Made by a program: the position numbers and the translations under genes. 64,000 bases of DNA from Kaistella soli (GTDB taxonomy: Bacteria > Bacteroidota > Bacteroidia > Flavobacteriales > Weeksellaceae). The notes beneath the pieces were generated by a model. That model was not told the origin of the DNA. It ran no database searches and saw nothing but the letters and a program-made list of their open reading frames with translations. Location of the stretch: contig NZ_JAHOPF010000005.1 of NCBI RefSeq assembly GCF_019038595.1, positions 62,001 to 126,000 of the forward strand. Direction: 5' to 3'. Below, in pieces: positions 1 to 64,000 of this stretch. The first letter of the stretch is position 1, and each line of letters starts with the position of its first letter.

Positions 1-276
1 AAACGCTGCTTAATCGGTGCTGATACGATTATAATGCCCGGAGTTGAAATGCAGGATAACTGCCTTCTGGGCGCGGGATCAATTTTAACCACCTCAATGC
101 CTGCGGGAACTGTGTTTGCAGGTGTTCCGGCCAAGTTTATCTGCACGCTGGAAGAATATGGCGAAAAGCTTCTCGCTCATAATGTAATGTATCCGCGGGA
201 ACTCGAGCGTGACCGTCATAAGCTAGAAGAATACATCAAAAACAATCTTCCCCACACTTACAAACCTGTAAAATAA
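1..276 (+). CDS. Hexapeptide-repeat acyltransferase, C-terminal part (5' end outside window)
   Basis: The reading frame is open from base 1, so the gene begins left of the window and only its last 91 residues are visible. They show the end of a left-handed beta-helix of the LbH acetyltransferase type, with isoleucine/valine-spaced turns and the typical closing motif VFAGVPAKFI, followed by a charged helical tail. Members of this superfamily transfer acetyl (or other acyl) groups from acetyl-CoA to sugars or serine. The next genes are a glycosyltransferase and a second hexapeptide transferase 11 and 26 nt further on, so O-acetylation of a surface polysaccharide is the likely role. The substrate cannot be deduced. 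Confidence 0.85.
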   Translation, partial: KRCLIGADTIIMPGVEMQDNCLLGAGSILTTSMPAGTVFAGVPAKFICTLEEYGEKLLAHNVMYPRELERDRHKLEEYIKNNLPHTYKPVK

Positions 277-287
277 GTCTGTAAAGA

Positions 288-1460
288 ATGTCAAAGGAAA
301 GTAAAACAGGCAAAAAGAAAATCCTCATCCGGATCGGTTCGCTGCGTCACGGCGGAGCGGAAAAAGTGCTGGTCACTTTCCTGAAAAACCTTCCCGCGGA
401 CAAATATGAAATTGATCTGTTGCTGAATCTTTATTCGGGGAAATATTTAGCTGAAATTCCGGCCTGTATTAAGGTTTTTTACCTGAACAGAGGCGAAATG
501 ATTACGACCAACCGCCCGAAAGATCTGCCGGAAAAAATCTACAGAAAAATCTATCAGGGAATTCTGAAAAAATTTCCGAAACTGCTTTATTCAACAATTT
601 TAAAAGGAAAAAACTACGATGTGGAATTTGCTGCGATCCACGGAATGCGCGATGAAATATTGAATTCGCCGTTAAAGTCTTCAAAAAAAATCATCTGGAT
701 TCATAATGATCTTAAAAAAACTGAATTCAAAAATTATACAAAGGAAGAAATAAGGAAGTTTTTTGGGTTTGACAGAATAATGGTGATTTCTGAAAAAATT
801 CAGCAGGATTTTGAGTCGGCAGCAGAAAACGCAGAGGAAAAAGAAAAAATAGTAAGAATTTACAATCCTTTAGACACTGAAGAAATTATTGAAAAATCAA
901 ATTTACCCGTTATCAATTACGAATTCAGCAAAGTGGTGAAAACCGTTGTTTCAGTAGGAACCGTTTTTCCGCAGAAAGGTTTCGACCGGCTTTTACGCGT
1001 TCATAAAAAGCTGCTGGATGAAGGTCTTAAGCATAATCTCTTAATTCTAGGTAACGGCTATGATTTCGAAAATATAAAAAAACTGAGAGACAGTCTCCGC
1101 GTTTCCGCAACTGCGGTAATGCCTGGATTTACCGATAATCCTTATCCTTATTTCAGACAAGCGGATTTCTATGTTTTAAGTTCCAGATATGAAGGTTTTC
1201 CAACCGTTCTGTCAGAAGCAATTGCACTGAAAAAGAAAATTATCGCCACGGAAGTTTCCGGTGTTCGTGAAATTCTCGAAAACGGAAAACTGGGTTTAAT
1301 CACAGAAAACTCTGAGGAGGGAATTTATTCAGGAATGAAAAAAGCGCTCACGAATCCTGCAAGTTTTAACAGATATGACGAAGCATTAAAGACCTACAAA
1401 ATGCCTTTCAATCTAGAAAATTCCGTGCATTCTATTACAAAAATTATCGACAGTTTATAA
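288..1460 (+). CDS. Glycosyltransferase family 4 (GT-B fold)
   Basis: A 390-residue protein of typical GT4 length. The N-terminal half has the motif RIGSLRHGGAEKVL near residues 13-26, which fits the GT-B acceptor domain. The C-terminal half has GTVFPQKGFDRLL near residue 224, a sheet ending in ILGNGYD, and the retaining-transferase signature EGFPTVLSEAI around residues 302-312, whose two glutamates contact the nucleotide-sugar donor. No signal peptide or membrane helix is visible, so it should act at the cytoplasmic face on a lipid-linked glycan. It sits between two acetyltransferase genes, which supports a role in exopolysaccharide, capsule or O-antigen assembly. Sugar specificity is unknown. 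Confidence 0.9.
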   Translation: MSKESKTGKKKILIRIGSLRHGGAEKVLVTFLKNLPADKYEIDLLLNLYSGKYLAEIPACIKVFYLNRGEMITTNRPKDLPEKIYRKIYQGILKKFPKLLYSTILKGKNYDVEFAAIHGMRDEILNSPLKSSKKIIWIHNDLKKTEFKNYTKEEIRKFFGFDRIMVISEKIQQDFESAAENAEEKEKIVRIYNPLDTEEIIEKSNLPVINYEFSKVVKTVVSVGTVFPQKGFDRLLRVHKKLLDEGLKHNLLILGNGYDFENIKKLRDSLRVSATAVMPGFTDNPYPYFRQADFYVLSSRYEGFPTVLSEAIALKKKIIATEVSGVREILENGKLGLITENSEEGIYSGMKKALTNPASFNRYDEALKTYKMPFNLENSVHSITKIIDSL

Positions 1461-1475
1461 TCTTATCTAGTTATC

Positions 1476-2027
1476 ATGTCAAACCCTTCAACCATCCAGA
1501 AAGATTTTTACAGAGAGAGCGGCAAAATGCTTTCCTCAGCGCAAATCTGGGCGAAATGCATCAATCCGAATCTGCATTTTATATATCTTCTGAGAAAGAC
1601 TCAACAGTACAGAAAGTCCGTGTTCGGTAAATTCTGGCGGTTGATTTTAAGACATTATCAGATCAGATACGGTTTCCAGATTTATCCAGAAACTCAGATT
1701 GGGGAAGGTTTTTACCTCGGTCACTGGGGATCTTTGGTCATCAATCCCAAAGTGAAAATCGGTAAAAACTGTAATATCGCTCAGGGCGTTACCATTGCGC
1801 AGGCCAACCGGGGGAAAAACGAAGGTGTCCCTGAAATTGGTGATGAAGTGTGGATCGGACCGAACGCAGTTATCGTAGGAAACATCAGAATTGGCAGCAA
1901 CGTTCTCATCGCTCCGAATGCGTATGTGAATTTCGACGTTCCGTCCCATTCAGTGGTTATTGGGAATCCTGCACAGATTACTCCCAATGAAAACGCGACA
2001 CAGGGCTATATCAATAATAAAATTTAA
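1476..2027 (+). CDS. Serine acetyltransferase-like hexapeptide transferase
   Basis: A 183-residue protein. A basic helical N-terminus of about 60 residues is followed by a hexapeptide beta-helix (residues ~65-165) with GFYLGHWGSLVINP, IGKNCNIAQGVTI and IGDEVWIGPNAVIVG. It ends with VIGNPAQI, the usual closing turn. The His near residue 83 occupies the place of the catalytic His in serine acetyltransferases. The N-terminus is much shorter than in CysE, and the position at the end of a polysaccharide cluster argues for sugar or polysaccharide O-acetylation (EpsH/CapG-like) rather than cysteine synthesis. It is the last gene of the cluster; 135 bp separate it from the next gene, which has its own promoter. 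Confidence 0.85.
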   Translation: MSNPSTIQKDFYRESGKMLSSAQIWAKCINPNLHFIYLLRKTQQYRKSVFGKFWRLILRHYQIRYGFQIYPETQIGEGFYLGHWGSLVINPKVKIGKNCNIAQGVTIAQANRGKNEGVPEIGDEVWIGPNAVIVGNIRIGSNVLIAPNAYVNFDVPSHSVVIGNPAQITPNENATQGYINNKI

Positions 2028-2048
2028 TGTATTAAAATATGTTAAACC

Positions 2049-2081
2049 TTGTTTTATTTTATTCTAAAAACTTTAGTTTTG
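2049..2081 (+). promoter_or_regulatory. Promoter of the first carbonic anhydrase
   Basis: TTG at 2049-2051, a 22-nt spacer and TAGTTTTG at 2074-2081 match the Bacteroidetes -33 (TTG) / -7 (TAnnTTTG) pattern. This predicts an mRNA leader of roughly 75 nt before the ATG at 2163. Confidence 0.5.
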
Positions 2082-2162
2082 CAGCTTCATTGATTTCATC
2101 TAATAAATTTGAAAATAATTGACACGAAACAGTATAATATAAACCTCTGAACATTTATCATT

Positions 2163-2843
2163 ATGAAACAATCGTATGAAGTTATTTTCGAGAACAACAA
2201 AAAATGGGTTGAATCTAAACTTGCCGAAAACCAGGATTTCTTTAAAACGTTATCCGCTTCCCAAACTCCCGAATACCTTTACATCGGATGTTCAGACAGC
2301 CGCGTCTCGGCAGAGGAAATGATGGGGATGAAACCCGGCGAAGTTTTTGTCACCAGAAATGTTGCCAATGTTGTGAATACTTTGGATATGAGCTCCACAG
2401 CGGTCATTCAGTACGCTGTAGAACATCTTAAAGTAAAACACATTATTGTTTGCGGCCATTATGGTTGCGGCGGAGTAAAAGCAGCGATGACTCCTGAAGA
2501 CATGGGACTTCTGAATCCGTGGTTAAGAACGATTCGAGACGTTTACAGGCTGCATCAGGCAGAATTAGACTCCATCGACGATGAACAGAAACGTTATGAC
2601 AGGCTTGTGGAACTGAATGTTCAGGAGCAGTGTATTAACGTTATTAAAATGGCAGTAGTGCAGGAACAATACCTGGTTGACGAGTATCCTATCGTTCACG
2701 GCTGGGTTTTCGATTTGAAAACGGGAAAAATTATTGATCAGGAAATTGATTTCGAGAATATCTTGAAAGACATTCAGAAGATCTATAATCTGACCGATTC
2801 CAATTGGGTGATGAGCCGAAAAAAGAACAAAAACCTCATCTAA
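2163..2843 (+). CDS. Beta-class carbonic anhydrase
   Basis: A cytoplasmic zinc enzyme interconverting CO2 and bicarbonate. The 226-residue length is normal for the beta class. Zinc-binding CSDSR (Cys43, Asp45, Arg47) and the second half-site HYGCGG (His99, Cys102) are intact, with the Asp-Arg dyad of active beta enzymes. No signal peptide. It has its own promoter and is followed after 4 nt by a small secreted-protein gene, then by a SulP anion transporter and a second, more divergent carbonic anhydrase. This grouping suggests coupling of transported bicarbonate to the CO2 pool. The pairing with transport is inference from gene order. Confidence 0.95.
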   Translation: MKQSYEVIFENNKKWVESKLAENQDFFKTLSASQTPEYLYIGCSDSRVSAEEMMGMKPGEVFVTRNVANVVNTLDMSSTAVIQYAVEHLKVKHIIVCGHYGCGGVKAAMTPEDMGLLNPWLRTIRDVYRLHQAELDSIDDEQKRYDRLVELNVQEQCINVIKMAVVQEQYLVDEYPIVHGWVFDLKTGKIIDQEIDFENILKDIQKIYNLTDSNWVMSRKKNKNLI

Positions 2844-2847
2844 ACAT

Positions 2848-3141
2848 ATGAAATTCTGGAGTATTATTACATTAACGGTTTTTTTGAACTTCATGGCTTT
2901 ACCCAGTTTAGCCACGGTTTTCAATTGGGATTTCCCGACCTCCAATGTGGTAATCTCAGAAGAAGAAACCCAACATTCCCCGTTGGTGATTAATGAGAAA
3001 ACTATTCCTGCTACATTAAATGTTCACGATTTTCTGAAATTTTTTGAGAATGATTTACTCGGTAGATCTTTCTTACTGATTGATGACTCTGTGCATCTTT
3101 CCCCTTTCCTAACTATATTTTCCCCTCCTCCGGAAGCTTAA
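2848..3141 (+). CDS. Small secreted/membrane protein of unknown function
   Basis: A 97-residue protein starting 4 nt after the carbonic anhydrase stop, so probably co-transcribed. The first ~22 residues (MKFWSIITLTVFLNFMALPS) form a signal peptide or membrane anchor. The rest has no recognised domain and ends with the Pro-rich sequence FSPPPEA. I do not recognise a family. The position between a carbonic anhydrase and a SulP transporter is the only functional hint. It could be a periplasmic accessory or a chance short gene, but the signal sequence and tight spacing favour a real gene. Confidence 0.6.
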   Translation: MKFWSIITLTVFLNFMALPSLATVFNWDFPTSNVVISEEETQHSPLVINEKTIPATLNVHDFLKFFENDLLGRSFLLIDDSVHLSPFLTIFSPPPEA

Positions 3142-3221
3142 TTTTTCATCTGAAATATTCAGCACCCCTTTTCACAGGAAAGCGGGCACTGTTCTCATGA
3201 TTTAAAATTAAATTCCAATCA

Positions 3222-3262
3222 ATTGTAGAGACCTGAATACCTGGTATTCAGCGCGCTACAAT
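3222..3262. repeat. 41-bp near-perfect palindrome, REP-like
   Basis: Centred on base 3242: the perfect 9-bp arms CTGAATACC (3233-3241) and GGTATTCAG (3243-3251) are enclosed by a second perfect pair, ATTGTAG (3222-3228) and CTACAAT (3256-3262). In all 17 of 20 symmetric positions pair. It ends 20 nt before the SulP ATG. It could be a dispersed REP/MITE-like palindrome, an operator, or an RNA hairpin in the SulP leader. Sequence alone cannot choose. Confidence 0.7.
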
Positions 3263-3282
3263 GCAAATACTTTTTCAAAAAA

Positions 3283-4878
3283 ATGAAAAAAGCAACATTC
3301 ATCTTTGGAGGGATTAAAGAAAATTTCCCTTCAGGACTCGTCGTATTTTTAGTCGCTCTTCCTCTCTGTTTAGGAATTGCGCTCGCATCCGGCGCACCGC
3401 CGCTTTCCGGCATTATTGCGGGTATTATCGGTGGTTTGGTCGTAGGATATCTGAGTAACTCAAACATTTCAGTTACTGGTCCGGCCGCGGGTTTAACAGC
3501 CATTGTACTGACCGCAATAACTGACCTAGGCGCGTTCGAGCTATTTCTCTGCGCGGGAATCATTGCCGGAATTATCCAATTAATATTGGGATTCGTTAGA
3601 GCAGGAAGTATTTCAAATTACTTCCCCACCAACGTTATCGAAGGTATGCTTGCGGGTATCGGAATCATCATTATCCTTACACAGATCCCTCACGCACTGG
3701 GATTCGATAAAGATTTTGAAGGAAATGAAAGCCTGTTCAGAAATGGGTTTAACATTAATTATTTTTCTGAATTAGCTGCCGGAATTCATCCCGGAGCAAT
3801 TATTGTCACTTTAGTTTCGATCACTATACTTTTGGCTTGGGATAAATTTCCGGCGCTCAAAAAACTTAAAATGATTCCGGGCGCTTTGGTAGCAGTTACT
3901 GCAGGCATTCTGCTCAATTATATCTTTGTAAAGTCGGAAAGTTCACTTGCGATCGGGTCGGAACATTTGGTTTCTCTCCCTGTCCCTCAGAATCTGAACG
4001 ATTTCAAAAATCTTATCGTTTTTCCGGATCTTCAGGGATTTTTAAATCCTAAAGTCTGGATCGTTGGTGCCACCATCGCAATTGTTGCATCCATCGAAAC
4101 CTTGCTCTGCATTGAAGCTTCGGACCGTTTGGATTCTCACCGCAGAATCACGGATACCAATCTGGAACTCCGCGCGCAGGGAATTGGAAACCTGTTGAGC
4201 TCCGCAATAGGCGGATTGCCGATGACTTCAGTCGTGGTGAGAAGTTCCGCGAATGCAAGTGCAGGAGCAACTTCAAAACTTTCATCAATGATTCACGGAG
4301 CGCTTCTGCTGATCTGTGTACTTTCTATTCCGTTTATTCTGAATTTAATTCCGCTCGCGACTTTGGCCGCAGTTTTAATTCTGGTTGGATATAAATTAGC
4401 GAAACCATCTACAGTGAAGCATTTCTGGCATAAAGGGAAATATCAGTTCATCCCATTTATCGCAACCATTATTGCGGTAGTTTTTCTTGATCTGTTGAAA
4501 GGTGTTGGAATCGGATTATTGATTTCTGTTTTTTATATCCTTCAGGGAAATATGAAAAGAGCTTATTATCTGAGCCGTGAAGAACTGGATGATGCAGACG
4601 AAATCAATATAAAACTGGCGGAAGAAGTTTCATTTCTGAACAAAGCAGCTATTAAGAAAACGCTGAAAAACATCAAGCCTAATTCCCAGGTTTGTATTGA
4701 TGCGAGATCAACATCCTACATTGCGACAGATATCCTGGAGATGATTCAGGAGTTCGCCAATATCCGCGCGAAGGAAGAAGATATCGAAGTAAGACTGATT
4801 GGTTTTAAAACCTCTTATCAGGAATACGCTGAAGACGAAACTTCGCACATCATCATTGCCCACAGAAGAGCCATGTAG
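3283..4878 (+). CDS. SulP-family anion transporter (bicarbonate/sulfate type)
   Basis: A 531-residue inner-membrane protein with about 12-14 hydrophobic segments over residues 12-425. It contains SulP hallmarks such as the early ALPLCLGIALASG helix and NISVTGPAAGLTAIV. The last ~95 residues resemble a short STAS-type domain (NSQVCIDARSTSYI). SulP proteins carry sulfate, bicarbonate or other anions. Flanking beta-carbonic anhydrases favour a BicA-like Na+/bicarbonate role, but substrate assignment is inference. The start chosen is the ATG directly before KKATFIFGG, 20 nt after a palindrome. The next gene follows after 31 nt. Confidence 0.9.
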   Translation: MKKATFIFGGIKENFPSGLVVFLVALPLCLGIALASGAPPLSGIIAGIIGGLVVGYLSNSNISVTGPAAGLTAIVLTAITDLGAFELFLCAGIIAGIIQLILGFVRAGSISNYFPTNVIEGMLAGIGIIIILTQIPHALGFDKDFEGNESLFRNGFNINYFSELAAGIHPGAIIVTLVSITILLAWDKFPALKKLKMIPGALVAVTAGILLNYIFVKSESSLAIGSEHLVSLPVPQNLNDFKNLIVFPDLQGFLNPKVWIVGATIAIVASIETLLCIEASDRLDSHRRITDTNLELRAQGIGNLLSSAIGGLPMTSVVVRSSANASAGATSKLSSMIHGALLLICVLSIPFILNLIPLATLAAVLILVGYKLAKPSTVKHFWHKGKYQFIPFIATIIAVVFLDLLKGVGIGLLISVFYILQGNMKRAYYLSREELDDADEINIKLAEEVSFLNKAAIKKTLKNIKPNSQVCIDARSTSYIATDILEMIQEFANIRAKEEDIEVRLIGFKTSYQEYAEDETSHIIIAHRRAM

Positions 4879-4909
4879 TTTTAAAAACATCAACTTTAAA
4901 ATAAATAAA

Positions 4910-5545
4910 ATGAAAGCACATACCTTAGAAACACAATCTACAACAACACCGGAAAAAGCCCTTAACTTTCTAAAAGAAGGAAACCAACGATTTGTACAGA
5001 ACCTAAAAATGAACCGTAATCTCCTTGAGCAAGTTAATGACACCCGGGCTGGGCAATGGCCTTTTGCCGTTATACTAAGTTGTATCGACAGCCGTACTTC
5101 TGCAGAACTGATTTTTGATCAGGGCTTAGGCGATGTTTTCAGCATCCGTATTGCGGGAAATTTTGTCAATAAAGACATTCTCGGTTCCATGGAATTTGGC
5201 TGTAATGTGGCAGGTTCCAAACTGATTGTCGTTTTGGGCCACACGAAATGCGGTGCGCTGAAAGGCGGTCTTGACGCAAAAAAAATTGAAGGAATGGGAA
5301 TGGAAAACCTAAATCATCTGGTGGATCATTTTCAGGGCTGTATCGACGGTTTAATTACAGAAGTCGAAGAACGTTCTTCTGCAAACAGTGATCTTTTGGA
5401 AAGACTAAATGTCTGCAACATTAAGAAAACCATAGAAGATATCCGTGAGCAGAGCACCACACTCAGCCAACTGGAAAAAGACGGAAACATTAAAATTGTA
5501 GGCGCTAACTACTGCGTTGAAAGCGGCGTGGTAACTTGGTTATAA
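4910..5545 (+). CDS. Beta-class carbonic anhydrase, second copy
   Basis: A 211-residue enzyme with zinc-site CIDSR (Cys58, Asp60, Arg62) and HTKCGA (His111, Cys114). It is only distantly related to the first copy at 2163: the HYGCGG segment becomes HTKCGA and the surrounding sequence differs, so this is probably not a recent duplication. The start at 4910 (MKAHTLETQ) is preferred over an in-frame upstream start that would overlap the transporter. It lies 31 nt downstream of the SulP gene and ends 3 nt before the convergent pth stop. Co-transcription with the transporter suggests metabolic channelling of bicarbonate. Confidence 0.93.
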   Translation: MKAHTLETQSTTTPEKALNFLKEGNQRFVQNLKMNRNLLEQVNDTRAGQWPFAVILSCIDSRTSAELIFDQGLGDVFSIRIAGNFVNKDILGSMEFGCNVAGSKLIVVLGHTKCGALKGGLDAKKIEGMGMENLNHLVDHFQGCIDGLITEVEERSSANSDLLERLNVCNIKKTIEDIREQSTTLSQLEKDGNIKIVGANYCVESGVVTWL

Positions 5546-5548
5546 GGA

Positions 5549-6112
5549 TTATTTCCCGTTAAACGCCGTCATTGTGTTCTGGATTCCGGCAAAAACAAAT
5601 GACAGACATGCTTTGGAAAACTTCTCGATTCTTTCGGGAAGTTTTTCTTTTTCCTCTCCTTCCCATTTTCCCAGAACGTAATCTACCTGTTTACCTTCGG
5701 CAAACTCTGCAGAAATTCCAAACCTTAAACGCGGATAATTCTGAGTCTGAAGCTGTTCCTGAATACTTTTCAATCCATTATGACCGGCGTCGGAACCTTT
5801 CATTTTCATTCTTAAAGTCCCGAAAGGCAAAGCAAGATCATCGGTGACAATCATCAAATTCTCCAAAGGGATATTTTCCTTCTGAAGCCAGAATTTTACC
5901 GCATTTCCGGAAAGATTCATATAGGTATCAGGCTTAAGAATAAATACTTTTCTGCCTTTGTATTTCCCTTCGGCGACCAAACCAAAGTTGGAAGATTTAA
6001 AAGGTGCTTCAATGGTTTCTGCGATTTTTTCAGCAACTTTAAACCCGACGTTATGCCGGGTTTCAGTATATTCATCTCCTTTGTTGCCGAGACCGACGAT
6101 AAGGTATTTCAT
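5549..6112 (-). CDS. pth: Peptidyl-tRNA hydrolase
   Basis: Releases tRNA from peptidyl-tRNA that drops off stalled ribosomes, so it is normally essential. The 187-residue length is typical. The N-terminal GLGNKGDEY motif (Asn10), catalytic His20 in TRHNVGF, the DDLALPFG segment and GSDAGHNGLKSI are all present. It is the distal gene of a minus-strand group: the upstream lipoprotein gene ends 6 nt before its start. It converges with the second carbonic anhydrase with only 3 nt between the stop codons and no hairpin terminator in the gap. Confidence 0.97.
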   Translation of the reverse strand: MKYLIVGLGNKGDEYTETRHNVGFKVAEKIAETIEAPFKSSNFGLVAEGKYKGRKVFILKPDTYMNLSGNAVKFWLQKENIPLENLMIVTDDLALPFGTLRMKMKGSDAGHNGLKSIQEQLQTQNYPRLRFGISAEFAEGKQVDYVLGKWEGEEKEKLPERIEKFSKACLSFVFAGIQNTMTAFNGK

Positions 6113-6118
6113 TGATTT

Positions 6119-7021
6119 TTATTGGTATTCAAACGTTAAAGTTCCCATACTACCTGCCGATGCTTTTAAAGGATAACCGTCTGCATCATAAGTATAGGTA
6201 TAAGTCGCAGACTGTGTATCTGTGCCGGAGGAAACCGTGATTTTTTTATAGTTATTGGCAGAAAAACCTGTTACTGCAGTACTTTCCAGTCCGTAGAGCG
6301 AGCTGACAATATTATAAGCTTCCGGCAAAGTGTTGAACGGATTGATCTTTGAGTCATAATCGCTGAACGCTGATGTTATTACAATTGGAGGAATTGTAAT
6401 GGGTGGCATCGGAGGAAATGCAGTGCTGAATTTCCAGCTTGCAATATTGTTTCCGGTGTAAGTAATATCACTCTGCAGGGTAAACATATCATAGCTTACA
6501 TTAGGATCCGCGGAATCAATTCCCACCATCTTGGATAAGATTTTTGAAATTTTATTGTCGGTATAAGTCGCTGTAATGGTATTCTTAAAAGAGCTTCCGG
6601 TACTCTCGGTTCCGGTACCTTTTGCTTCCACAAATTTACCGTTACTGTAAGTCAACGTAAAATTGGTTGTGGTAACAGTAGTGCCCTCATTTTGTACTAC
6701 CGTTATTTTGTTAATGCTGCTGCCATCGTAAGATAAATCATACTTCACCGAGTTATCGCTTGCTTTCACACTGATCAGTTTACCCGACGTGTAAGTATAA
6801 TTATAAGTAATGGTTTCTCCCGTATCATCTTTTGCAGTAACCGATTTCAGCTGCTTTACCACTCCGGTTCCGCCGCCGCCAGTTCCCGATCCAGAACCTG
6901 ATCCCGTCCCTGTTCCGTCAACACCGTTAAGGAAATCTCCGTTTTCAGCCCGGCTCGGTTCGCATGAAAATAAAACAACCAAACTGAAAAGGAAAGAGAA
7001 AATGTGTAAGGCTTTTTTCAT
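6119..7021 (-). CDS. Secreted lipoprotein with Gly/Ser linker and beta-rich repeats
   Basis: A 300-residue protein with a lipoprotein signal peptide (LVVLFSC, lipidated Cys20) and then a low-complexity Gly/Thr/Ser linker at about residues 36-53. The remaining ~245 residues are a beta-rich region of short YTY/TLTY/YTYDADGYP strands, resembling the beta-hairpin repeats found in RHS/YD-like and DUF4595-type Bacteroidetes lipoproteins. It is presumably anchored in the outer membrane. Function unknown. It starts 18 nt downstream of a -7 box and runs into pth with 6 nt spacing. The YDADGYP motif is the only recognisable signature, so the family assignment is tentative. Confidence 0.75.
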   Translation of the reverse strand: MKKALHIFSFLFSLVVLFSCEPSRAENGDFLNGVDGTGTGSGSGSGTGGGGTGVVKQLKSVTAKDDTGETITYNYTYTSGKLISVKASDNSVKYDLSYDGSSINKITVVQNEGTTVTTTNFTLTYSNGKFVEAKGTGTESTGSSFKNTITATYTDNKISKILSKMVGIDSADPNVSYDMFTLQSDITYTGNNIASWKFSTAFPPMPPITIPPIVITSAFSDYDSKINPFNTLPEAYNIVSSLYGLESTAVTGFSANNYKKITVSSGTDTQSATYTYTYDADGYPLKASAGSMGTLTFEYQ

Positions 7022-7039
7022 CTATATATTTAATTTTAA

Positions 7040-7047
7040 CAAAAGTA
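7040..7047 (-). promoter_or_regulatory. -7 box upstream of lipoprotein/pth
   Basis: On the minus strand the octamer reads TACTTTTG (TAnnTTTG), ending 18 nt before the ATG at 7021. No clear -33 TTG was seen, so this is moderate support only. Confidence 0.35.
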
Positions 7048-7080
7048 AACTTTTTTTTGAAATGTGCTTTAGAAAGTTTT

Positions 7081-10000
7081 TTATCCCAATATCCTTTCCA
7101 AAACCGCATTCACCTCATCCACATGCTGCACTTTTTCTTTGCGCATCATCAACTGGTTTCCATCGGCAGAATGTTTTTCTTTCAGCGTTGCTTCTTTCGG
7201 ATTCTGACTTAAATAGGAAATAATATGCCTGAATTTTTCGCTCTGATAAAATTTATCCTGAGGATTTGGCGGAAAATATCCAAGGAAAATTCCGTTTTTA
7301 ACGACGATCTTGTCAAAACCGATTTCAGCGGCGATCCATTTTAGTTCTACACTTTTCAGAAGATTTCTAGCTTCCGGAGGCAGTTTCCCGAAACGGTCAG
7401 TGAGTTCATTTTCAAATTTCTGGAGATCTTCCTTATTTTGAATTTCCGCAAGCTTTTGATAAAGCGAAAGCCTTTCTTCAATGCTCTGAACATAAAAATC
7501 GGGCAGCATCAGTTCCAGATCAGTATCAATATTAACTTCTTTTGTTGACTTAAATAGTTTTTTACGGTCTTCTTCATTTTCAAACAGTTCCGCAAATTCT
7601 TCATCATTCTGCAATTCTTCCAGCGCTTCCTGCATGATTTTCTGATAGGTATCAAAACCCATTTCATTAATAAAACCGCTCTGTTCACCGCCCAGCAAAT
7701 CACCGGCACCGCGGATTTCCAGATCTTTCATCGCAATCTGAAAACCACTTCCCAAATCTGAAAACTGTTCTATCGCTTCGAGCCTTTTTCTCGCATCCGA
7801 AGTCATCATATCAAACGGTGGCGTGATCAGATAACAGAACGCTTTCCTGTTGCTGCGTCCGACTCTTCCTCGCATCTGGTGCAGATCCGCCATTCCGAAA
7901 CGCTGAGCATCATTAATAAAAATCGTGTTTGCATTCGGTACATCCACTCCACTTTCCACAATTGTTGTGGAAACCAGAACATCATATTTCCCTTCCATAA
8001 AATCAAGTACATTCCGTTCCAGTTGCTTTCCTTCCATCTGTCCGTGGCCGGTAATCACTTTCGCATCGGGAACAAGTCTCTGGATAAGACCTGCAATGTC
8101 TTTCAGATTTTCAATTCTGTTATTGATGAAATAAACCTGACCGTCACGCTGAATTTCATAAGAAACTGCATCACGGATCACTTCTTCACTGAATCCAATA
8201 ATACTCGTATCAACCGGCTGACGGTTTGGCGGCGGCGTTTTGATGACGGACAAATCCCTTGCGGCCATTAAAGAAAACTGTAAAGTTCTCGGTATTGGCG
8301 TTGCCGTTAAAGTCAGCGTATCAATATTGTTCTTTAAAGTTTTAAGTTTGTCTTTTACAGAAACGCCGAATTTGTGTTCTTCATCGATTATTAAAAGCCC
8401 CAAATCTTTAAATTTCACACTTTTTCCAACTAGCTGATGCGTTCCGATCACGATATCCACTTTGCCGTTTTCGAGACCTTCCAAGGTTTCTGCTTTCTGT
8501 TTTGAGCTTCGGAAACGGTTCAGGTAAGAAATATTCACCGGGAAATCTTTCAGTCTTTCCTTAAAACTCCGGTAATGCTGAAATGCTAAAATCGTAGTTG
8601 GAACCAAAATCGCAACCTGTTTCCCGTCTGTCGCCGCTTTGAAAGCTGCTCTTACCGCAATTTCCGTTTTCCCGAAACCTACGTCGCCACATATCAGACG
8701 GTCCATCACGGTATCGTTTTCCATGTCTTTTTTTACGTCCACGGTCGCTTTTTCCTGATCTGGAGTATCTTCATAAATAAAGCTCGCTTCCAGCTCATTC
8801 TGAAGGTAAGAATCCGGCGAAAAAGCAAAACCCTTCGCAGTTTTCCGCTGCGCATAAAGCCTGATCAGATCAAAGGCGATCTGTTTTACTTTCGCTTTGG
8901 TTTTCTGCTTTAAAGATTTCCAGGCCGGGGAACCGAGTTTACTCAAAACGATTTCGCGTCCTTCAGGTCCGTTGTATTTTGAAATTTTATGAAGCGAATG
9001 AATGCTTACATAAAGTAAATCTCCATTTTTATAAGTCAGCTTGAAACATTCCTGAACCTTCCCGTTGTTGTTTACTTTCACCAAGCCCATAAATTTCCCG
9101 ATTCCGTGATCAATGTGAGTGATATAGTCGCCCACTTTCATCTGCATTAAATCTTTCAGGGTCAGCTGTTCCGATTTCGCAAAAGTATTTTTCGATTTAA
9201 ATCTTTGATAACGGTCGAAAATCTGATGATCGGTATATACCGAAATTTTGTGGTCAAAATCTACAAAACCCTCATGAAGTTCAGATTTGAAAGATTTAAA
9301 CGGAATGTCATGCTGAGCAGCATCGAAACGTCCAAGTTCTTCGAATATCGCCACCAGTCTTTCCTTCTGTTTTTCGGTAGAAAAGGAGATCCAAATATCA
9401 AACTTATCGTTCCGTTTTTCCTCAAAATCTTCAATTAACAACTCGAAATTTTTGTGAAAAGAAGGCTGCGGAGTTTGGTTAAACTGAAGGGTTGTACGGT
9501 CGGAGATTTTCAGTTCTTCCAGCGTAAAATCAACACTTTTAAACTTCTGATAATCCGCCATCATTCCGCCTTCCGAGAAGAACAGTTCTTCCGGTTTTCT
9601 ATGGCTGATTTCTTTGCTTAGACCAGCAAATTTCTCTTCTGCTTTTTCATAAAAATCTTTAATTCTTTTTACGCCTAAAAAAGCATTTTTCGACACGACA
9701 AAACTGCCTTTCGGTAAAAGCTCGAAAAGAGAAACCTTACTTCCAGAAACCGCGAAGTTCATGTTGGAAACCAGCTGAAATTCGTTTACTTTTCCGTTGG
9801 TAAGCTGGGTTTCGATATTGAAGGTTTTGATGCTTTCGATTTCATTCCCGAAAAAAGTGATGCGGTACGGTTCTTCGTTGGAATAGGAGAAAATATCGAC
9901 AATTCCGCCACGGACTGAAAATTCGCCCGGCTCTGAAACAAAATCTGTCAAATTAAAATTGAACTGATGCAGAAGCTCTTCAGTAAAATCGAAATCCAAA

Positions 10001-10458
10001 CTTTCTCCCACCTTTATCTGATGCGAAATCGCACTGAAATCTTCTTTTCTCAGCACTTTCTCCGATAAAGCGCCAAATCCGGCAACGATTACTTTCGGTT
10101 TTTTAGCTGAATTTAGTTTATTCAGCACTTCGGTTCTCAGGACAAGATTTGCATTCTGGGTTTTCTCAATCTGGTAAGGTTCCAAATGGGTCGCGGGAAA
10201 ATAAAGCACGTTTTCTTTCCCCACCAGATCCTCCATTTCTGCGGTGACATACAGCGCTTCTTCTTTGTCTTCAAAAAGAAAAAGAATAGTCTTTTTATGC
10301 GTGAGAAAAAGCTCGGCGGTAAAAACCGACGGCGCAGATCCGGCAAAACCTTTGACGGAAATATGTTGATGCTGATCTAAATTTTTAAATATCTCTTTCC
10401 CAAATTCGTTTCTCAACATATCGGGCAAAAAAGTTTCATTGATGGGTTTTAACTGCAT
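7081..10458 (-). CDS. mfd: Transcription-repair coupling factor
   Basis: A 1125-residue SF2 translocase that displaces RNA polymerase stalled at DNA lesions and recruits UvrA. In order it shows an N-terminal UvrB-like module without nuclease parts, a CarD-like RNA-polymerase interaction domain near residue 440 (MKVGDYITHIDHGIGKFMG), helicase motif I GDVGFGKTEIAVRAAF, the DEEH box (LLIIDEEHKFGV), motif III TATPIPRT, and motif VI QMRGRVGRS. A C-terminal TRCF domain follows. Length and motif set are complete. The gene stands alone at the head of the minus-strand group, with 59 bp to the next lipoprotein gene. Confidence 0.98.
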   Translation of the reverse strand: MQLKPINETFLPDMLRNEFGKEIFKNLDQHQHISVKGFAGSAPSVFTAELFLTHKKTILFLFEDKEEALYVTAEMEDLVGKENVLYFPATHLEPYQIEKTQNANLVLRTEVLNKLNSAKKPKVIVAGFGALSEKVLRKEDFSAISHQIKVGESLDFDFTEELLHQFNFNLTDFVSEPGEFSVRGGIVDIFSYSNEEPYRITFFGNEIESIKTFNIETQLTNGKVNEFQLVSNMNFAVSGSKVSLFELLPKGSFVVSKNAFLGVKRIKDFYEKAEEKFAGLSKEISHRKPEELFFSEGGMMADYQKFKSVDFTLEELKISDRTTLQFNQTPQPSFHKNFELLIEDFEEKRNDKFDIWISFSTEKQKERLVAIFEELGRFDAAQHDIPFKSFKSELHEGFVDFDHKISVYTDHQIFDRYQRFKSKNTFAKSEQLTLKDLMQMKVGDYITHIDHGIGKFMGLVKVNNNGKVQECFKLTYKNGDLLYVSIHSLHKISKYNGPEGREIVLSKLGSPAWKSLKQKTKAKVKQIAFDLIRLYAQRKTAKGFAFSPDSYLQNELEASFIYEDTPDQEKATVDVKKDMENDTVMDRLICGDVGFGKTEIAVRAAFKAATDGKQVAILVPTTILAFQHYRSFKERLKDFPVNISYLNRFRSSKQKAETLEGLENGKVDIVIGTHQLVGKSVKFKDLGLLIIDEEHKFGVSVKDKLKTLKNNIDTLTLTATPIPRTLQFSLMAARDLSVIKTPPPNRQPVDTSIIGFSEEVIRDAVSYEIQRDGQVYFINNRIENLKDIAGLIQRLVPDAKVITGHGQMEGKQLERNVLDFMEGKYDVLVSTTIVESGVDVPNANTIFINDAQRFGMADLHQMRGRVGRSNRKAFCYLITPPFDMMTSDARKRLEAIEQFSDLGSGFQIAMKDLEIRGAGDLLGGEQSGFINEMGFDTYQKIMQEALEELQNDEEFAELFENEEDRKKLFKSTKEVNIDTDLELMLPDFYVQSIEERLSLYQKLAEIQNKEDLQKFENELTDRFGKLPPEARNLLKSVELKWIAAEIGFDKIVVKNGIFLGYFPPNPQDKFYQSEKFRHIISYLSQNPKEATLKEKHSADGNQLMMRKEKVQHVDEVNAVLERILG

Positions 10459-10733
10459 TTTTCTTTATGTAAAATGTGAAACCGCTGTGATTATAAACGG
10501 CAAAAGCGATTTCGGGAAAATTCCGAAACCGTTTTTTTGAAAGCGTAAATTTAAGTATAATTTTCCATTTAATCTCCTGAAAACCATTTGCATAAAAATC
10601 AATTTTACATCTTTAAAATTATCATTATTACAGCAATAACTTAAGATGTATTAATTGTTGTTAAATTAAAACGATTATGGAACGATGGCATAATGTTTGG
10701 AAAAACCATGCCATTAACTTTAAAAATAATATT

Positions 10734-11159
10734 ATGCGATCTACCAATCAACAAATCAAGACGAAAAAACGTAATTCAACGTTTAAATTTTTAGGACTTT
10801 TTCTGATGTTATTTTCATTCATCGCCTTAAGTTCTTGCAGCCGAGACGACGATCCTGCAGACAACGATTTCTTTGCGGGAACCTACAACGGAAGTATTTC
10901 CTATAATGACGGATCTACGAGCATTACTAAGGATAACGGAAGCGTTTTCGTAACTAAAATTGCGAGCGGAACTAAATATAATTTCAGATTCTCTGACGGC
11001 GTCCCGGATTTAAATGGAGTTCAGTTTGAAAAACAGGGCGACAATACTCTCGTGATGGTAGGATCTACCGCTACTTCTTACATCAGAATCGACAACGCAA
11101 ATCTGAAAATTCTTTACAGCGTGGACGGAAAAACCTGGACCGCCAACTGCAACAGATAA
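10734..11159 (+). CDS. Small lipoprotein of unknown function
   Basis: A 141-residue protein with a positively charged N-terminus, a hydrophobic helix and lipobox LSSC (Cys35), followed by acidic SRDDDPADND, a lipoprotein-export-type acidic stretch. The mature domain of ~100 residues looks like a small beta-barrel (FAGTYNGSISYND, then DNTLVMVGS) similar in style to lipocalin-like or DUF4377-type folds, but no family is certain. The ATG at 10734 is preferred over an in-frame one at 10677 because it places the signal peptide correctly. The leader holds a 7-bp inverted repeat, ATGGCAT (10685-10691) / ATGCCAT (10708-10714). A strong terminator follows. Confidence 0.75.
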   Translation: MRSTNQQIKTKKRNSTFKFLGLFLMLFSFIALSSCSRDDDPADNDFFAGTYNGSISYNDGSTSITKDNGSVFVTKIASGTKYNFRFSDGVPDLNGVQFEKQGDNTLVMVGSTATSYIRIDNANLKILYSVDGKTWTANCNR

Positions 11160-11177
11160 TATTGACATTCAATAAAG

Positions 11178-11214
11178 AAAAAACTGCTTCACTTTCCTGA
11201 AGCAGTTTTTTTTG
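11178..11214 (+). terminator. Rho-independent terminator
   Basis: AAACTGCTTC (11181-11190), an 8-nt loop, then GAAGCAGTTT (11199-11208) and a run of T. It ends the small lipoprotein transcript and insulates the following duplicated cassette. Confidence 0.9.
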
Positions 11215-11235
11215 TATTTTTAAAAAAAATATTTG

Positions 11236-11610
11236 ATGAAATTAAATTTACAGTTTATTGCCTTTCTGTCGGCGTTTTTCTGGATCATCAGCTGCAGAAC
11301 CGAATCTCAGGAAAATCCACGCGCTTATGTGGAAGGAAAAATAATTTATTCCAGCATAGACACCAATTTATACAGATTGAAAATCCTCAGCGGAAGCACT
11401 ATCGTAGCGGAAACAACCTTAGAAACCGGCGGCAGCTTCAAACTCTCGGGACCTGTTTCTAATGACGGTTTTACGATCGCATCAACAGAGAAAATAAAAT
11501 CTTTCAGCGCTGACAAAACAGGTTTAACACTTTCCAAAGATGCTCTTCAGATCAATATTCCAAAAGGGATAACCTACCTTAAGTTTAACGAAATAGTGCT
11601 GGAAAAATGA
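11236..11610 (+). CDS. Small lipoprotein with regulatory-type Ig domain, copy 1 of duplicated pair
   Basis: A 124-residue lipoprotein (lipobox WIISC, Cys20). The mature part resembles a single carboxypeptidase-regulatory/Ig-like beta-sandwich (YVEGKIIYSS, then TTLETGGSFKLSGP). The ATG at 11236 is chosen over the TTG one codon upstream. The stop overlaps the start of the next gene in an ATGA junction (11607-11610), implying translational coupling to a beta-barrel partner. The protein at 12235 is clearly homologous over its whole length: both have EGKI near the N-terminus, a GxFKLxGP turn and a DxLxIxIP segment near the end. Function unknown; a surface or periplasmic plug/partner for the barrel is possible. 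Confidence 0.75.
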   Translation: MKLNLQFIAFLSAFFWIISCRTESQENPRAYVEGKIIYSSIDTNLYRLKILSGSTIVAETTLETGGSFKLSGPVSNDGFTIASTEKIKSFSADKTGLTLSKDALQINIPKGITYLKFNEIVLEK

Positions 11611-12212
11611 GAATATTTACTTTTTTATTTTTAGTTTTTTCCATTACGGTTTTTTCTCAGAAAAACAGAAACCAGCTTGATGTAGTTTCAAATATCGAAG
11701 CAAAAGTAATCGCAATGAAGCCGATTGGCAACAATTCACTGGCGAAAAATCTAATGCCCTTTTACGGCTTCGGTTTTGGCGGAAATCTGATGACGCCCAT
11801 TAATTTCGGAATCGGTCTGGACTACAGCCAGCTGTTTTCCAATGTTCATTACGATCAGAAAAATCTTTACGGAAATTTAGGATCGCCGAGGATCACCCAA
11901 ATTGATGCTTTTTTAACGCACCGCGAAAATATTTCTGAAGACTTTATGGTAGAAGAAATGGCGGGTTTCAGCTTTTACCGTTATTCGAGTTTATATATTG
12001 ATGAGAAAAACCGTTCACTGAAAGATCAGGCAATGGGATTTAATCTTGGCGGCAAAGCGATTTATACTTTAGACGGTCCACAGCAGGTTTTCGTTGCCGG
12101 GAAAATCAATTTTTATTACGGAAATACTTATAACGAAAACCCTGAAATTAAGAAATACTACAGCAATTCGACGTTTTTGAGTCTTAGTTTAGGCTACCGC
12201 TATAATTTCTAA
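11607..12212 (+). CDS. Outer-membrane beta-barrel protein, copy 1 of duplicated pair
   Basis: A 201-residue protein with signal peptide (MRIFTFLFLVFSITVFSQ). It has alternating hydrophobic strands with aromatic girdles (FYGFGFGGNLMTPINFGIG) and a C-terminal aromatic residue (LSLGYRYNF), typical of an 8-strand PorT/OmpA-like barrel. It overlaps the upstream lipoprotein gene by 4 nt. It shares the near-terminal motif NPEIKKYYSNST with DPEIQKYYSKAT in the barrel at 12606, showing that the two lipoprotein-barrel pairs arose by duplication. No OmpA peptidoglycan-binding domain is present. Substrate unknown. Confidence 0.8.
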   Translation: MRIFTFLFLVFSITVFSQKNRNQLDVVSNIEAKVIAMKPIGNNSLAKNLMPFYGFGFGGNLMTPINFGIGLDYSQLFSNVHYDQKNLYGNLGSPRITQIDAFLTHRENISEDFMVEEMAGFSFYRYSSLYIDEKNRSLKDQAMGFNLGGKAIYTLDGPQQVFVAGKINFYYGNTYNENPEIKKYYSNSTFLSLSLGYRYNF

Positions 12213-12234
12213 ATAGTCTTTCTAAAAACATAAT

Positions 12235-12609
12235 ATGACAAACCGCTTTATTTTATCCGCCATTTTGCCGATTACTTTTCTGTTGGCGCCCAATGGCTGT
12301 CAACCGGAATATGTGAGTAATTCCAGAATTTTCGCTGAAGGAAAAATCAGTTCATCCACAGGCGCAAACATTCCGGTGAAGCTTTACGCAGAAGACATTT
12401 TAATATCTGAAACCAAAACTGATGCGCAGGGGAATTTCAAACTTGGCGGTCCGGGAACTACACAGGAAAAAACATTGGTTCTAAACCGCAAAATTATTTC
12501 TTTCACCTCCAGTGATCCGGAGTGCAAACTTGCGTACGATTCCTTATCCATAATCATTCCCGCAAAAAATACCGCTTTTAGATTTCCGCAAATACAGCTC
12601 AAACCATGA
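12235..12609 (+). CDS. Small lipoprotein with regulatory-type Ig domain, copy 2 of duplicated pair
   Basis: A 124-residue homologue of the protein at 11236, with lipobox PNGC (Cys22) and a beta-sandwich segment (FAEGKISSSTG, KTDAQGNFKLGGPG). DAQGNFKLGGP is the canonical turn of carboxypeptidase-regulatory-like domains. It begins 22 nt after barrel copy 1, and its own stop overlaps barrel copy 2 in an ATGA junction, exactly as in the first pair. The conserved order and overlap indicate that the whole two-gene unit was duplicated, not just one gene. The role is unknown. Confidence 0.75.
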   Translation: MTNRFILSAILPITFLLAPNGCQPEYVSNSRIFAEGKISSSTGANIPVKLYAEDILISETKTDAQGNFKLGGPGTTQEKTLVLNRKIISFTSSDPECKLAYDSLSIIIPAKNTAFRFPQIQLKP

Positions 12610-13193
12610 TAAATATTTTACTTTTATTTATCCTGATACCCAGCCTTTGCTTTTCGCAGGATTCAGACAGATTTGCTTTTGAGCTTAAAGGGAATTCTTT
12701 CACAGGAATCGGCAATAATTTCGTCGCGGACGGAACCAAAACCTTTACCGGATTTGGGGCAGGCTTTACCGGGACTTTTTATAAAAACTTTGGTTTGGGA
12801 ATCGAATTTAACAAAGGCTATTCAGATGTTTCAGACGTTTCTGTGTTTGGCGATCTGCACAGTCCGCAGCTTACCCTATTTGATATTTATGCACTTTACC
12901 GGTATGATGTGAATCAAAAACTGAGTTTTGAAGGTAATATCGGCGGCGGATTTTCACAGCTGAAAAGCTATTCCAATTACAGGATTGAGAAATTTACCGA
13001 AGGCGGCAACACCTTTTTCCTCGGCGGAAAAGCACTTTACAGCGTCACCAAAAACAAAAGCCTTGTTCTTGTTGCTGGACCCAGATTTTATTTCATGAGC
13101 ACCTTTACGGAAATGAACGATCCCGAAATTCAAAAATATTATTCCAAAGCAACGCTGTTAAATTTCTCTTTAGGTTTGAGACTTTGTTTCTAA
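12606..13193 (+). CDS. Outer-membrane beta-barrel protein, copy 2 of duplicated pair
   Basis: A 195-residue protein with an N-terminal signal sequence ending near CFSQDSD. It has strands rich in Gly/aromatic residues (FTGFGAGFTGTFYKNFGLG) and a C-terminal strand ending LGLRLCF. The length and strand pattern fit a small 8-strand barrel. It is coupled by 4-nt overlap to the lipoprotein before it. The C-terminal DPEIQKYYSKAT matches copy 1, while strand sequences differ, so the duplication is old and the copies may have specialised. The promoter of the next gene lies just after its stop. Confidence 0.8.
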   Translation: MINILLLFILIPSLCFSQDSDRFAFELKGNSFTGIGNNFVADGTKTFTGFGAGFTGTFYKNFGLGIEFNKGYSDVSDVSVFGDLHSPQLTLFDIYALYRYDVNQKLSFEGNIGGGFSQLKSYSNYRIEKFTEGGNTFFLGGKALYSVTKNKSLVLVAGPRFYFMSTFTEMNDPEIQKYYSKATLLNFSLGLRLCF

Positions 13194-13208
13194 AAACTTC
13201 TAAATTTG
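13175..13208 (+). promoter_or_regulatory. Promoter of the GH3-family gene
   Basis: TTTG at 13175-13178, a 22-nt spacer and TAAATTTG at 13201-13208, which ends exactly 4 nt before the ATG at 13213. The predicted transcription start falls on or next to the start codon, so the mRNA would be leaderless. Confidence 0.5.
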
Positions 13209-13212
13209 CTTC

Positions 13213-14718
13213 ATGTTAAATTTCATTAAGAAAAAAATTGCGTTAGTCTGGGCAAAAAAGCACGTTAAAGAAACCGAAAACTTTAAGCAGAACGCCGTTG
13301 AAGATCAGGAAAAACTCTTGCTTTCTCTGGTAAAAACTGCAGAAAAAACGTTGTTTGGACGAGAGCATCAGTTCGAAACTATAAAAAATGTTCAGGATTT
13401 TCAGAATCAAGTAAAAATTGCCGACTATGAGGATTTAAAACCTTATATTGAAAGAGTAAAAAAAGGCCAGCGAAGTATTCTCTGGACCGAAACTCCGGAA
13501 TATTTTGCAAAAACTTCCGGCACCACTTCCGGCTCAAAATACATCCCGATTTCAAAAGAAGGAATGCCTTATCAGCTTGCTGCAGCACAAAGCGCGATCT
13601 TCCATTATATCAGTCAGAAAAATAATTCAGATTTCGTTTCAGGGAAAATGATTTTCCTTCAGGGAAGTCCCGAACTGGAAGAAATCAACGGGATAAAAAC
13701 CGGCAGACTTTCCGGAATTGTCGCCCATCACATCCCGAATTATCTGCAGAAAAACCGTTTACCAAGTGAAAAAACCAACCTCATCGAAGACTGGGAAACT
13801 AAAGTGGATGAAATTGTAAAGGAAACCGAAAAGCAAAACATGACCTTAATTTCGGGAATTCCGCCCTGGCTGATCATGTATTTTGAAAAACTGATCGAAA
13901 GAAACGGAAAGAAAATTACCGAGCTTTTTCCTAATCTTCAGCTCATCATCACAGGCGGCGTCAACTATGAACCTTACCGCGAAAAAATGAACGAACTTCT
14001 GGGAAAACCGGTGGACACCATCCAGACTTTTCCTGCGAGTGAAGGTTTTTTTGCGTTTCAGGATGATTATCAGAACGAAGGCTTATTGCTTTTAACCAAC
14101 CACGGAATTTTTTACGAATTCGTTCCGCTGGAGGAATACGGGAAACCGGAAGCAAAAAGACTCACTTTAAAAGACATTGAACTGCATAAAGATTATGCGC
14201 TGATTTTAACCACAAATTCCGGACTTTGGGCATATTCGATTGGAGATGTTTTAAGATTTATTTCAAAAAGCCCTTACAGGATCGTGGTTTCCGGAAGAAC
14301 AAAACATTTCACCTCTGCTTTTGGAGAACACGTTATTGCCTTTGAAGTGGAAGAAGCCATGAAAGCCACCGTTGAGAAATTTCCTGCACAGATTACCGAA
14401 TTTCACCTTGCTCCACAAGTAAATCCTGCCGAAGGGCTCCCTTATCATGAATGGTTTATTGAGTTTGAAAAAGAACCTGCAGATCTGGAAAGTTTCAGAA
14501 AGAATCTGGATGATGAGATGCGGAAACGCAATACCTACTATGATGATTTAATCTCAGGAAATATTCTGCAGCCTCTCATTATTAGCAAACTAAGAAAAAA
14601 TGCCTTTCAGGATTACGCAAGATCTGAAGGAAAACTTGGCGGACAAAACAAAATCCCGAGGCTTGCAAATGACAGAAAAATAGGGGGTTTCCTTGAAGCT
14701 GCTAAAGCCCGCAATTAG
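13213..14718 (+). CDS. GH3-family acyl-adenylate/amido-synthetase-like protein
   Basis: A 501-residue cytoplasmic protein of the GH3 (auxin-responsive promoter) family within the ANL adenylating superfamily. The ATP-binding motif FAKTSGTTSGSKYIPIS begins near residue 97. Later features include the FPASEGFFAFQ segment and YSIGDVLRFISKSPYRIVVSG, which matches the hinge-proximal YxxGD region of adenylating enzymes. Plant GH3 enzymes conjugate amino acids to jasmonate or auxin; bacterial members have no settled substrate, although amide-bond formation on a carboxylic acid is the family expectation. It has a separate promoter after the barrel cassette and 47 bp before the next gene. Confidence 0.9.
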   Translation: MLNFIKKKIALVWAKKHVKETENFKQNAVEDQEKLLLSLVKTAEKTLFGREHQFETIKNVQDFQNQVKIADYEDLKPYIERVKKGQRSILWTETPEYFAKTSGTTSGSKYIPISKEGMPYQLAAAQSAIFHYISQKNNSDFVSGKMIFLQGSPELEEINGIKTGRLSGIVAHHIPNYLQKNRLPSEKTNLIEDWETKVDEIVKETEKQNMTLISGIPPWLIMYFEKLIERNGKKITELFPNLQLIITGGVNYEPYREKMNELLGKPVDTIQTFPASEGFFAFQDDYQNEGLLLLTNHGIFYEFVPLEEYGKPEAKRLTLKDIELHKDYALILTTNSGLWAYSIGDVLRFISKSPYRIVVSGRTKHFTSAFGEHVIAFEVEEAMKATVEKFPAQITEFHLAPQVNPAEGLPYHEWFIEFEKEPADLESFRKNLDDEMRKRNTYYDDLISGNILQPLIISKLRKNAFQDYARSEGKLGGQNKIPRLANDRKIGGFLEAAKARN

Positions 14719-14765
14719 GAAAAACCCTGAAAAAACGGTATATTAGCAGGAAATTATTATACAAT

Positions 14766-15752
14766 ATGAACAAACTTTATGTTTTAGGAGCAGTGTTAGC
14801 AATAACCTTCTCAAATGCGCAGGCCAAAAAAAGCTTCAACAGACAAAGCAAAAATCAAAATCACAAACCTTTTGTGTCAAATTTAAAGGCAAGTGAAATC
14901 AAATTCAATCAGACTCCGGATTTCGATAACGGAATTATTTCCATGGTAGATCAGGACAATAACCAGATTATTGCAGCGGACGATTTCCAGGTTTCGGAAG
15001 CAACTAAGGTGGATAAATTTGTGTTTTACGGCACGCAGTCTTACGATGATTTACCTGACTACTATCTGGGGACAAAAATGTATATCTTCGATGACAACAA
15101 TGGCAAACCGGCCGGTAAACCGAGTGATATCAGTACCGCAGTAGCAGTAATCAATATAGACGAAAACAACACTGCTGCGAACGTCGCAGGTAACGGAAAC
15201 CCGTTCGAATTTGTTTTTGAAGTGGACGTTACTAAAGCATTAGGAAATGACTTAACACTTGCGGCCAATAAGAAATATTGGGTGGCTTTTGCGCCTAAAG
15301 TGGATCTCTTTGATGAATATGGAATGGATCCGGACGAGACATTTTACTGGTCTCTTGGAAACGGCAATCTTTCCGAACCTGTATTGATTGATGAAGCTGA
15401 CTTATTTGAGGCCGGAGCAACCAATTGGTCCACGATTTCCAGTTTACTCGGCGAAACTTTCGAGGGTTTGGCCTTTACCATTACAGGAGAAAGCACATTG
15501 GGGACTACAGAAATTTACTCTAATCTTAGAAACGTTTCTATCTATCCGAATCCTGCGGTAAATGTGATCAACTTAAAAGCAAACAAGAAAAACACAATTA
15601 CTAAAACCGAAATTTTCGACCTTAACGGAAAACTGCTACTTAGTTCTGCGGAAACCTCTATTAATGTAGAAAAACTACCTAAAGCGGTGTATATCGTTAA
15701 GATTTATTCAGGAAACGAGGTTATTGAAACTTCAAAAATTATTAAAAAATAG
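14766..15752 (+). CDS. Type IX secretion substrate (T9SS type A sorting domain)
   Basis: A 328-residue secreted protein. The signal peptide (MNKLYVLGAVLAITFSNAQA) is followed by a ~235-residue beta-rich passenger with many Asp/Asn residues, and then a C-terminal T9SS type A domain from about residue 256. That domain carries the canonical VSIYPNPAVNVINL opening, the FDLNGKLLLSS middle motif and the terminal YIVKIYSGNEVIETSKIIKK. Such domains direct export through the PorV/SprA-type T9SS and attachment or release at the cell surface. The passenger matches no family I can name, and it lacks obvious catalytic motifs. A strong hairpin terminator follows. Confidence 0.9.
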   Translation: MNKLYVLGAVLAITFSNAQAKKSFNRQSKNQNHKPFVSNLKASEIKFNQTPDFDNGIISMVDQDNNQIIAADDFQVSEATKVDKFVFYGTQSYDDLPDYYLGTKMYIFDDNNGKPAGKPSDISTAVAVINIDENNTAANVAGNGNPFEFVFEVDVTKALGNDLTLAANKKYWVAFAPKVDLFDEYGMDPDETFYWSLGNGNLSEPVLIDEADLFEAGATNWSTISSLLGETFEGLAFTITGESTLGTTEIYSNLRNVSIYPNPAVNVINLKANKKNTITKTEIFDLNGKLLLSSAETSINVEKLPKAVYIVKIYSGNEVIETSKIIKK

Positions 15753-15768
15753 TTTAAACTGAATTATT

Positions 15769-15797
15769 TTAAAGTCTGCTTCGGCAGGCTTTTTTTA
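15769..15797 (+). terminator. Rho-independent terminator
   Basis: Stem AAAGTCTGC / GCAGGCTTT (one G-T pair) around a TTCG tetraloop, followed by a T run. It lies 17 nt after the T9SS protein gene. Confidence 0.9.
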
Positions 15798-15808
15798 TGT
15801 CAAAATGT

Positions 15809-16147
15809 TCAGCTAGAAACCACTTTCAAACCAATTACAGAAGCAATCAAAGTAAAAACAAAAAACATCCGCCAGAATGTGGCAGGTTCATTAAAAATAA
15901 AAATCCCTGCCAGGACACCTCCAACAGCTCCAATCCCTGTCCAGACTGCATAAGCAGTACCGATAGGAATGGGATTGTTTCCTAAAGAAATTGCTTTATA
16001 CATTAAAAACATGCTGACGAAAAGCGCGATCACGAATCCGCTCCACCAGAAATAACTTTCGCGTCCTGTGGTTTCCTGAGCCTTTCCGAGACAAGTGGCA
16101 AAACCGGTTTCGAAAAGCCCGGCAATGATGAGAATAATCCAGTTCAT
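15809..16147 (-). CDS. SMR-family exporter, SugE/Gdx (guanidinium) type
   Basis: A 112-residue, four-helix inner-membrane protein. The essential glutamate of SMR proteins is Glu13 (AGLFETGFA). Helix 3 carries GTAYAVWTGIGAVGG, which matches SugE/Gdx much better than EmrE, where this region differs. Gdx proteins export guanidinium in exchange for protons; quaternary-ammonium export is an alternative for this subfamily. The start is the ATG at 16147 (MNWIILIIAG), with a -7 box exactly 4 nt upstream. It is divergent from the MFS exporter, 74 bp away. No guanidine riboswitch fits in that gap. Confidence 0.88.
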   Translation of the reverse strand: MNWIILIIAGLFETGFATCLGKAQETTGRESYFWWSGFVIALFVSMFLMYKAISLGNNPIPIGTAYAVWTGIGAVGGVLAGIFIFNEPATFWRMFFVFTLIASVIGLKVVSS

Positions 16148-16151
16148 ACGT

Positions 16152-16159
16152 CAAAGATA
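16152..16159 (-). promoter_or_regulatory. -7 box of the SMR exporter gene
   Basis: On the minus strand it reads TATCTTTG and ends exactly 4 nt before the ATG at 16147, predicting a leaderless transcript. No convincing -33 box is seen. Confidence 0.45.
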
Positions 16160-16209
16160 AATTTTTAAATTAATTTTTAATTCCTTCATGCAGATTAGCG
16201 CTTAAAAAT

Positions 16210-16217
16210 TACATTTG
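16210..16217 (+). promoter_or_regulatory. -7 box of the MFS exporter gene
   Basis: TACATTTG ends exactly 4 nt before the ATG at 16222. It is divergent from the SMR -7 box with 50 bp between the two. Confidence 0.45.
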
Positions 16218-16221
16218 CAGA

Positions 16222-17460
16222 ATGATTTCACTCACCCCCATTCAAACCCTGAAAATTCCTGAATTCCGAAACTTAATGACCGGCCGTTTTTTTCTGGTGC
16301 TGTCTTTCAGAATGTTGGCAACATTAATGGGCTGGTGGATTTATCAACTGACGAAAGATCCGTTCGCAATAGGCTTAATAGGTTTGTCGGAAGTAATTCC
16401 TGCGGTTTCCACAGCGCTGTACGCGGGACACGTCATTGATAATTCGGAAAAGAAAAAACTGCTCTTAATCTGCAATTACGCTTATGTTGTTTTAATAAGT
16501 TTATTGATTATTCCTGCATTTTTTGGTGACCGGTTACTGCATTTCAGCAATAAAGAAATCTCCTATTTTATTTACATGGTGATTTTCTTTACGGGATTTT
16601 GCCGCGCGTTCTTAGGCCCTATTATTCCGTCGATGATTCCGAAAATCGTTTCCAAAGAAATACTTCCGAATGCGATCACGCTCAACCAGGGGACTTTTCT
16701 TACCGCCTCAGTTGTTGGTCATGCTTTAGGCGGATTTCTCATTCACTGGATTGATATTTCCGGAACCATTTTGGTCGTTGTCGCATTAATGATTTTCTCC
16801 TCTCTTTTCTTCTGGCTGCTCAAAGAACATCCTTCCGAAAACACCGAAAGAGAAATTGGCGTTGTACAAAGCATGCGCGAAGGAATCGCCTATATTTACA
16901 AAACCAAAGAAATTCTAGGGGCGCTGTGTCTCGATATGTTTGCGGTGCTGTTTGGTGGCGCAGTTGCCATGATCCCGGTTTTTGCGACCGACATTCTGAA
17001 AGTCGGATCAGAGGGCTTCGGTTTGCTCAATGCTGCTTCAGACATCGGTTCCATGTGCATCATCGCATTTCTGGCATTCGTTCCGCTGAGAAAAAATCAG
17101 GGCAAAATATTACTTGTCGCCGTGGCAGGTTTCGGGCTGTGCATTATTGGCTTCGGACTCTCAAAATTATACTGGCTTTCATTCTTCCTTTTGGTCTGCA
17201 GCGGAATGCTGGACGGAATTTCCGTCGTTATCCGCGGCACCATCGTACAGCTGAAAACTCCGGATTATATCCGCGGAAGAGTGCTTAGCGTAAACTCCAT
17301 CTTCATTATGTCGAGCAACGAAATGGGACAGTTCGAAAGTGGCGTTGCCGCTAAATTGCTTGGCGTGGTACGGTCTGTGATTTTCGGAGGAACCATGACG
17401 GTTTTAATCGCTTTATTGGTAGGAAGTACCGTTCCGAAACTTAGAAAAATGCAGTATTGA
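16222..17460 (+). CDS. MFS exporter (MFS_3 / EntS-like)
   Basis: A 412-residue inner-membrane protein with about 12 transmembrane helices. The N-terminal FRNLMTGRFFLVLSFRMLA and the motif-A-like loop YAGHVIDNSEKKKLLL between helices 2 and 3 place it in the drug:H+ antiporter branch related to EntS/TetV (MFS_3). Such proteins export siderophores, macrolides or other lipophilic compounds. No neighbouring siderophore genes support one substrate. It is transcribed divergently from the SMR exporter, so the two may respond to a shared stress; that is inference. The last helix ends shortly before the C-terminus (PKLRKMQY). Confidence 0.85.
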   Translation: MISLTPIQTLKIPEFRNLMTGRFFLVLSFRMLATLMGWWIYQLTKDPFAIGLIGLSEVIPAVSTALYAGHVIDNSEKKKLLLICNYAYVVLISLLIIPAFFGDRLLHFSNKEISYFIYMVIFFTGFCRAFLGPIIPSMIPKIVSKEILPNAITLNQGTFLTASVVGHALGGFLIHWIDISGTILVVVALMIFSSLFFWLLKEHPSENTEREIGVVQSMREGIAYIYKTKEILGALCLDMFAVLFGGAVAMIPVFATDILKVGSEGFGLLNAASDIGSMCIIAFLAFVPLRKNQGKILLVAVAGFGLCIIGFGLSKLYWLSFFLLVCSGMLDGISVVIRGTIVQLKTPDYIRGRVLSVNSIFIMSSNEMGQFESGVAAKLLGVVRSVIFGGTMTVLIALLVGSTVPKLRKMQY

Positions 17461-17703
17461 TTTTTTTAGGAGCAGGAAAGTAATTTTCTCTTTCGAAGCG
17501 GTTACCGGCTTTCCATTGCAATCTTTTTTGGCCGCTGCAAAACCACTGCTAAAAAAAGGATTTACATTTCAATCCGGGCTGGGATAACGGGCGGTTCTTC
17601 TCAGGCCAACTTACCAACAGAATAATAACCTAATCCTCAATACGTTATTAAGTAATAAATAATGAATGTTGATTAATATATTTTTTAAGCTTTTTAAAAA
17701 AAC
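17461..17703. other. Non-coding interval between MFS exporter and dnaB
   Basis: No gene with a start codon is credible here. A compositionally different, GC-richer block spans about 17468-17630. It contains several short self-complementary stretches (GGAAAG...CTTTCC; GGATT...AATCC; GGTTACC) and one frame that stays open for about 53 codons but lacks ATG, from 17470. I read it as a decayed gene or dispersed intergenic repeat. Confidence 0.4.
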
Positions 17704-17711
17704 TATCTTTG
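17704..17711 (+). promoter_or_regulatory. -7 box of dnaB
   Basis: TATCTTTG ends exactly 4 nt before the dnaB ATG at 17716. The region upstream is very AT-rich and without a clear TTG at the expected distance. Confidence 0.5.
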
Positions 17712-17715
17712 TAAA

Positions 17716-19305
17716 ATGACACAGAAGGAATCTTTATCATCACTTATTCACGGAAATTTCGCCAAAGAACTCTCCATTTCAGACGGTAAAATGCCGCCAA
17801 ATGCAGTAGATTTTGAAAAACTGGTAATAGGAACATTCCTTATCGATAAAAAAGGACTCGATTACTCTATCGATCTCCTTACCGCTGATGTATTCTACGA
17901 TCCCAGACACCAGGAAATCTTTAAAGCCATCCTCAAACTTTTTGAAGGAAACCATCCTGTAGATTTGATGACCGTAATTCAGGAACTTAAAAAAACCGAC
18001 AGACTAGGTTTTGCAGGAGGTGATCATTATATCATTGATTTAACCATGGGCGTTTCATCAAGTGCCCATATCGAATATCACGTACGTGTCATTTTAGAAA
18101 AATTTATTCTAAGAAGTTTAATTAATGTTTCCGCAAACGTTATCGACAGTTCTTACAAAGAATCTACCGACGTTTTCGAACTGCTTGACAAAGCAGAACA
18201 GTCATTTTTTGAAATCACCAACGGAACCATCAAAAAAGGTTTTGATACCGCAAATACTTTGGTAAAACAAGCGATCGAAACCATCAAATCCTTAAAAGAC
18301 AAAGAAGGAATTTCAGGAATTCCGTCAGGCTTCAGAGATATTGACAAAGAAACCGGAGGCTGGCAAAATTCAGATTTAATTATTATTGCAGCACGTCCGG
18401 CAATGGGTAAAACCGCCTTCCTTCTTTCAATGGCACGAAATATTGCGGTGGAACACAACGTTCCAATGGCATTATTCTCTCTGGAGATGGCATCTGTACA
18501 GCTGATTACCAGAATGATTGCCTCCGAAACAGGCATTTCTTCAGAGAAACTCAGAAAAGGCCAGATGAGCGATGAAGAGTGGCAAAGACTCTTCTCCAAC
18601 GTATCAGCATTGGAAAATGCTCCTTTATATATCGATGAAACTCCCTCTCTTTCCGTATTCGATTTCCGCGCAAAATGCCGAAGACTCGTGATGCAGCACG
18701 GCGTGAAAATCATCATGGTTGATTACCTTCAGCTGATGACTGCCAATTCCGGGAAAGGCGGAGCAGGAAACAGGGAGCAGGAAATTGCAACGATTTCCCG
18801 TTCCTTAAAAGCGATCGCAAAAGAACTTAACGTCCCGGTGATTGCACTTTCCCAGCTTTCAAGAAGTGTGGAAACACGTCCGGGAAAAAGACCGATGCTT
18901 TCCGACCTTCGGGAATCCGGAGCGATTGAGCAGGATGCCGATATCGTTTCCTTTATTTTCCGTCCCGAATATTATAAAATTACCACCTGGGACAATGATG
19001 AAGACGGTGCTGAGTCGTCCACAGAAAACCAGGCAGAGCTCATCATCGCCAAGCACCGTAACGGGGCAACTGCGGACGTTAGAATGTCTTTCCATAAAAA
19101 TATTGCAAAATTTGCCGACCTCGATTTATTCGGAAACAGCTATGGTTACCAACCTTCCAATTTCGGACAGCAGGAGGTACCGAGCGGTTTTGAAAAAATA
19201 AAAGCCACCATCGATCCGGGTGCAGCTTTTGATTTACCCAGCACCCAGAATCTTTCAGGCTCTTCCATGAATGACCTGGATGATGATGACGAATTCGAGT
19301 TCTAG
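17716..19305 (+). CDS. dnaB: Replicative DNA helicase
   Basis: A 529-residue hexameric 5'-3' helicase of the replication fork. The N-terminal primase-interaction domain (PPNAVDFEKLVIGTFL onward) precedes the RecA-like motor with Walker A ARPAMGKTAFLL near residues 225-236, Walker B IIMVDYLQLM, and the DnaB-specific QLSRSVETRPGKRPMLSDLR and ESGAIEQDADIV. No intein interrupts it. The C-terminus carries an acidic tail (DDDDEFEF) seen in Bacteroidetes. The start at 17716 fits the family and the -7 box 4 nt before it. rnhA follows after 3 nt, so replication and R-loop/primer removal genes are likely co-expressed. Confidence 0.97.
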   Translation: MTQKESLSSLIHGNFAKELSISDGKMPPNAVDFEKLVIGTFLIDKKGLDYSIDLLTADVFYDPRHQEIFKAILKLFEGNHPVDLMTVIQELKKTDRLGFAGGDHYIIDLTMGVSSSAHIEYHVRVILEKFILRSLINVSANVIDSSYKESTDVFELLDKAEQSFFEITNGTIKKGFDTANTLVKQAIETIKSLKDKEGISGIPSGFRDIDKETGGWQNSDLIIIAARPAMGKTAFLLSMARNIAVEHNVPMALFSLEMASVQLITRMIASETGISSEKLRKGQMSDEEWQRLFSNVSALENAPLYIDETPSLSVFDFRAKCRRLVMQHGVKIIMVDYLQLMTANSGKGGAGNREQEIATISRSLKAIAKELNVPVIALSQLSRSVETRPGKRPMLSDLRESGAIEQDADIVSFIFRPEYYKITTWDNDEDGAESSTENQAELIIAKHRNGATADVRMSFHKNIAKFADLDLFGNSYGYQPSNFGQQEVPSGFEKIKATIDPGAAFDLPSTQNLSGSSMNDLDDDDEFEF

Positions 19306-19308
19306 AAA

Positions 19309-19791
19309 ATGAGTCTTAGAATAGAAATTTTTACCGACGGTGCCTGCAGCGGGAATCCCGGAAAAGGAGGTTATGGAATCGTTATGAAAGTTCCTGAAAA
19401 GAATTACGAAAAACAGTATTCAAAAGGATTCCGCCTGACGACAAATAACCGCATGGAATTGCTGGCCGTTATCACCGCGTTGGAAAAACTGAAATCCACG
19501 GAAAACGACATCCATATTTATACCGACAGCAAATACGTTTCTGATGCTATCAACCAGAAATGGATTTTCGGGTGGATTAAAAAAGGATTTAAAAATGTAA
19601 AAAATCCCGATTTGTGGCGACGTATGGTTCCGTTACTGAATGCCAATAAAACAACTTTCCATTGGATCAAAGGCCACGCCGGGCATCCCGAAAACGAAAT
19701 CTGTGACCAGCTCGCCGTGAAAGCTGCCCAGTCTTCCCCGCTGGAAACCGACGAATATTTCGAAAAACTGAGAGAAGGCGGTCTTTTTTAG
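19309..19791 (+). CDS. rnhA: Ribonuclease HI
   Basis: Cleaves RNA in RNA:DNA hybrids (primers, R-loops). The 160-residue length equals that of bacterial RNase HI. The catalytic carboxylates are visible: Asp10 in FTDGACSGNPG, Glu in NNRMELLAVI, Asp in IYTDSKYV and a C-terminal Asp in ENEICDQLAV, with the catalytic-loop His in WIKGHAGHPEN. The basic helix (WIFGWIKKGFKNVKN) is the substrate-binding handle. It lies 3 nt after dnaB and is probably translated from the same message. Confidence 0.97.
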   Translation: MSLRIEIFTDGACSGNPGKGGYGIVMKVPEKNYEKQYSKGFRLTTNNRMELLAVITALEKLKSTENDIHIYTDSKYVSDAINQKWIFGWIKKGFKNVKNPDLWRRMVPLLNANKTTFHWIKGHAGHPENEICDQLAVKAAQSSPLETDEYFEKLREGGLF

Positions 19792-20091
19792 AGACCGTTA
19801 ACGTCTTTAACCCCATTGAAGCATTAAATTAATCCTTTGTTTCTTTCCTGAACCCCACACTCGGGGTTGAGAAAGGGAATTTTGGGGTTGACAACCCGAA
19901 ACTTTGAGCTCGGGACAGAAAATTATAACTATACAACCCGTTCGACGGTGTATTACACTCTAAAAAAGCATTTCGGAAGCTATAGCATGGAGTTCGGGAG
20001 CGGAATTTTGAGGATGAATAATTTGAAATTCACTCGAAAGGAAATTCACTTCAGCACTCCCTCACGAAGCAAAATTCTTTATCTTTGTTTA
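19792..20091. other. 300-bp interval between rnhA and the nitroreductase gene
   Basis: No credible gene. Near 19853-19868 there is a short hairpin AACCCC / GGGGTT without a T run, and the octamer GGGGTTGA occurs twice within 30 bp. An in-frame extension of the nitroreductase gene could be read through this interval from 19867, but it lacks family similarity and the -7 box at 20080 sits next to the internal ATG. Confidence 0.5.
20080..20087 (+). promoter_or_regulatory. -7 box of the nitroreductase gene
   Basis: TATCTTTG ends exactly 4 nt before the ATG at 20092. It also supports choosing that start codon over the upstream in-frame one. Confidence 0.5.
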
Positions 20092-20721
20092 ATGAATTAC
20101 ATTGAATCTCTGCAGAAGCGATATTCTGTGAAAAAATTTAATAAAGAGAAGAAAGTTTCCCCCGAAATTTTAAAAAATATATTGGAAGCCGGCAAGCTTT
20201 CAGCAAGTTCTCTCGGCCTTCAGCCCTATAAAATTTATGTGGTGGAGTCTGAAGAAATGAAAGAAAAACTCATTCCCGCTTTCAGAAACCCGTCACAGAT
20301 TACTACCTGCTCACATCTTATCGTCATTGTTTCAAAAAAAACAATGGAAGAAAAATATGTGGACGGCTATTTTAAACATATTGCAGAAGTGCGTGAAATT
20401 CCCCTCGAAAGCCTTGATCTTTTCCGTAAAAACATCGATCAGTTTTTAAATTCTGTGTCTGAAGACGAGTTGCTTCACTGGAATCAGAAACAGGCATATA
20501 TTGTTCTGGGACAGCTTATTTTCGCTGCTGCTTTGGAAAAAGTGGATGCAAGTCCGATGGAAGGTTTTGATCACAAAATAATAGAAGACGTTTTAGGGCT
20601 TGATAAAGACACGGAAACCGCTGCAGTCACTTTAGCCTTGGGTTACAGAGCAGAGGACGACCATTTTCAGCATCTGAAGAAAGTGCGCAAACCAGATGAT
20701 AAACTCTTTAAATTTTTATAA
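20092..20721 (+). CDS. NAD(P)H-dependent nitroreductase family flavoprotein
   Basis: A 209-residue FMN-dependent oxidoreductase of the NfsB/YdgI type. MNYIESLQKRYSVKKFNKEK gives the N-terminal R-Y-S-V-K-K-F FMN-phosphate binding motif, with AGKLSASSLGLQPYKIYVV as the next flavin-contact segment. SPMEGFDHKIIEDVLGL and the GYRAEDD region close the domain. Such enzymes reduce quinones, nitro compounds or flavins; the physiological substrate here is unknown. The start at 20092 is set by homology to the family N-terminus and by the -7 box just upstream. nadB begins 5 nt after its stop, so it may be expressed with the NAD synthesis genes. Confidence 0.92.
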   Translation: MNYIESLQKRYSVKKFNKEKKVSPEILKNILEAGKLSASSLGLQPYKIYVVESEEMKEKLIPAFRNPSQITTCSHLIVIVSKKTMEEKYVDGYFKHIAEVREIPLESLDLFRKNIDQFLNSVSEDELLHWNQKQAYIVLGQLIFAAALEKVDASPMEGFDHKIIEDVLGLDKDTETAAVTLALGYRAEDDHFQHLKKVRKPDDKLFKFL

Positions 20722-20726
20722 ACCTT

Positions 20727-22325
20727 ATGAGCAGAGCAGACGTTCTCGTAATCGGTTCCGGGATTTCCGGCCTTTCTTACGCGATAAAAATATCAGAAAA
20801 AATGCCTGATGCAAAAATCATCATCGTTACCAAAGCCGATGAGGACGAAAGCAACACCAAATATGCACAGGGCGGCCTCGCCGTAGTGACTGATTTTGAT
20901 AACGACAATTTCCAGAAACACATTGATGACACAATGAGAGCCGGAGATGGCGAAAACAAAAGGGATGTCGTGGAAATGGTGATCAGGGAAGGTCCGGCGA
21001 GATTTCAGGAACTCGTAAACTGGGGGACACATTTCGACACGGAAAATGACGGCGATTTCAAACTCGGGCGTGAAGGCGGACATACCGAAAACAGGATTGT
21101 TCATCACAAAGACATTACGGGTGCCGAAATTGAACGCGCACTGCTTGAAACCATCAACAAATCTTCAAATATTGAGATGCTCGCGCATCATTATGTTATC
21201 GATTTGATTACGCAGCATCATGTTCCGGGCAAGGAACTAAATACCGACGACATCTCATGTTACGGTGCTTATGTCCTGGACGAAAAGAATAAAAAAATAA
21301 AGAAAATTACGGCTAAAATTACGCTTGTTGCTACAGGCGGCGCCGGCCATGTTTACAAAAACACCACCAATCCGGTGATTGCAACCGGTGACGGTATTGC
21401 TTTCGTACACCGTGCGCGCGGCAAAGTTTCGAACATGCAGTATTATCAGTTTCACCCGACCGCTTTGTACTCGAAAAGAGACGGTATGCTGTTCCTGATT
21501 TCTGAAGCAGTACGTGGCGACGGCGCAAAACTTCGGCTTAAAAACGGCAGCAAATTCATGCACAAATATGACGAGCGTGAAGAACTGGCTTCCCGGGATA
21601 TTGTTGCACGCGCTATTGATAACGAACTGAAAATTTCCGGCGACGATTATGTTGGACTTGACTGCCGGGAAATGAACCGAGAAAAATTTACCGAACATTT
21701 CCCCAATATTTATCAGAAATGCATCGACGAAGGAATTGATCCTTTTAAGCAGTTAATCCCTGTGGTTCCTGCATGTCACTATCTCATGGGCGGAATTGTG
21801 ATCGACATGGACGGACAGAGTTCCATCAAAAATCTTTTTGCCGTGGGCGAATGCACCAACTCTGGGCTTCATGGCGCAAACCGCCTGGCTTCCAATTCTT
21901 TGCTTGAAGGTTTGGTTTTCGGTCATAAAGCGGCCCTTAAAACCATGGAACTTCTGCAGAAAAATGATTTCAATTTTGAAGATTTACAGGCAGTTCCCGA
22001 TTGGAATGAAGAAGGCATGAGAATGATGGATGAAATGGTTATCGTAAGCTACCTGAGAAGACAGCTTCAGGAAATGATGAGCGATTTGGTAAGCATCGTA
22101 AGAAGCAATGAACGACTTCAGATTGCAAAAAGAAAACAGCGCGAAATCTACGAAGCAGTCGTTGAACTTTACAACTACTCCATCCTTTCTCCCCAGCTTT
22201 CGGAACTCAGAAACCTTGTAAATGTTTCGTATCTTATTATTAAGCATTCCATTCAGATGAAAGAAAACAAAGGCTCTTTCTATAATAAAGACCTTGCTAC
22301 AAAACCTTTAACCATCAATGATTAA
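20727..22325 (+). CDS. nadB: L-aspartate oxidase
   Basis: The first enzyme of de novo NAD synthesis, oxidising aspartate to iminoaspartate. The 532-residue flavoprotein starts with the dinucleotide motif DVLVIGSGISGLSYA and has YAQGGLAVV, the HHKDITGAEIERALL segment, FHPTALYSK and RLASNSLLEGLVFG, all characteristic of NadB rather than succinate dehydrogenase flavoprotein. It is 23 nt from nadC. No nadA (quinolinate synthase) lies next to them in this window, so the third enzyme must be encoded elsewhere. Confidence 0.97.
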   Translation: MSRADVLVIGSGISGLSYAIKISEKMPDAKIIIVTKADEDESNTKYAQGGLAVVTDFDNDNFQKHIDDTMRAGDGENKRDVVEMVIREGPARFQELVNWGTHFDTENDGDFKLGREGGHTENRIVHHKDITGAEIERALLETINKSSNIEMLAHHYVIDLITQHHVPGKELNTDDISCYGAYVLDEKNKKIKKITAKITLVATGGAGHVYKNTTNPVIATGDGIAFVHRARGKVSNMQYYQFHPTALYSKRDGMLFLISEAVRGDGAKLRLKNGSKFMHKYDEREELASRDIVARAIDNELKISGDDYVGLDCREMNREKFTEHFPNIYQKCIDEGIDPFKQLIPVVPACHYLMGGIVIDMDGQSSIKNLFAVGECTNSGLHGANRLASNSLLEGLVFGHKAALKTMELLQKNDFNFEDLQAVPDWNEEGMRMMDEMVIVSYLRRQLQEMMSDLVSIVRSNERLQIAKRKQREIYEAVVELYNYSILSPQLSELRNLVNVSYLIIKHSIQMKENKGSFYNKDLATKPLTIND

Positions 22326-22348
22326 CCGTCACTGAAAACATATTTAAA

Positions 22349-23209
22349 ATGAAAAAACCTTCCTATATCACAAAAGACGCTCTGAAAACATTTATCAAAA
22401 ACGCACTGGAGGAGGACATCCGTGAGGGCGACCACTCTACCCTGGCGACTATCCCAAAAGATCTGCAGCAAAAAGCTAAACTTTTGGTAAAGGAAAACTG
22501 CATTCTCGCAGGAGTGGAAATGGCAGAAATGATTTTCAAACAGTTCGACAAGAACCTGAAAATGGAAGTTTTCATCAAAGACGGTGAATCTGCAAAGGCA
22601 GGCGATATTGCTTTTTACGTCACTGGAAGTGCAAGATCCATCCTTTCCACAGAAAGACTGGTTCTGAACTGTATGCAGCGGATGAGTGGAATTGCCACCT
22701 TAACCCATGACTGGGATTCAAGGTTATTGGGAACAAAAACCAAACTTCTCGATACCAGAAAAACAACACCCAATTTCCGCATCTGTGAAAAATGGGCTGT
22801 AGCAATTGGTGGCGGAACCAATCACCGTTACGGTTTGTATGACATGATCATGCTGAAAGACAATCATATTGATTACAATGGAAGCATCACCAACGCCGTA
22901 AAAATGGCAAAAGATTACATAAAAACGCTTAAGAAACCATTAAAAATTGAAGTGGAGACCAGGGATCTTGCCGAAGTGGAAGAAGCCATAAAATCCGGGG
23001 CAGACCGTATCATGCTCGACAATATGGATCTTCAAACAATGCAAAAAGCGGTAAAACTCATCAACGGAAAATGTGAAACTGAAGCCTCCGGTGGTGTTAC
23101 GAGAGATATGCTCCAAAAAATCGCTCAGACCGGCGTAGATTTTATCTCGGCCGGAGCATTAACCCATTCTGCTGACAACATCGATTTGAGTTTAAAAGCT
23201 GCAAATTAA
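22349..23209 (+). CDS. nadC: Nicotinate-nucleotide diphosphorylase (carboxylating)
   Basis: Converts quinolinate and PRPP to nicotinate mononucleotide with CO2 release. The 286-residue length and motifs are typical: EEDIREGDHST at the start, LNCMQRMSGIATLT, TKLLDTRKTTPNFR, GGGTNHRYGLYDMIMLKDNH in the centre, IKSGADRIMLDNM and EASGGVTRDML. It forms an operon with nadB, completing two of the three quinolinate-route steps. A weak stem (ATTCAAG 23303-23309 / CTTGAAT 23334-23340, then T6) about 100 nt downstream could end transcription. Confidence 0.97.
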   Translation: MKKPSYITKDALKTFIKNALEEDIREGDHSTLATIPKDLQQKAKLLVKENCILAGVEMAEMIFKQFDKNLKMEVFIKDGESAKAGDIAFYVTGSARSILSTERLVLNCMQRMSGIATLTHDWDSRLLGTKTKLLDTRKTTPNFRICEKWAVAIGGGTNHRYGLYDMIMLKDNHIDYNGSITNAVKMAKDYIKTLKKPLKIEVETRDLAEVEEAIKSGADRIMLDNMDLQTMQKAVKLINGKCETEASGGVTRDMLQKIAQTGVDFISAGALTHSADNIDLSLKAAN

Positions 23210-23356
23210 GCGATCATATTTTCTGCATAATTTATACTTTTTGGCGTTAATCACGCGATCATTTATATTAATTTTTCTGGCTAATCTCCCTTAAATAATG
23301 GCATTCAAGCGGTTATTTATCAGCACTTTGCGCCTTGAATACGGCATTTTTTAAAA

Positions 23357-23402
23357 ATTAACAATTTGTTAATCATTGTTAATATATTTTATCATATTTT
23401 TG
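23357..23402 (+). promoter_or_regulatory. Promoter and overlapping inverted repeats upstream of TonB receptor
   Basis: ATTAACAAT (23357-23365) pairs perfectly with ATTGTTAAT (23375-23383), and an inner TTGTTAAT (23366-23373) also pairs with its first 8 bases. TTG at 23376-23378 and TATTTTTG at 23395-23402 look like -33/-7 boxes with a 16-nt spacer. The three repeat half-sites abut or overlap the -33 box, as expected for a regulator-binding site. Confidence 0.45.
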
Positions 23403-23439
23403 CGCCATAAAAATCTAATTTAATTTTTAATAAAAAGAA

Positions 23440-26007
23440 ATGAATTTCAAACCTTTGAAAAAATCGATGCTTACGGTAGTTATCACACTATCTACAGCTA
23501 GTGTTTATTACGCACAAACTGCAAAAGACACAGTAAGCAGAGAAAAAGACATTGAACAGGTTGTTTTAACCGGTGTTGCTGACATCGCGAAAGACAGAAA
23601 AACACCGGTAGCGGTTTCTACAATTAAAGAAGCACAGATTGTTGAAAGACTGGGGAACCAAGAGTTTCCGGAAATTTTGAAATCTACACCATCAATTTAC
23701 GCAACCAAAGGTGGCGGTGGTTTTGGTGACGGACGTGTAAATATCAGAGGTTTTGATACCAGCAACACTGCAGTAATGATCAACGGTGTACCCGTGAATG
23801 ATATGGAAGGCGGTACTGTGTATTGGTCAAACTGGGCAGGGCTTTCTGATGTAACTTCTGCAATGCAGGTACAGAGAGGATTAGGTTCTTCAAAATTAGC
23901 GATTGCTTCTGTCGGAGGTACTATTAACGTTTTAACCAGAGCTGCTGACAAAAAAAAAGAAGGAAATGTTACCTTAGGATTAGGTAATGACGGTTATTTA
24001 AAAACTTTATTCTCATACAATACTGGTAAAAGCGACAAAGGATGGGCCACATCTTTCCTAATGTCCAGAACTGCAGGAAACACTTATGTTGACGGGTCAC
24101 AGTTCGAAGCTTACAACTACTATTTCGCTTTAGGATATAAACCGAACGAAAAACATGATTTCCAGTTCACCTTCACAGGAGCGCCACAATGGCACATGCA
24201 GAACTTTCAAAGTACTATTGAAACTCTACAAAAATATGGATCTGCTGACAAACCTAACAGAAGATATAACTCTAACTGGGGATATCTGAACGGTGAGGAA
24301 ATGTCACAATCTGTAAATTATTACAGCAAGCCAGTAATGTCATTAAACTGGGACTGGACAATGTCTGAAAAATCTAAATTATCATCAGTACTTTACGGTT
24401 CTTGGGGCCGTGGTGGAGGTACCGGTGTTTTAGGAAGCATTAACGGAACAAGCATTAACAGTTTGCCGAAAACTGCAGATGGGCTAATCAGATTTGATGA
24501 TATCGTAAGCTGGAACCAGGGGAATGCAGTAGTTTGGAATCCGTCAGTAGCTCCAGGAACAGGCATTAATAAAGTAAATGCTACTCCAGGTATTGCTACC
24601 AGAACCAACGGTCTTGTAAAAAGAGCACACGTAAATTCTCATGACTGGTATGGTTTCTTAACCAACTTCCAGCATAAAATTAACCAAAACTGGAATTTCT
24701 CAGCAGGTTTGGACGGTAGATATTATTACGGATATCACCCGGGTATTATTACCGATTTCTGGGGAAATTCTCAATACCGAGAAACAAACGACAACAACCA
24801 AAAACCTTACTATACTGTAACACAAGCTTACAACGCAGTTCCTTCTGCTAACCCATTTGCTGCAGCAATTAAAGACAAAACTCAGATTGCAAGTAGAAAT
24901 TATGATGGCGAAGTAATGTGGCTAGGTGCTTTCGGTCAGGTAGAATATTCGAATGATAACTTATCTGCTTTCCTACAGGGTTCATTCTCTGAGCAAGGAT
25001 TCCAGAGAATTGACAACTGGATCGTTGATGGCGTTACAAAACAGCAGGGACAGGTTGTTAATACAAAAACAGGATTTAAATATCTTTCCGGATACAATGC
25101 AAAAGGAGGGGTAAACTATAACATCGATGAAAACCACAACGTTTTTGTTAATGCTGGTTACTATTCTAAACAGCCTTTAAACTATGCAGTATATCCCAAT
25201 TCACAGCAGGTTCTTAATCCAAACTTAAAGAACGAGAAAATTGGTTCAGCAGAATTGGGTTACGGATTTAGAAACTCCAAATTTAGAGGAAATCTGAACT
25301 TGTACTATACTTCATGGAAAGACAGATTCACCAGAATCACAGGACTTCAAATGAAAGATCAGGCTGGTGTGGATACAAGAAACATCTATGCGAATATCGA
25401 AGGTGTAACTGAGATTCACATGGGAGCAGAACTTGAATTAAACTACAAACCATTGGATATCTTAGAATTCACTGGAATGTTCTCAATGGGAGACTGGCAT
25501 TATAAAGGAAATGCGCAGGGAAGTTTATTTGATGAAAACAACAATGCGTTTACTCCTCAGGATGGTGCATCTTCCAGAACATTATATGTAGACAAAATCA
25601 AAGTTTCTGATGCTGCGCAAACTACTGCATCATTAGGATTCACAGTTACTCCGGTAAAAGCATTCAAAGTATTCGGTAACTGGAACTACTATGACAAATA
25701 CTTTGCAGTATTTGATATTACGAAAGCATCTTCTGCAAACAGCAAAGGAGCTTTAGAATTACCAAGTTATAATTTGTTTGATGCAGGTTTATCTTATACA
25801 TTCAGCCTTAATAACAACCAAAAACTGGTATTAACAGGAAACGTATATAACTTACTTGATACGTATTACATCTCTGACGGTAAATCTTCTATTTTCGAAG
25901 GAGATTCCAACGCAAAAGGAATTACTTATAAGGGCATTGATATCGCCAACCAGGTTTACTTCGGTTTCGGTAGAACATGGTCTGCAAGTCTTTCTTACAG
26001 ATTCTAA
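23440..26007 (+). CDS. TonB-dependent outer-membrane receptor
   Basis: An 855-residue protein with signal peptide ending near YYAQTAKD and a plug domain at about residues 40-170 (EQVVLTGVADIAKDRKTPVA, VNIRGFDTSNTAVMINGVPV). A long 22-strand barrel ends in the aromatic SASLSYRF. No carboxypeptidase-regulatory domain precedes the plug and no SusD partner follows, so it is a solitary receptor more like siderophore or metal receptors than SusC. The substrate is not evident. It has its own promoter with an inverted repeat overlapping the -33 region, suggesting regulation, and a good terminator after the stop. Confidence 0.9.
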   Translation: MNFKPLKKSMLTVVITLSTASVYYAQTAKDTVSREKDIEQVVLTGVADIAKDRKTPVAVSTIKEAQIVERLGNQEFPEILKSTPSIYATKGGGGFGDGRVNIRGFDTSNTAVMINGVPVNDMEGGTVYWSNWAGLSDVTSAMQVQRGLGSSKLAIASVGGTINVLTRAADKKKEGNVTLGLGNDGYLKTLFSYNTGKSDKGWATSFLMSRTAGNTYVDGSQFEAYNYYFALGYKPNEKHDFQFTFTGAPQWHMQNFQSTIETLQKYGSADKPNRRYNSNWGYLNGEEMSQSVNYYSKPVMSLNWDWTMSEKSKLSSVLYGSWGRGGGTGVLGSINGTSINSLPKTADGLIRFDDIVSWNQGNAVVWNPSVAPGTGINKVNATPGIATRTNGLVKRAHVNSHDWYGFLTNFQHKINQNWNFSAGLDGRYYYGYHPGIITDFWGNSQYRETNDNNQKPYYTVTQAYNAVPSANPFAAAIKDKTQIASRNYDGEVMWLGAFGQVEYSNDNLSAFLQGSFSEQGFQRIDNWIVDGVTKQQGQVVNTKTGFKYLSGYNAKGGVNYNIDENHNVFVNAGYYSKQPLNYAVYPNSQQVLNPNLKNEKIGSAELGYGFRNSKFRGNLNLYYTSWKDRFTRITGLQMKDQAGVDTRNIYANIEGVTEIHMGAELELNYKPLDILEFTGMFSMGDWHYKGNAQGSLFDENNNAFTPQDGASSRTLYVDKIKVSDAAQTTASLGFTVTPVKAFKVFGNWNYYDKYFAVFDITKASSANSKGALELPSYNLFDAGLSYTFSLNNNQKLVLTGNVYNLLDTYYISDGKSSIFEGDSNAKGITYKGIDIANQVYFGFGRTWSASLSYRF

Positions 26008-26030
26008 AATCAACTGATTTATATACTTCA

Positions 26031-26058
26031 AATCCCGGCTTCTAGTCGGGATTTTTTT
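26031..26058 (+). terminator. Rho-independent terminator after TonB receptor
   Basis: AATCCCG (26031-26037), a 9-nt loop, CGGGATT (26047-26053) and a T run. The -7 box of the next gene starts right at its end. Confidence 0.85.
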
Positions 26059-26066
26059 TATCTTTG
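26059..26066 (+). promoter_or_regulatory. -7 box of the four-helix membrane protein gene
   Basis: TATCTTTG, 22 nt before the ATG at 26089, giving a short conventional leader. Confidence 0.45.
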
Positions 26067-26088
26067 CACCTAACTTAAAATTATCATT

Positions 26089-26523
26089 ATGGATTTCAAC
26101 ATTATGCTTCAGGCACACCGTGGTTTTGCTTATTTAATCTTACTGGCAACTGCAGTTTTTGTCGTGGCACTATTAATTACCATGTTTGGATATTCAGGTA
26201 AAATTTCGAAACTCCTGAGAAAATCTACCCTTTTCACCATGATTTTCTTTCACACACAGGCTTTGATCGGATTGATCATGCTGTTCTTTTTCTCTCCCGG
26301 TTTTAAAGCAGCGAAAGAAGCTGGAACTTTAATGAAAGATTCTGTTTCCAGAAACACTTACGTAGAACATCCTTTCGCGATGATTGTTGCAGCAGTATTG
26401 TTGACCATCCTCAATAAAAAATTCAAAACAAATGATAAACTGCAGATGAGCTGGGTAATTATCGCTGTTGTTGCGCTGGCATTAATGCTTTGGGCATTTC
26501 AGTGGCACAGACTTTTCGCATAA
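26089..26523 (+). CDS. Four-helix inner-membrane protein of unknown function
   Basis: A 144-residue protein with four hydrophobic segments (about residues 12-34, 50-70, 90-108 and 118-137). Histidines lie at or near the membrane edges: His10 (QAHRGF), FFHTQAL and EHPFAM, plus a final WHRLF. Paired His in a four-helix bundle recalls cytochrome-b-like or heme/quinone-binding membrane proteins, but no family signature is certain. It is flanked by the receptor terminator and by asd 26 nt downstream, which may share its transcript. The function is not assigned. Confidence 0.7.
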   Translation: MDFNIMLQAHRGFAYLILLATAVFVVALLITMFGYSGKISKLLRKSTLFTMIFFHTQALIGLIMLFFFSPGFKAAKEAGTLMKDSVSRNTYVEHPFAMIVAAVLLTILNKKFKTNDKLQMSWVIIAVVALALMLWAFQWHRLFA

Positions 26524-26549
26524 TTTATCATATTAATTCTTATTAAAAA

Positions 26550-27542
26550 ATGAAAGTAGCACTTGTTGGCGCCACCGGAATGGTAGGCCAGGTGATGTTA
26601 AAAGTTTTGGAAGAAAGAAACTTCCCCGTAACAGAATTAATACCTGTTGCTTCGGAAAAATCGGTCGGAAAAAAAATCAGTTTTAAAGGAAACGAATATA
26701 CGATCGTATCCATGCAGACCGCGATTGATATGAAGCCCGAAATCGCTTTATTTTCCGCTGGCGGCGCAACTTCACTGGAATTTGCACCAAAGTTTGCAGA
26801 AGCCGGAACTACAGTGATCGACAACTCTTCAACATGGAGAATGGCAGCGGATAAAAGATTAGTCGTTCCCGAAATCAACGCCAATATTCTTACCAAAGAA
26901 GATAAAATTATTGCCAACCCGAACTGTTCTACCATTCAGCTGGTAATGGTTTTACATCCTTTAAATCTTAAATATGATCTGAAGAGAGTTGTAGTTTCTA
27001 CTTACCAGTCGGTTACCGGAACAGGAAAAAAGGCGGTAGATCAGCTTAATGCTGAAATCAACGGTAATGACGGGGTGGAAATGGCATATCCTTACGAAAT
27101 CTTCAAAAATGCACTTCCCCACTGCGACGTTTTTGCCGATGACGATTACACCAAGGAGGAACTGAAACTGATGACTGAGCCTAAAAAAATTATGGGCGAT
27201 GACAGTTTCAATCTTACTGCTACTGCAGTCCGCGTTCCCGTTCAGGGAGGACATTCAGAAAGCGTAAACATCGAATTCGAAAATGAATTCGATCTGGATG
27301 AAGTGCGCAAAATATTATCGGAAACATCAGGCGTAACAGTGTTGGATGATGTTACAAACAAAATTTACCCAATGCCGCTTTATTCTGAAGGTAAAGATGA
27401 AGTTTTTGTCGGAAGAATCCGCAGAGACAAGTCCCAACCGAATACACTGAATATGTGGATCGTCGCCGATAACCTCCGGAAAGGTGCCGCAACCAATGCG
27501 GTACAGATCGCAGAATATCTCGTAGAAAACAAATTAGTCTAA
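26550..27542 (+). CDS. asd: Aspartate-semialdehyde dehydrogenase
   Basis: Reduces aspartyl phosphate to the semialdehyde for lysine/diaminopimelate, threonine and methionine synthesis. The 330-residue protein begins with the NADP-binding VALVGATGMVGQVMLKVL. The catalytic cysteine is Cys126 in NPNCSTIQLVM, followed by YQSVTGTGKKAVDQL and the substrate-binding RVPVQGGHSESV with the catalytic His. Length and all key residues are normal. It is 26 nt downstream of the membrane protein gene and ends at a strong terminator. Confidence 0.97.
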   Translation: MKVALVGATGMVGQVMLKVLEERNFPVTELIPVASEKSVGKKISFKGNEYTIVSMQTAIDMKPEIALFSAGGATSLEFAPKFAEAGTTVIDNSSTWRMAADKRLVVPEINANILTKEDKIIANPNCSTIQLVMVLHPLNLKYDLKRVVVSTYQSVTGTGKKAVDQLNAEINGNDGVEMAYPYEIFKNALPHCDVFADDDYTKEELKLMTEPKKIMGDDSFNLTATAVRVPVQGGHSESVNIEFENEFDLDEVRKILSETSGVTVLDDVTNKIYPMPLYSEGKDEVFVGRIRRDKSQPNTLNMWIVADNLRKGAATNAVQIAEYLVENKLV

Positions 27543-27546
27543 ATAA

Positions 27547-27574
27547 AATGCTCAGAAAACTGAGCATTTTTTAT
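27547..27574 (+). terminator. Rho-independent terminator after asd
   Basis: AATGCTCAG, tetraloop AAAA, CTGAGCATT followed by T6; the stem is perfect. Confidence 0.93.
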
Positions 27575-27618
27575 TTATTAGAAGCCTCAAACATTTTGAA
27601 TTAACTGAATCAAACAAC

Positions 27619-28626
27619 ATGTCAGAACATCTGAATTCACCCAAAAGCAATTTTGCTTTTCAGAAAACCGTTGCAATTATCGGAATTGTGCTTTTCCTCG
27701 GAAAACTTGTAGCGTGGCATCTTACCAATTCCGATGCGGTATTTTCTGATGCGATGGAAAGTATTGTGAACATCATTGCTGCTTTTATGGGGCTTTATTC
27801 GCTTTACCTCGCAGCAAAACCGAAAGATGTAGAGCATCCTTACGGGCACGGAAAAGTTGAATTTGTGACTTCAGGGGTTGAAGGCGCTCTTATTATTTTT
27901 GCAGGGATTATTATCATCGTTCAGGCGGTTGATTCCCTTTTGCACGGTAACGTCCCTAAAAAATTGGATTGGGGAATCCTTATTGTTGCCGTAACAGCCG
28001 GAATCAATTATCTGATGGGTTACATCTCGGTGAAAAAAGGGATTCAGCAGAATTCACTGGTGCTGCAAAGTTCCGGGAAACATCTGCAGAGTGATACCTT
28101 TACCACTTTAGGTGTTGTGTTGAGTTTAGTCCTTGTATATTTTACGCATTTATACTGGATTGATGCTGCCGTTGCTCTGATTTTCGGCGGTTACATAATG
28201 ATTGTCGGTTACAAAATAATACGGAAAGCACTGAGCGGCATCATGGATGAAGCAGATTTAGAAATGCTGACCAGACTTGCAAAAATAATGAATGAAAACA
28301 GAAAACCCGACTGGATCGATCTTCACAACACGAGAATCCAGCAGCACGGAAGCGGACTTCATATCGATGCCCATTTAACACTTCCATGGTATTACGAACT
28401 ACGGAAAGCACATGAGGAAATGGAGGAAGCATATAAATTAATCGCCGCAAACTCCGACAGAATGATTGAATTTAATTTTCATCTGGACGACTGCAAGCCG
28501 TTTTCATGCGAAATTTGCGAACTTTGGGAATGTCCGGTGAGACAGCACGCTTTCGTAAAAAAAATTGAATGGGATGCCGACAATATTTCTCAGGAACAGA
28601 AACATGATGTAAACACACAGCCTTAA
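27619..28626 (+). CDS. Cation diffusion facilitator (Zn/Fe/Co exporter)
   Basis: A 335-residue inner-membrane H+/metal antiporter. Six helices cover residues ~15-215. The metal site motifs are SDAMESIVNIIAA (helix 2) and HLQSDTFTTLG (helix 5), with HPYGHGKVEFV between helices 2 and 3. The cytoplasmic CDF C-terminal domain ends with histidines and Cys-rich CKPFSCEICELWECPV, an unusual extension that may bind metal or a cluster. Which metal is exported is unknown. Its stop overlaps that of the convergent exosortase-partner gene in a shared TTAA. Confidence 0.9.
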   Translation: MSEHLNSPKSNFAFQKTVAIIGIVLFLGKLVAWHLTNSDAVFSDAMESIVNIIAAFMGLYSLYLAAKPKDVEHPYGHGKVEFVTSGVEGALIIFAGIIIIVQAVDSLLHGNVPKKLDWGILIVAVTAGINYLMGYISVKKGIQQNSLVLQSSGKHLQSDTFTTLGVVLSLVLVYFTHLYWIDAAVALIFGGYIMIVGYKIIRKALSGIMDEADLEMLTRLAKIMNENRKPDWIDLHNTRIQQHGSGLHIDAHLTLPWYYELRKAHEEMEEAYKLIAANSDRMIEFNFHLDDCKPFSCEICELWECPVRQHAFVKKIEWDADNISQEQKHDVNTQP

Positions 28627-29054
28627 ACTTTGACCGCCTGCTTTCTGTAATAAAACAAAGGTATAATCAGAAGTAAAATCAACGGCTGAATCACAAATCT
28701 CCGCATGTAAAAGGAAAAAAGATAGCCAATTTCGAATTTTGTGCTCACCGCATAAAGATAAAGCGGGAAGGTTACTGCAAAAACGATCAGCATTAAAACA
28801 ACTGCCTGAACTGTCCATTTTGTGTTTTTAAATATAAAATGAACAATAAGCGCCGACAAAATTAAGTTGAGAGAGAATCTGAACAGATGATTTAATATCA
28901 GTTTAAACCATTCAAAATCCGGGAACTGAGCATCTTTGTTCGCGAAATGAAAATATTCAAGAAAAGGATCGTAAAAAATTTTGTCTTCCGATATCCGGAC
29001 GCCAATTAATCCAAGAACTCCTAAAATTACAATAATCCAGTTAAGAATTTTCAT
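28623..29054 (-). CDS. Exosortase F system-associated membrane protein
   Basis: A 143-residue protein with four predicted transmembrane segments, from MKILNWIIVILGVLGLIGVR to the C-terminal FVIQPLILLLIIPLFYY. It matches in size and context the small membrane protein encoded beside xrtF in Flavobacteriales. The ATG at 29054 overlaps the end of xrtF by 14 nt, so the two are translationally coupled. Its role is unknown; it may be a chaperone or subunit of the exosortase. It converges on the CDF gene, sharing the stop-codon bases. Confidence 0.8.
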   Translation of the reverse strand: MKILNWIIVILGVLGLIGVRISEDKIFYDPFLEYFHFANKDAQFPDFEWFKLILNHLFRFSLNLILSALIVHFIFKNTKWTVQAVVLMLIVFAVTFPLYLYAVSTKFEIGYLFSFYMRRFVIQPLILLLIIPLFYYRKQAVKV

Positions 29055-29583
29055 GCGCGGTTTCTTTTGTTGCGAAAAATTTAATCCAGACGATCCAAAG
29101 CAGCACAACACTTCCGTAGATAATTGCCGGAAAAAAATAATCGTGTCCTATTTTTGAATATTTCGGCAGTTCTACCAAAACTACGTTCAATCCCGCGATC
29201 CTTAACACATTGATAACGTGAAGGAATAATAATCCTAAGCCTACAAAAACAAAAGTTTTGATTCCCTGATAAAAAGCGAAAATAAATGCAAGAAAAAGGA
29301 TCATCACCGATATTGCGTTGCAGCCTTCCACCATGCGCGAAACAAATCTTCCGCTCACGTAAAACCAGGAAGTTTCCTGTTCAGGTTTTCCCGGAACCAT
29401 CTGGGACGGATAACCAAAGAGATTCTGTAAAAAAGCCGCCTGATCAGATACCCATCTTGAAACGGGATCCAAACCTGAATTCTGGTACTGATTTAAATAA
29501 AACTGATAGGCAAAAACCAACACCACATAAATGATGATAAAACGTAAAAGAATTTTCAGAACAGGCTTGAAATCATTGAACAT
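29041..29583 (-). CDS. xrtF: Exosortase family protein XrtF
   Basis: A 180-residue polytopic membrane protease/transpeptidase of the exosortase/archaeosortase superfamily. The catalytic residues are recognisable: Cys88 in VEGCNAISVM, Arg128 in INVLRIAGLN and His147 in IGHDYFFPAIIYG, each in a transmembrane context as in other exosortases. These enzymes process proteins bearing C-terminal sorting tails; no such target gene is visible nearby. It lies directly upstream of, and overlaps, its partner gene, and its own -7 box is exactly 4 nt from the ATG. It is divergent from the kinase at 29635, with only 51 bp between them. Confidence 0.9.
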   Translation of the reverse strand: MFNDFKPVLKILLRFIIIYVVLVFAYQFYLNQYQNSGLDPVSRWVSDQAAFLQNLFGYPSQMVPGKPEQETSWFYVSGRFVSRMVEGCNAISVMILFLAFIFAFYQGIKTFVFVGLGLLFLHVINVLRIAGLNVVLVELPKYSKIGHDYFFPAIIYGSVVLLWIVWIKFFATKETAHENS

Positions 29584-29587
29584 ATTG

Positions 29588-29595
29588 CAAATATA
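29588..29595 (-). promoter_or_regulatory. -7 box of xrtF
   Basis: On the minus strand it reads TATATTTG and ends exactly 4 nt before the ATG at 29583. Confidence 0.45.
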
Positions 29596-29619
29596 ATGTT
29601 TTAAAAAGTTCTATTTTCT

Positions 29620-29627
29620 TATATTTG
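29620..29627 (+). promoter_or_regulatory. -7 box of the AmgK-like kinase gene
   Basis: TATATTTG ends 7 nt before the ATG at 29635. With the xrtF box it forms a compact divergent promoter pair in a 51-bp gap. Confidence 0.45.
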
Positions 29628-29634
29628 TAAAAGT

Positions 29635-30654
29635 ATGAGTATGGAAAACGCAAAACTTTTTTTCAGCGAATTTATTGGCGAAAAACCAAAGGATTTTTAT
29701 TCTTTAGCGCAAAGCGGTTCCGCGAGACAGAATTTTGTCGGCAACAGTTCCAGAGAAAAATACATCATCACTTTCAACAAGAATATTCCGGAAAATGAAA
29801 GTTTTTTCTATTTCTCACAGGTTTTTTCCGAATTAGATCTCAATATTCCGAAAATTTTCAAAATCTCTGAAGACCGTAAATTATATATTCAGGAATTTTT
29901 AGGAGAGAATACTTTATCAGAAATCATTCAAAAAGAAGGACTTTCCGAAAGAGTACAGTCTTTGGTAAAGCAAACTCTCCAAAAACTTTTTGAACTCCAA
30001 TCCAAAACAGATCACAAAATTGATTATTCGAAAACTTTCGAATACGAAAGTTATGACGAACTGCCAATCAGTAATGATTTGTTTTACTTCAAGAATTTTA
30101 TTGCTGACATTTTGGAAATCCCTTATCACAAATCTTCTTTATTGAAAGAATTTAAAAAACTGACCGAGAAACTTGAAAATTCAGAACCGAAAGGCCTGAT
30201 GATCCGCGATTTTCAGTCAAGAAATATAATGATTAACGGAAAAGATGAAGTCTTTTTTATCGATTATCAGTCGGCAATGAAAGGACCGTTGATGTATGAT
30301 GTTATCTCTTTTCTTTTTCAGGCAAAAGCAAATTTCAGCGCCGATTTCAAAGAGGAAATGCTGAACTATTACTTTTCCCTCTGGAAAGATGAAGAGAGCG
30401 TTGAAAAACTAAAGCTTTCGGTAAAACCACTTCAGCTGATCCGTTTCATGCAGGTTTTGGGCGCATACGGTTTCCGTGGACTTATTCAGAAGAAGACGCA
30501 TTTTGTAGCAAGCCTTAGCTTAGGAATCGAGAATCTATACCAATTTTCAAATACCTGGGAAGAGATGAAAAGTTTTCCTGAACTCAGAAAAGTGATCGGT
30601 GACCTGACATCGGATTCAATTCAGAATAAAATTAAAATGATTTTGAACCATTAA
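29635..30654 (+). CDS. Aminoglycoside-phosphotransferase-fold sugar kinase, AmgK-like
   Basis: A 339-residue APH/choline-kinase fold protein. The catalytic loop is MIRDFQSRNIMI (Asp192, Asn197) and the metal-binding segment is VFFIDYQSAMKGP. AmgK phosphorylates MurNAc/GlcNAc at C1 in the peptidoglycan recycling route first described in Pseudomonas. Assignment rests on fold, the RDFQSRN loop and the MurU-like nucleotidyltransferase two genes downstream. A role in aminoglycoside resistance is unlikely. The start could also be the ATG at 29641. The stop codon TAA (30652-30654) lies inside the left arm of an inverted repeat that bounds the inserted GxxExxY gene. Confidence 0.82.
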   Translation: MSMENAKLFFSEFIGEKPKDFYSLAQSGSARQNFVGNSSREKYIITFNKNIPENESFFYFSQVFSELDLNIPKIFKISEDRKLYIQEFLGENTLSEIIQKEGLSERVQSLVKQTLQKLFELQSKTDHKIDYSKTFEYESYDELPISNDLFYFKNFIADILEIPYHKSSLLKEFKKLTEKLENSEPKGLMIRDFQSRNIMINGKDEVFFIDYQSAMKGPLMYDVISFLFQAKANFSADFKEEMLNYYFSLWKDEESVEKLKLSVKPLQLIRFMQVLGAYGFRGLIQKKTHFVASLSLGIENLYQFSNTWEEMKSFPELRKVIGDLTSDSIQNKIKMILNH

Positions 30655-30674
30655 GAAATTAAGATAATTAAGAA
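30646..30674 (+). repeat. Left arm of insertion inverted repeat
   Basis: Built from tandem units ending in TTAAG: AACCATTAAG, AAATTAAG, ATAATTAAG. Its first 18 bases match the reverse complement of the right arm with one mismatch, and the rest match with one single-base shift. Confidence 0.85.
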
Positions 30675-30682
30675 CTAAAAAA

Positions 30683-31093
30683 ATGTTAATCACCAAAAAA
30701 CAAGTAACTCAATTGTCTTATGACATTGCAGGCTTAGCAATCAAAGTTCACAAAAATCTTGGTCCCGGTTTATTGGAAAGCATATACGAAACATGTCTCA
30801 AATATGAATTGGAAAGAAATGGTTATACGGTTAAACAGCAGGTAATTGCAAACATTGTGTACGATGGGTTATTAATTGAAACACCATTAAAACTTGATTT
30901 ATTGGTAAATGACTTAGTCGTCGTAGAGTTAAAAACCGTTGAGGAGATTAAGCCAGTTCATCAGGCACAACTGTTAACATATATGAAAATACTCGAAAAA
31001 CCACAGGGTTTATTAATTAATTTCTTTACAGATAATATTATAAAATCGATGAAGCCTTTTGTAAACGAATATTTTACAGCCCTATCAGAATAA
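30683..31093 (+). CDS. GxxExxY family protein (PDDEXK-like nuclease fold)
   Basis: A 136-residue protein with the family-defining Gly29-x-x-Glu32-x-x-Tyr35 motif (GPGLLESIYETCL). A PDDEXK-type core has Asp72 (LKLDLLVND) and Glu82-Leu-Lys84 (VVVELKTVEEI), as in restriction-like nucleases, so metal-dependent nuclease activity is plausible but unproven for the family. No signal peptide. It lies on the same strand as its operon neighbours but is bounded by 29-nt inverted repeats, and the flanking genes belong together functionally. It is therefore best read as cargo of a small insertion rather than an operon member. Its biological role is unknown. Confidence 0.85.
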   Translation: MLITKKQVTQLSYDIAGLAIKVHKNLGPGLLESIYETCLKYELERNGYTVKQQVIANIVYDGLLIETPLKLDLLVNDLVVVELKTVEEIKPVHQAQLLTYMKILEKPQGLLINFFTDNIIKSMKPFVNEYFTALSE

Positions 31094-31122
31094 TCTTAAT
31101 TTTCCTTAATTCCTTAATGGTT
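31094..31122 (-). repeat. Right arm of insertion inverted repeat
   Basis: Starts directly after the GxxExxY stop codon. Its reverse complement begins AACCATTAAGGAATTAAGG, matching the left arm 17 of the first 18 bases, followed by AATTAAGA shifted by one base. Confidence 0.85.
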
Positions 31123-31147
31123 AAAAATAAAAATAATAAAATATTAA

Positions 31148-31558
31148 ATGAGTCTTACCATAGAAATACACAGCTTTTCCTACAAGAAAGGCGGAATCCC
31201 AAAAGACAGCAGCGGTAACGGAGGCGGTTTTGCTTTCGACTGCCGCGGAATCCTGAATCCGGGAAGAATTGAGGAATACAAGCAGCAAACCGGATGCGAC
31301 ATTGGTGTCCAGGATTATCTGGAAACCAAAACTGAAATGCCGAATTTTTTAGAGCTGGTGAAAAGCATCGTTTCTATTAATATCGACAACTATTTGAGCA
31401 GAGGTTTTGAACACCTTCAGATTAATTTCGGATGCACCGGCGGCCAGCACCGCTCAGTATATTCAGCAGAAAAAACGGCGGAATTTATCCGTCACAAATA
31501 TCCTCAAACCAACGTAAGCATCCATCACGACGAACAACCACAACTGAACGGCGGATAA
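31148..31558 (+). CDS. Stand-alone RapZ C-terminal-domain protein
   Basis: A 136-residue protein equivalent to the C-terminal half of RapZ/YvcJ, without the N-terminal nucleotide-binding half. The core motif INFGCTGGQHRSVYSAEK (Gly95-Lys109 region) is nearly identical to the RapZ signature, preceded by the FDCRGILNPGRIEEYK segment corresponding to FDVRFLPNP. In E. coli this domain binds glucosamine-6-phosphate and controls GlmS amino-sugar synthesis through an RNA adaptor role. Placement between AmgK-like and MurU-like genes hints at sensing of an amino sugar in cell-wall recycling. That functional link is inference. Confidence 0.85.
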   Translation: MSLTIEIHSFSYKKGGIPKDSSGNGGGFAFDCRGILNPGRIEEYKQQTGCDIGVQDYLETKTEMPNFLELVKSIVSINIDNYLSRGFEHLQINFGCTGGQHRSVYSAEKTAEFIRHKYPQTNVSIHHDEQPQLNGG

Positions 31559-31619
31559 CTGGCAATGAGTAATATTTAATTGATCATTTCCGCTTTATCA
31601 CCTGTTACCCTATATAAAA

Positions 31620-32333
31620 ATGAAGGCACTTATATTCGCAGCCGGAAAAGGCACCAGACTGAAACCGTTTACGGATCATCACCCAAAAGCACTTGCGGTG
31701 GTGAATGGCGTTCCGCTGCTGGAAAGAAATATAAAATTTCTTCAAAGCTTCGGAATCAATGACTTTGTAGTAAATATTTACCATTTTGGCGGTCAGATTG
31801 TTGACTTTTTAAAAAGAAATGATTGTTTCGGCGCTAAAATTGAGTTCTCCGACGAGCGCGATGAACTTCTTGAAACAGGCGGAGGCTTGGTTTTTGCAAG
31901 AAGATTTCTGGACCATGGAGAAGACTTTCTCATTATGAATGCTGATATCCTTACAGATCTTGATCTGAACGCATTTGTAAAATATCATAAGGAAAAGAAA
32001 GATTTTGCTACTTTAGCTGTATCGGATAGAAAAAGTTCCAGAAAATTACTTTTCAATTCCGAAATGATCCTTCGCGGCTGGCTGAATGTAGAAACCGGAG
32101 AACAGCGGCTTGCGGAATTCAACAAAGGATTCAAACCATTAGCATTCAGTGGAATACACTGTATTAATCCTGAGATATTTAGTAAAATAAAAAGGACAGG
32201 AAAGTTTTCGATTATGGAAGAATATCTGGATCTGATGCATACCGAACAGATTCATGGCTATGAGCACCAGGGAATCCTTATCGACGTAGGAAGACCGGAA
32301 TCGGTGCTGGAAGCCGAGAAAATATTTAAATAA
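31620..32333 (+). CDS. Sugar-1-phosphate nucleotidyltransferase, MurU-like
   Basis: A 237-residue NTP_transferase of the MurU/RmlA fold. The N-terminal pyrophosphorylase signature FAAGKGTRLKPFTDHHPKAL starts near residue 6. FLIMNADILTDLDL carries the metal-binding Asp, and the last part has FSGIHCINPEIF and GILIDVGRPESVLEAEKIF, close to MurU. Together with the AmgK-like kinase at 29635 it could convert MurNAc-1-P to UDP-MurNAc, bypassing de novo synthesis. The RapZ-C gene is 61 bp upstream and a LOG-family gene 6 nt downstream, so all should be co-transcribed. Confidence 0.87.
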   Translation: MKALIFAAGKGTRLKPFTDHHPKALAVVNGVPLLERNIKFLQSFGINDFVVNIYHFGGQIVDFLKRNDCFGAKIEFSDERDELLETGGGLVFARRFLDHGEDFLIMNADILTDLDLNAFVKYHKEKKDFATLAVSDRKSSRKLLFNSEMILRGWLNVETGEQRLAEFNKGFKPLAFSGIHCINPEIFSKIKRTGKFSIMEEYLDLMHTEQIHGYEHQGILIDVGRPESVLEAEKIFK

Positions 32334-32339
32334 GATTAA

Positions 32340-33098
32340 ATGAAGAAAATACCGAGAGGCAAAGGAACCACGAAAGCAGCGGCAGGAAACGAACTGGAAA
32401 TCGACCAGAAAGTACAGCGTTCTTTCACTGAAAAAACCTGGGATGAGACGATCTCTAAGGACAGCTGGATGGTTTTTAAAATCATGGCCGAATTTGTTGA
32501 CGGCTATGAAAGGCTTGCGAAAATCGGTCCGTGTGTATCCATTTTCGGCTCGGCAAGACTTGCTCCTGAAAGCGAGTATTATCAGATGGCGGTGGATATC
32601 GCCGAAAAAATTACAGAAATCGGTTTCGGTGTAATAACCGGCGGCGGTCCAGGAATCATGGAGGCCGGCAATAAAGGCGCAAATAAGGGCGGCGGCAAAT
32701 CCATCGGACTGAATATTGAACTTCCTTTTGAACAGCATTTCAACCCTTTTATCGACAAAGGTTACAGCATGGATTTTGACTACTTCTTCGTCAGAAAAGT
32801 AATGTTTGTAAAATATTCCCAGGGATTCATTGTGATGCCGGGCGGCTTTGGGACGATGGATGAACTGATGGAAGCAATGACTTTAATTCAAACCAATAAA
32901 ATCGGAAAATTTCCTATCGTTCTGGTAGGGTCGAAATTCTGGAGCGGACTTTTAGATTGGTTTAAAGGAACTTTACTGGAAAACGGAATGATTTCTGAGC
33001 AGGATTTGAGCCTTTACCGCATTGTGGATACTGCTGACGACGCAGTAGCTCATATTCAGGCATTTTACGATAAATACACTGTGAATGTGAACTTTTAA
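32340..33098 (+). CDS. LOG-family Rossmann-fold protein (TIGR00730-like)
   Basis: A 252-residue protein with the lysine-decarboxylase-like/LOG fold. It contains CVSIFGSARLAPES, GFGVITGGGPGIMEAGNKGA and the signature PGGFGTMDELMEAMTLIQT (PGGxGTxxE). LOG enzymes are nucleoside-5'-monophosphate phosphoribohydrolases that release free cytokinin-type or purine bases in plants and some bacteria. The substrate here is unknown. An N-terminal basic extension of about 40 residues precedes the domain. It begins 6 nt after the MurU-like gene, probably as the last gene of that operon. Confidence 0.88.
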   Translation: MKKIPRGKGTTKAAAGNELEIDQKVQRSFTEKTWDETISKDSWMVFKIMAEFVDGYERLAKIGPCVSIFGSARLAPESEYYQMAVDIAEKITEIGFGVITGGGPGIMEAGNKGANKGGGKSIGLNIELPFEQHFNPFIDKGYSMDFDYFFVRKVMFVKYSQGFIVMPGGFGTMDELMEAMTLIQTNKIGKFPIVLVGSKFWSGLLDWFKGTLLENGMISEQDLSLYRIVDTADDAVAHIQAFYDKYTVNVNF

Positions 33099-33137
33099 TT
33101 GGCATCATATTTGAGATTACAACAAAACATAAAAGAA

Positions 33138-33608
33138 ATGAAAAAGTTTTTACATATAGGAGGAATTTTTGTACTGATGATAATGATGAGTTTTGCTGTA
33201 GCAGACTTCTATTCATCGATGACAAAAGTAGATTATGTGGAAGGAAGCAAGACCCTGAAATTTACGACTAAAATGAATACTCAGCATATTTCTGACGCCA
33301 TCAAAATCAACCCGAACACAGCAGGGTTTGAAGCGGAAGTAAAGAAGTATGTGAACAATAATTTTGATCTGTACGTCAACGGAAGTCCCAAAACCCTTAC
33401 TTTCACAGGAAGCCAGGTTAACGGAGAATCTGTCTGGGTTTATTTTGAAACCGGCGGTGTGACCGAAATTAATTCAATAAGAATTAAAAATACTATTTTG
33501 CTCAGCACTTTCCCGAAACAGTTTAATTTAGTAAACATCGCTTACAAAGGAAATCAGAAAACAATGAATTTTCAAAGAGGAAAAGAAGTTAATGAGGTCA
33601 ATTTCTAA
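33138..33608 (+). CDS. Exported DUF6702-like protein
   Basis: A 156-residue protein with a signal peptide or single anchor (MKKFLHIGGIFVLMIMMSFA). The mature domain of ~130 residues is beta-rich: FYSSMTKVDYVEGSKTLKFT is followed by YVNNNFDLYVNGSPKTLTF and a terminal FQRGKEVNEVNF. Size, the opening YSSMTKVDY and the closing segment resemble the DUF6702 family of periplasmic proteins in Bacteroidetes; this match is from memory and only moderate. The ATG at 33138 puts the signal sequence at the N-terminus. No partner is evident. A very strong terminator follows 47 nt downstream. Confidence 0.7.
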   Translation: MKKFLHIGGIFVLMIMMSFAVADFYSSMTKVDYVEGSKTLKFTTKMNTQHISDAIKINPNTAGFEAEVKKYVNNNFDLYVNGSPKTLTFTGSQVNGESVWVYFETGGVTEINSIRIKNTILLSTFPKQFNLVNIAYKGNQKTMNFQRGKEVNEVNF

Positions 33609-33655
33609 AAGATTCCCTATTAAGATACCGATTTTAAATAGGACTCATTAATAAG

Positions 33656-33692
33656 CAGCCCCCAAAAAGTATATTTTTGGGGGCTGTTTAAT
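33656..33692 (+). terminator. Strong Rho-independent terminator
   Basis: A perfect 13-bp stem: CAGCCCCCAAAAA (33656-33668) and TTTTTGGGGGCTG (33674-33686) around a 5-nt loop, followed by TTTA. It may also limit transcription coming from fabI on the other strand. Confidence 0.93.
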
Positions 33693-33726
33693 TTTTGGTG
33701 ATATTTAAATAAGATTAAAGCTTATT

Positions 33727-34536
33727 TTATAAATCTTCAAATTTATCAACGATTTTCTGTGAAACTCCCGTGTTGCTGAAACCGCCGTCGTGGAATAAAT
33801 TCTGCATCGTTACTTTTCTGGTTAGATCTGAGAAAAGACTTACGCAATAGTTTGCACAATCCATCGCATCGGCATTTCCAAGTGGAGACATGCTGTCCGC
33901 AAAGTTAAAGAATCCGCTGATCCCTTTTACGCCTGCCCCGGCTTTGGTCATTACAGGAGATTGTGAAATCGTGTTTACGCGCACTTTTCTGTCGCCCCAG
34001 TAATATCCGAAACTTCTTGCAATACTTTCAAGATAAGATTTATTATCGGCCATGTCACCGTAATTCGGGAAAGTTCTTTGTGCAGCGATATAGGTTAAAG
34101 CGAGGATAGATCCCCATTCGTTCATGATATGTTTGTCCCATGCAGCTTTCATTACTTTATGGAAGGAAACGGAGGAAACATCCCATCCTTTTTCAAGGAA
34201 ATCATAATTAAGATCCGTATAAGCTTTTCCTTTTCTGATGTTTACTGACATACCGATGGAGTGAAGAATAAAATCGATTTTACCGAATTTCTGTTCAGCA
34301 TGTGCAAAAAGTTTTTCCAAATCTTCTACTGAAGTTGCATCTGCCGGAATGATATCTGATCCTGTTTTTTTTGCAAGTTCATCAATTTCTCCCATTCTCA
34401 TTGCGATAGGGGCATTGGATAAAATAAATTCAGCACCTTCTTCGTGGCATCTTTCTGCAACTTTCCATGCAATCGACTGGTCGTTCAATGCACCGAAAAT
34501 TATTCCTTTTTTGCCTTTTAGTAATCCGTATGACAT
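33727..34536 (-). CDS. fabI: Enoyl-[acyl-carrier-protein] reductase (NADH)
   Basis: Catalyses the last reductive step of the fatty-acid elongation cycle and is a target of triclosan. The 269-residue SDR-fold protein starts with MSYGLLKGKKGIIFGALND and the FabI-type glycine motif GALNDQSIAW. HSIGMSV lies near the middle, and the Tyr-x6-Lys catalytic pair is YGDMADNK. The ATG at 34536 is preferred to an in-frame start 22 codons upstream because it agrees with the family and lies 20 nt after a -7 box. The gene is monocistronic between terminators. Confidence 0.96.
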   Translation of the reverse strand: MSYGLLKGKKGIIFGALNDQSIAWKVAERCHEEGAEFILSNAPIAMRMGEIDELAKKTGSDIIPADATSVEDLEKLFAHAEQKFGKIDFILHSIGMSVNIRKGKAYTDLNYDFLEKGWDVSSVSFHKVMKAAWDKHIMNEWGSILALTYIAAQRTFPNYGDMADNKSYLESIARSFGYYWGDRKVRVNTISQSPVMTKAGAGVKGISGFFNFADSMSPLGNADAMDCANYCVSLFSDLTRKVTMQNLFHDGGFSNTGVSQKIVDKFEDL

Positions 34537-34556
34537 AATAATGTTTTTATTTTCCA

Positions 34557-34564
34557 CAAATTTA
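34557..34564 (-). promoter_or_regulatory. -7 box of fabI
   Basis: On the minus strand it reads TAAATTTG, 20 nt before the ATG at 34536. The in-frame upstream ATG would lie above this box, which supports the shorter fabI. Confidence 0.45.
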
Positions 34565-34586
34565 AAATTTTTATTGCTTACTGCAT

Positions 34587-34615
34587 AAAAAAAGAGAACC
34601 AATTTCTTGGTTCTC
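34587..34615 (-). terminator. Rho-independent terminator of the LEA-like gene
   Basis: GAGAACCAA / TTGGTTCTC around a 4-nt loop, with a 7-base T run on the minus strand. Confidence 0.9.
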
Positions 34616-34639
34616 CCACTTAACTATATGAAATTATGA

Positions 34640-34972
34640 TTAGTTGGTGCTCTTGTTCCATTCCGCTTTGGCGTCTTCAGCGGTATCTTTTGCCGCATCG
34701 GCAACGTTGTCAGCAGCATCTTTCGTATTTTCCCATGCATCTTCGGTCCAGTCTTTGGTTTTTTCCCATGCATCAGAAACTGCGTCTTTAGTATCTTCCC
34801 AGGCATCGGATACATTATCTTTGGCTCTCTCTGTCCATCCTTCTGCTGTTGGCGTTTCGTTTCTGTCGCGCTGCTCACGGATGTAATCTTTAGCTCGGTC
34901 AGCATAATCGTTTACAGTCCATTTTGCCTTGTCTACGGCATTTTCTGCTTTGTTATAATCTTGTCTGTCCAT
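34640..34972 (-). CDS. Trp-rich LEA/apolipophorin-like amphipathic repeat protein
   Basis: A 110-residue, highly charged protein without a signal peptide. From about residue 40 it consists of short repeats of the type AWExTKDxVSD (DAWEDTKDAVSD, DAWEKTKDWTED, DAWENTKDAADN), then Ala/Asp-rich VADAAKDTAEDA. This spacing gives an amphipathic helix with tryptophan on one face, resembling late-embryogenesis-abundant or YtxH/CsbD-type stress proteins. Stress-induced membrane or protein protection is a reasonable guess only. The start MDRQDYNK at 34972 was chosen over upstream in-frame ATGs. It ends at its own terminator. Confidence 0.7.
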   Translation of the reverse strand: MDRQDYNKAENAVDKAKWTVNDYADRAKDYIREQRDRNETPTAEGWTERAKDNVSDAWEDTKDAVSDAWEKTKDWTEDAWENTKDAADNVADAAKDTAEDAKAEWNKSTN

Positions 34973-35160
34973 AATACTGTTTTTATTAATTAATGATTTG
35001 GTGAAAAATTTAATTTGATATTCAGTAAGTTGCAACAACTATTCCCAAAACATTTAACTTTATGTTAAATAAGTTATAAAGTTTTGCTAATAATTTTATG
35101 AGTAATAGGGCGCATTTAAAAAATTTAAATAAAGCTAATCTCACTTAACTTTTTTGAAAG

Positions 35161-35168
35161 TATATTTG
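35161..35168 (+). promoter_or_regulatory. -7 box of tag
   Basis: TATATTTG ends 3 nt before the ATG at 35172. An in-frame upstream ATG at 35154 would precede the box, so 35172 is the better start. Confidence 0.45.
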
Positions 35169-35171
35169 AAT

Positions 35172-35732
35172 ATGGTAAAAATACGTTGCGGCTGGTGCGA
35201 AAAAAATGATCTTTACAGAAAATACCACGATGAGGAATGGGGGAAACCTGTGTACGATGACAAAACTATTTTTGAGTTTTTGGTGCTTGAAAGTTTTCAG
35301 GCCGGCCTTTCATGGTATACTATTCTCAAAAAGCGGGAGAATTTCCAGCTTGCATTTGATAATTTTGATTATCAGAAAATTGCCGGATATTCAGAGGAAA
35401 AGGTAGAAGAACTCATGCAGAATATAGGAATTATCCGAAACCGGCTGAAGATTTTAGCGACCGTAAATAACGCGAAAAAATTCATGGAAGTTCAGAAGGA
35501 ATTCGGGAGTTTTTCAGCTTACATCTGGAACTTTGTGGGCGGAAAACCCATCGATAATCAGTTTAAAGAATTAAAGGAAGTTCCCGCAACCACCGAAATT
35601 TCTGATCAGCTTGCTAAAGATTTTAAGAAACGCGGCTTCAAGTTTCTGGGTTCTACCGTAGTTTATGCACACATGCAGGCAACTGGGATGGTGAATGATC
35701 ATGTAATCAACTGCCATACGCGGCAAATCTAA
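35172..35732 (+). CDS. tag: DNA-3-methyladenine glycosylase I
   Basis: Removes 3-methyladenine from alkylated DNA as the first step of base-excision repair. The 186-residue helix-hairpin-helix protein begins VKIRCGWCEKNDLYRKYHDE EWGKP (zinc Cys and the YHDEEWG motif). It continues with FLVLESFQAGLSWYTIL and FKFLGSTVVYAHMQATGMV and ends NCHTRQ, including the C-terminal zinc-ligand His/Cys region of Tag. The start at 35172 is set by family alignment and the -7 box. It is convergent with the nucleoside phosphorylase. Confidence 0.95.
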   Translation: MVKIRCGWCEKNDLYRKYHDEEWGKPVYDDKTIFEFLVLESFQAGLSWYTILKKRENFQLAFDNFDYQKIAGYSEEKVEELMQNIGIIRNRLKILATVNNAKKFMEVQKEFGSFSAYIWNFVGGKPIDNQFKELKEVPATTEISDQLAKDFKKRGFKFLGSTVVYAHMQATGMVNDHVINCHTRQI

Positions 35733-35746
35733 AAGAGCAAATAAAA

Positions 35747-35781
35747 AAAATGTATCAACCGTAAAACTATTGATACATTTT
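35747..35781. terminator. Bidirectional terminator between tag and nucleoside phosphorylase
   Basis: 12-bp stem AAAATGTATCAA (35747-35758) / TTGATACATTTT (35770-35781), with A-rich and T-rich flanks on the two sides. It can serve both convergent genes. Confidence 0.8.
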
Positions 35782-35802
35782 CATATTCATTCTATGAACG
35801 GA

Positions 35803-36657
35803 TTATTTTATAATTCTTTCCAAAACCCACTCGATCATATTTTTCTCTGAACTGTGGTGGTCGGCTGAAAATTCTCCGCGTCTTCTGTTGGCAATAACGC
35901 AGTTTACTGTGAGTGCTTTATGTCCTAAAAGTTTTGCAAGACCATAAATTGCCGAAGTTTCCATTTCGAAATTGGTTACTCCAAGATCATTTAAAGTTTC
36001 CAGAAACTGATCGTCCAATGCTTTCAAACGCAGCTGTCTCCCTTGGGGAGCGTAGAATCCCGGGAAAGTTGCGGTATTTCCGTGGTATTTTGCGTCTTTA
36101 TACAGTTCGGAAATATCTTCTGCCCAATCCGAAAAATAAAGCATCGGTTTTATTTTCTCGTAAGGGAATTTATCTAAAAAGTTTTTCGAAAATTCATTTT
36201 CAAACTGATAATCCTGATAAAAATGAAGCAACCCGTCCAGACCTACTACATTCTGGGTAACCAGCATATTATCCACTTCTACGTCCGGATTTACACTTCC
36301 GCAAGTTCCCATTCTGAACATCTGAAGAGATTTATGATCCGTCTTGAACTCTTTTTCCTTCAAATCGATATTCACCAAAGCATCCAGCTCGTTCATCACG
36401 ATATCAATATTTTCGGTACCGATTCCTGTAGACATTACGGTAATTCTTTCGCCGCGCAAAGTTCCGGTGTGAGTGTAAAATTCTCTTTTGTTTTTCCTGA
36501 TCTCGATGGTGTCGAAATACTTTGAAACTTTTGGTACTCTGTCTGGGTCACCAACTAAAATTATTTTTTCTGCAAGATCTTCAGGTAGAAGATTGAGGTG
36601 ATAAACACTTCCGTCGGGATTTAGCACCAACTCGGAAGCCGCTAATTTATTCAGCAT
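35803..36657 (-). CDS. Nucleoside phosphorylase (uridine phosphorylase-like)
   Basis: A 284-residue PNP/UDP-family phosphorylase releasing base and ribose-1-phosphate from nucleosides. Motifs visible are the N-terminal phosphate-binding ILVGDPDRVPKVSKYF, VMSTGIGTENIDIVMNEL, FRMGTCGSVNPDV, and FEMETSAIYGLAKLLGHKAL with the Glu-Met-Glu ribose site. The Uup/uridine-phosphorylase subfamily is suggested by the first motif; substrate preference cannot be fixed from sequence. It is convergent with tag across a bidirectional terminator. Confidence 0.92.
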   Translation of the reverse strand: MLNKLAASELVLNPDGSVYHLNLLPEDLAEKIILVGDPDRVPKVSKYFDTIEIRKNKREFYTHTGTLRGERITVMSTGIGTENIDIVMNELDALVNIDLKEKEFKTDHKSLQMFRMGTCGSVNPDVEVDNMLVTQNVVGLDGLLHFYQDYQFENEFSKNFLDKFPYEKIKPMLYFSDWAEDISELYKDAKYHGNTATFPGFYAPQGRQLRLKALDDQFLETLNDLGVTNFEMETSAIYGLAKLLGHKALTVNCVIANRRRGEFSADHHSSEKNMIEWVLERIIK

Positions 36658-36745
36658 ATTATTTTTTGTTTTTGAATTAAAAAAACCTTTAAAAAAGGGT
36701 ATTAAAGGTAAGAAGATTTTTTGTTCTGATAAAATTTAAATAACC

Positions 36746-37069
36746 TTATCCTCCCACGCGTTTGGTTTTATAACCCATTTCCTGAAGAATCTTCATGATT
36801 TTGTCGCGGTTATCTCCCTGAATTACAATCACTCCGTCCTTTTCGGAACCTCCGATACCGAGTGTTGTTTTTATTTTTTTCGAAATGGTTTTAAGATCAT
36901 CATCGCTTCCTTCAAAGCCCTCGATTAAAGTTACGGGTTTACCGTTTCTTCCCTTTTTTTCAAATTTGCATACCAGAGGTTCTTTCTGCACAAATTTTTC
37001 TTCGGGCATCTTAAAATCCTGTTCTTCATGTTCAGGGAAAAGATTTTTCAGTTGATCTCGTAAATCCAT
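36746..37069 (-). CDS. SUI1/YciH-family translation initiation factor
   Basis: A 107-residue protein with the eIF1/SUI1 fold. The central segment VTLIEGFEGSDDDLKTISKK is followed by IKTTLGIGGSEKDGVIVIQG, and the end is DKIMKILQEMGYKTKRVGG. The G-rich turn and TLG-x-GGS-x-KDG motif are hallmarks of YciH-like bacterial SUI1 proteins, which modulate start-site stringency. The role in bacteria is only partly known. A -7 box lies exactly 4 nt before the ATG. The gene is divergent from the MarR regulator, 153 bp away. Confidence 0.9.
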   Translation of the reverse strand: MDLRDQLKNLFPEHEEQDFKMPEEKFVQKEPLVCKFEKKGRNGKPVTLIEGFEGSDDDLKTISKKIKTTLGIGGSEKDGVIVIQGDNRDKIMKILQEMGYKTKRVGG

Positions 37070-37073
37070 GGAA

Positions 37074-37081
37074 CAAAATTA
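37074..37081 (-). promoter_or_regulatory. -7 box of the SUI1 gene
   Basis: On the minus strand it reads TAATTTTG and ends exactly 4 nt before the ATG at 37069. Confidence 0.4.
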
Positions 37082-37182
37082 ATGAAATAAATCTTTTTTC
37101 CATCTTTAATTTCTTTTCAGATATTAAATAATCATTATACAGCCAGCCTTGAATGCTAAAAAACTGTTAAAACAATTCATTG

Positions 37183-37215
37183 GTTCGTTTTGTTCCGAAC
37201 TAAGTTTTATATTTG
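37183..37215 (+). promoter_or_regulatory. Operator-like inverted repeat and -7 box of the efflux operon
   Basis: GTTCG (37183-37187) and CGAAC (37196-37200) form an inverted repeat with an 8-nt spacer, containing a second palindrome GTTCCGAAC (37192-37200). TATATTTG (37208-37215) follows 7 nt later and ends 7 nt before the regulator ATG. The repeat occupies the core promoter upstream of the -7 box, the position expected for autorepression by the MarR/GbsR protein. Confidence 0.55.
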
Positions 37216-37222
37216 CGGAATA

Positions 37223-37678
37223 ATGAATTCAACCATCGAAATTAACAGGGAAATCTTCCGTGAAATGGTGAAGTTTTATGGGGAAACTCTGAATCTTCCG
37301 CCGCTTTCTGCTAAAATCTACGCTTACCTTATTTTCGATTTCGAGAGAAACGGCATCTGTTTCGAAGAATTCGTAGAGGTGTTCTCGGCCAGTAAAAGCT
37401 CGGTTTCTTCTAATCTTAATTTACTACTGAATGCCAATTTAATTGTAGATTTTAATAAAATTAATGAGCGGAAAAGGTTTTTCATGATCAATGAGAATTA
37501 CATGCAAATCCGTTTTACGGCAATTATCGACAAGATGAAACGGGAAATCTCTATTCTGGATCAGCTGAATGAGTTCCGGAAAAGCAATGATGAAAAGATC
37601 CTCGAGAGATTTGAAATCTATAAATCTCTCTTAAATAAAAATATAAAGAATATCGAAGAAACACTACATAAAATTTAA
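37223..37678 (+). CDS. MarR/GbsR-type transcriptional regulator of the RND operon
   Basis: A 151-residue winged-helix protein. The helix-turn-helix lies at about residues 45-75 (ICFEEFVEVFSASKSSVSSN, LNLLLNANLI), followed by a wing and a C-terminal helical dimerisation region (MKREISILDQLNEFRKS). The layout matches GbsR/MarR regulators, which repress efflux operons until a ligand binds. The ATG at 37223 is preferred to a non-ATG upstream start because it follows the -7 box. The efflux adaptor starts 2 nt after its stop, so it is the first gene of a four-gene operon and probably regulates it. Confidence 0.85.
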   Translation: MNSTIEINREIFREMVKFYGETLNLPPLSAKIYAYLIFDFERNGICFEEFVEVFSASKSSVSSNLNLLLNANLIVDFNKINERKRFFMINENYMQIRFTAIIDKMKREISILDQLNEFRKSNDEKILERFEIYKSLLNKNIKNIEETLHKI

Positions 37679-37680
37679 TT

Positions 37681-38910
37681 ATGAAAAACAAACTAATCCT
37701 ACTTTCCCTTTCTGTGTTAACAGTTTTATCCTGTAAAAAGAAAGAGGAAGTGAAGCAGGACGGCCCTAAAGAAGTTCCTGTGGTGGCCGTTCAGGTAAAA
37801 AATGTTACCGGTTACTCATCTTTCCCCGCATCCATTCAGGGGCGCGTAAACAATGATGTACGTGCGAAAATACAGGGATATATTACTCAGGTTTTGGTGG
37901 ACGAAGGACAGTATGTAGTGAAAGGACAGCCACTTTTCCGTCTGGAAACGAATACGCTTAACGAAACAGCTGACGCTGCCAAAGCGGGAATCGGTGCTGC
38001 GCAGTCGGGAGTGACGGCGGCAAAAGCAAATGTGAGCGCGGCTCAGGCAAACGTAAATGCAGCTCAGGTAGAAGTGAACAAACTGGTTCCTTTGGTACAG
38101 AAAAATATCATAAGCAGTGTTCAGTTAGAAACTGCAAAAGCAAATCTGGCGCGTGCACAGGCCCAGCTTTCCCAAGCCAGAGCCGCACAGCAGCAGGCGA
38201 GTGCGAGTGTTTCTCAGGCTGCCGCGACTTACAAAGGAGTTCAGGCAAACATCAATTACTCAGTGATCCGGGCGCCGATATCAGGCGTTATCGGAAAACT
38301 TCCTTTAAAAGTGGGAAGTTTGGTTGGGCCTAATGATCCATTACCGCTTACTACCGTTTCCGACACCAGCGCTGTTTTTGCCTATTTTTCAATGAATGAA
38401 AAAGAATATCTGAACTTTTTAGAAGATTCCGTGGGAGCAACTGTTCCGGAAAAATTAAGAAATATGCCGATGGTGGAACTGGAACTGGTGAACGGCAGCA
38501 AATATCCCGAAAAAGGGAAAATAGAAGCGGTAACCGGGCAGATCGATCCGCAAACCGGAACCATTCAGTTTAGAGTTTCTTTCCCAAATGGTTCAAAATT
38601 ATTAAGTAACGGAAACAGCGGCACCATTAAATTCCCCAAACAATATGATCAGGCTTTAGTGGTTCCCGAAAGTTCGACTTTCGAGCAGCAAGGTTTGGTA
38701 TATGTGTACAGAGTGGAAAAAGATACCGCGCAAAATGTTATGATCGGAGTTATCGACCGGGTGAACAACATGGTGATTGTAAAAGACGGCATCAGTAAAG
38801 GCGATAAAATTGTTGCGCAGGGCGTTGGGACTTTAAAATCCGGAACAGCCGTAAAATCTAAACCAGTGAATTTTGACGAAATTGTAAACGCCATAAAACC
38901 GATTTTCTAA
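37681..38910 (+). CDS. RND efflux periplasmic adaptor (membrane fusion lipoprotein)
   Basis: A 409-residue MFP of the AcrA/MexA type. The lipobox is VLSC (Cys18). The biotinyl-lipoyl half-motif VRAKIQGYITQVLVDEGQYV comes next, then a long Ala/Gln-rich alpha-hairpin (residues ~95-185, with many AxAxxxAAQ heptads), the second lipoyl half VIRAPISGVIGKLPL, and a beta-barrel domain. It bridges inner-membrane pump and outer-membrane channel. It starts 2 nt after the regulator stop and its stop codon overlaps the pump start by 1 nt. Confidence 0.95.
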   Translation: MKNKLILLSLSVLTVLSCKKKEEVKQDGPKEVPVVAVQVKNVTGYSSFPASIQGRVNNDVRAKIQGYITQVLVDEGQYVVKGQPLFRLETNTLNETADAAKAGIGAAQSGVTAAKANVSAAQANVNAAQVEVNKLVPLVQKNIISSVQLETAKANLARAQAQLSQARAAQQQASASVSQAAATYKGVQANINYSVIRAPISGVIGKLPLKVGSLVGPNDPLPLTTVSDTSAVFAYFSMNEKEYLNFLEDSVGATVPEKLRNMPMVELELVNGSKYPEKGKIEAVTGQIDPQTGTIQFRVSFPNGSKLLSNGNSGTIKFPKQYDQALVVPESSTFEQQGLVYVYRVEKDTAQNVMIGVIDRVNNMVIVKDGISKGDKIVAQGVGTLKSGTAVKSKPVNFDEIVNAIKPIF

Positions 38911-41900
38911 TGGTAAAAAAGTTTATTAACAGACCGGTTCTCTCCAGCGTTGTTTCAATATTAATTGTAATTCTGGGTGTTCTGGGTCTTAAACAGCTTC
39001 CGGTTACCCAATATCCGGATATTGCGCCGCCCACAGTAAGTATTTCCGCGAATTATACCGGAGCAAGTGCACAGACGGTGATGAACAGTGTAGTGATTCC
39101 GATTGAGGAACAGGTAAACGGTGTTGAAGGAATGGATTATATTTCCTCTTCAGCAGGAAACGACGGTTCAGCGAGAATTCAGGTGTTCTTCAAACAGGGT
39201 GTCAATCCTGATATTGCAGCGGTGAATGTTCAGAACAAAGTGCAGCGTGCAGCTCCCCTTTTGCCGGCTGATGTTACAAGATCCGGTGTTATTGTTCAGA
39301 AACAGCAGACCAGTGCGCTGATGTTTCTTACTTTTTATACAGCCAACAAGGATTTAAACGAAGTCTGGCTTCAGAATTACCTGAACATTAATGTGATTCC
39401 TGAAATAAAAAGAATTAACGGAGTTGGTGATGCACAGGCTTTTGGAGGAAAGAATTTCTCCATGAGAATCTGGCTCGATCCGGCAAAAATGGCTGCCTAC
39501 GGATTGGAACCCACCGACGTTACCGCATCGATTAACGAACAGTCCCGCGAAGCTGCAGCAGGACAGCTGGGACAGAACAGCGGAAGTTCTTTCGAGTATG
39601 TAATCACTTATAAAGGAAAATTTAATCAGGAAAAAGATTACGGGGATATCATCCTGAAATCACTCGGAAACGGACAGTTTTTAAAATTAAAAGATGTCGC
39701 AGAAATAAAACTTGATGCGCAGTCTTACACTTCAAAAGGAGAAAACAATGGCAGAAGTTCCATCAGTATGGGTATTTTCCAGACACCGGGATCCAATGCA
39801 CAGGATATTATTGTTGACATTAAAAAATTCCTGGAGAAAAACGAAAAAACCTTACCTAAAGATGTAGGTTACACCATTAATTTCGACACGAACGAGTTCC
39901 TCGACGCATCCATCGAAAAAGTAGTAAGTACGCTTTTGGAAGCATTTGTCCTGGTTTTCCTTGTTGTATATATCTTCCTTCAGGATTTCAGGTCCACGTT
40001 AATTCCCGCGATTGCTGTTCCGGTTTCTATTGTAGGTACTTTCTTTTTCCTGAATTTATTTGGGTATTCATTAAATTTACTGACACTTTTTGCACTTGTA
40101 CTCGCGATCGGAATCGTAGTCGATGATGCGATTGTCGTCGTGGAAGCTGTTCACGCCAAGATGGAGCACGGTTTCAGCGACGCCAAAAAAGCCACGGTAA
40201 GCGCGATGGATGAGATTACCGGCGCTATTATCTCCATTACTTTGGTAATGTCTGCGGTATTCATTCCCGTTACTTTTATCACAGGACCGACCGGTGTATT
40301 TTACCAGCAGTTTGGAATTACGCTGATTGTGGCGATTTTAATTTCAGCAGTCAATGCGTTAACCTTAAGTCCCGTGTTGTGTTCCCTGTTTTTAAAACCG
40401 AATCCGGCTCATCATCAGGAATACAGTACAATGAATATCAAACAGAAATTCTTCTATAAATTCAATACTGCATTTAAAACCACAACCGACCGTTACGGAA
40501 GATTTTTCGTTTTCCTTTTAAGACATAAATGGGTAACACTGATTATTTTCGCGGTAGGCGGTCTGTTTTTCTGGTGGTCAAATTCGACAATGCCATCAGG
40601 ATTTGTTCCTAAAGAAGACCGTGGGATCATCTTTACCGACGTTGCACTTCCTCCGGGAGCTTCCATGGAGCGGACCTACAATGTTTTAAAGGATTTACAG
40701 GCCGAGGCGAGAAAAATCCCGGGAGTAGCAAATGTTACTTTCACCGCGAGCCGCGGATTTATGTCCGGAAGCGGTTCTAACGCAGGACAGGCGTTTGTAA
40801 GACTGAAGCCGTTCGCAGAAAGAGCGAAAGATTCAGACCAGTCAGTAGAATCGATTACTAAAAAACTTTTCGGGCTGGGAAGTAAATATGCCGATGCTAA
40901 AATTGTATTCTTCTCCCCGCCAAGTATTCCCGGTTTCGGTACCAGTGACGGGTTTTCCGCAGTGATGCTTGATAAATCCGGCGGTGACCTTAAACAGCTG
41001 GATGCTGTAGCCAAGGATTATCTCAGCGCTTTGATGCAGAGACCCGAAATACAGTTTGCCCAGACTTCGTTTAATACCAATTATCCGCAGTTTGAAATGG
41101 TAATTGATGTTCCGAGAGCCAAAGAAACCGGAGTTTCCGTCTCTGATATTTTAAGCACAATGCAGGGATATATTGGCGGTGTATACGCAGCAGATTTCAC
41201 CAAGTATGGAAAACAGTTCCGGGTAATGGTTCAGGCTTTTCCGGATTCCAGAAATGAAGCAGCTGATCTCAGCAGTATTTTCGTGAAAACCGCATCAGGA
41301 CAGATGACGCCCGTATCACAGTTCGTCACACTTGAGAAAACCTTCGGACCGAAATCGGTAGAAAGGTATAATCTGTTTACCTCTATTTCCATCTCAGGCT
41401 CCAACAATAAGGGCTACTCTACTGGTGATGCCATCAGGGCTGTTCAGGAAGTGGCTGCTGAAAAACTCCCTGCCGATTATGTTGTCGAATTTACCGGTTT
41501 GTCTAAAGAAGAAGTGAATTCCGGTTCTCAGACCGCAGTTATTTTTATGCTGAGTCTGGTATTTGTGTACTTTATTCTTGCCGCACAGTACGAGAGTTTC
41601 CTCCTTCCTCTGGCAGTAATAATTTCGCTTCCTTTGGGAGTGGTCGGAGCTTATTTCGGACAGAAAGTGGCTGGTCTGGAAAACAACATCTATTTCCAGA
41701 TTGCACTCATCATGCTTGTAGGGCTTTTAGCGAAAAACGCGATTCTAATTGTTGAATTTGCTGTTCAGCGGAGGCAACACGGTGAAAGTCTGGCAATGTC
41801 GGCTATTAATGCAGCAAAGGCCAGATTGAGACCGATCCTGATGACCTCCTTCGCCTTTATTTTCGGGATGTTGCCGTTGGTATTTGCCTCCGGAATTGGC

Positions 41901-42059
41901 TCTGTCGGGAACCGCTCCATCGGAACGGGCGCCGCAGCCGGACTTCTTATCGGAACATTTTTCGGATTAGTGGCGATTCCGGTACTGTATGTTATTTTCC
42001 AATGGCTGCAGGAAAAAGTAACGCCGGTAAAAGAAGAAGAAATTAATCTTTCGGAATAA
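38910..42059 (+). CDS. RND efflux pump, HAE1-type permease
   Basis: A 1049-residue proton-driven multidrug transporter. The layout is 12 transmembrane helices with two large periplasmic loops. MVKKFINRPVLSSVVSILIV opens TM1. TM4 holds the proton-relay aspartates in AIGIVVDDAIVVVEAV (adjacent Asp pair), and the TM10 region has the conserved Lys in LVGLLAKNAILIVEFA. The length and PDIAPPTVSISANYTGAS opening are those of AcrB/MexB-like HAE1 pumps, not CzcA-type metal pumps. Drug range is unknown. Adaptor and outer-membrane partner are encoded either side. Confidence 0.97.
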   Translation: MVKKFINRPVLSSVVSILIVILGVLGLKQLPVTQYPDIAPPTVSISANYTGASAQTVMNSVVIPIEEQVNGVEGMDYISSSAGNDGSARIQVFFKQGVNPDIAAVNVQNKVQRAAPLLPADVTRSGVIVQKQQTSALMFLTFYTANKDLNEVWLQNYLNINVIPEIKRINGVGDAQAFGGKNFSMRIWLDPAKMAAYGLEPTDVTASINEQSREAAAGQLGQNSGSSFEYVITYKGKFNQEKDYGDIILKSLGNGQFLKLKDVAEIKLDAQSYTSKGENNGRSSISMGIFQTPGSNAQDIIVDIKKFLEKNEKTLPKDVGYTINFDTNEFLDASIEKVVSTLLEAFVLVFLVVYIFLQDFRSTLIPAIAVPVSIVGTFFFLNLFGYSLNLLTLFALVLAIGIVVDDAIVVVEAVHAKMEHGFSDAKKATVSAMDEITGAIISITLVMSAVFIPVTFITGPTGVFYQQFGITLIVAILISAVNALTLSPVLCSLFLKPNPAHHQEYSTMNIKQKFFYKFNTAFKTTTDRYGRFFVFLLRHKWVTLIIFAVGGLFFWWSNSTMPSGFVPKEDRGIIFTDVALPPGASMERTYNVLKDLQAEARKIPGVANVTFTASRGFMSGSGSNAGQAFVRLKPFAERAKDSDQSVESITKKLFGLGSKYADAKIVFFSPPSIPGFGTSDGFSAVMLDKSGGDLKQLDAVAKDYLSALMQRPEIQFAQTSFNTNYPQFEMVIDVPRAKETGVSVSDILSTMQGYIGGVYAADFTKYGKQFRVMVQAFPDSRNEAADLSSIFVKTASGQMTPVSQFVTLEKTFGPKSVERYNLFTSISISGSNNKGYSTGDAIRAVQEVAAEKLPADYVVEFTGLSKEEVNSGSQTAVIFMLSLVFVYFILAAQYESFLLPLAVIISLPLGVVGAYFGQKVAGLENNIYFQIALIMLVGLLAKNAILIVEFAVQRRQHGESLAMSAINAAKARLRPILMTSFAFIFGMLPLVFASGIGSVGNRSIGTGAAAGLLIGTFFGLVAIPVLYVIFQWLQEKVTPVKEEEINLSE

Positions 42060-42069
42060 ATTATTTAAA

Positions 42070-43476
42070 ATGAAAAAACATCCAAATATAAAAACCCTTC
42101 TTATTCTGCTTTCATTTTTCGCAGTGTCATCCTGTATGACCCGTGAGAAATACGAAAGACCCAAAGAAGCTAATGAAAATCTTTTCAGGACAGATCTTCT
42201 TCCGAAAGACTCCTCCACTATTGCGACAGTCTCATGGCGGGAAATTTTCACTGATCCTGTTCTTCAGAAACATATTGCGCAAGGTCTTGAAAACAATCTA
42301 GATATCAGAATTGCGCTGCAGAATATTGTTGCTGCAGAATCATATCTGAAACAAAGCAAGGCTGCTTATCAGCCAACGCTTTCTGTCGGACCGTCTTATA
42401 CGTTCCAAACGCAGTCTTTAAATACGCAGCTGGGGCAAATCTCGGGGAGCAGAAAATACAACAATCTGTTTGACCTAAGCGGAGATATTTCCTGGGAAGC
42501 CGATATCTGGGGCAAAATGAAAGCACAGGAAAAGGCGCAGTTCGCAGAATATTTGGGAACTGTAGCGGCGCATAAAGCGGTGAAAAGTGATCTGGTTGCG
42601 GCTATTGCTTCAGGATATTATCAGCTTTTAACTTTGGATGAACAAAAGAGAATTATTAATGAAACTATTCTCTTAAGAAATAAAAATCTTGAAACCACCA
42701 GGGCGCTCAAGGAAGCAGGAACTTTAACGGAAGTTGCCGTTCAGCAGAGTGAAGCGCTTGTTTTCAATGCACAGTCATTGCTGATTAATACGGACACGCA
42801 GATTGCGCTTTTAGAAAATGCAATAAGCCTTTTAATGGGGGTTCCGTCTCAGAAAATTGAAAGATCAACTTTAACCCAGCAAAAAATGCCCGCCGAATAT
42901 AAACTCGGATTTTCTGCAAATCTGCTTTCTAACAGAGCTGACGTGATGGCTGCTGAATATGGCCTGATGTCCGCTTTTGAACTCACCAACGCGGCGAAAG
43001 CCCAGTTCTATCCAAGTTTAAGGATTAACGGCGGCGGCGGAATACAGAGTCTGGATATTGATCACCTTTTTAGCGTGAATTCGCTCTTTGCCAATGTTGT
43101 GGCAGGTTTGGTGCAGCCGGTTCTAAATAAAAGACAGATCCGAACCAATTACGAAGTGAGTTTAGCCAACAAAGAAAGAGCGTATCTGAATTTCCGTAAA
43201 ACTCTTCTTACAGCAGGAAGAGAAGTTTCTGATGCTTTGAAAGTTTATGAATCCCAGGACAGTTTTATCGATTTGAAAAGAAAAGAACTTACCGCTTACC
43301 AAAAATCAGTAGAATTTTCTCAGGAACTGGTGAATTACGGGATGGCGAATTATCTCGAAGTATTAAATGCTTCAGTAAATTCCCTGAACGCAGAACTTAA
43401 TATTTCCAATGCAGAATATGCCAAAATGAAAGCCGGTGTAGAACTTTATCAGGCGCTTGGCGGCGGTTGGAGATAA
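42070..43476 (+). CDS. Outer-membrane efflux lipoprotein (TolC/OprM-like)
   Basis: A 468-residue NodT-family outer-membrane factor. The lipobox is VSSC (Cys22). Two internally repeated OEP halves follow, with SWREIFTDPVLQKHIAQGLE near the N-terminus, YTFQTQSLNTQLGQISG, AAEYGLMSAFELTNAAKAQF and the C-terminal NYLEVLNASVNSLNAELN. These form the beta-barrel and alpha-helical tunnel. It starts 10 nt after the pump and ends at a clear terminator, completing the regulator-adaptor-pump-channel operon. Confidence 0.95.
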   Translation: MKKHPNIKTLLILLSFFAVSSCMTREKYERPKEANENLFRTDLLPKDSSTIATVSWREIFTDPVLQKHIAQGLENNLDIRIALQNIVAAESYLKQSKAAYQPTLSVGPSYTFQTQSLNTQLGQISGSRKYNNLFDLSGDISWEADIWGKMKAQEKAQFAEYLGTVAAHKAVKSDLVAAIASGYYQLLTLDEQKRIINETILLRNKNLETTRALKEAGTLTEVAVQQSEALVFNAQSLLINTDTQIALLENAISLLMGVPSQKIERSTLTQQKMPAEYKLGFSANLLSNRADVMAAEYGLMSAFELTNAAKAQFYPSLRINGGGGIQSLDIDHLFSVNSLFANVVAGLVQPVLNKRQIRTNYEVSLANKERAYLNFRKTLLTAGREVSDALKVYESQDSFIDLKRKELTAYQKSVEFSQELVNYGMANYLEVLNASVNSLNAELNISNAEYAKMKAGVELYQALGGGWR

Positions 43477-43499
43477 ATTTTTTACATTATAAAAATTTA

Positions 43500-43526
43500 A
43501 AACACCCATTTCCGGGTGTTTTTTTT
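43500..43526 (+). terminator. Rho-independent terminator of the efflux operon
   Basis: AAACACCC, 6-nt loop, GGGTGTTT and a long T run. Confidence 0.9.
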
Positions 43527-43581
43527 GAGTTTATTGAAGACTAAATTTCAGTAATTTCGATTTTAGAAGGAAGTATTATAG

Positions 43582-44115
43582 ATGAGTTTTATGAGTTTAT
43601 ATTTTATTGCTGTTGTTCCGCATCAAGAACTTCGTGAGAAAGCCAGAAATTTCAGTAGAGATTTTGCTGAAAGATTTAATTCGGTGAAATCATACAAAAA
43701 TTTCCCGCACATTACTTTGATTAAACCTTTCTCTTTTGATGAAAATAAGGAAGATGAATTGGTAGATAAGTTTTCACAAATGGACTTAAAAACAACTCCT
43801 TTCAATGTTAATCTTAAAGATTTCGGGTGTTTTCCCAACAAAAACAATCCTGTTATTTTTATCACACCTGAAAATAAGGAAGAACTTCAGAAATTATATG
43901 ATGAAATTCAGCCCAAAATGAATTTTCATTTTTACGCAAAACTTAATCCTCATTTAACCATCGCTTACCGTGATCTAAGTCCTGAAAATTTTAGTTTAGC
44001 GTGGGAAGAATACAAAACGAAAACCTTTGAAGATTCATTCTTGGTAGATAAAATCTGTCTTTTCAAACATTATAACGGAAAATGGAATCTGCTAAAAATT
44101 AAAAATCTGGAATAG
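43582..44115 (+). CDS. 2'-5' RNA ligase-like 2H phosphoesterase
   Basis: A 177-residue protein with the two HxT/S motifs of the 2H phosphoesterase superfamily: HITLIKPF near residue 49 and HLTIAYRD near residue 127. Members act on 2',3'-cyclic or 2'-5' RNA bonds (ThpR/LigT-type) or on nucleotide cyclic phosphates; the native substrate is unknown. The start may be either ATG at 43582 or the one at 43591 (MSLYFIAVV). It is directly convergent with the methyltransferase at 44116: the two coding regions abut with no base between them. Confidence 0.88.
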   Translation: MSFMSLYFIAVVPHQELREKARNFSRDFAERFNSVKSYKNFPHITLIKPFSFDENKEDELVDKFSQMDLKTTPFNVNLKDFGCFPNKNNPVIFITPENKEELQKLYDEIQPKMNFHFYAKLNPHLTIAYRDLSPENFSLAWEEYKTKTFEDSFLVDKICLFKHYNGKWNLLKIKNLE

Positions 44116-44652
44116 CTATTTCAGATTTTTAAAGAATTCCCACATCACAATTCCTCCGCAAACCGAAACATTCAGCGAGTGTTTTGTTCCAAGTTGGGGA
44201 ATTTCAAGGAAAGTGTCGTAAACAGAAAGTGCTTCGTCGCTTAAACCGTCAACCTCGTTACCGAGAACTAAAGCGTATTTCTGGTCTTTGTTAATTTCAT
44301 AGTCAGTTATGATTTCTGAATTGGAAGTCTGCTCAATACCGATGATTTGGTAGTTTTCCTTTTTTAGATTTTCCAGTGATTCCGAAATGCTTTTCTCATA
44401 AATCCAGTCTACACTTTCCGTAGCGCCCAAAGCGGCTTTATGAATTTCGCGGTGAGGCGGCTGCGGCGTGATTCCGCACAAAACGATTTTCTCCACAATA
44501 AAAGCGTCCGCCGTTCTGAAAACCGCGCCCACATTATGCATGCTTCTTACATTATCCAAAACCACCACCAAAGGAATTTTTTCAGTTTGTTTGAAGGTTT
44601 CTACATCGATTCGCCCTAATTCTTCGAGTTTCAGTTTCTTGGTGGATGACAT
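44116..44652 (-). CDS. TrmH/SpoU-family RNA 2'-O-methyltransferase
   Basis: A 178-residue SPOUT enzyme transferring methyl from AdoMet to a ribose 2'-OH in tRNA or rRNA. The three SpoU motifs are present: VVLDNVRSMHNVGAVFRTAD (motif 1), KYALVLGNEVDGLSDEAL (motif 2), and IPQLGTKHSLNVSVCGGIVM (motif 3, knot with the Ser/Asn of the cofactor site). The ATG at 44652 is chosen because a -7 box lies 14 nt upstream, whereas an alternative start at 44679 would be above that box. The specific RNA site cannot be named. Confidence 0.92.
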   Translation of the reverse strand: MSSTKKLKLEELGRIDVETFKQTEKIPLVVVLDNVRSMHNVGAVFRTADAFIVEKIVLCGITPQPPHREIHKAALGATESVDWIYEKSISESLENLKKENYQIIGIEQTSNSEIITDYEINKDQKYALVLGNEVDGLSDEALSVYDTFLEIPQLGTKHSLNVSVCGGIVMWEFFKNLK

Positions 44653-44666
44653 TTTCGTATTTTTGG

Positions 44667-44674
44667 CAAAATTA
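44667..44674 (-). promoter_or_regulatory. -7 box of the SpoU methyltransferase gene
   Basis: On the minus strand it reads TAATTTTG, 14 nt before the ATG at 44652. Confidence 0.4.
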
Positions 44675-44708
44675 ACCAAAATATAGCTAAAGCAGCATAA
44701 AACCTACC

Positions 44709-47291
44709 ATGGCAAAGAAAGAAACTCCTTTAATGACGCAGTACAATACCATCAAGGCGAAATATCCTGACGCACTGCTGCTCTTTCGGGTTGGAGATTT
44801 CTATGAAACTTTTGGCCAGGACGCCATCAGGACTTCCCAGATTTTGGGCATCGTACTGACTAAAAGAGCCAATGGTGAAGGTCATATTGAGCTGGCAGGT
44901 TTTCCGCACCATTCAGTAGATTCCTATTTGCCAAAACTGGTACGGGCCGGACTTCGGGTTGCAATCTGCGACCAGCTGGAAGATCCTAAAACCGTTGCGA
45001 AAGGAATTGTAAAACGAGGTGTAACCGAGCTTGTAACTCCCGGCGTTACCTTTAATGAGCAGGTTTTAACATCCAAGAAAAATAATTTCCTGCTTTCTGT
45101 TCACAAGCAAAAAGAAAAATTCGGAATGGCTTTGGTCGATGTTTCTACCGGGGAATTTCTGGTTTCAGAGGGGAATCTTGATAAACTTCTGCATATCGTT
45201 CACACTTTCGATCCGTCGGAAATTATTTATCAGCGTTCAACAGAACTTCCTGCACAGATTAAAAATAAAAACTCTTTCAAGCTGGAAGACTGGGCATTTC
45301 AGTACAATTATGCTTACGAAAAACTCACAAACCACTTCAAAACGGCTTCTTTAAAGGGTTTCGGAATTGAAGAACATCAGCTGGGAATTATTTCTGCCGG
45401 AGCAATTTTCGCTTATTTGGTCGAGGATACGCATCACGCATTGCTGCAGCACATTACTAAAATTCAGTTAATTCCGCAGGAAGATTATCTGATGATGGAT
45501 AATTTTACGCTTAGGAATCTCGAAATCGTTTATCCAAGCAATCCGCAGGGGAAATCGCTGCTCGATATCATTGATAAAACGTCAACACCAATGGGCGGAA
45601 GACTGCTCAGAAGAAGATTGATTCTGCCTTTAAAAACAGTTGAGGAAATCAACCGAAGATTAAATTTAATTGAGTTCTTCAACAAAGAAGATCAGTTAAA
45701 ATACGAAATCCAGCAGTTGCTGAAATCCATTTCAGATTTGGATCGTTTGATAGGGAAACTGGCTTCGGAAAAAATTTCACCTAAAGAAGTAGGTTACCTT
45801 CGCCAAAGTTTAATTAATATTCATCAGATTAAAAACTTGCTGCATCCTTTTGCGGAAGTTTTGGCCTGGATAGAACCGTTGAATAATCTTGAAGAACTCA
45901 TTCAGTATTTACAGAATTACCTGAACGAGGAACTTCCGGTAAACATTGCGAAAGGAAATGTTATTAAAAGCGGAATTTCTGAAGATCTGGATCATCTGCG
46001 GGGACTGCAAAACAAAGGGAAAAACTTCCTGGACGAAATGTGCGAACGAGAGATCGAAAGAACCGGAATTTCAAGTTTAAAAATAAGTTTCAACGGTGTT
46101 TTCGGATACTTTATTGAAGTCCGTAACACGCATAAAGACAAAGTTCCGGGCGACTGGATCAGAAAACAGACTTTGGTAAATGCCGAAAGATACATCACCG
46201 AGGAACTGAAGGAATACGAGGAACAGATCCTTGGTGCAGAAGAAAAAATCTCAAAAATAGAGCACGAACTTTACCGCAAAGTCTGCGATAATGTCATGGT
46301 TTATATTGATGCGATTCAGGGAAATTCAAAAATAATTGCTGAGCTCGACTGCGGCGTTGGTTTATCAGAACTTGCTGTTTCGGAAAGTTATACAAGACCG
46401 ATTCTGAACGATTCTTTTGAAATCAATTTAAAAGAAGCACGCCACCCAATTATTGAAAACGCGCTTCCGCTCGGCGAAAAGTACATTCCAAATGATTTGT
46501 TTCTGGATAAAGATTCACAGCAGATCATTATGGTGACCGGACCAAATATGGCGGGTAAATCGGCGATTTTAAGACAAACTGCGATTATCTGCCTAATGGC
46601 ACAAATCGGAAGTTTTGTTCCTGCAAAACACGCGGAAATCGGAGTTTTGGATAAGATTTTCACGAGAGTCGGCGCGACAGATAATATTTCTGCCGGCGAA
46701 TCTACTTTTATGGTGGAAATGAATGAAGCGGCGAATATTCTCAATAATATTTCCGACAGAAGTTTAATTCTTCTGGATGAAATTGGGCGCGGAACTTCTA
46801 CTTACGACGGAGTTTCGATTGCGTGGGCGATTGCTGAATATCTTCATCAACACCCAACTCAGGCCAAAACATTATTTGCCACACATTATCACGAACTGAA
46901 CGAAATGACGGTAAATTTCGAGAGAATTAAAAATTTCCACGTTTCCATTCAGGAGAATAAAGGAAATATTATTTTCATGAGGAAGCTTCTTCCTGGCGGT
47001 AGCGAACACAGTTTCGGAATTCATGTCGCGAAACTTGCCGGGATGCCTTCTAAGGTCGTAAACCGCGCGAATGAAGTTTTGAAAACACTGGAAAAAAGCC
47101 GTTCACAAAGCGGATCTAAAGATTCTGCCAAAGCGATTACCGACGAGAATATGCAGCTGTCTTTCTTTCAGTTAGACGATCCGGTTCTGGAAAATATCCG
47201 TGAAGAACTCACAAAAATCGACATCAATACCTTGACGCCGATTGAAGCTTTAATGAAGCTGAATTCGATTAAGAAGATGATTGGGAAGTGA
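44709..47291 (+). CDS. mutS: DNA mismatch repair ATPase
   Basis: An 860-residue mismatch-recognition protein. The N-terminal mismatch-binding domain has MTQYNTIKAKYPDALLLFRV with the GDFYETF loop (Phe-x-Glu). Connector, lever and clamp follow, then the ABC-type ATPase with Walker A TGPNMAGKSAILRQ, the signature/STFMVEMNEAANIL, Walker B LLDEIGRGTSTYDG and the THYHEL switch His. All domains are complete, so mismatch repair should be functional. It is divergent from the methyltransferase with 56 bp between, and convergent with the TonB-C gene, one base apart. Confidence 0.98.
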   Translation: MAKKETPLMTQYNTIKAKYPDALLLFRVGDFYETFGQDAIRTSQILGIVLTKRANGEGHIELAGFPHHSVDSYLPKLVRAGLRVAICDQLEDPKTVAKGIVKRGVTELVTPGVTFNEQVLTSKKNNFLLSVHKQKEKFGMALVDVSTGEFLVSEGNLDKLLHIVHTFDPSEIIYQRSTELPAQIKNKNSFKLEDWAFQYNYAYEKLTNHFKTASLKGFGIEEHQLGIISAGAIFAYLVEDTHHALLQHITKIQLIPQEDYLMMDNFTLRNLEIVYPSNPQGKSLLDIIDKTSTPMGGRLLRRRLILPLKTVEEINRRLNLIEFFNKEDQLKYEIQQLLKSISDLDRLIGKLASEKISPKEVGYLRQSLINIHQIKNLLHPFAEVLAWIEPLNNLEELIQYLQNYLNEELPVNIAKGNVIKSGISEDLDHLRGLQNKGKNFLDEMCEREIERTGISSLKISFNGVFGYFIEVRNTHKDKVPGDWIRKQTLVNAERYITEELKEYEEQILGAEEKISKIEHELYRKVCDNVMVYIDAIQGNSKIIAELDCGVGLSELAVSESYTRPILNDSFEINLKEARHPIIENALPLGEKYIPNDLFLDKDSQQIIMVTGPNMAGKSAILRQTAIICLMAQIGSFVPAKHAEIGVLDKIFTRVGATDNISAGESTFMVEMNEAANILNNISDRSLILLDEIGRGTSTYDGVSIAWAIAEYLHQHPTQAKTLFATHYHELNEMTVNFERIKNFHVSIQENKGNIIFMRKLLPGGSEHSFGIHVAKLAGMPSKVVNRANEVLKTLEKSRSQSGSKDSAKAITDENMQLSFFQLDDPVLENIREELTKIDINTLTPIEALMKLNSIKKMIGK

Positions 47292-47292
47292 T

Positions 47293-47673
47293 TTAATTGA
47301 AATCCATAGTCAAAGGCACCCGCATCATATATCTCACGGTTATTCCTTCTATTTTTGCAGGAATCCATTTAGTCTTGATTTTAGAAATAGCAAGCACAGC
47401 TTCCTTATTAAAAGATTCGTTAGTTCCTTCTGCTTTTATATCAGTTATAGTACCGTCGCGATCGATCACAAATCTTAATTGACATGCTTCTATGCCTTTT
47501 CCTTTAACTTTTCTTGGCCTGAAATTCTCAGCTATTAACTGTCGGAAATGCGGGATGCCACCATCTGGAAATACCGCCATTTGTTCACTAGTGAAATATT
47601 GATCTTCTGAAACATTCTGTGCGAATATCAATGTTGAAGTTACAAGAAAGAAAAGCAAAAATGTTTTTTTCAT
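47293..47673 (-). CDS. Secreted protein with TonB C-terminal domain
   Basis: A 126-residue protein: signal peptide MKKTFLLFFLVTSTLIFAQ, then a single TonB_C domain (FPDGGIPHFRQLIAENFRP, LRFVIDRDGTITDIKAEG, KWIPAKIEGITVRYMMRVPL). Unlike classical TonB it has no N-terminal membrane anchor or Pro-rich spacer, so it probably lies free in the periplasm and cannot by itself transduce energy from ExbBD. Such stand-alone TonB_C proteins are common in Bacteroidetes with unknown roles. Its stop is one base from that of mutS; the ABC transporter gene lies 11 nt upstream of it. Confidence 0.85.
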   Translation of the reverse strand: MKKTFLLFFLVTSTLIFAQNVSEDQYFTSEQMAVFPDGGIPHFRQLIAENFRPRKVKGKGIEACQLRFVIDRDGTITDIKAEGTNESFNKEAVLAISKIKTKWIPAKIEGITVRYMMRVPLTMDFN

Positions 47674-47684
47674 AGCTCACTCTT

Positions 47685-49565
47685 TTACCCAAAATTCTGC
47701 AGTTCCACCAGTCTTCTGTAAACGTTATTATTGTTCATCAGATCGTCGTGGGTTCCCTGTTCTACGATGATTCCGCGCTCCATTACGACAATCCAGTCGG
47801 CCTTTTGGATGGTAGAGAGCCTGTGAGCGATAACGAGTGACGTTCTGTTCTGCATCATTTTTTCCAAGGCGTCCTGCACGAATCTTTCAGATTCAGTATC
47901 CAGAGCGGAAGTTGCTTCATCCAGAATCATAATAGGCGGATTTTTCAGAACTGCTCTGGCAATTGAAACACGCTGTTTTTGGCCGCCTGAAAGTTTATTT
48001 CCGTCGTCGCCGATATTGGTGTAATATTTTTCGGGAAGATTTTCAATGAATTCGTGGGCGTTGGCAATTTTCGCAGCAGCCATTACTTCTGCTTCCGTAG
48101 CTTCCGGTTTTCCCATCAGAATATTATTGAAAACCGAATCGTTAAACAACACTGATTCCTGAGTAACCATTCCCAAAAGATGACGGTAATCTGTAAGTTT
48201 TAAATTTTTGATATTTTCTCCGTCTACAAGAATTTCTCCTTCCGGAACATCATAAAATCTGGCTAAAAGATTTGCAATCGTTGTTTTACCGGAACCGGAC
48301 TGTCCAACTAAGGCCACGGTTTTTCCTTTCGGAATTACAAGGTTAAAATTCTTCAAAATCACGTTGTCCTTATCGTAATAAAAACCGATATTTTTAAATT
48401 CAATTTTATCTTTTAATGTGGAAACAGGAATAGGATTTTCAATTTCCTCTACTTTCAGATCATAGTCCAGCACTTCAGAAACGCGGTCTAAACTTGCCAT
48501 TCCGCCCTGAATATTTGAAATCGCACTTGATAATTTTTTGGCCGGATCGAGGATTTGGAAGAACATCCCGATAAAAACAAGGAATGTTTCCGGCTCCATG
48601 GTCTGTTCATTTAAAATCTGAACACCCGCAAACCAGGTAATTATTAAAATAGTTACAGAACCGAGAAATTCACTCATTGGTGAAGCCAGTTCGCGGCGGC
48701 GGCTCATTCCGATGGCATATTTCTGCCAATTGTCAGTCGTGGAACTGAATCTGTTTTTTAAAATTTTATCGGCATTGAAAATTTTAATGACTTTAGATGA
48801 TTTTAAGGTTTCGTCTACAAGAGAAAAAAGATTCCCCAATTCTTCCTGTGCGGCAGTCGCCTGTTTTTTCAGGCTTTTTCCAACCCACGCAATCAAACCG
48901 CCCATCAACGGAAAAACAAGCAGGGAAAACAAAGTGAGATTCGGTGAAAGAATAAATAAAGTAATCAACGAAGAAATAATCATAAACGGCGAATTGATTA
49001 CATCCACCAAACTTCCCATAATGCCGCCTTCTACGCCGCCAATATCGTTGGAGATCCGGCTCATCATATCTCCTTTCCGTTTTTCAGTGAAAAAAGAAAC
49101 CGGCAGTTTAAGGAATTTATCATACATCGCCGTCCTTAAATCCTTGGTAATGCCGACACGGTAATTTACCAGAAGATAAGCACCGAGATATCTGAAAATA
49201 TTACGAAGTAGAAAAGCTACAGCAGTTACACCGCATAAAACTGCAAGCACTTTTACCGTTCCGTGGTCATCAATGTTTTTCTGTATCGTATAATAAGCCC
49301 AGTCTTTGGCATACGCGAAAAAATCGACAAGACGGCCGGAGTTTACAGGTGGTTTTGTGGTGTCCACTTTTTCTACCGTTCCGAACATCAATCCGAGAAT
49401 CGGCAGCATCGTAGCAACCGAAAATATATTAAGGACAGAATACATGATATTAAAAAACATGCTTCCAAAAAGGTACTTCTGATGGGGTTTTGCGAAAGAA
49501 AGAATTCGTTGTAATGGTTTCATCGGCTGATTGGTAAATTTTTCATTTTTAAACGGAACATCCAC
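47685..49565 (-). CDS. ABC transporter, fused permease and ATPase (MsbA-like)
   Basis: A 626-residue half-transporter: six transmembrane helices in residues ~30-340, with an extended periplasmic loop between helices 1 and 2, then the nucleotide-binding domain with Walker A VALVGQSGSGKTTIANLLAR, signature LSGGQKQRVSIARAVL and Walker B IMILDEATSALD. It works as a homodimer and its length and order fit MsbA/lipid-A or multidrug exporters. Substrate unknown; MsbA-like lipopolysaccharide flipping is possible. The initiation codon could be the one here or the ATG 14 codons downstream (MKPLQRILS). Confidence 0.93.
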   Translation of the reverse strand: MDVPFKNEKFTNQPMKPLQRILSFAKPHQKYLFGSMFFNIMYSVLNIFSVATMLPILGLMFGTVEKVDTTKPPVNSGRLVDFFAYAKDWAYYTIQKNIDDHGTVKVLAVLCGVTAVAFLLRNIFRYLGAYLLVNYRVGITKDLRTAMYDKFLKLPVSFFTEKRKGDMMSRISNDIGGVEGGIMGSLVDVINSPFMIISSLITLFILSPNLTLFSLLVFPLMGGLIAWVGKSLKKQATAAQEELGNLFSLVDETLKSSKVIKIFNADKILKNRFSSTTDNWQKYAIGMSRRRELASPMSEFLGSVTILIITWFAGVQILNEQTMEPETFLVFIGMFFQILDPAKKLSSAISNIQGGMASLDRVSEVLDYDLKVEEIENPIPVSTLKDKIEFKNIGFYYDKDNVILKNFNLVIPKGKTVALVGQSGSGKTTIANLLARFYDVPEGEILVDGENIKNLKLTDYRHLLGMVTQESVLFNDSVFNNILMGKPEATEAEVMAAAKIANAHEFIENLPEKYYTNIGDDGNKLSGGQKQRVSIARAVLKNPPIMILDEATSALDTESERFVQDALEKMMQNRTSLVIAHRLSTIQKADWIVVMERGIIVEQGTHDDLMNNNNVYRRLVELQNFG

Positions 49566-49661
49566 TAATTATGATTTTTTCCTTTAAATCTTTGTTAATC
49601 GGAGTTTCATGGAATGAAATTTCGGGCGCAAAATTACGGAATTTTGAATTGGGAATTTCTT

Positions 49662-50584
49662 TTAATTCAAATTAACTTTATCGTTGTACTTTGGGGAAAA
49701 GTTTGCCGGCGTAAGTTTCTGAATTGTTTTCCCAAAACTGTTGATAATCTGGGTGAGATTGTCAAAATTAACCACACTTAAATCATCATTTAACTGATGG
49801 TAATGTTTTGCGGTATTCATATCTACGGTGGAAAAAGAATGCGCGATGACCTTCTTTTTTACAAAACTCACATTATCTGAACGGTAAAACAGCTGCTGTC
49901 CAATATACGGATCAGGATAAATTTTAAGCTGGTTTTCTGCTTTTGCATTAAACAGTTCATCTAAATCAGAAAACTCGTCACCGGTCATATAAAGCGCATT
50001 TTTGCCAAACTGTGAAACCGTAGCAACCATTTCGAAATTAAAAAGTGCGTTAATATTTTTGTACATCGGCTGCAAATCCTGAATCTCGGCAATCGCTTTA
50101 GAACCTTTCATCCCTTTCTCTTCCCCGTTGAAGGCGATATACATCATCGAAAAATCGGAATCAGCATTTTTGAAATAATCAGACAGGCCGACAACCAGTG
50201 TAACACCGCTTGCGTTATCATCAGCGCCGTTAAATACATTATCCCCACTCTTATTGTTGGAACCGATATGGTCGAATGGGCAGAATATGCTAAAGTTTTT
50301 TCACTTTTACCTTTTTTTATTCCGCACACATTATAAGCAACTTTTCCTTTATATTCAAAAGGAACTAAATATGAATCTCCGGTGCAGTAAGAAAGGTTGT
50401 TTTCTTTAAAACGGTTCGCAATATAAACTGCTGCGGAATCATTTTGAGGAGTTCCGATTGCGCGGCCTTTCATTTCATCAGAAGCTAATGCAGAAAGCAC
50501 ATTTACTACACGCTCTCTGGACACTTCCTGAGCATAAAACACCGTTGAAAACAGCATGGCAAATAAAAAAGAATATTTCTTCAT
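49662..50584 (-). pseudogene. M28-family peptidase, interrupted by a one-base frameshift
   Basis: Two overlapping frames together encode one ~307-residue aminopeptidase. The upstream part (signal peptide, then NVLSALASDEMKGRAIGTPQ) runs in frame until about 50275, where one A:T pair is missing. Restoring one base there gives the continuous sequence LAYSAHFDHIGSNN, the NGADDNASGV zinc site and SMMYIAFNGEEKG, all hallmarks of M28 metallopeptidases. The deletion falls in the first metal-ligand motif (HFDH), so the truncated product would be inactive. Either a real pseudogene or a base error in the sequence. The frame after the shift continues to a normal C-terminus. Confidence 0.85.
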
Positions 50585-50625
50585 TTATAATTTTTTGCTA
50601 AAGATAAAAATTTAAAAGGACAGAA

Positions 50626-50654
50626 ATAAAAAACAGCTCCCGAAGGAACTGTTT
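50626..50654 (-). terminator. Terminator of the DUF4293 gene
   Basis: AAACAG (50631-50636) with CTGTTT (50649-50654), an inner TCC/GGA pair and a CGAA loop. On the minus strand a T-rich run follows. Confidence 0.75.
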
Positions 50655-50677
50655 CACTCAAAAAAATCGTTGTGAGT

Positions 50678-51067
50678 TTAGCGGAGTCTGTCTACAGATT
50701 TTACGAGCCTGTCGTCTTTTCTGATAAATACGTTTGCGATAAACAAAGATATTATCGAAATCAACGGGAAAATCGGCTCAATACCTTTCTCAGGAAAATG
50801 AATTCCTCCAGATAAACTGAGTAGCCAATACGCCAATAAACCGAGCAACAAAGCGTTTATAAAAATGCTGATGGTATTCAGCAGAATCTGTCTTTTGCGG
50901 TTTTTATAGCTGAAAATACTTAACAATCCACACAGCACGAGCACAGCACAAATAATGGAAATAAAAGAAGTCCCTTCGAAAAGCGAAAAATCCTGAGCGG
51001 TGATGAACAGAAAAACTGCGCCTAAAACTGCCAAAAAAATCCAAACGGTCTGTATTCTCTGCAACAT
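50678..51067 (-). CDS. DUF4293-family membrane protein
   Basis: A 129-residue protein with four hydrophobic segments and the typical opening MLQRIQTVWIFLAVLGAVFL, followed by SYKNRKRQILLN between helices and a C-terminal FIRKDDRLVKSVDRLR. This matches DUF4293, a small four-helix family found in Bacteroidetes, commonly next to rho as here. The ATG at 51067 is preferred over the upstream in-frame ATG because it fits the family start. The -7 box of its minus-strand promoter is 18 nt before it, and it is divergent from rho. Function unknown. Confidence 0.85.
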   Translation of the reverse strand: MLQRIQTVWIFLAVLGAVFLFITAQDFSLFEGTSFISIICAVLVLCGLLSIFSYKNRKRQILLNTISIFINALLLGLLAYWLLSLSGGIHFPEKGIEPIFPLISIISLFIANVFIRKDDRLVKSVDRLR

Positions 51068-51085
51068 GATGATGAATATGAGCTG

Positions 51086-51093
51086 CAAAAATA
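51086..51093 (-). promoter_or_regulatory. -7 box of the DUF4293 gene
   Basis: On the minus strand it reads TATTTTTG, 18 nt before the ATG at 51067; divergent from the rho promoter. Confidence 0.4.
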
Positions 51094-51103
51094 ATAATAA
51101 TTT

Positions 51104-51134
51104 TTTGCATAAATAAAAAAATAGCGTAGATTTG
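51104..51134 (+). promoter_or_regulatory. rho promoter
   Basis: TTTG at 51104-51107, a 19-nt spacer and TAGATTTG at 51127-51134: the best match to the Bacteroidetes -33/-7 consensus in the window. The mRNA leader would be about 80 nt, long enough for rho autoregulation. Confidence 0.65.
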
Positions 51135-51221
51135 CACTACAAATGACCTAATAAGGAAAGTCGTCCGACTTAACTTTCTTACTTACACTTACTTATAAAT
51201 TACTTTTTCACATAAAAATTT

Positions 51222-53042
51222 ATGTTCAACATTGAAACGTTACGGTCAAAATCCGAATCGGAGTTGACTAAAATCACGAAAGATTTAGGCGTTAAACTTG
51301 CTAAAAACAGCACCGATAATGATAAAATCTTTGCGATCCTGGATTTTCAGGCTTCAAACACGAAAGTTGCAAAAGATTATTTCAACGCCACCGAACCCAT
51401 TATGAATACAGAAGAAAATCCTGCTCCAGCTCCCAAAAAGCCGGCAGCCAAAAAGCCGGCAGCCAAAAAGAAAATTGAGAAACCGGTTGAGGTTTCTGCA
51501 CAGATTCCAGGAGAAAATGCTGCTGAGCCCACGGTAGAAAACCCACAGGAAACACCTTCTGAAAATTCAAAGCCTGCTCTAACTGAAGCAAACAATGATT
51601 CCGAAAACAACAGGACTCAGCAGAAAAAGAAAAGACAGCGTGTCACTGCACCAAAAGAAGAAGTTACTGCTGAAACTCCGGTGACAGAATCTACAGCTGA
51701 AACCGAAACTAAACCGGAACAGCCGAAAAATCCGAACCAAAACCCCAATCAGAATCCAAATCAGAATGGAAACGGTAACGGAAACGGAAATAAAAACCCT
51801 AACCAAAACAGACCGCAGCATCCCAATCAAAAAAACCAAAATAAAAATCCAAACCAAAACCCCAATCAAAACCGAAATCAGCAGAACGCTGAAAATCAGG
51901 AAGAAAATTCAAAAAAAGAATTTAATTTTGACGGTTTAGTAACGATTGAAGGGGTTTTAGAAATCCTCCCAGATAATTACGGTTTCCTCCGTTCTTCCGA
52001 TTTTTCTTATATTTCTTCCCCGGATGATGTTTATGTTTCTACCAATCAGATCAGAAATTACGCACTGAAAACCGGAGACACGGTAAGAGGAATTGTACGT
52101 TTGCCAAAAGAAGGTGAAAAATATTTTTCTTTACTGAAACCAACAGAAGTTAACGGCCGCGATTTGGAATTTATCAAAGACCGTGTAGCTTTTGAATTCC
52201 TTACGCCGTTGTTCCCTGAGGAAAAATTCAATTTAACAGGGAAAAACTCTACACTTTCTACAAGAATTGTTGATCTGTTTACTCCGATAGGAAAAGGACA
52301 GCGTGCGATGATTGTTGCGCAGCCTAAAACGGGTAAAACGATGTTACTTAAAGATATCGCAAACTCCATTTCCGAGAACCACCCTGAAGCCTATATGATG
52401 ATATTGCTCATCGATGAAAGACCCGAAGAGGTGACGGACATGGAAAGAAGCGTAAATGCAGAAGTAATTGCCTCAACTTTTGATGAACCTGCTGATAAAC
52501 ACGTAAAAGTAGCCAATCTGGTTCTTTCGAAAGCGCAAAGAATGGTAGAATGCGGTCATGATGTAGTGATTTTACTGGATTCAATTACGCGTTTGGCAAG
52601 AGCTTACAATACGGTAACTCCAGCTTCAGGAAAAATACTTTCCGGAGGTGTAGATGCCAATGCGCTTCACAAACCGAAAAGATTCTTCGGTGCAGCAAGA
52701 AATATCGAAGGCGGCGGATCATTAACCATCATTGCAACAGCATTAATCGATACAGGTTCTAAAATGGATGAAGTTATTTTCGAAGAATTTAAGGGAACCG
52801 GAAATATGGAACTTCAGCTTGACCGAAAAATCGCCAATAAGCGTATTTACCCGGCCATCGACCTGGTATCGTCAAGCACGAGAAGGGACGATCTTCTTCT
52901 GGATGAAACTACACAGCAGAGAATGTGGATTCTCCGAAAGTATCTGGCAGACATGAATCCAGTGGAAGCCATGGAATTTGTAAACAAAAGCATGAAAGGA
53001 ACCCTGAATAACGAAGAGTTTCTGATGAGCATGAACAGATAA
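51222..53042 (+). CDS. rho: Transcription termination factor Rho with long Asn/Gln/Pro-rich N-terminal insert
   Basis: A 606-residue hexameric RNA helicase, about 190 residues longer than E. coli Rho. After a short helical Rho-N part ([20 protein letters not shown]) comes a disordered region at about residues 60-235, with Pro/Ala/Lys-rich stretches and tandem NPNQ/NGNG repeats. The RNA-binding OB domain follows ([18 protein letters not shown]), then the motor with Walker [16 protein letters not shown] and the [14 protein letters not shown] motif. In Bacteroides, a comparable Rho insert has been reported to drive phase separation; the same property here is inference. The promoter is strong and the gene is divergent from DUF4293. 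Confidence 0.97.
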
Positions 53043-53067
53043 ATCTTTATATCTGGATATATTGATG

Positions 53068-53097
53068 AAAACCGTTCTGAAAAGCACGGTTTTTTGT
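53068..53097 (+). terminator. Rho-independent terminator after rho
   Basis: AAAACCGT (53068-53075), 10-nt loop, ACGGTTTT (53086-53093) and T run; the hairpin is nested in a wider imperfect inverted repeat (GATGAAAAC / GTTTTCATC). Confidence 0.85.
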
Positions 53098-53137
53098 TTT
53101 CATCGATGTTAAAGATTTATTAAAGTAATGTTTCCGG

Positions 53138-53169
53138 TTTGGTATTGCCCTACATTATGAGTAAATTTG
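53138..53169 (+). promoter_or_regulatory. sod promoter
   Basis: TTTG at 53138-53141, a 20-nt spacer and TAAATTTG at 53162-53169; the ATG is 27 nt downstream. Confidence 0.6.
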
Positions 53170-53196
53170 GGTATTAACATTTTAAATTAAAAAATT

Positions 53197-53793
53197 ATGG
53201 CATTCGAATTACCAAAATTGGGCTATGCATACGACGCATTAGAACCAACAATTGATGCAAGAACCATGGAGATCCATCACACCAAACATCACCAGGCATA
53301 CATAGATAACTTAAACAAAGCAATTGCAGGAACGGATCTGGAAGGAAAAACCATCGAGGAAATCTGCAAAACAGGAACCGACAAGCCTGCTGTAAGAAAT
53401 AACGGAGGAGGGCATTTTAACCATACACTTTTCTGGGAAATTCTAACTCCCGGCGGAAGCAAAGAGCCTGTAGGAAATGTAAAAGCAGCAATCGAAGCAT
53501 ACGGCGGTTTTGAAAAATTCAAGAATGATTTTGCTGAAGCGGCGAAAACAAGATTTGGTTCAGGTTGGGCTTGGCTATGCAAGAAGGAAGATGGCTCTGC
53601 TGCAGTTTGCTCCACACCGAACCAGGACAATCCTTTAATGCCGGTTGCGGACTGTCAGGGAACTCCCGTTTTAGGACTTGATGTTTGGGAGCATGCCTAT
53701 TATCTGAATTACCAGAACAGAAGACCAGATTATGTTACGGCGTTTTTCGAAGTAATCAACTGGGATAAAGTGGAGGAAAAATTCAACAAATAA
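53197..53793 (+). CDS. Fe/Mn superoxide dismutase
   Basis: A 198-residue cytoplasmic enzyme dismutating superoxide. Metal ligands are recognisable: His27 in [13 protein letters not shown], His in [11 protein letters not shown], and the Asp and His in [28 protein letters not shown] is the usual central motif. The metal (Fe or Mn) cannot be decided with certainty from sequence, so sodA/sodB is left open. Its own promoter and terminator make it a single-gene unit. Confidence 0.96.
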
Positions 53794-53810
53794 GACTTTC
53801 ATATTTTAAT

Positions 53811-53844
53811 AAAAAAGGTTCAGAAAAATTTCTGAACCTTTTTT
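53811..53844 (+). terminator. Terminator between sod and DUF6146 gene
   Basis: A long, almost perfect stem AAAAAAGGTTCAGAAA / TTTCTGAACCTTTTTT with a very short loop. It is symmetric enough to serve both convergent transcripts. Confidence 0.88.
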
Positions 53845-53867
53845 ATTGTTTAAAAATTAAAGAGAAC

Positions 53868-54284
53868 TTATCTCACATCGCTTTGGCTTAAACCATTCAT
53901 TTTTAATCCATATTTCCAATGAACGTAAGCGAAAACCTGATACAGTTTATATTCGAACTTTATACCGTAGTTTTCCTGCGGATCATAATCTATCGAAGAT
54001 TCTATAACGTTTCGGTATCGGCCGGCAAAATAATAGGAATTCCATTCGCTGACCAGAAAAGTGTTTTTGTTTTTCAGGTAACTTTCAGAATACATATTCA
54101 TGGGCTTCGCAATGGCATTGAGGAAATAATCGTACTGGGTATCGAATACTTGCAAATCCCATTCGCCATCGTCATTCTTTGCAGGTTTTATTTCTGTTTT
54201 CTGGTCTTTCTCTGCAACTTTATTTTGCGGAGCACAGCTGAAAACCAAAATAAAAATAAGCACTAAAGAAAATAATTTTTTCAT
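53868..54284 (-). CDS. DUF6146-like lipoprotein
   Basis: A 138-residue lipoprotein with lipobox VFSC (Cys17). The mature part begins with a Lys/Glu-rich linker and then a compact domain: WDLQVFDTQYDYFLNAIA, SESYLKNKNTFLVSEWNSYY, SIDYDPQENYGIKFEYKLYQ and FAYVHWKYG. The combination W-x-E/L-V-x-D-x-x-YD, FL, YDP-x-x-NYG and YKLY fits the DUF6146 family of Bacteroidetes, whose function is unknown. It is convergent with sod, sharing a two-way terminator. I rate the family assignment as probable. Confidence 0.72.
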   Translation of the reverse strand: MKKLFSLVLIFILVFSCAPQNKVAEKDQKTEIKPAKNDDGEWDLQVFDTQYDYFLNAIAKPMNMYSESYLKNKNTFLVSEWNSYYFAGRYRNVIESSIDYDPQENYGIKFEYKLYQVFAYVHWKYGLKMNGLSQSDVR

Positions 54285-54316
54285 TGTTCTAATTTCATAT
54301 AAAGTTATGAAAAAAT

Positions 54317-54347
54317 AAAACCGAAGCTGATAAAACTTCGGTTTTTA
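54317..54347 (-). terminator. Terminator of the endonuclease gene
   Basis: AAAACCGAAG (54317-54326), 9-nt loop, CTTCGGTTTT (54336-54345). On the minus strand the stem is followed by T-rich sequence. Confidence 0.85.
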
Positions 54348-54365
54348 TATAAATTTTAGAATATA

Positions 54366-55568
54366 TTATTTGGCAGGTTTGTATTCTCTCTGGATTACGG
54401 ACACTGCAGGAAAGTGATCGCTGTAGCCGCCTGTGAAGCGGTCACCGTCCCAAGAACGCAAAGGATAACCTTTCCATTGTCCTTCACTGTTGACAAGGTA
54501 AGAAGGCGCAAAGATTTCCGCTTTGAAAATGCTGTACGTTGGCGATAGTTTTTCCGGAGAATAGAGGTTTTTTGAAACAATAATCTGGTCGAATAGATTC
54601 GGTGCATCACGATAAGCCAATGATGCGACGCCTGCTTTGTAAAGCTTTACCATCAGGTTATAATAAGGCGTTTTTTCAGAAAGCTGATCTGGCTCACCAA
54701 CAGCTCCCAGATGTTTTCTAAGACTTGGGCTTACGGGATCATCATTGAAATCACCCATTGCGAATAATTTTCTCTCAGGATCTTCAGCTCTTAACTTATC
54801 CATTTCATCTTTCAATACTTTTGCTGCAGCAGCACGTCTTGGTAATGAAGCAGCCTCTCCACCACTTCTTGATGGCCAGTGGTTTAAGAAAACACCCACT
54901 TTTTCACCGTCCAGCGTACCTTTTACGACTAAAACACCTCTGGTGTAAGATCTTTTTCCTTCATCATTAAAGATCTTAATATCTTTCACATAAGTTTCTG
55001 TGACCCTAAATCTGTTCTTCTGGTAAATAATCGCGATATCAATTCCTCTGGCATCGTAAGAATTATAGTGCACAACGCCGTAATTGGCCTTCACTAATGC
55101 AGGCTGCTTTACAAGATCTTCCACCACCTGTCGGTTTTCCACTTCCAGTAGGCCAACAATTACAGGATAATCGTTAGTGTATTGTCTACCAAGTTCGGAA
55201 ATTACTTTTGCTTCATTGGCGAGTTTCTGGTTATATTTTTTAGTATCCCAGTTTTTAGGGCTGTTTGCAGTAAAATCATCTGCAAGTATCTGATATCTGA
55301 TTACTTTTTTTCCGATCAGGAGTTCATCGCTCCATTCCCCTTTATAATCTTCAGTAGTTTCGAGATATTTCAAGGAATCTAAAGGGACACTTCTGTGGAA
55401 AGCAGGGTTGTGGATATCTTTTGTCCCATCAATATAATCTGCAGAAGGAACGGTATCCCAAAGATTTTCTACATTGAGGAAAGCTATCGTAGCTCTCTGA
55501 ACCTGTCTCTGTTGGGAAAAAAGTACCCCACAAGTAAAAACAGCGAATAAGATAAAATGTTTTTTCAT
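54366..55568 (-). CDS. Secreted endonuclease/exonuclease/phosphatase-family protein
   Basis: A 400-residue protein with a signal peptide (MKKHFILFAVFTCGVLFSQ) and the EEP/DNase I-like fold. AFLNVENLWDT holds the Asn of the first metal motif, VGLLEVENRQVVEDL the metal-binding Glu, VFLNHWPSRSGGEA the NHWPSR motif, FAMGDFNDDPVSPSLR the catalytic Asp/Asn, and the C-terminal GGYSDHFPAV the general-base His in SDHFP. All catalytic residues are intact, so it should hydrolyse DNA, RNA or another phosphodiester outside the cytoplasm. It is divergent from a TonB receptor + DUF5689 lipoprotein operon. Confidence 0.92.
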   Translation of the reverse strand: MKKHFILFAVFTCGVLFSQQRQVQRATIAFLNVENLWDTVPSADYIDGTKDIHNPAFHRSVPLDSLKYLETTEDYKGEWSDELLIGKKVIRYQILADDFTANSPKNWDTKKYNQKLANEAKVISELGRQYTNDYPVIVGLLEVENRQVVEDLVKQPALVKANYGVVHYNSYDARGIDIAIIYQKNRFRVTETYVKDIKIFNDEGKRSYTRGVLVVKGTLDGEKVGVFLNHWPSRSGGEAASLPRRAAAAKVLKDEMDKLRAEDPERKLFAMGDFNDDPVSPSLRKHLGAVGEPDQLSEKTPYYNLMVKLYKAGVASLAYRDAPNLFDQIIVSKNLYSPEKLSPTYSIFKAEIFAPSYLVNSEGQWKGYPLRSWDGDRFTGGYSDHFPAVSVIQREYKPAK

Positions 55569-55750
55569 TTGAAAATTTTAAGAGGGTAAAAGTAGTAATA
55601 ATTTCCAAAGTAAATGGCTAAATATTATCCGAATGACAAAGACGAAATAAAAATCATAGATAAACATCGAATTATAAAGATATTAAGAAATATTAACGGA
55701 TAGCCTTCTAATAAAGTGTTAAAAATGTTTAACTTAACAAAAAATAAGTT

Positions 55751-55758
55751 TAAATTTG
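55751..55758 (+). promoter_or_regulatory. -7 box upstream of TonB receptor / DUF5689 operon
   Basis: TAAATTTG, 48 nt before the ATG at 55807. It lies in the 238-bp divergent gap shared with the endonuclease gene, which shows no clear -7 box of its own. Confidence 0.4.
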
Positions 55759-55806
55759 TTCCCCCTTAAAAAATTGTTATCAATAGGGAGAAATAAATAA
55801 TTTGTT

Positions 55807-58530
55807 ATGATAAAAAAATTATCCTTAATCTCATTGTTTACTTTGCTACCTGCGTCTTTTTATTTCGCACAAACTACTGTTTATGCATATGTAAAAGATC
55901 AGGAAGGAAAACCAGTTGAGAGTGCAGAGATTGATCTTGGACAATCTGCTGAAAATGTGAAAGCCGATAAAATTGGTTACTTTCAGTTTGTAGATTTGCA
56001 GCCGGGCCATTACTTAATTACCGTTTCAAAGCAAAGTTTTGATCCGAAAATTATTGAATTTGATGTAACTGCTGACCAAAAAAGAAAAGATCTTGGGGTA
56101 ATCAGCTTAGTTCCAGCACCAGCTATAAATGCAGGAGTAATGGTAATTGATGATTCTTCAAGTGATTCTGATGAGGGAGGATCTTCAATGCAGCCTACCG
56201 TAGGACTTTTAAGTTCAGGTAGAGATACTTTTCAGAATGTGACTGCGTTTGAGCTTGGAGCTTACTGGTTCAGACCAAGAGGCGTGGAGAACCGTTACGA
56301 AGATGTACTTTTCAATGGTGTTTCAATGTCTAAAAACGATGACGGTAAGGTAGATTTCGGCAACTGGGGAGGTTTGAACGATGTTACCAGATATCCTTTT
56401 GAATCTGTAGATAATATTACCCCTTCTGAATATGCATTCGGTAATCTTGGAGGTGTGGTGTATTATAATACAAGAGCATCAAGCTATAGAAAACAGACTT
56501 CACTAGCTTATTCTTATACGAACAGAAGTTATTTCCACAGAGCAATGGCAACCTATTCTTCAGGTTTGTCTAAAAGCGGTTGGGCTTTCACTCTTTCAGC
56601 AAGTAGAAGATGGGCAGATGACGGAGTTATTGATGGTACATATCAAGATGCTGAGGGTTTATTCCTAGCAGTGGAAAAACAATTCAGCAGCAGACACGCG
56701 ATCAACGTAACTGCTTTCGGATCACCAACATACAGAGCAAACAATTCTCCAAATACTCAGGAAACCTATGATTTAATGGGTAAAGATTATAATGCTTATT
56801 GGGGATGGCAAGATGGAGAGAAAAGAAATTCCAGAATCAGAAAAGTATTTGAACCAATGTTCATGATCAGTGATTATCTGAAACTTGGTAAAACCAGTAA
56901 CTGGAACAACACGCTTTCTTACCAGACCGGAAGAGACGGAAGAAGCCGTTTAGACTGGTTCCACGGTGCTGATCCGAATCCCACTTATTACAGAAAATTA
57001 CCAGGATATGGTTTGTTAACCGAGGAGGAATTTAAAGCACAGGCCCAAATCAACTGGGAAGATCTTTATCAGGCAAATTATATTAACAAAACGAATATGG
57101 ACGGAACCGATCACGGAGCGGTCTATTCTATCGTAGAAGATGTTAATAAGGATAAAACCTTAAATTTTGTTTCCCACTTCGATACTAAGCTGGAAGATAA
57201 CTGGAAACTGAATCTGAATTTCAGCTATCAGAACTTAAAATCTGATAACTTCAGAGAGGTAAAAGATCTTTTAGGTGCTTCTTATGCAAACAATCTCAAT
57301 GCATTCGGAAACGATCAGCCATACGATTTGGACAATCCTGATACGAAAGTACGTGTTGGCGACAGAACTCAGTACTCTTATGATTTATTGAGAAACCAGT
57401 ATGCATTCAATGCATCCACGGAAATCGATTTCGCTAAATGGAATGTAACCGCATCGGTATTCACTTCTTTTGCTGAATCACAGAGAGACGGTAAATTCAG
57501 ACATCACAATTTTGCAGACAGCAAAGGCAAAAGTGAAATATTCAATTCATTCGATGCCGGCCTTAAAGGAAGAGTATTGTATAAAGTGAACGGTAAAAAC
57601 TTTATCGTTTACAATGGTGCATTCTTCAGTTTAGCACCAACCTTAAATGAAATTTTCATCAGCCCGCGGGTAACCAATATGATTACCCCGAATGTAGAAA
57701 ATCAAATGATTAATTCTAATGATTTAAGTTATATCATCAGAGGACAAATTCTTAAACTGCGATTAAGCGGCTATTATACTACCATTAAAAACGCGACTGA
57801 AATTTCCAGATATTATGCGGATATTACCGACGGATCAGGAGACAGCGGCAACGCATTGGTGGCTGAAGTATTATCTGGTATTGACAAGAGTTATCAGGGA
57901 CTTGAAATAGGTGCTGAAGTAAAAATTACACCAACGCTTAGCGCAACTGCAGTAGGAAGTTATGGTGATTATAAAATTACCAATAACCCTACAGTAAAAA
58001 CATTTGATGATGATTTTGGAGTAAGAGAATGGGGAACCGCAAAACTTAAAGATTATAAAGTTGCGGGTACTCCACAAAAAGCCTACTCGTTTGGTTTAAG
58101 ATATAACTCACCGAAATACTGGTGGATCGGAGCGACTGCAAATTATCTTCAGGATCAGTATTTAGATTTCTCTGCCCTTAATAAAACAGAGGCTATGTAT
58201 ACAGACCCTGCCACAGGAGATAACTATAATGGAGCTACACCTGAAGCAATTGCTTTAATTACGGCTCAGAAAAAGTTTGATGATCAGTTCATGTTGAACG
58301 CCAATGCCGGAAAATCTTTCCTAATGGGCAAATACAGAATGGGAATCAGTTTAAGTGTAAACAATATCTTAAATAACAGAGATTATGTAACCGGCGGATT
58401 CGAACAAGGGAGAGCGGTGAACTTTCCGGAAGCGTTCGCAGACTCACAAAGAGACAAGCCATGGTTTGGACCAAAATTATGGTACGACAGAGGAACTACT
58501 TTCTTTGCTAATGTTTATTTAAGGTTCTAA
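55807..58530 (+). CDS. TonB-dependent receptor with carboxypeptidase-regulatory-like N-domain
   Basis: A 907-residue outer-membrane protein: signal peptide ending near FYFAQTT, a carboxypeptidase-regulatory-like domain at about residues 24-100 (VYAYVKDQEGKPVESAEIDL), an Asp/Ser linker (IDDSSSDSDEGG), a weak plug and a large barrel ending FFANVYLRF. Its plug lacks the usual clear TonB-box/IRG signatures, so it may be a divergent member of the OMP family rather than a canonical SusC. The following gene encodes a DUF5689 lipoprotein 17 nt downstream, and the divergent endonuclease suggests a joint role in nutrient release and uptake. Confidence 0.88.
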   Translation: MIKKLSLISLFTLLPASFYFAQTTVYAYVKDQEGKPVESAEIDLGQSAENVKADKIGYFQFVDLQPGHYLITVSKQSFDPKIIEFDVTADQKRKDLGVISLVPAPAINAGVMVIDDSSSDSDEGGSSMQPTVGLLSSGRDTFQNVTAFELGAYWFRPRGVENRYEDVLFNGVSMSKNDDGKVDFGNWGGLNDVTRYPFESVDNITPSEYAFGNLGGVVYYNTRASSYRKQTSLAYSYTNRSYFHRAMATYSSGLSKSGWAFTLSASRRWADDGVIDGTYQDAEGLFLAVEKQFSSRHAINVTAFGSPTYRANNSPNTQETYDLMGKDYNAYWGWQDGEKRNSRIRKVFEPMFMISDYLKLGKTSNWNNTLSYQTGRDGRSRLDWFHGADPNPTYYRKLPGYGLLTEEEFKAQAQINWEDLYQANYINKTNMDGTDHGAVYSIVEDVNKDKTLNFVSHFDTKLEDNWKLNLNFSYQNLKSDNFREVKDLLGASYANNLNAFGNDQPYDLDNPDTKVRVGDRTQYSYDLLRNQYAFNASTEIDFAKWNVTASVFTSFAESQRDGKFRHHNFADSKGKSEIFNSFDAGLKGRVLYKVNGKNFIVYNGAFFSLAPTLNEIFISPRVTNMITPNVENQMINSNDLSYIIRGQILKLRLSGYYTTIKNATEISRYYADITDGSGDSGNALVAEVLSGIDKSYQGLEIGAEVKITPTLSATAVGSYGDYKITNNPTVKTFDDDFGVREWGTAKLKDYKVAGTPQKAYSFGLRYNSPKYWWIGATANYLQDQYLDFSALNKTEAMYTDPATGDNYNGATPEAIALITAQKKFDDQFMLNANAGKSFLMGKYRMGISLSVNNILNNRDYVTGGFEQGRAVNFPEAFADSQRDKPWFGPKLWYDRGTTFFANVYLRF

Positions 58531-58547
58531 TAAGTAAAATAACTACA

Positions 58548-60602
58548 ATGAAAAAATACAGTTCATATTTAAAGATTTTATTCATCGCCTTCGCATCGCT
58601 TCTGGTAACAGGCTGCGTGCATGATGATAAATACAATGATCCGAATTTAGATAACTACCAGTGTAAGGATCTAACGGCAACCATGACCATCACTCAGGTA
58701 AAAGCGCTGCACGGAAGTACAAGGTATGTTTTCCCGGCGAACTCCACCGCGATAATGGAAGGATATGTTTCTTCAACGGATGAAAGTGGAAATATTTATA
58801 AGACTATTTACATTCAGGATGACCCGGTAAATCCTACTGAAGGTTTTACCATCAGTGTAGATGCGGTAAGTACTTATACAAAGTACCCTCAGGGATCTAA
58901 AATTTATATTGAATTAAAAGGTCTTGCCTTAGGAACTTACGGAGGATTAGTACAGTTAGGGATTGAAGACGATAAAGCTATTGCAACCGGCGCTGATGCT
59001 GTTTCCAGAATTCCTGAAAAAGCGATGCCAGCTCATATTTTCAGATCATGTACGATCAGAAAAAACATTATTCCAAAAGTGATGACTTTAACTCAGATGA
59101 GTTCAAATGACAAGCTTTTAGGTGCACTAATTCAGGTTAATGATGCAGAATTCGATCAAAAAGTGCTTTGTAACATTTACGCTCCGGAAGGTTTTACTGT
59201 AGACCGACAGTTAAATGACCCAACCCTGTCATCTACTGCAAGAGTAGTAAGAAACAGTGGTTTCGCTTCATTTGCTAATCAGTTATTGCCTGCAGGGAAA
59301 GGTAAATTTATTGGGATCTTCAGTAAATTTAATTCTTCATACCAAATGTACATCAACAAAGTAAGTGATTTGGCAGATATGACTCATTTCCCAAGAAAAG
59401 ACGGTATTACTACCAATCCTTGTGGTTTAGATCAGGCCAGTTTAACCGCAAAAACTGTTGCGGAAGTGAAACAGCTTGCATCAGTTTTACCGATTTCAGG
59501 AGATTTCCTACTGAAAGGGAAAGTCACTGCAAATGATCAAACCAATAACTTTGTTAGACAGATTTATATTGAAGATGCTACAGGAGGTATCCGTGTAAAT
59601 ATTAATAAAACCAATTTGTATCAGGATCCAAGATTTAAGGTTGGTAAAGAAGTCTTTATTAAGCTTAAAGGTTTATCTGTTGGCAGCGCACCTGCTATAA
59701 ATGGAGAAATGCAGATTGGCTTCGGAGGTCCTGCTGGGGCAATTGCTGAAGCAGATATGTATAAATACTTCTTTGACAGTAACAATCCTGCAACTACAGT
59801 GGTTCCGACAGAAAGAAAGATTAAACAACTTACAATGGCAGACGTTGGAAGATGGGTTGTTATTAAAGATCTTGAATTTACTGATGCTGAGTTAGGAAAG
59901 ACTTATGTTTCAGGAACTTCAACAGAAAGAACTTTGAAAGATTGCGAAGGAAATACAATTCTTCTTACAACCAGTACAACTGCAACTTTTAAAGGTGCTG
60001 AAGTGGATAGCGGAAAAGGAAATGTGTATGCAGTGGTAACATTCCAAAACGGGGCATATCAGTTGAGAATTCCTCGACAGGCTGATGCAGACATTGATGG
60101 TGCAAGATGCGACGGAACTGTTCCGCCGGTATACAATATATTATTCCAGGATGGCTTTGATACTTTAGATAACTGGACTGCTGTCAATGTAACAGGTACT
60201 CAGGTGTGGGCAACTACTACTTTTGGTAATCCAAGACCAAGTGCCATTATGGATGGTAACCGTCAGCTTAACGAAGATTGGCTCGTTTCTAAAAAAATAT
60301 CACTAGCTGGAATGCAGGAAGCTTACTTCACTTTTGAGACTGATGGAAGATTCAGCGGTAACCCTTTAGAAGTCTATGTTTCCAGTAATTTCACCGGAGT
60401 GCCGGCTACAACAACTTGGGTTAAAATGAATCCAGCTTTGGATAGCGATTTAGGTGGCTTCTCTGGTTTTGTAGGTTCCGGGCGAGTAAATCTTAAAGAT
60501 TTTATTAATAAGGATGTAGTTATTGCATTTAAATATACTTCTGTAGCAGGATTCTCCACTACTTGGGAAGTTGATAACTTTACAGTGAAAGGAGCGAAAT
60601 AA
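58548..60602 (+). CDS. DUF5689-type surface lipoprotein with choice-of-anchor J-like C-terminus
   Basis: A 684-residue lipoprotein (lipobox VTGC, Cys23; acidic VHDDKYNDPN after it, as in surface-exposed Bacteroidetes lipoproteins). Two OB-like DUF5689 repeats share IEGYVSSTDES-type and LKGKVTANDQT-type strands, each with YKTIYIQDD or RQIYIEDATGG. The last ~170 residues, opening ILFQDGFDTLDNWTAVN, resemble a choice-of-anchor J/sandwich domain. It is the downstream partner of the TonB receptor and may act as its substrate-binding surface component. The ligand is unknown; the divergent nuclease points to nucleic acid or phosphodiesters. Confidence 0.85.
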   Translation: MKKYSSYLKILFIAFASLLVTGCVHDDKYNDPNLDNYQCKDLTATMTITQVKALHGSTRYVFPANSTAIMEGYVSSTDESGNIYKTIYIQDDPVNPTEGFTISVDAVSTYTKYPQGSKIYIELKGLALGTYGGLVQLGIEDDKAIATGADAVSRIPEKAMPAHIFRSCTIRKNIIPKVMTLTQMSSNDKLLGALIQVNDAEFDQKVLCNIYAPEGFTVDRQLNDPTLSSTARVVRNSGFASFANQLLPAGKGKFIGIFSKFNSSYQMYINKVSDLADMTHFPRKDGITTNPCGLDQASLTAKTVAEVKQLASVLPISGDFLLKGKVTANDQTNNFVRQIYIEDATGGIRVNINKTNLYQDPRFKVGKEVFIKLKGLSVGSAPAINGEMQIGFGGPAGAIAEADMYKYFFDSNNPATTVVPTERKIKQLTMADVGRWVVIKDLEFTDAELGKTYVSGTSTERTLKDCEGNTILLTTSTTATFKGAEVDSGKGNVYAVVTFQNGAYQLRIPRQADADIDGARCDGTVPPVYNILFQDGFDTLDNWTAVNVTGTQVWATTTFGNPRPSAIMDGNRQLNEDWLVSKKISLAGMQEAYFTFETDGRFSGNPLEVYVSSNFTGVPATTTWVKMNPALDSDLGGFSGFVGSGRVNLKDFINKDVVIAFKYTSVAGFSTTWEVDNFTVKGAK

Positions 60603-60620
60603 GATTCGCATAATATTAAA

Positions 60621-60660
60621 GAAATCCGCCTCAATACCAAATTGAGGCGGATTTCTATTT
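60621..60660 (+). terminator. Rho-independent terminator after DUF5689 gene
   Basis: A perfect 16-bp stem AGAAATCCGCCTCAAT / ATTGAGGCGGATTTCT around a 5-nt loop, then T-rich sequence. Confidence 0.93.
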
Positions 60661-60755
60661 TTAACATCGTTTCGAACGGTTGTTATCCATTAATGAACTC
60701 CAAGTTTTTTCATAAAGAATTAAAGTTAATATGAGCGTTCCTTCTCTTATATATA

Positions 60756-60783
60756 AAATCCGTCTCTATTATGAGACGGATTT
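60756..60783 (-). terminator. Hairpin terminator of the M28 peptidase gene
   Basis: AAATCCGTCTC (60756-60766) / GAGACGGATTT (60773-60783) around a 6-nt loop. It shares the core AAATCCG(C/T)CTC with the hairpin at 60621. Confidence 0.75.
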
Positions 60784-60833
60784 CCATTTAAAAGCGCTGT
60801 ATACTGTTCTAAACTATCGAAAAACCTATCTTT

Positions 60834-62177
60834 TTACCGTGATACCTTAGCAATCACAGGTAAACTTTCGTTCCCGGATTCTGATACACTTTGCACGGCA
60901 AAAAGAAAATTGTCCTTGGAGTAAGGTAGTGTGATGGAGGTTTCTTTGGTGAAAATCTTTTCAGTCCATACGGAACTGTCCGTTTCCCGAATCAATACCT
61001 TGTAGCCTTTTACTTTTCCGGCAGAAGGTTTCTCCCAACTCAGTTTAGTGGAATTTGAAAGTTCTTTGACATCCATCAAAACGTTTTCTGGTTTAGGAGT
61101 AGATTTCGCGAGATTGGCTAAGACAGCAACATTTACCGCAGTATTCGTTTTTAAATAGTCGAAATCCATAAATTCAACCAAATCACCATATTTCTTTCCA
61201 TTTTCAGTTCTGAGGTCCTGATGCTGATGGTCATAATTCTCATAATAATCAGTTAAGCGAACCGCTGTAAAACCATGATTCACAAAAGGCGTATGATCTC
61301 CGCCCCGCAGAAAACGGTCGTTTCTGTAAATCAGCTTGATATCAATATCTTTAACATATTTCTCTCCGCTTTCTTTTACATAGCGGGCAAGCTGACGCGC
61401 TGCGCCGTCATTTTCAAGACCGTAACTTCTGATATTGCCAGCTTTTTTCTCCGTCTCGAAAGCCGGTAAACCTTCACTGAAAACTCTAAGCTTAGGTTTC
61501 CCCGAATTTTTTGGAGCGTCAAAACTATTGTTTCCAATCATGTCATTGTTTAAAACGGCCTCTATTTCCCAGTTTTCTGCTTTTGCCTTGTCGGCTAACA
61601 TTTTTGCTCCTAAAAGCCCCTGTTCTTCACCGCTTACCGCAACAAAAAGTATAGACGCCGGAAATTTTGATTTGCTTAGAATCCTCGCGCTTTCAATCAC
61701 CGCCGCTACTCCGCTTCCATCGTCATTGGCGCCCGGCGCGACGCTGTTTGCATCCATTACATCCGAAACCCTGGAATCCAGGTGACCGGAAATGATAATA
61801 ATTCTTTTATCACTGGGATCAGTTCCTTTCAAAAGCGCTGCTGCATTTCCAAGGTTGGTAAGTTTGCTGACACGCTTTCCGTCAGGCTGTAAATCTGTAT
61901 TCTGAAGAAAAACTTCCATTCTTCCGCCGGAGTTCTGGCCATAATTTCTGAATTTAGTTAAAACCCATTCTCTCGCTGCACCAATTCCCTTATTGGGATC
62001 TGAAGTTGAACTCATGGTGTGACGCGTTCCGAAACTCACCAGTTTTTCAATATTAGCTTTAAGAGAATCTTTATTGACCTTTGTTACATAACCCGAAATT
62101 TCGGGGTCTTTTTCAACTTTCTGTGCACTGATGAAAAGCGAGGTTAAAACACTAAGAAATAAAACCGTCTTTCTCAT
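60834..62177 (-). CDS. Secreted M28-family metallopeptidase with fibronectin-type C-terminus
   Basis: A 447-residue protein with signal peptide MRKTVLFLSVLTSLFISAQ. M28 zinc sites are intact: ISGHLDSR (His, Asp), APGANDDGSGVAAVIESARI (bridging Asp), VAVSGEEQGLLGAK (catalytic Glu), EAVLNNDMIG (Asp) and RGGDHTPF (His). The last ~85 residues (STKLSWEKPSAGKVKGYKVL onward) form a fibronectin-III-like domain. It should be a broad extracytoplasmic aminopeptidase. It overlaps the upstream aldolase gene by 4 nt (ATGA), so the two are translated together. Unlike the M28 gene at 49662 it is intact. Confidence 0.93.
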   Translation of the reverse strand: MRKTVLFLSVLTSLFISAQKVEKDPEISGYVTKVNKDSLKANIEKLVSFGTRHTMSSTSDPNKGIGAAREWVLTKFRNYGQNSGGRMEVFLQNTDLQPDGKRVSKLTNLGNAAALLKGTDPSDKRIIIISGHLDSRVSDVMDANSVAPGANDDGSGVAAVIESARILSKSKFPASILFVAVSGEEQGLLGAKMLADKAKAENWEIEAVLNNDMIGNNSFDAPKNSGKPKLRVFSEGLPAFETEKKAGNIRSYGLENDGAARQLARYVKESGEKYVKDIDIKLIYRNDRFLRGGDHTPFVNHGFTAVRLTDYYENYDHQHQDLRTENGKKYGDLVEFMDFDYLKTNTAVNVAVLANLAKSTPKPENVLMDVKELSNSTKLSWEKPSAGKVKGYKVLIRETDSSVWTEKIFTKETSITLPYSKDNFLFAVQSVSESGNESLPVIAKVSR

Positions 62178-63205
62178 TTTAAATTTTTAATTTCATTAAT
62201 AAAATCAGCTACAATAGAGTCTGTTGTCGCCCAGGAAGTAATTAAACGCACCGCGGATTTCTCCTCATCAATTTTTTTCCATACATAAAAATCGAAATTC
62301 TGCGAAAGCTGACCGATTTGGTTTTGAGTTAAGATTGGAAAAATCTGGTTGGTAAATGTTTCGGACAGAAAACTGCAGCCTTTCTCTTCGAAAGCTTTTT
62401 TAATTTCCATCGCCTTCTGATTGGCGCTTTTGGCTAATTCAAAATACAGATCATCCTTCAGCAATTCCTGAAACTGAATTCCCAAAAGCCTTCCTTTGGC
62501 CAGCATTGCACCCTTTTGTTTAAGATGAAATCCAAATTCATCCTGCAGATTTTCATTACAGATTACGATCGCTTCACCTATTAAAGCGCCGTTTTTAGTT
62601 CCTCCCAAATAAAAAGCATCGGTATATTTTGCAATATCCTCCAAAGTCAGATCGTTGGTTTCGGCAGTTAAAGCATGGCCAAGTCTTGCTCCGTCAAGAA
62701 AAAGATAGAGATTTTTTTCCTGGCAGAATTCGTACAGATTCTGAAGTTCAACTTTCGAATAAATTGTCCCAACCTCTGTCGAATTGGAGATATACACCAT
62801 TTTCTGTTTTACCTGATGCGGAATATTGGTATGAAGATTAAGGATTTTCTGAATATCGTCAGGTTTCAGTTTGCCGTCTGCGGTCTCTACGCCATGCACT
62901 TTGTGCCCAGTTGCCTCAATAGCGCCGGTTTCATTGGTGAAAATATGGCCCGTTTCCGCAGCAACAACACTTTCGTGCGGTCTTAGAAATGCGGAAATTA
63001 CAATTAAATTGGCTTGGGTACCGCCAGATACAAAGTGTACTTTTGCCTTTGGATTATTTATTTTCTGCAGAATAAGTTTAGCGGCGTTTTGCGAGTAGTC
63101 ATCAAGGCCATAACCATTCTGCTGAACAAGATTATATTTTACCAAAGCTTCCAAAATTCTTGGGTGACAGCCTTCGGAATAATCATTTTTAAATGAGTAT
63201 TTCAT
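62174..63205 (-). CDS. Threonine aldolase / beta-eliminating lyase family PLP enzyme
   Basis: A 343-residue fold-type I PLP enzyme of the low-specificity L-threonine aldolase family. SYSEGCHPRILEALVKYN-like opening, ETGHIFTNETGAIEATGHKV, DGARLGHALTAETNDLTLED with the cofactor-pyridine Asp, and FYLGGTKNGALIGEAIV with the Schiff-base Lys near residue 200. It cleaves L-threonine or L-allo-threonine to glycine and acetaldehyde. Its start (MKYSFKNDYSEG) matches the family. It is the first gene of the pair with the M28 peptidase, suggesting peptide/amino acid catabolism, by inference only. Confidence 0.93.
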   Translation of the reverse strand: MKYSFKNDYSEGCHPRILEALVKYNLVQQNGYGLDDYSQNAAKLILQKINNPKAKVHFVSGGTQANLIVISAFLRPHESVVAAETGHIFTNETGAIEATGHKVHGVETADGKLKPDDIQKILNLHTNIPHQVKQKMVYISNSTEVGTIYSKVELQNLYEFCQEKNLYLFLDGARLGHALTAETNDLTLEDIAKYTDAFYLGGTKNGALIGEAIVICNENLQDEFGFHLKQKGAMLAKGRLLGIQFQELLKDDLYFELAKSANQKAMEIKKAFEEKGCSFLSETFTNQIFPILTQNQIGQLSQNFDFYVWKKIDEEKSAVRLITSWATTDSIVADFINEIKNLK

Positions 63206-63329
63206 CAGTAAATATTTAAGTAATTAATTGAGCGTAAATTCATCTCATAAAAGTAGAAAAAAAAGGGTGATTTCACGATGAAAAAACGGGGAAAAGACCT
63301 ATGTTTTCCAATATTAATTATCACATCTT

Positions 63330-63497
63330 TGTAATGTAAAAAACAGCGAAAAACAAAAACTAATAACCTCTTTTTAATTAATATCAGAAAACCTGTACTA
63401 AACACTGTAAAAGTCTTTCAACCCATTTTTCATTCATATACAGTACAGTCTTTTTTGATCTTAAACTTGAAACGCACAATTCCTTTGTGCGTTTTTA
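63330..63497 (+). ncRNA. Candidate small RNA ending in a terminator hairpin
   Basis: No protein gene on the plus strand ends before this strong terminator, so something else must be transcribed toward it. CATCTTTG near 63323 resembles a -7 box with one mismatch. The interval contains CTGTACT (63393-63399) paired with AGTACAG (63442-63448) and an alternative pair ACTGTA (63404-63409) / TACAGT (63439-63444). A Bacteroidetes 6S-type or other sRNA is possible; I cannot name a family. Confidence 0.3.
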
Positions 63498-63499
63498 GT
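63470..63499 (+). terminator. Rho-independent terminator
   Basis: AAACGCACAA (63470-63479) and TTGTGCGTTT (63485-63494) form a 10-bp stem with a 5-nt loop and following T residues. Confidence 0.85.
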
Positions 63500-63513
63500 T
63501 GTTGATTATTATT

Positions 63514-63541
63514 GTTAGATTTGTACATACTACAATCTAAC
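63514..63541 (+). promoter_or_regulatory. Promoter with inverted-repeat operator of the DtxR-family gene
   Basis: GTTAGATT (63514-63521) and AATCTAAC (63534-63541) are perfect inverted repeats with a 12-nt spacer. The left arm lies inside the -7 box TAGATTTG (63516-63523). The site ends 4 nt before the ATG, as expected for metal-dependent autoregulation. Confidence 0.5.
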
Positions 63542-63545
63542 TTTT

Positions 63546-64000
63546 ATGATCTCCCTTACTGAAGAAAATTACCTGAAAGCAATTTTCCATTTAATAAACG
63601 ACGAAAATACGGTAACTGTCAACGAACTCAGCAAGTTTCTGAATGTAAAAATGCCCAGCGTAAATAACATGATGAAGAAATTTGCAGACAAAAACTGGGT
63701 ACATTATGAAAGCTACAAACCATTAAAGATTACCGACTCTGGGAAAAAGCAGGCAGCTCTGGTTGTCAGAAAGCATCGTCTGACTGAAATGTTCCTCGTG
63801 GAGAAGATGAATTTCGGATGGGAAAACGTCCATGAAATCGCTGAACAACTAGAGCATATCCATTCTGAAACTTTCTTCGATAAAATGGATGAAATTCTTA
63901 ATTATCCAAAATTTGATCCTCACGGCGAACCTATTCCGGATAAAGACGGAAACGTAATTGCGCAGGATTTAAAAAAACTAAGCAGCTGCGAAGTCGGGGA
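63546..64000 (+). CDS. DtxR/MntR-family metal-dependent regulator, N-terminal part (3' end outside window)
   Basis: The frame stays open to the window edge (151 codons). MISLTEENYLKAIFHLINDE begins the winged helix-turn-helix (NELSKFLNVKMPSVNNMMKK as recognition part). The dimerisation/metal domain follows, with VRKHRLTEMFLVEKMNFGWE, the HEIAEQLEHIHSETFFDKMD ligands and the FDPHGEPIPDKDG motif that is diagnostic for the DtxR/IdeR/MntR family. Whether it senses iron or manganese cannot be decided from this part. An inverted repeat overlaps its -7 box, consistent with autoregulation. The C-terminal SH3/FeoA-like part would lie beyond the window. Confidence 0.9.
   Translation, partial: MISLTEENYLKAIFHLINDENTVTVNELSKFLNVKMPSVNNMMKKFADKNWVHYESYKPLKITDSGKKQAALVVRKHRLTEMFLVEKMNFGWENVHEIAEQLEHIHSETFFDKMDEILNYPKFDPHGEPIPDKDGNVIAQDLKKLSSCEVG

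Follow-up and report, generated by a model that had tools for sequence, protein, structure and literature searches.

How a gene enclosed by long inverted repeats came to lie between two genes of a protein operon, and what the repeats do there, is the question raised by a locus in Kaistella soli. We analysed this locus within a window of 64,000 nucleotides (the whole stretch of DNA under study; contig NZ_JAHOPF010000005.1, positions 62,001 to 126,000 of the forward strand). The enclosed gene belongs to GxxExxY, a widespread small protein family without known function, the domain of which is named in passing in PMC8934634. Our tentative answer, which we hold to be somewhat short of probable, is that gene and repeats form a compact element in which a nuclease gene is closed by two arms, lies in sense in an operon spacer and would act on the DNA of its own arms. 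The hairpin-bounded anatomy and the class that shares it are well supported; current mobility of the unit is weakly supported.

The features of the locus are collected in Table 1. The initial annotation had placed imperfect inverted repeats directly outside the GxxExxY gene, with the stop codon of the AmgK-like gene inside the left arm and the RapZ C-terminal-domain and MurU-like genes resuming past the right arm. The gene boundaries agree with this description, and a repeat search recovered the arms, with the exact core ACCATTAAGNNATTAAG on both strands, at 30647 (+) and 31105 (-). The inverted-repeat search delimited the arms as 30631-30663 and 31105-31137 (33 nt, 82% complementary) and found an inner pair at 30656-30669 and 31089-31102 (14 nt, 93%); this search and the fold both showed weak complementarity extending a few bases beyond the 29-nt arms. 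When up to three mismatches were allowed, the core matched the window six times compared with a mean of 2.96 in shuffled sequences (7 of 100 shuffles reached six or more), and the two arms were the only exact matches among those six.

Table 1. Features of the GxxExxY locus and its neighbouring genes, in window positions
Feature	Position	Strand	Description and evidence
AmgK-like sugar kinase gene	29635..30654	+	upstream host gene, stop codon in left arm; ORF, PF01636 and weak AmgK models
Left arm	30646..30674	+	AACCATTAAG-AAATTAAG-ATAATTAAG, short repeated TTAAG units; repeat search, paired in RNA fold
GxxExxY gene	30683..31093	+	136 aa, PD-(D/E)XK nuclease family; ORF, TIGR04256 and PF13366
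Right arm	31094..31122	-	imperfect complement of left arm, starts directly after GxxExxY stop codon; paired in RNA fold
Whole hairpin-bounded unit	30640..31130	.	ends approximate; from inverted repeat and fold
RapZ C-terminal-domain gene	31148..31558	+	downstream host gene; PF22740
MurU-like nucleotidyltransferase gene	31620..32333	+	NF045761, 148.9 bits, below cut-off of 250

When positions 30631-31140 were folded as RNA, the arms were paired in the MFE structure and in the centroid alike. The MFE stem comprises 31 pairs, as counted from the dot-bracket string, and encloses the whole GxxExxY gene (z -2.08; 1 of 100 shuffles was equally good). The RNA hairpin that had been proposed for this unit is thus borne out by the predicted fold. 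Rfam families gave no match across positions 29000-33200.

The protein passes both curated family cut-offs (TIGR04256, 132.5 bits against 35; PF13366, 127 bits against 22). Residues G27, G29, E32, Y35, E42, D72, K84 and Y100 are invariant in an alignment of 17 GxxExxY proteins, and E82 is kept in at least 90% of them; we take these conserved residues to be the nuclease core, with a predicted catalytic role. The AlphaFold model has a pLDDT of 95.9, and its top fold match is 4ic1 (SSO0001), presumably a Cas4 nuclease (Foldseek E 1.1e-3; VIA Z 8.5, rmsd 3.9, 102 aligned). It is followed by Wolbachia CinB chains (Z 7.4), small restriction-like proteins and SwaI (7.2-6.9), with Hjc resolvases (Z 6.5 and below) and tRNA-splicing endonucleases lower down and lambda exonuclease present in the Foldseek results. 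A Z near 8 may reflect just a common fold arrangement, and no sequence relative was found in the PDB at E<=1.

Arms recur around GxxExxY genes both of the genus and of other phyla. The K. soli genome holds three GxxExxY genes above the family cut-off and a fourth, weak match. All three strong genes have arms, with a different sequence at each; the other two pairs are AACCACAAAGTCACAAAGG (39 nt, 77%) and TACCGCAAAAGAGACAAAAGA (21 nt, 95%), and in this genome the exact core is found at the present locus only, with two matches. GxxExxY genes are present in 33 of the 36 genomes of the genus, and the remaining three have no match. We assembled 92 copies with nearly full-length matches, excluding shorter fragments and weak matches, and scored each for the best inverted repeat over its two 260-nt flanks. 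This score is at least 20 in 72 of the 92 copies (median 26), compared with 1 of 92 for far flanks and 109 of 920 for swapped flanks, a rate that is inflated because swaps could pair copies of one site from different genomes. A stricter core score of at least 13 was reached by 63 of the 92 copies and by 32 of 736 flanks swapped between different sites. Twenty of the 92 copies fall below the arm threshold of 20, and at several genus sites own arm pairs do not outscore cross pairs.

By flank similarity, the genus copies were grouped into 26 sites, one of which unites two separate positions of a single genome (L140, L141) and another two dissimilar proteins (L055, L102). Among the 92, no near-identical copies were seen at different sites; the closest within one genome (L140 and L141) are 84.6% identical, a pair too old for the exact ends of the element to be derived from duplicates. 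Both neighbours are codirectional with the GxxExxY gene at 23 of the 26 sites (majority per site; two sites are '--' and one is '-+'), compared with 29 of 60 ordinary genes of the window. This bias has p=2e-5 against the window rate and 3e-8 against random insertion, with gene calls taken as the longest open frames, a few of which may be wrong. The sense orientation first noted for a single operon holds at most sites of the genus.

Outside the genus, a capped pattern-based search of genome contigs confirmed at least 584 GxxExxY loci, and we took the best 80 of these as a named set. They come mostly from Bacteroidota and include Cyanobacteria, Planctomycetota, Chloroflexota, Verrucomicrobia, Acidobacteria and others. 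Five have flanks too short for scoring; among the 75 testable loci, arms of at least 14 were observed in 43, typically ACCGCAGAGACGCAGAG or CACGCAAAGGCGCAAAG, and 32 copies lie below this threshold. Of the controls, far flanks reach it in 2 of 59 cases and swaps in 67 of 750. Both neighbours are codirectional at 46 of 70 named loci, the others being '+-' (10), '-+' (8) or '--' (6). Within Bacteroidota, 186 of 395 sampled genomes have a GxxExxY match.

We also followed the K. soli protein itself through 320 genomes of the family, in which 96 match at E<=1e-30. Among the best 30 of these 96 loci, 28 lie at the AmgK-RapZ-MurU site and the other two at a suf site. A follow-up set comprised 17 further loci and the two off-site loci fetched again with wider flanks. 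Of these 17, two belong to the RapZ site and the other 15 all lie with SufB and SufC, as do the two loci fetched again; in L213, NCBIfam models identify the two neighbours as SufB and SufC. The 17 suf-site copies form one clade separate from the 30 RapZ-site copies (support 0.99), and their arms, such as TTTAAACATTAAG and TTTAAACATTAAGAARTTAAG, are near-identical to those of the RapZ site; both sites are occupied in G211 and G207. The presence of a sister clade with near-identical arms between SufB and SufC indicates that gene and arms have moved together at least once.

The core is also found apart from the gene. In the genus it has 37 exact matches in 13 of the 36 genomes, compared with 3 for a reversed control pattern, and at most 8 in any one genome, counts that exclude diverged copies. 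Short gene-less hairpins lie at G006:1441851/1441914, G006:2327553/2327633 and G017:1528408/1528487. At the first of these sites, 11-22 nt separate the same flanks in G007, G008, G010, G017, G030 and G035, 51 nt in G003 and 196 in G001; the G006 insert is composite. Away from the RapZ site, the 11 genomes that carry this clade as an intact or broken gene contain 22 core matches, and the 25 that lack it contain 6 (p=0.003, with pairs and tandem copies counted repeatedly and relatedness ignored). The initial annotation had proposed a search of related genomes for the arms with or without the gene, and the suf site and the gene-less hairpins supply both. It had also named the pattern that would speak against an inserted element, namely one shared position across all relatives, arms confined to it and a lack of empty sites; the relatives present a different picture on each count. 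The proposed search for clean empty sites was borne out in part: empty and relic alleles exist, but the empty sites are old or composite, and no target-site duplication was seen at those inspected (sites 6 and 8 and two gene-less hairpins).

Within an element, the two arms match each other better than arms of different elements do, both at the RapZ site and over the pooled genus sites. For 30 RapZ-site elements, the mean score of own left and right arms is 19.03, compared with 14.50 (sd 0.74) for shuffled pairings, and 0 of 5000 permutations reached it. The mixture of element subtypes in this set contributes to the difference. For 73 elements at 11 genus sites, the corresponding scores are 16.42 and 15.10 (1 of 5000 permutations); at the suf site, with 15 elements, own arms matched no better than shuffled ones (1529 of 5000). 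By eye, arm sequence appeared to track protein type, KIHRKLGIGLYE occurring with CGCAAAGGCGTTTCACTCAGCGAAGG, EIHNYLGFGFSE with GCCACGAATGCACGAATT and the K. soli type IKVHKNLGPGLL with AACCATTAAGGAATTAAG. Across the 26 sites, with one copy each, arm likeness correlates with protein likeness at rho 0.18 (reached by 5 of 2000 permutations), and for pairs from different sites the arms score at least 13 in 12% of the 642 pairs with protein identity of at least 50% and in at most 1% at lower identity. Related proteins thus appear to have a modest tendency towards similar arms across sites, and arm sequence as a strict clade label, which the inspection by eye had suggested, was rejected. A unit of 8-9 nt is real in many arms and not in every arm: plain autocorrelation over 40-nt windows gave almost no signal of a tandem period, and among arms of at least 17 nt a repeated unit has p<0.05 in 22 of 62, with a best shift of 8 or 9 in 39 of 62.

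Alleles of four kinds are present at the RapZ site: intact, broken, gene-less and empty. Of the 36 genus genomes, seven have an intact gene (G000, G006, G008, G011, G017, G020, G029), four a broken gene (G001, G010, G022, G035) and 25 no gene; by eye, 12 of these 25 retain arm-like hairpins or remnants and 13 have short spacers. The remnants are weak in G003, G004 and G024. A second, truncated copy lies at the RapZ site of G008.

The element gene and the host genes give conflicting trees, each strongly rejected by the other (31 loci, 5000 resamplings, where the program advises 10000), and in several cross-genus pairs the element is more similar than the host proteins, a pattern that at first suggested homing. 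Fourfold sites showed, however, that in many of these pairs synonymous sites are saturated and the protein is conserved, and we rejected a recent horizontal spread of the RapZ-site element apart from the G008/G017 pair described below. We compared fourfold-site identity of host genes and element in 18 listed pairs, of which most of those not named here are saturated. Host and element agree in G192/G183 (58% and 53%), G089/G117 (89 and 87), G210/G090 (63 and 63) and G227/G225 (89 and 92), and differ somewhat in G234/G236 (87 and 80), G226/G225 (85 and 98) and G006/G035 (47 and 62), with 35-40 element sites. The sister species G008 and G017 stand apart, with fourfold identities of 176/216 (81%) for host genes and 10/29 (34%) for the element, and protein identities of 69% for the element and 90, 97 and 97% for host genes. 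Their flank identity of 88-98% drops at the end of AmgK and recovers at RapZ, with the spacer as edges. This pair appears to present one clear element replacement, although it could instead reflect differential loss of tandem copies, of which the truncated second copy in G008 may be one. Inheritance at the site looks mainly vertical with loss, and at least once a replacement or a differential loss seems to have intervened. Of the self-contained element that had been proposed, the anatomy therefore stands, whereas recent transposition is not supported: four of the RapZ-site pairs compared agree with vertical descent, the genus copies include no near-identical ones at different sites, and no target-site duplication was seen.

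On the reading that we tentatively favour, the unit would be expressed from the host operon transcript, and its PD-(D/E)XK protein would recognise the DNA of its own arms, whether present as repeats in duplex form or extruded into a hairpin, and cut it. Host repair would then copy or restore the element, giving homing- or REP-like persistence. The arms are predicted to fold in RNA, and the hairpin probably makes the insert tolerable to the operon, with RNase III perhaps cutting it as in rRNA intervening sequences (IVSs). Spread now seems to be rare, and old insertions seem to be inherited, broken, lost and occasionally replaced. A wider formulation, which is possible but which we regard as rather doubtful, is that GxxExxY genes constitute a multi-phylum class of hairpin-bounded, sense-in-operon elements, each nuclease clade recognising its own arms, often built of 8-9-nt units. 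S23/four-helix-bundle genes would then be a sister class outside rRNA, with rRNA IVSs as one special case.

It is unlikely, though worth serious consideration, that the unit is instead an IVS-like RNA element whose arms act mainly in RNA, with RNase III or the encoded protein cutting the hairpin and RNA as the target. The stem that closes the entire gene and the sense orientation found at most genus sites (23 of 26) are what such an element would present, and the same layout is found around four-helix-bundle genes (TIGR02436), which we take to be the S23 family encoded in some rRNA IVSs. These genes occur in 36 of the 36 genus genomes. We fetched 30 loci and scored 28, dropping L149 and L158 on a frame check: the inverted-repeat score is at least 20 in 17 of 28, compared with 0 of 28 far flanks, the genes on both sides share the direction of the four-helix-bundle gene at 26 of the 28 loci, and the arms consist of other short repeats (TTAGAAGTTAGA, GTGAACTTGTGAAC). 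PMC4990558 describes S23 proteins as encoded in some rRNA IVSs, and a Coxiella IVS with complementary sequences at its borders that is excised by RNase III. However, the better fold matches of the GxxExxY protein are mostly DNA nucleases, the sense bias is equally expected if the gene simply lacks a promoter, and the dispersed gene-less hairpins and the second site point to copying at the level of DNA.

A resident host gene, long domesticated (for example as a repair nuclease) and no longer moving, with arms that serve as mRNA-stabilising or insulating hairpins, is also an unlikely explanation. It would accommodate the vertical descent of the four checked pairs and the strong purifying selection on the protein: dN is 0.06-0.10 among RapZ-site copies of one subtype and 0.20-0.27 between subtypes, and, set against a dS that is saturated for 12 of the 15 pairs and exceeds 2.9 for the others, these low values indicate strong constraint. 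The concentration of the best 30 family loci at the RapZ site (28) and the suf site (two) would suit it as well, as would the search for vehicles, in which no phage record and just 5 of 72,556 plasmid records matched the K. soli GxxExxY protein, so that no vehicle was seen. Against a resident gene, the RapZ-site gene is intact in just 7 of 36 genus genomes, broken in 4 and absent from 25, three of the 36 have no GxxExxY match at all, and the clade has near-identical arms with it at a second site.

We consider it improbable that the unit is a defence or toxin-antitoxin module whose nuclease targets incoming DNA under the control of the hairpin, as RNA or DNA. The patchy presence of GxxExxY and weak matches to Cas4 models, which are in line with the fold (PADLOC Cas4, E=9.5e-6; a CRISPR-associated PHROG, 0.0057), would be compatible with such a module, but the PADLOC matches for the two proteins scanned are confined to Cas4 types at E<=0.1, the AmgK-RapZ spacer has no ORF of at least 60 aa besides GxxExxY, and housekeeping genes flank both sites. 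Chance inverted repeats or ordinary terminators beside an unrelated gene, for which the AT-rich sequence and the mild excess of three-mismatch matches (6 versus 2.96 in shuffles) might speak, are very improbable against the low far-flank and swapped controls and the 37 exact core matches versus 3 for the control pattern in the genus.

Returning to the DNA-acting element, its matched inverted arms offer a candidate substrate for the GxxExxY nuclease and a possible reason for its scattered occurrence. The literature searched, whose scope left out most subscription journals, yielded no description of a hairpin-bounded GxxExxY element, and none of the matches listed for the arm strings concerns bacterial repeats, as judged by title or the start of the abstract.

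Several known systems share parts of this anatomy. Cas4 proteins have four cysteines for an Fe-S cluster. The GxxExxY protein resembles Cas4/RecB-type nucleases in its best fold match and in a D...ExK...(Q)xxxY pattern, in which the Q is not invariant; it differs in that its single cysteine in 136 aa leaves no room for a four-cysteine cluster, and in that its spacer contains no CRISPR genes. With MITEs and small insertion sequences the unit shares terminal inverted repeats, gene-less derivatives and empty sites, and a Porphyromonas MITE has internal tandem repeats (PMC4596501, which mentions neither GxxExxY nor a nuclease). Unlike these, it has no known transposase or visible target duplication, and it presents a strong sense-in-operon bias and mostly old insertions. 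Homing endonuclease elements consist of a single nuclease gene, transfer into the same site between species, and leave that site intact, broken or empty in different genomes. The GxxExxY unit likewise has one nuclease gene and these allele states at one site, with what may be an allele replacement in G008/G017, but it has no intron or intein, its inverted arms are long, and a sister clade occupies a second, unrelated site. REP/RAYT systems combine palindromic repeats with a single nuclease gene, gene-less copies and a repeat type that is related to the gene type, and all of these find a counterpart here. By family and fold, however, the GxxExxY protein is a PD-(D/E)XK nuclease and not a tyrosine (HuH/Y1) transposase, the copies are far fewer, and the arms lie hundreds of bases apart with the gene between them.

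The closest comparison in layout, already drawn in the initial annotation, is with the IVSs of 16S and 23S rRNA, which RNase III excises without ligation. The comparison is apt, but membership fails because of location and ORF: protein genes flank the unit on either side, rather than a 16S or 23S rRNA gene, the GxxExxY ORF encodes a PD-(D/E)XK nuclease in place of an S23 four-helix bundle, and TIGR04256 is the only NCBIfam model that matches it at E<=0.001. What the unit has in common with IVSs such as that of Coxiella (PMC4990558) is a short ORF closed by complementary ends into one long hairpin, here the 31-pair MFE stem with arms paired in the centroid. Sense orientation with the host transcript, sporadic presence, decay of the ORF and fixed sites are shared as well, and the layout is common to the S23/IVS-family genes. 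This suggests that the S23/IVS puzzle may reach past ribosomes, to hairpin-bounded elements as a general class, resident in operons and tolerated by them.

The spacer that is occupied by a ACCGCAAAAG-type GxxExxY element in the K. soli genome (L003) has equivalents at two loci in compared genomes, L308 (G001:C3:101457) and L318 (G024:C1:420048), and inspection of these by eye reveals a gene-less ACCATTAAG hairpin in each. As judged by eye from the sequences, this single spacer appears to host different element families. In the K. soli genome, repeats also occur without a gene on contig C15 at approximately 67.2-68.1 kb (L007, whose sequence includes a stretch of N), where AACCACAAAG-type copies of 130, 90, and 46 nt are clustered in inverted and direct orientation with no gene in between.

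Several tandem copies of the left-arm region are present 5' of the GxxExxY gene at L226 (G264:C1), and the tandem unit looks as though it takes in the terminal part of the upstream gene. In G006, the insertion next to a gene-less hairpin (L329:1682-1859) belongs to a second family of dispersed repeats, with several copies in that genome at 69-90% identity and shorter copies in related genomes.

A weak GxxExxY-like match in the K. soli genome (L004, C17:29451-29684; 33.5 bits, under the cut-off) falls within an open frame of 337 codons, which is possibly a larger relative.

GxxExxY and four-helix-bundle (S23/IVS family) genes lie no more than 1-2 kb apart at four places in G031 (two), G035, and G018, as if some operons gather both.

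Neighboring GxxExxY and four-helix-bundle genes
Genome	Contig	Positions of the pair
G031	C1	924344/925874
G031	C2	135293/136390
G035	C2	65781/67742
G018	C15	457663/459111
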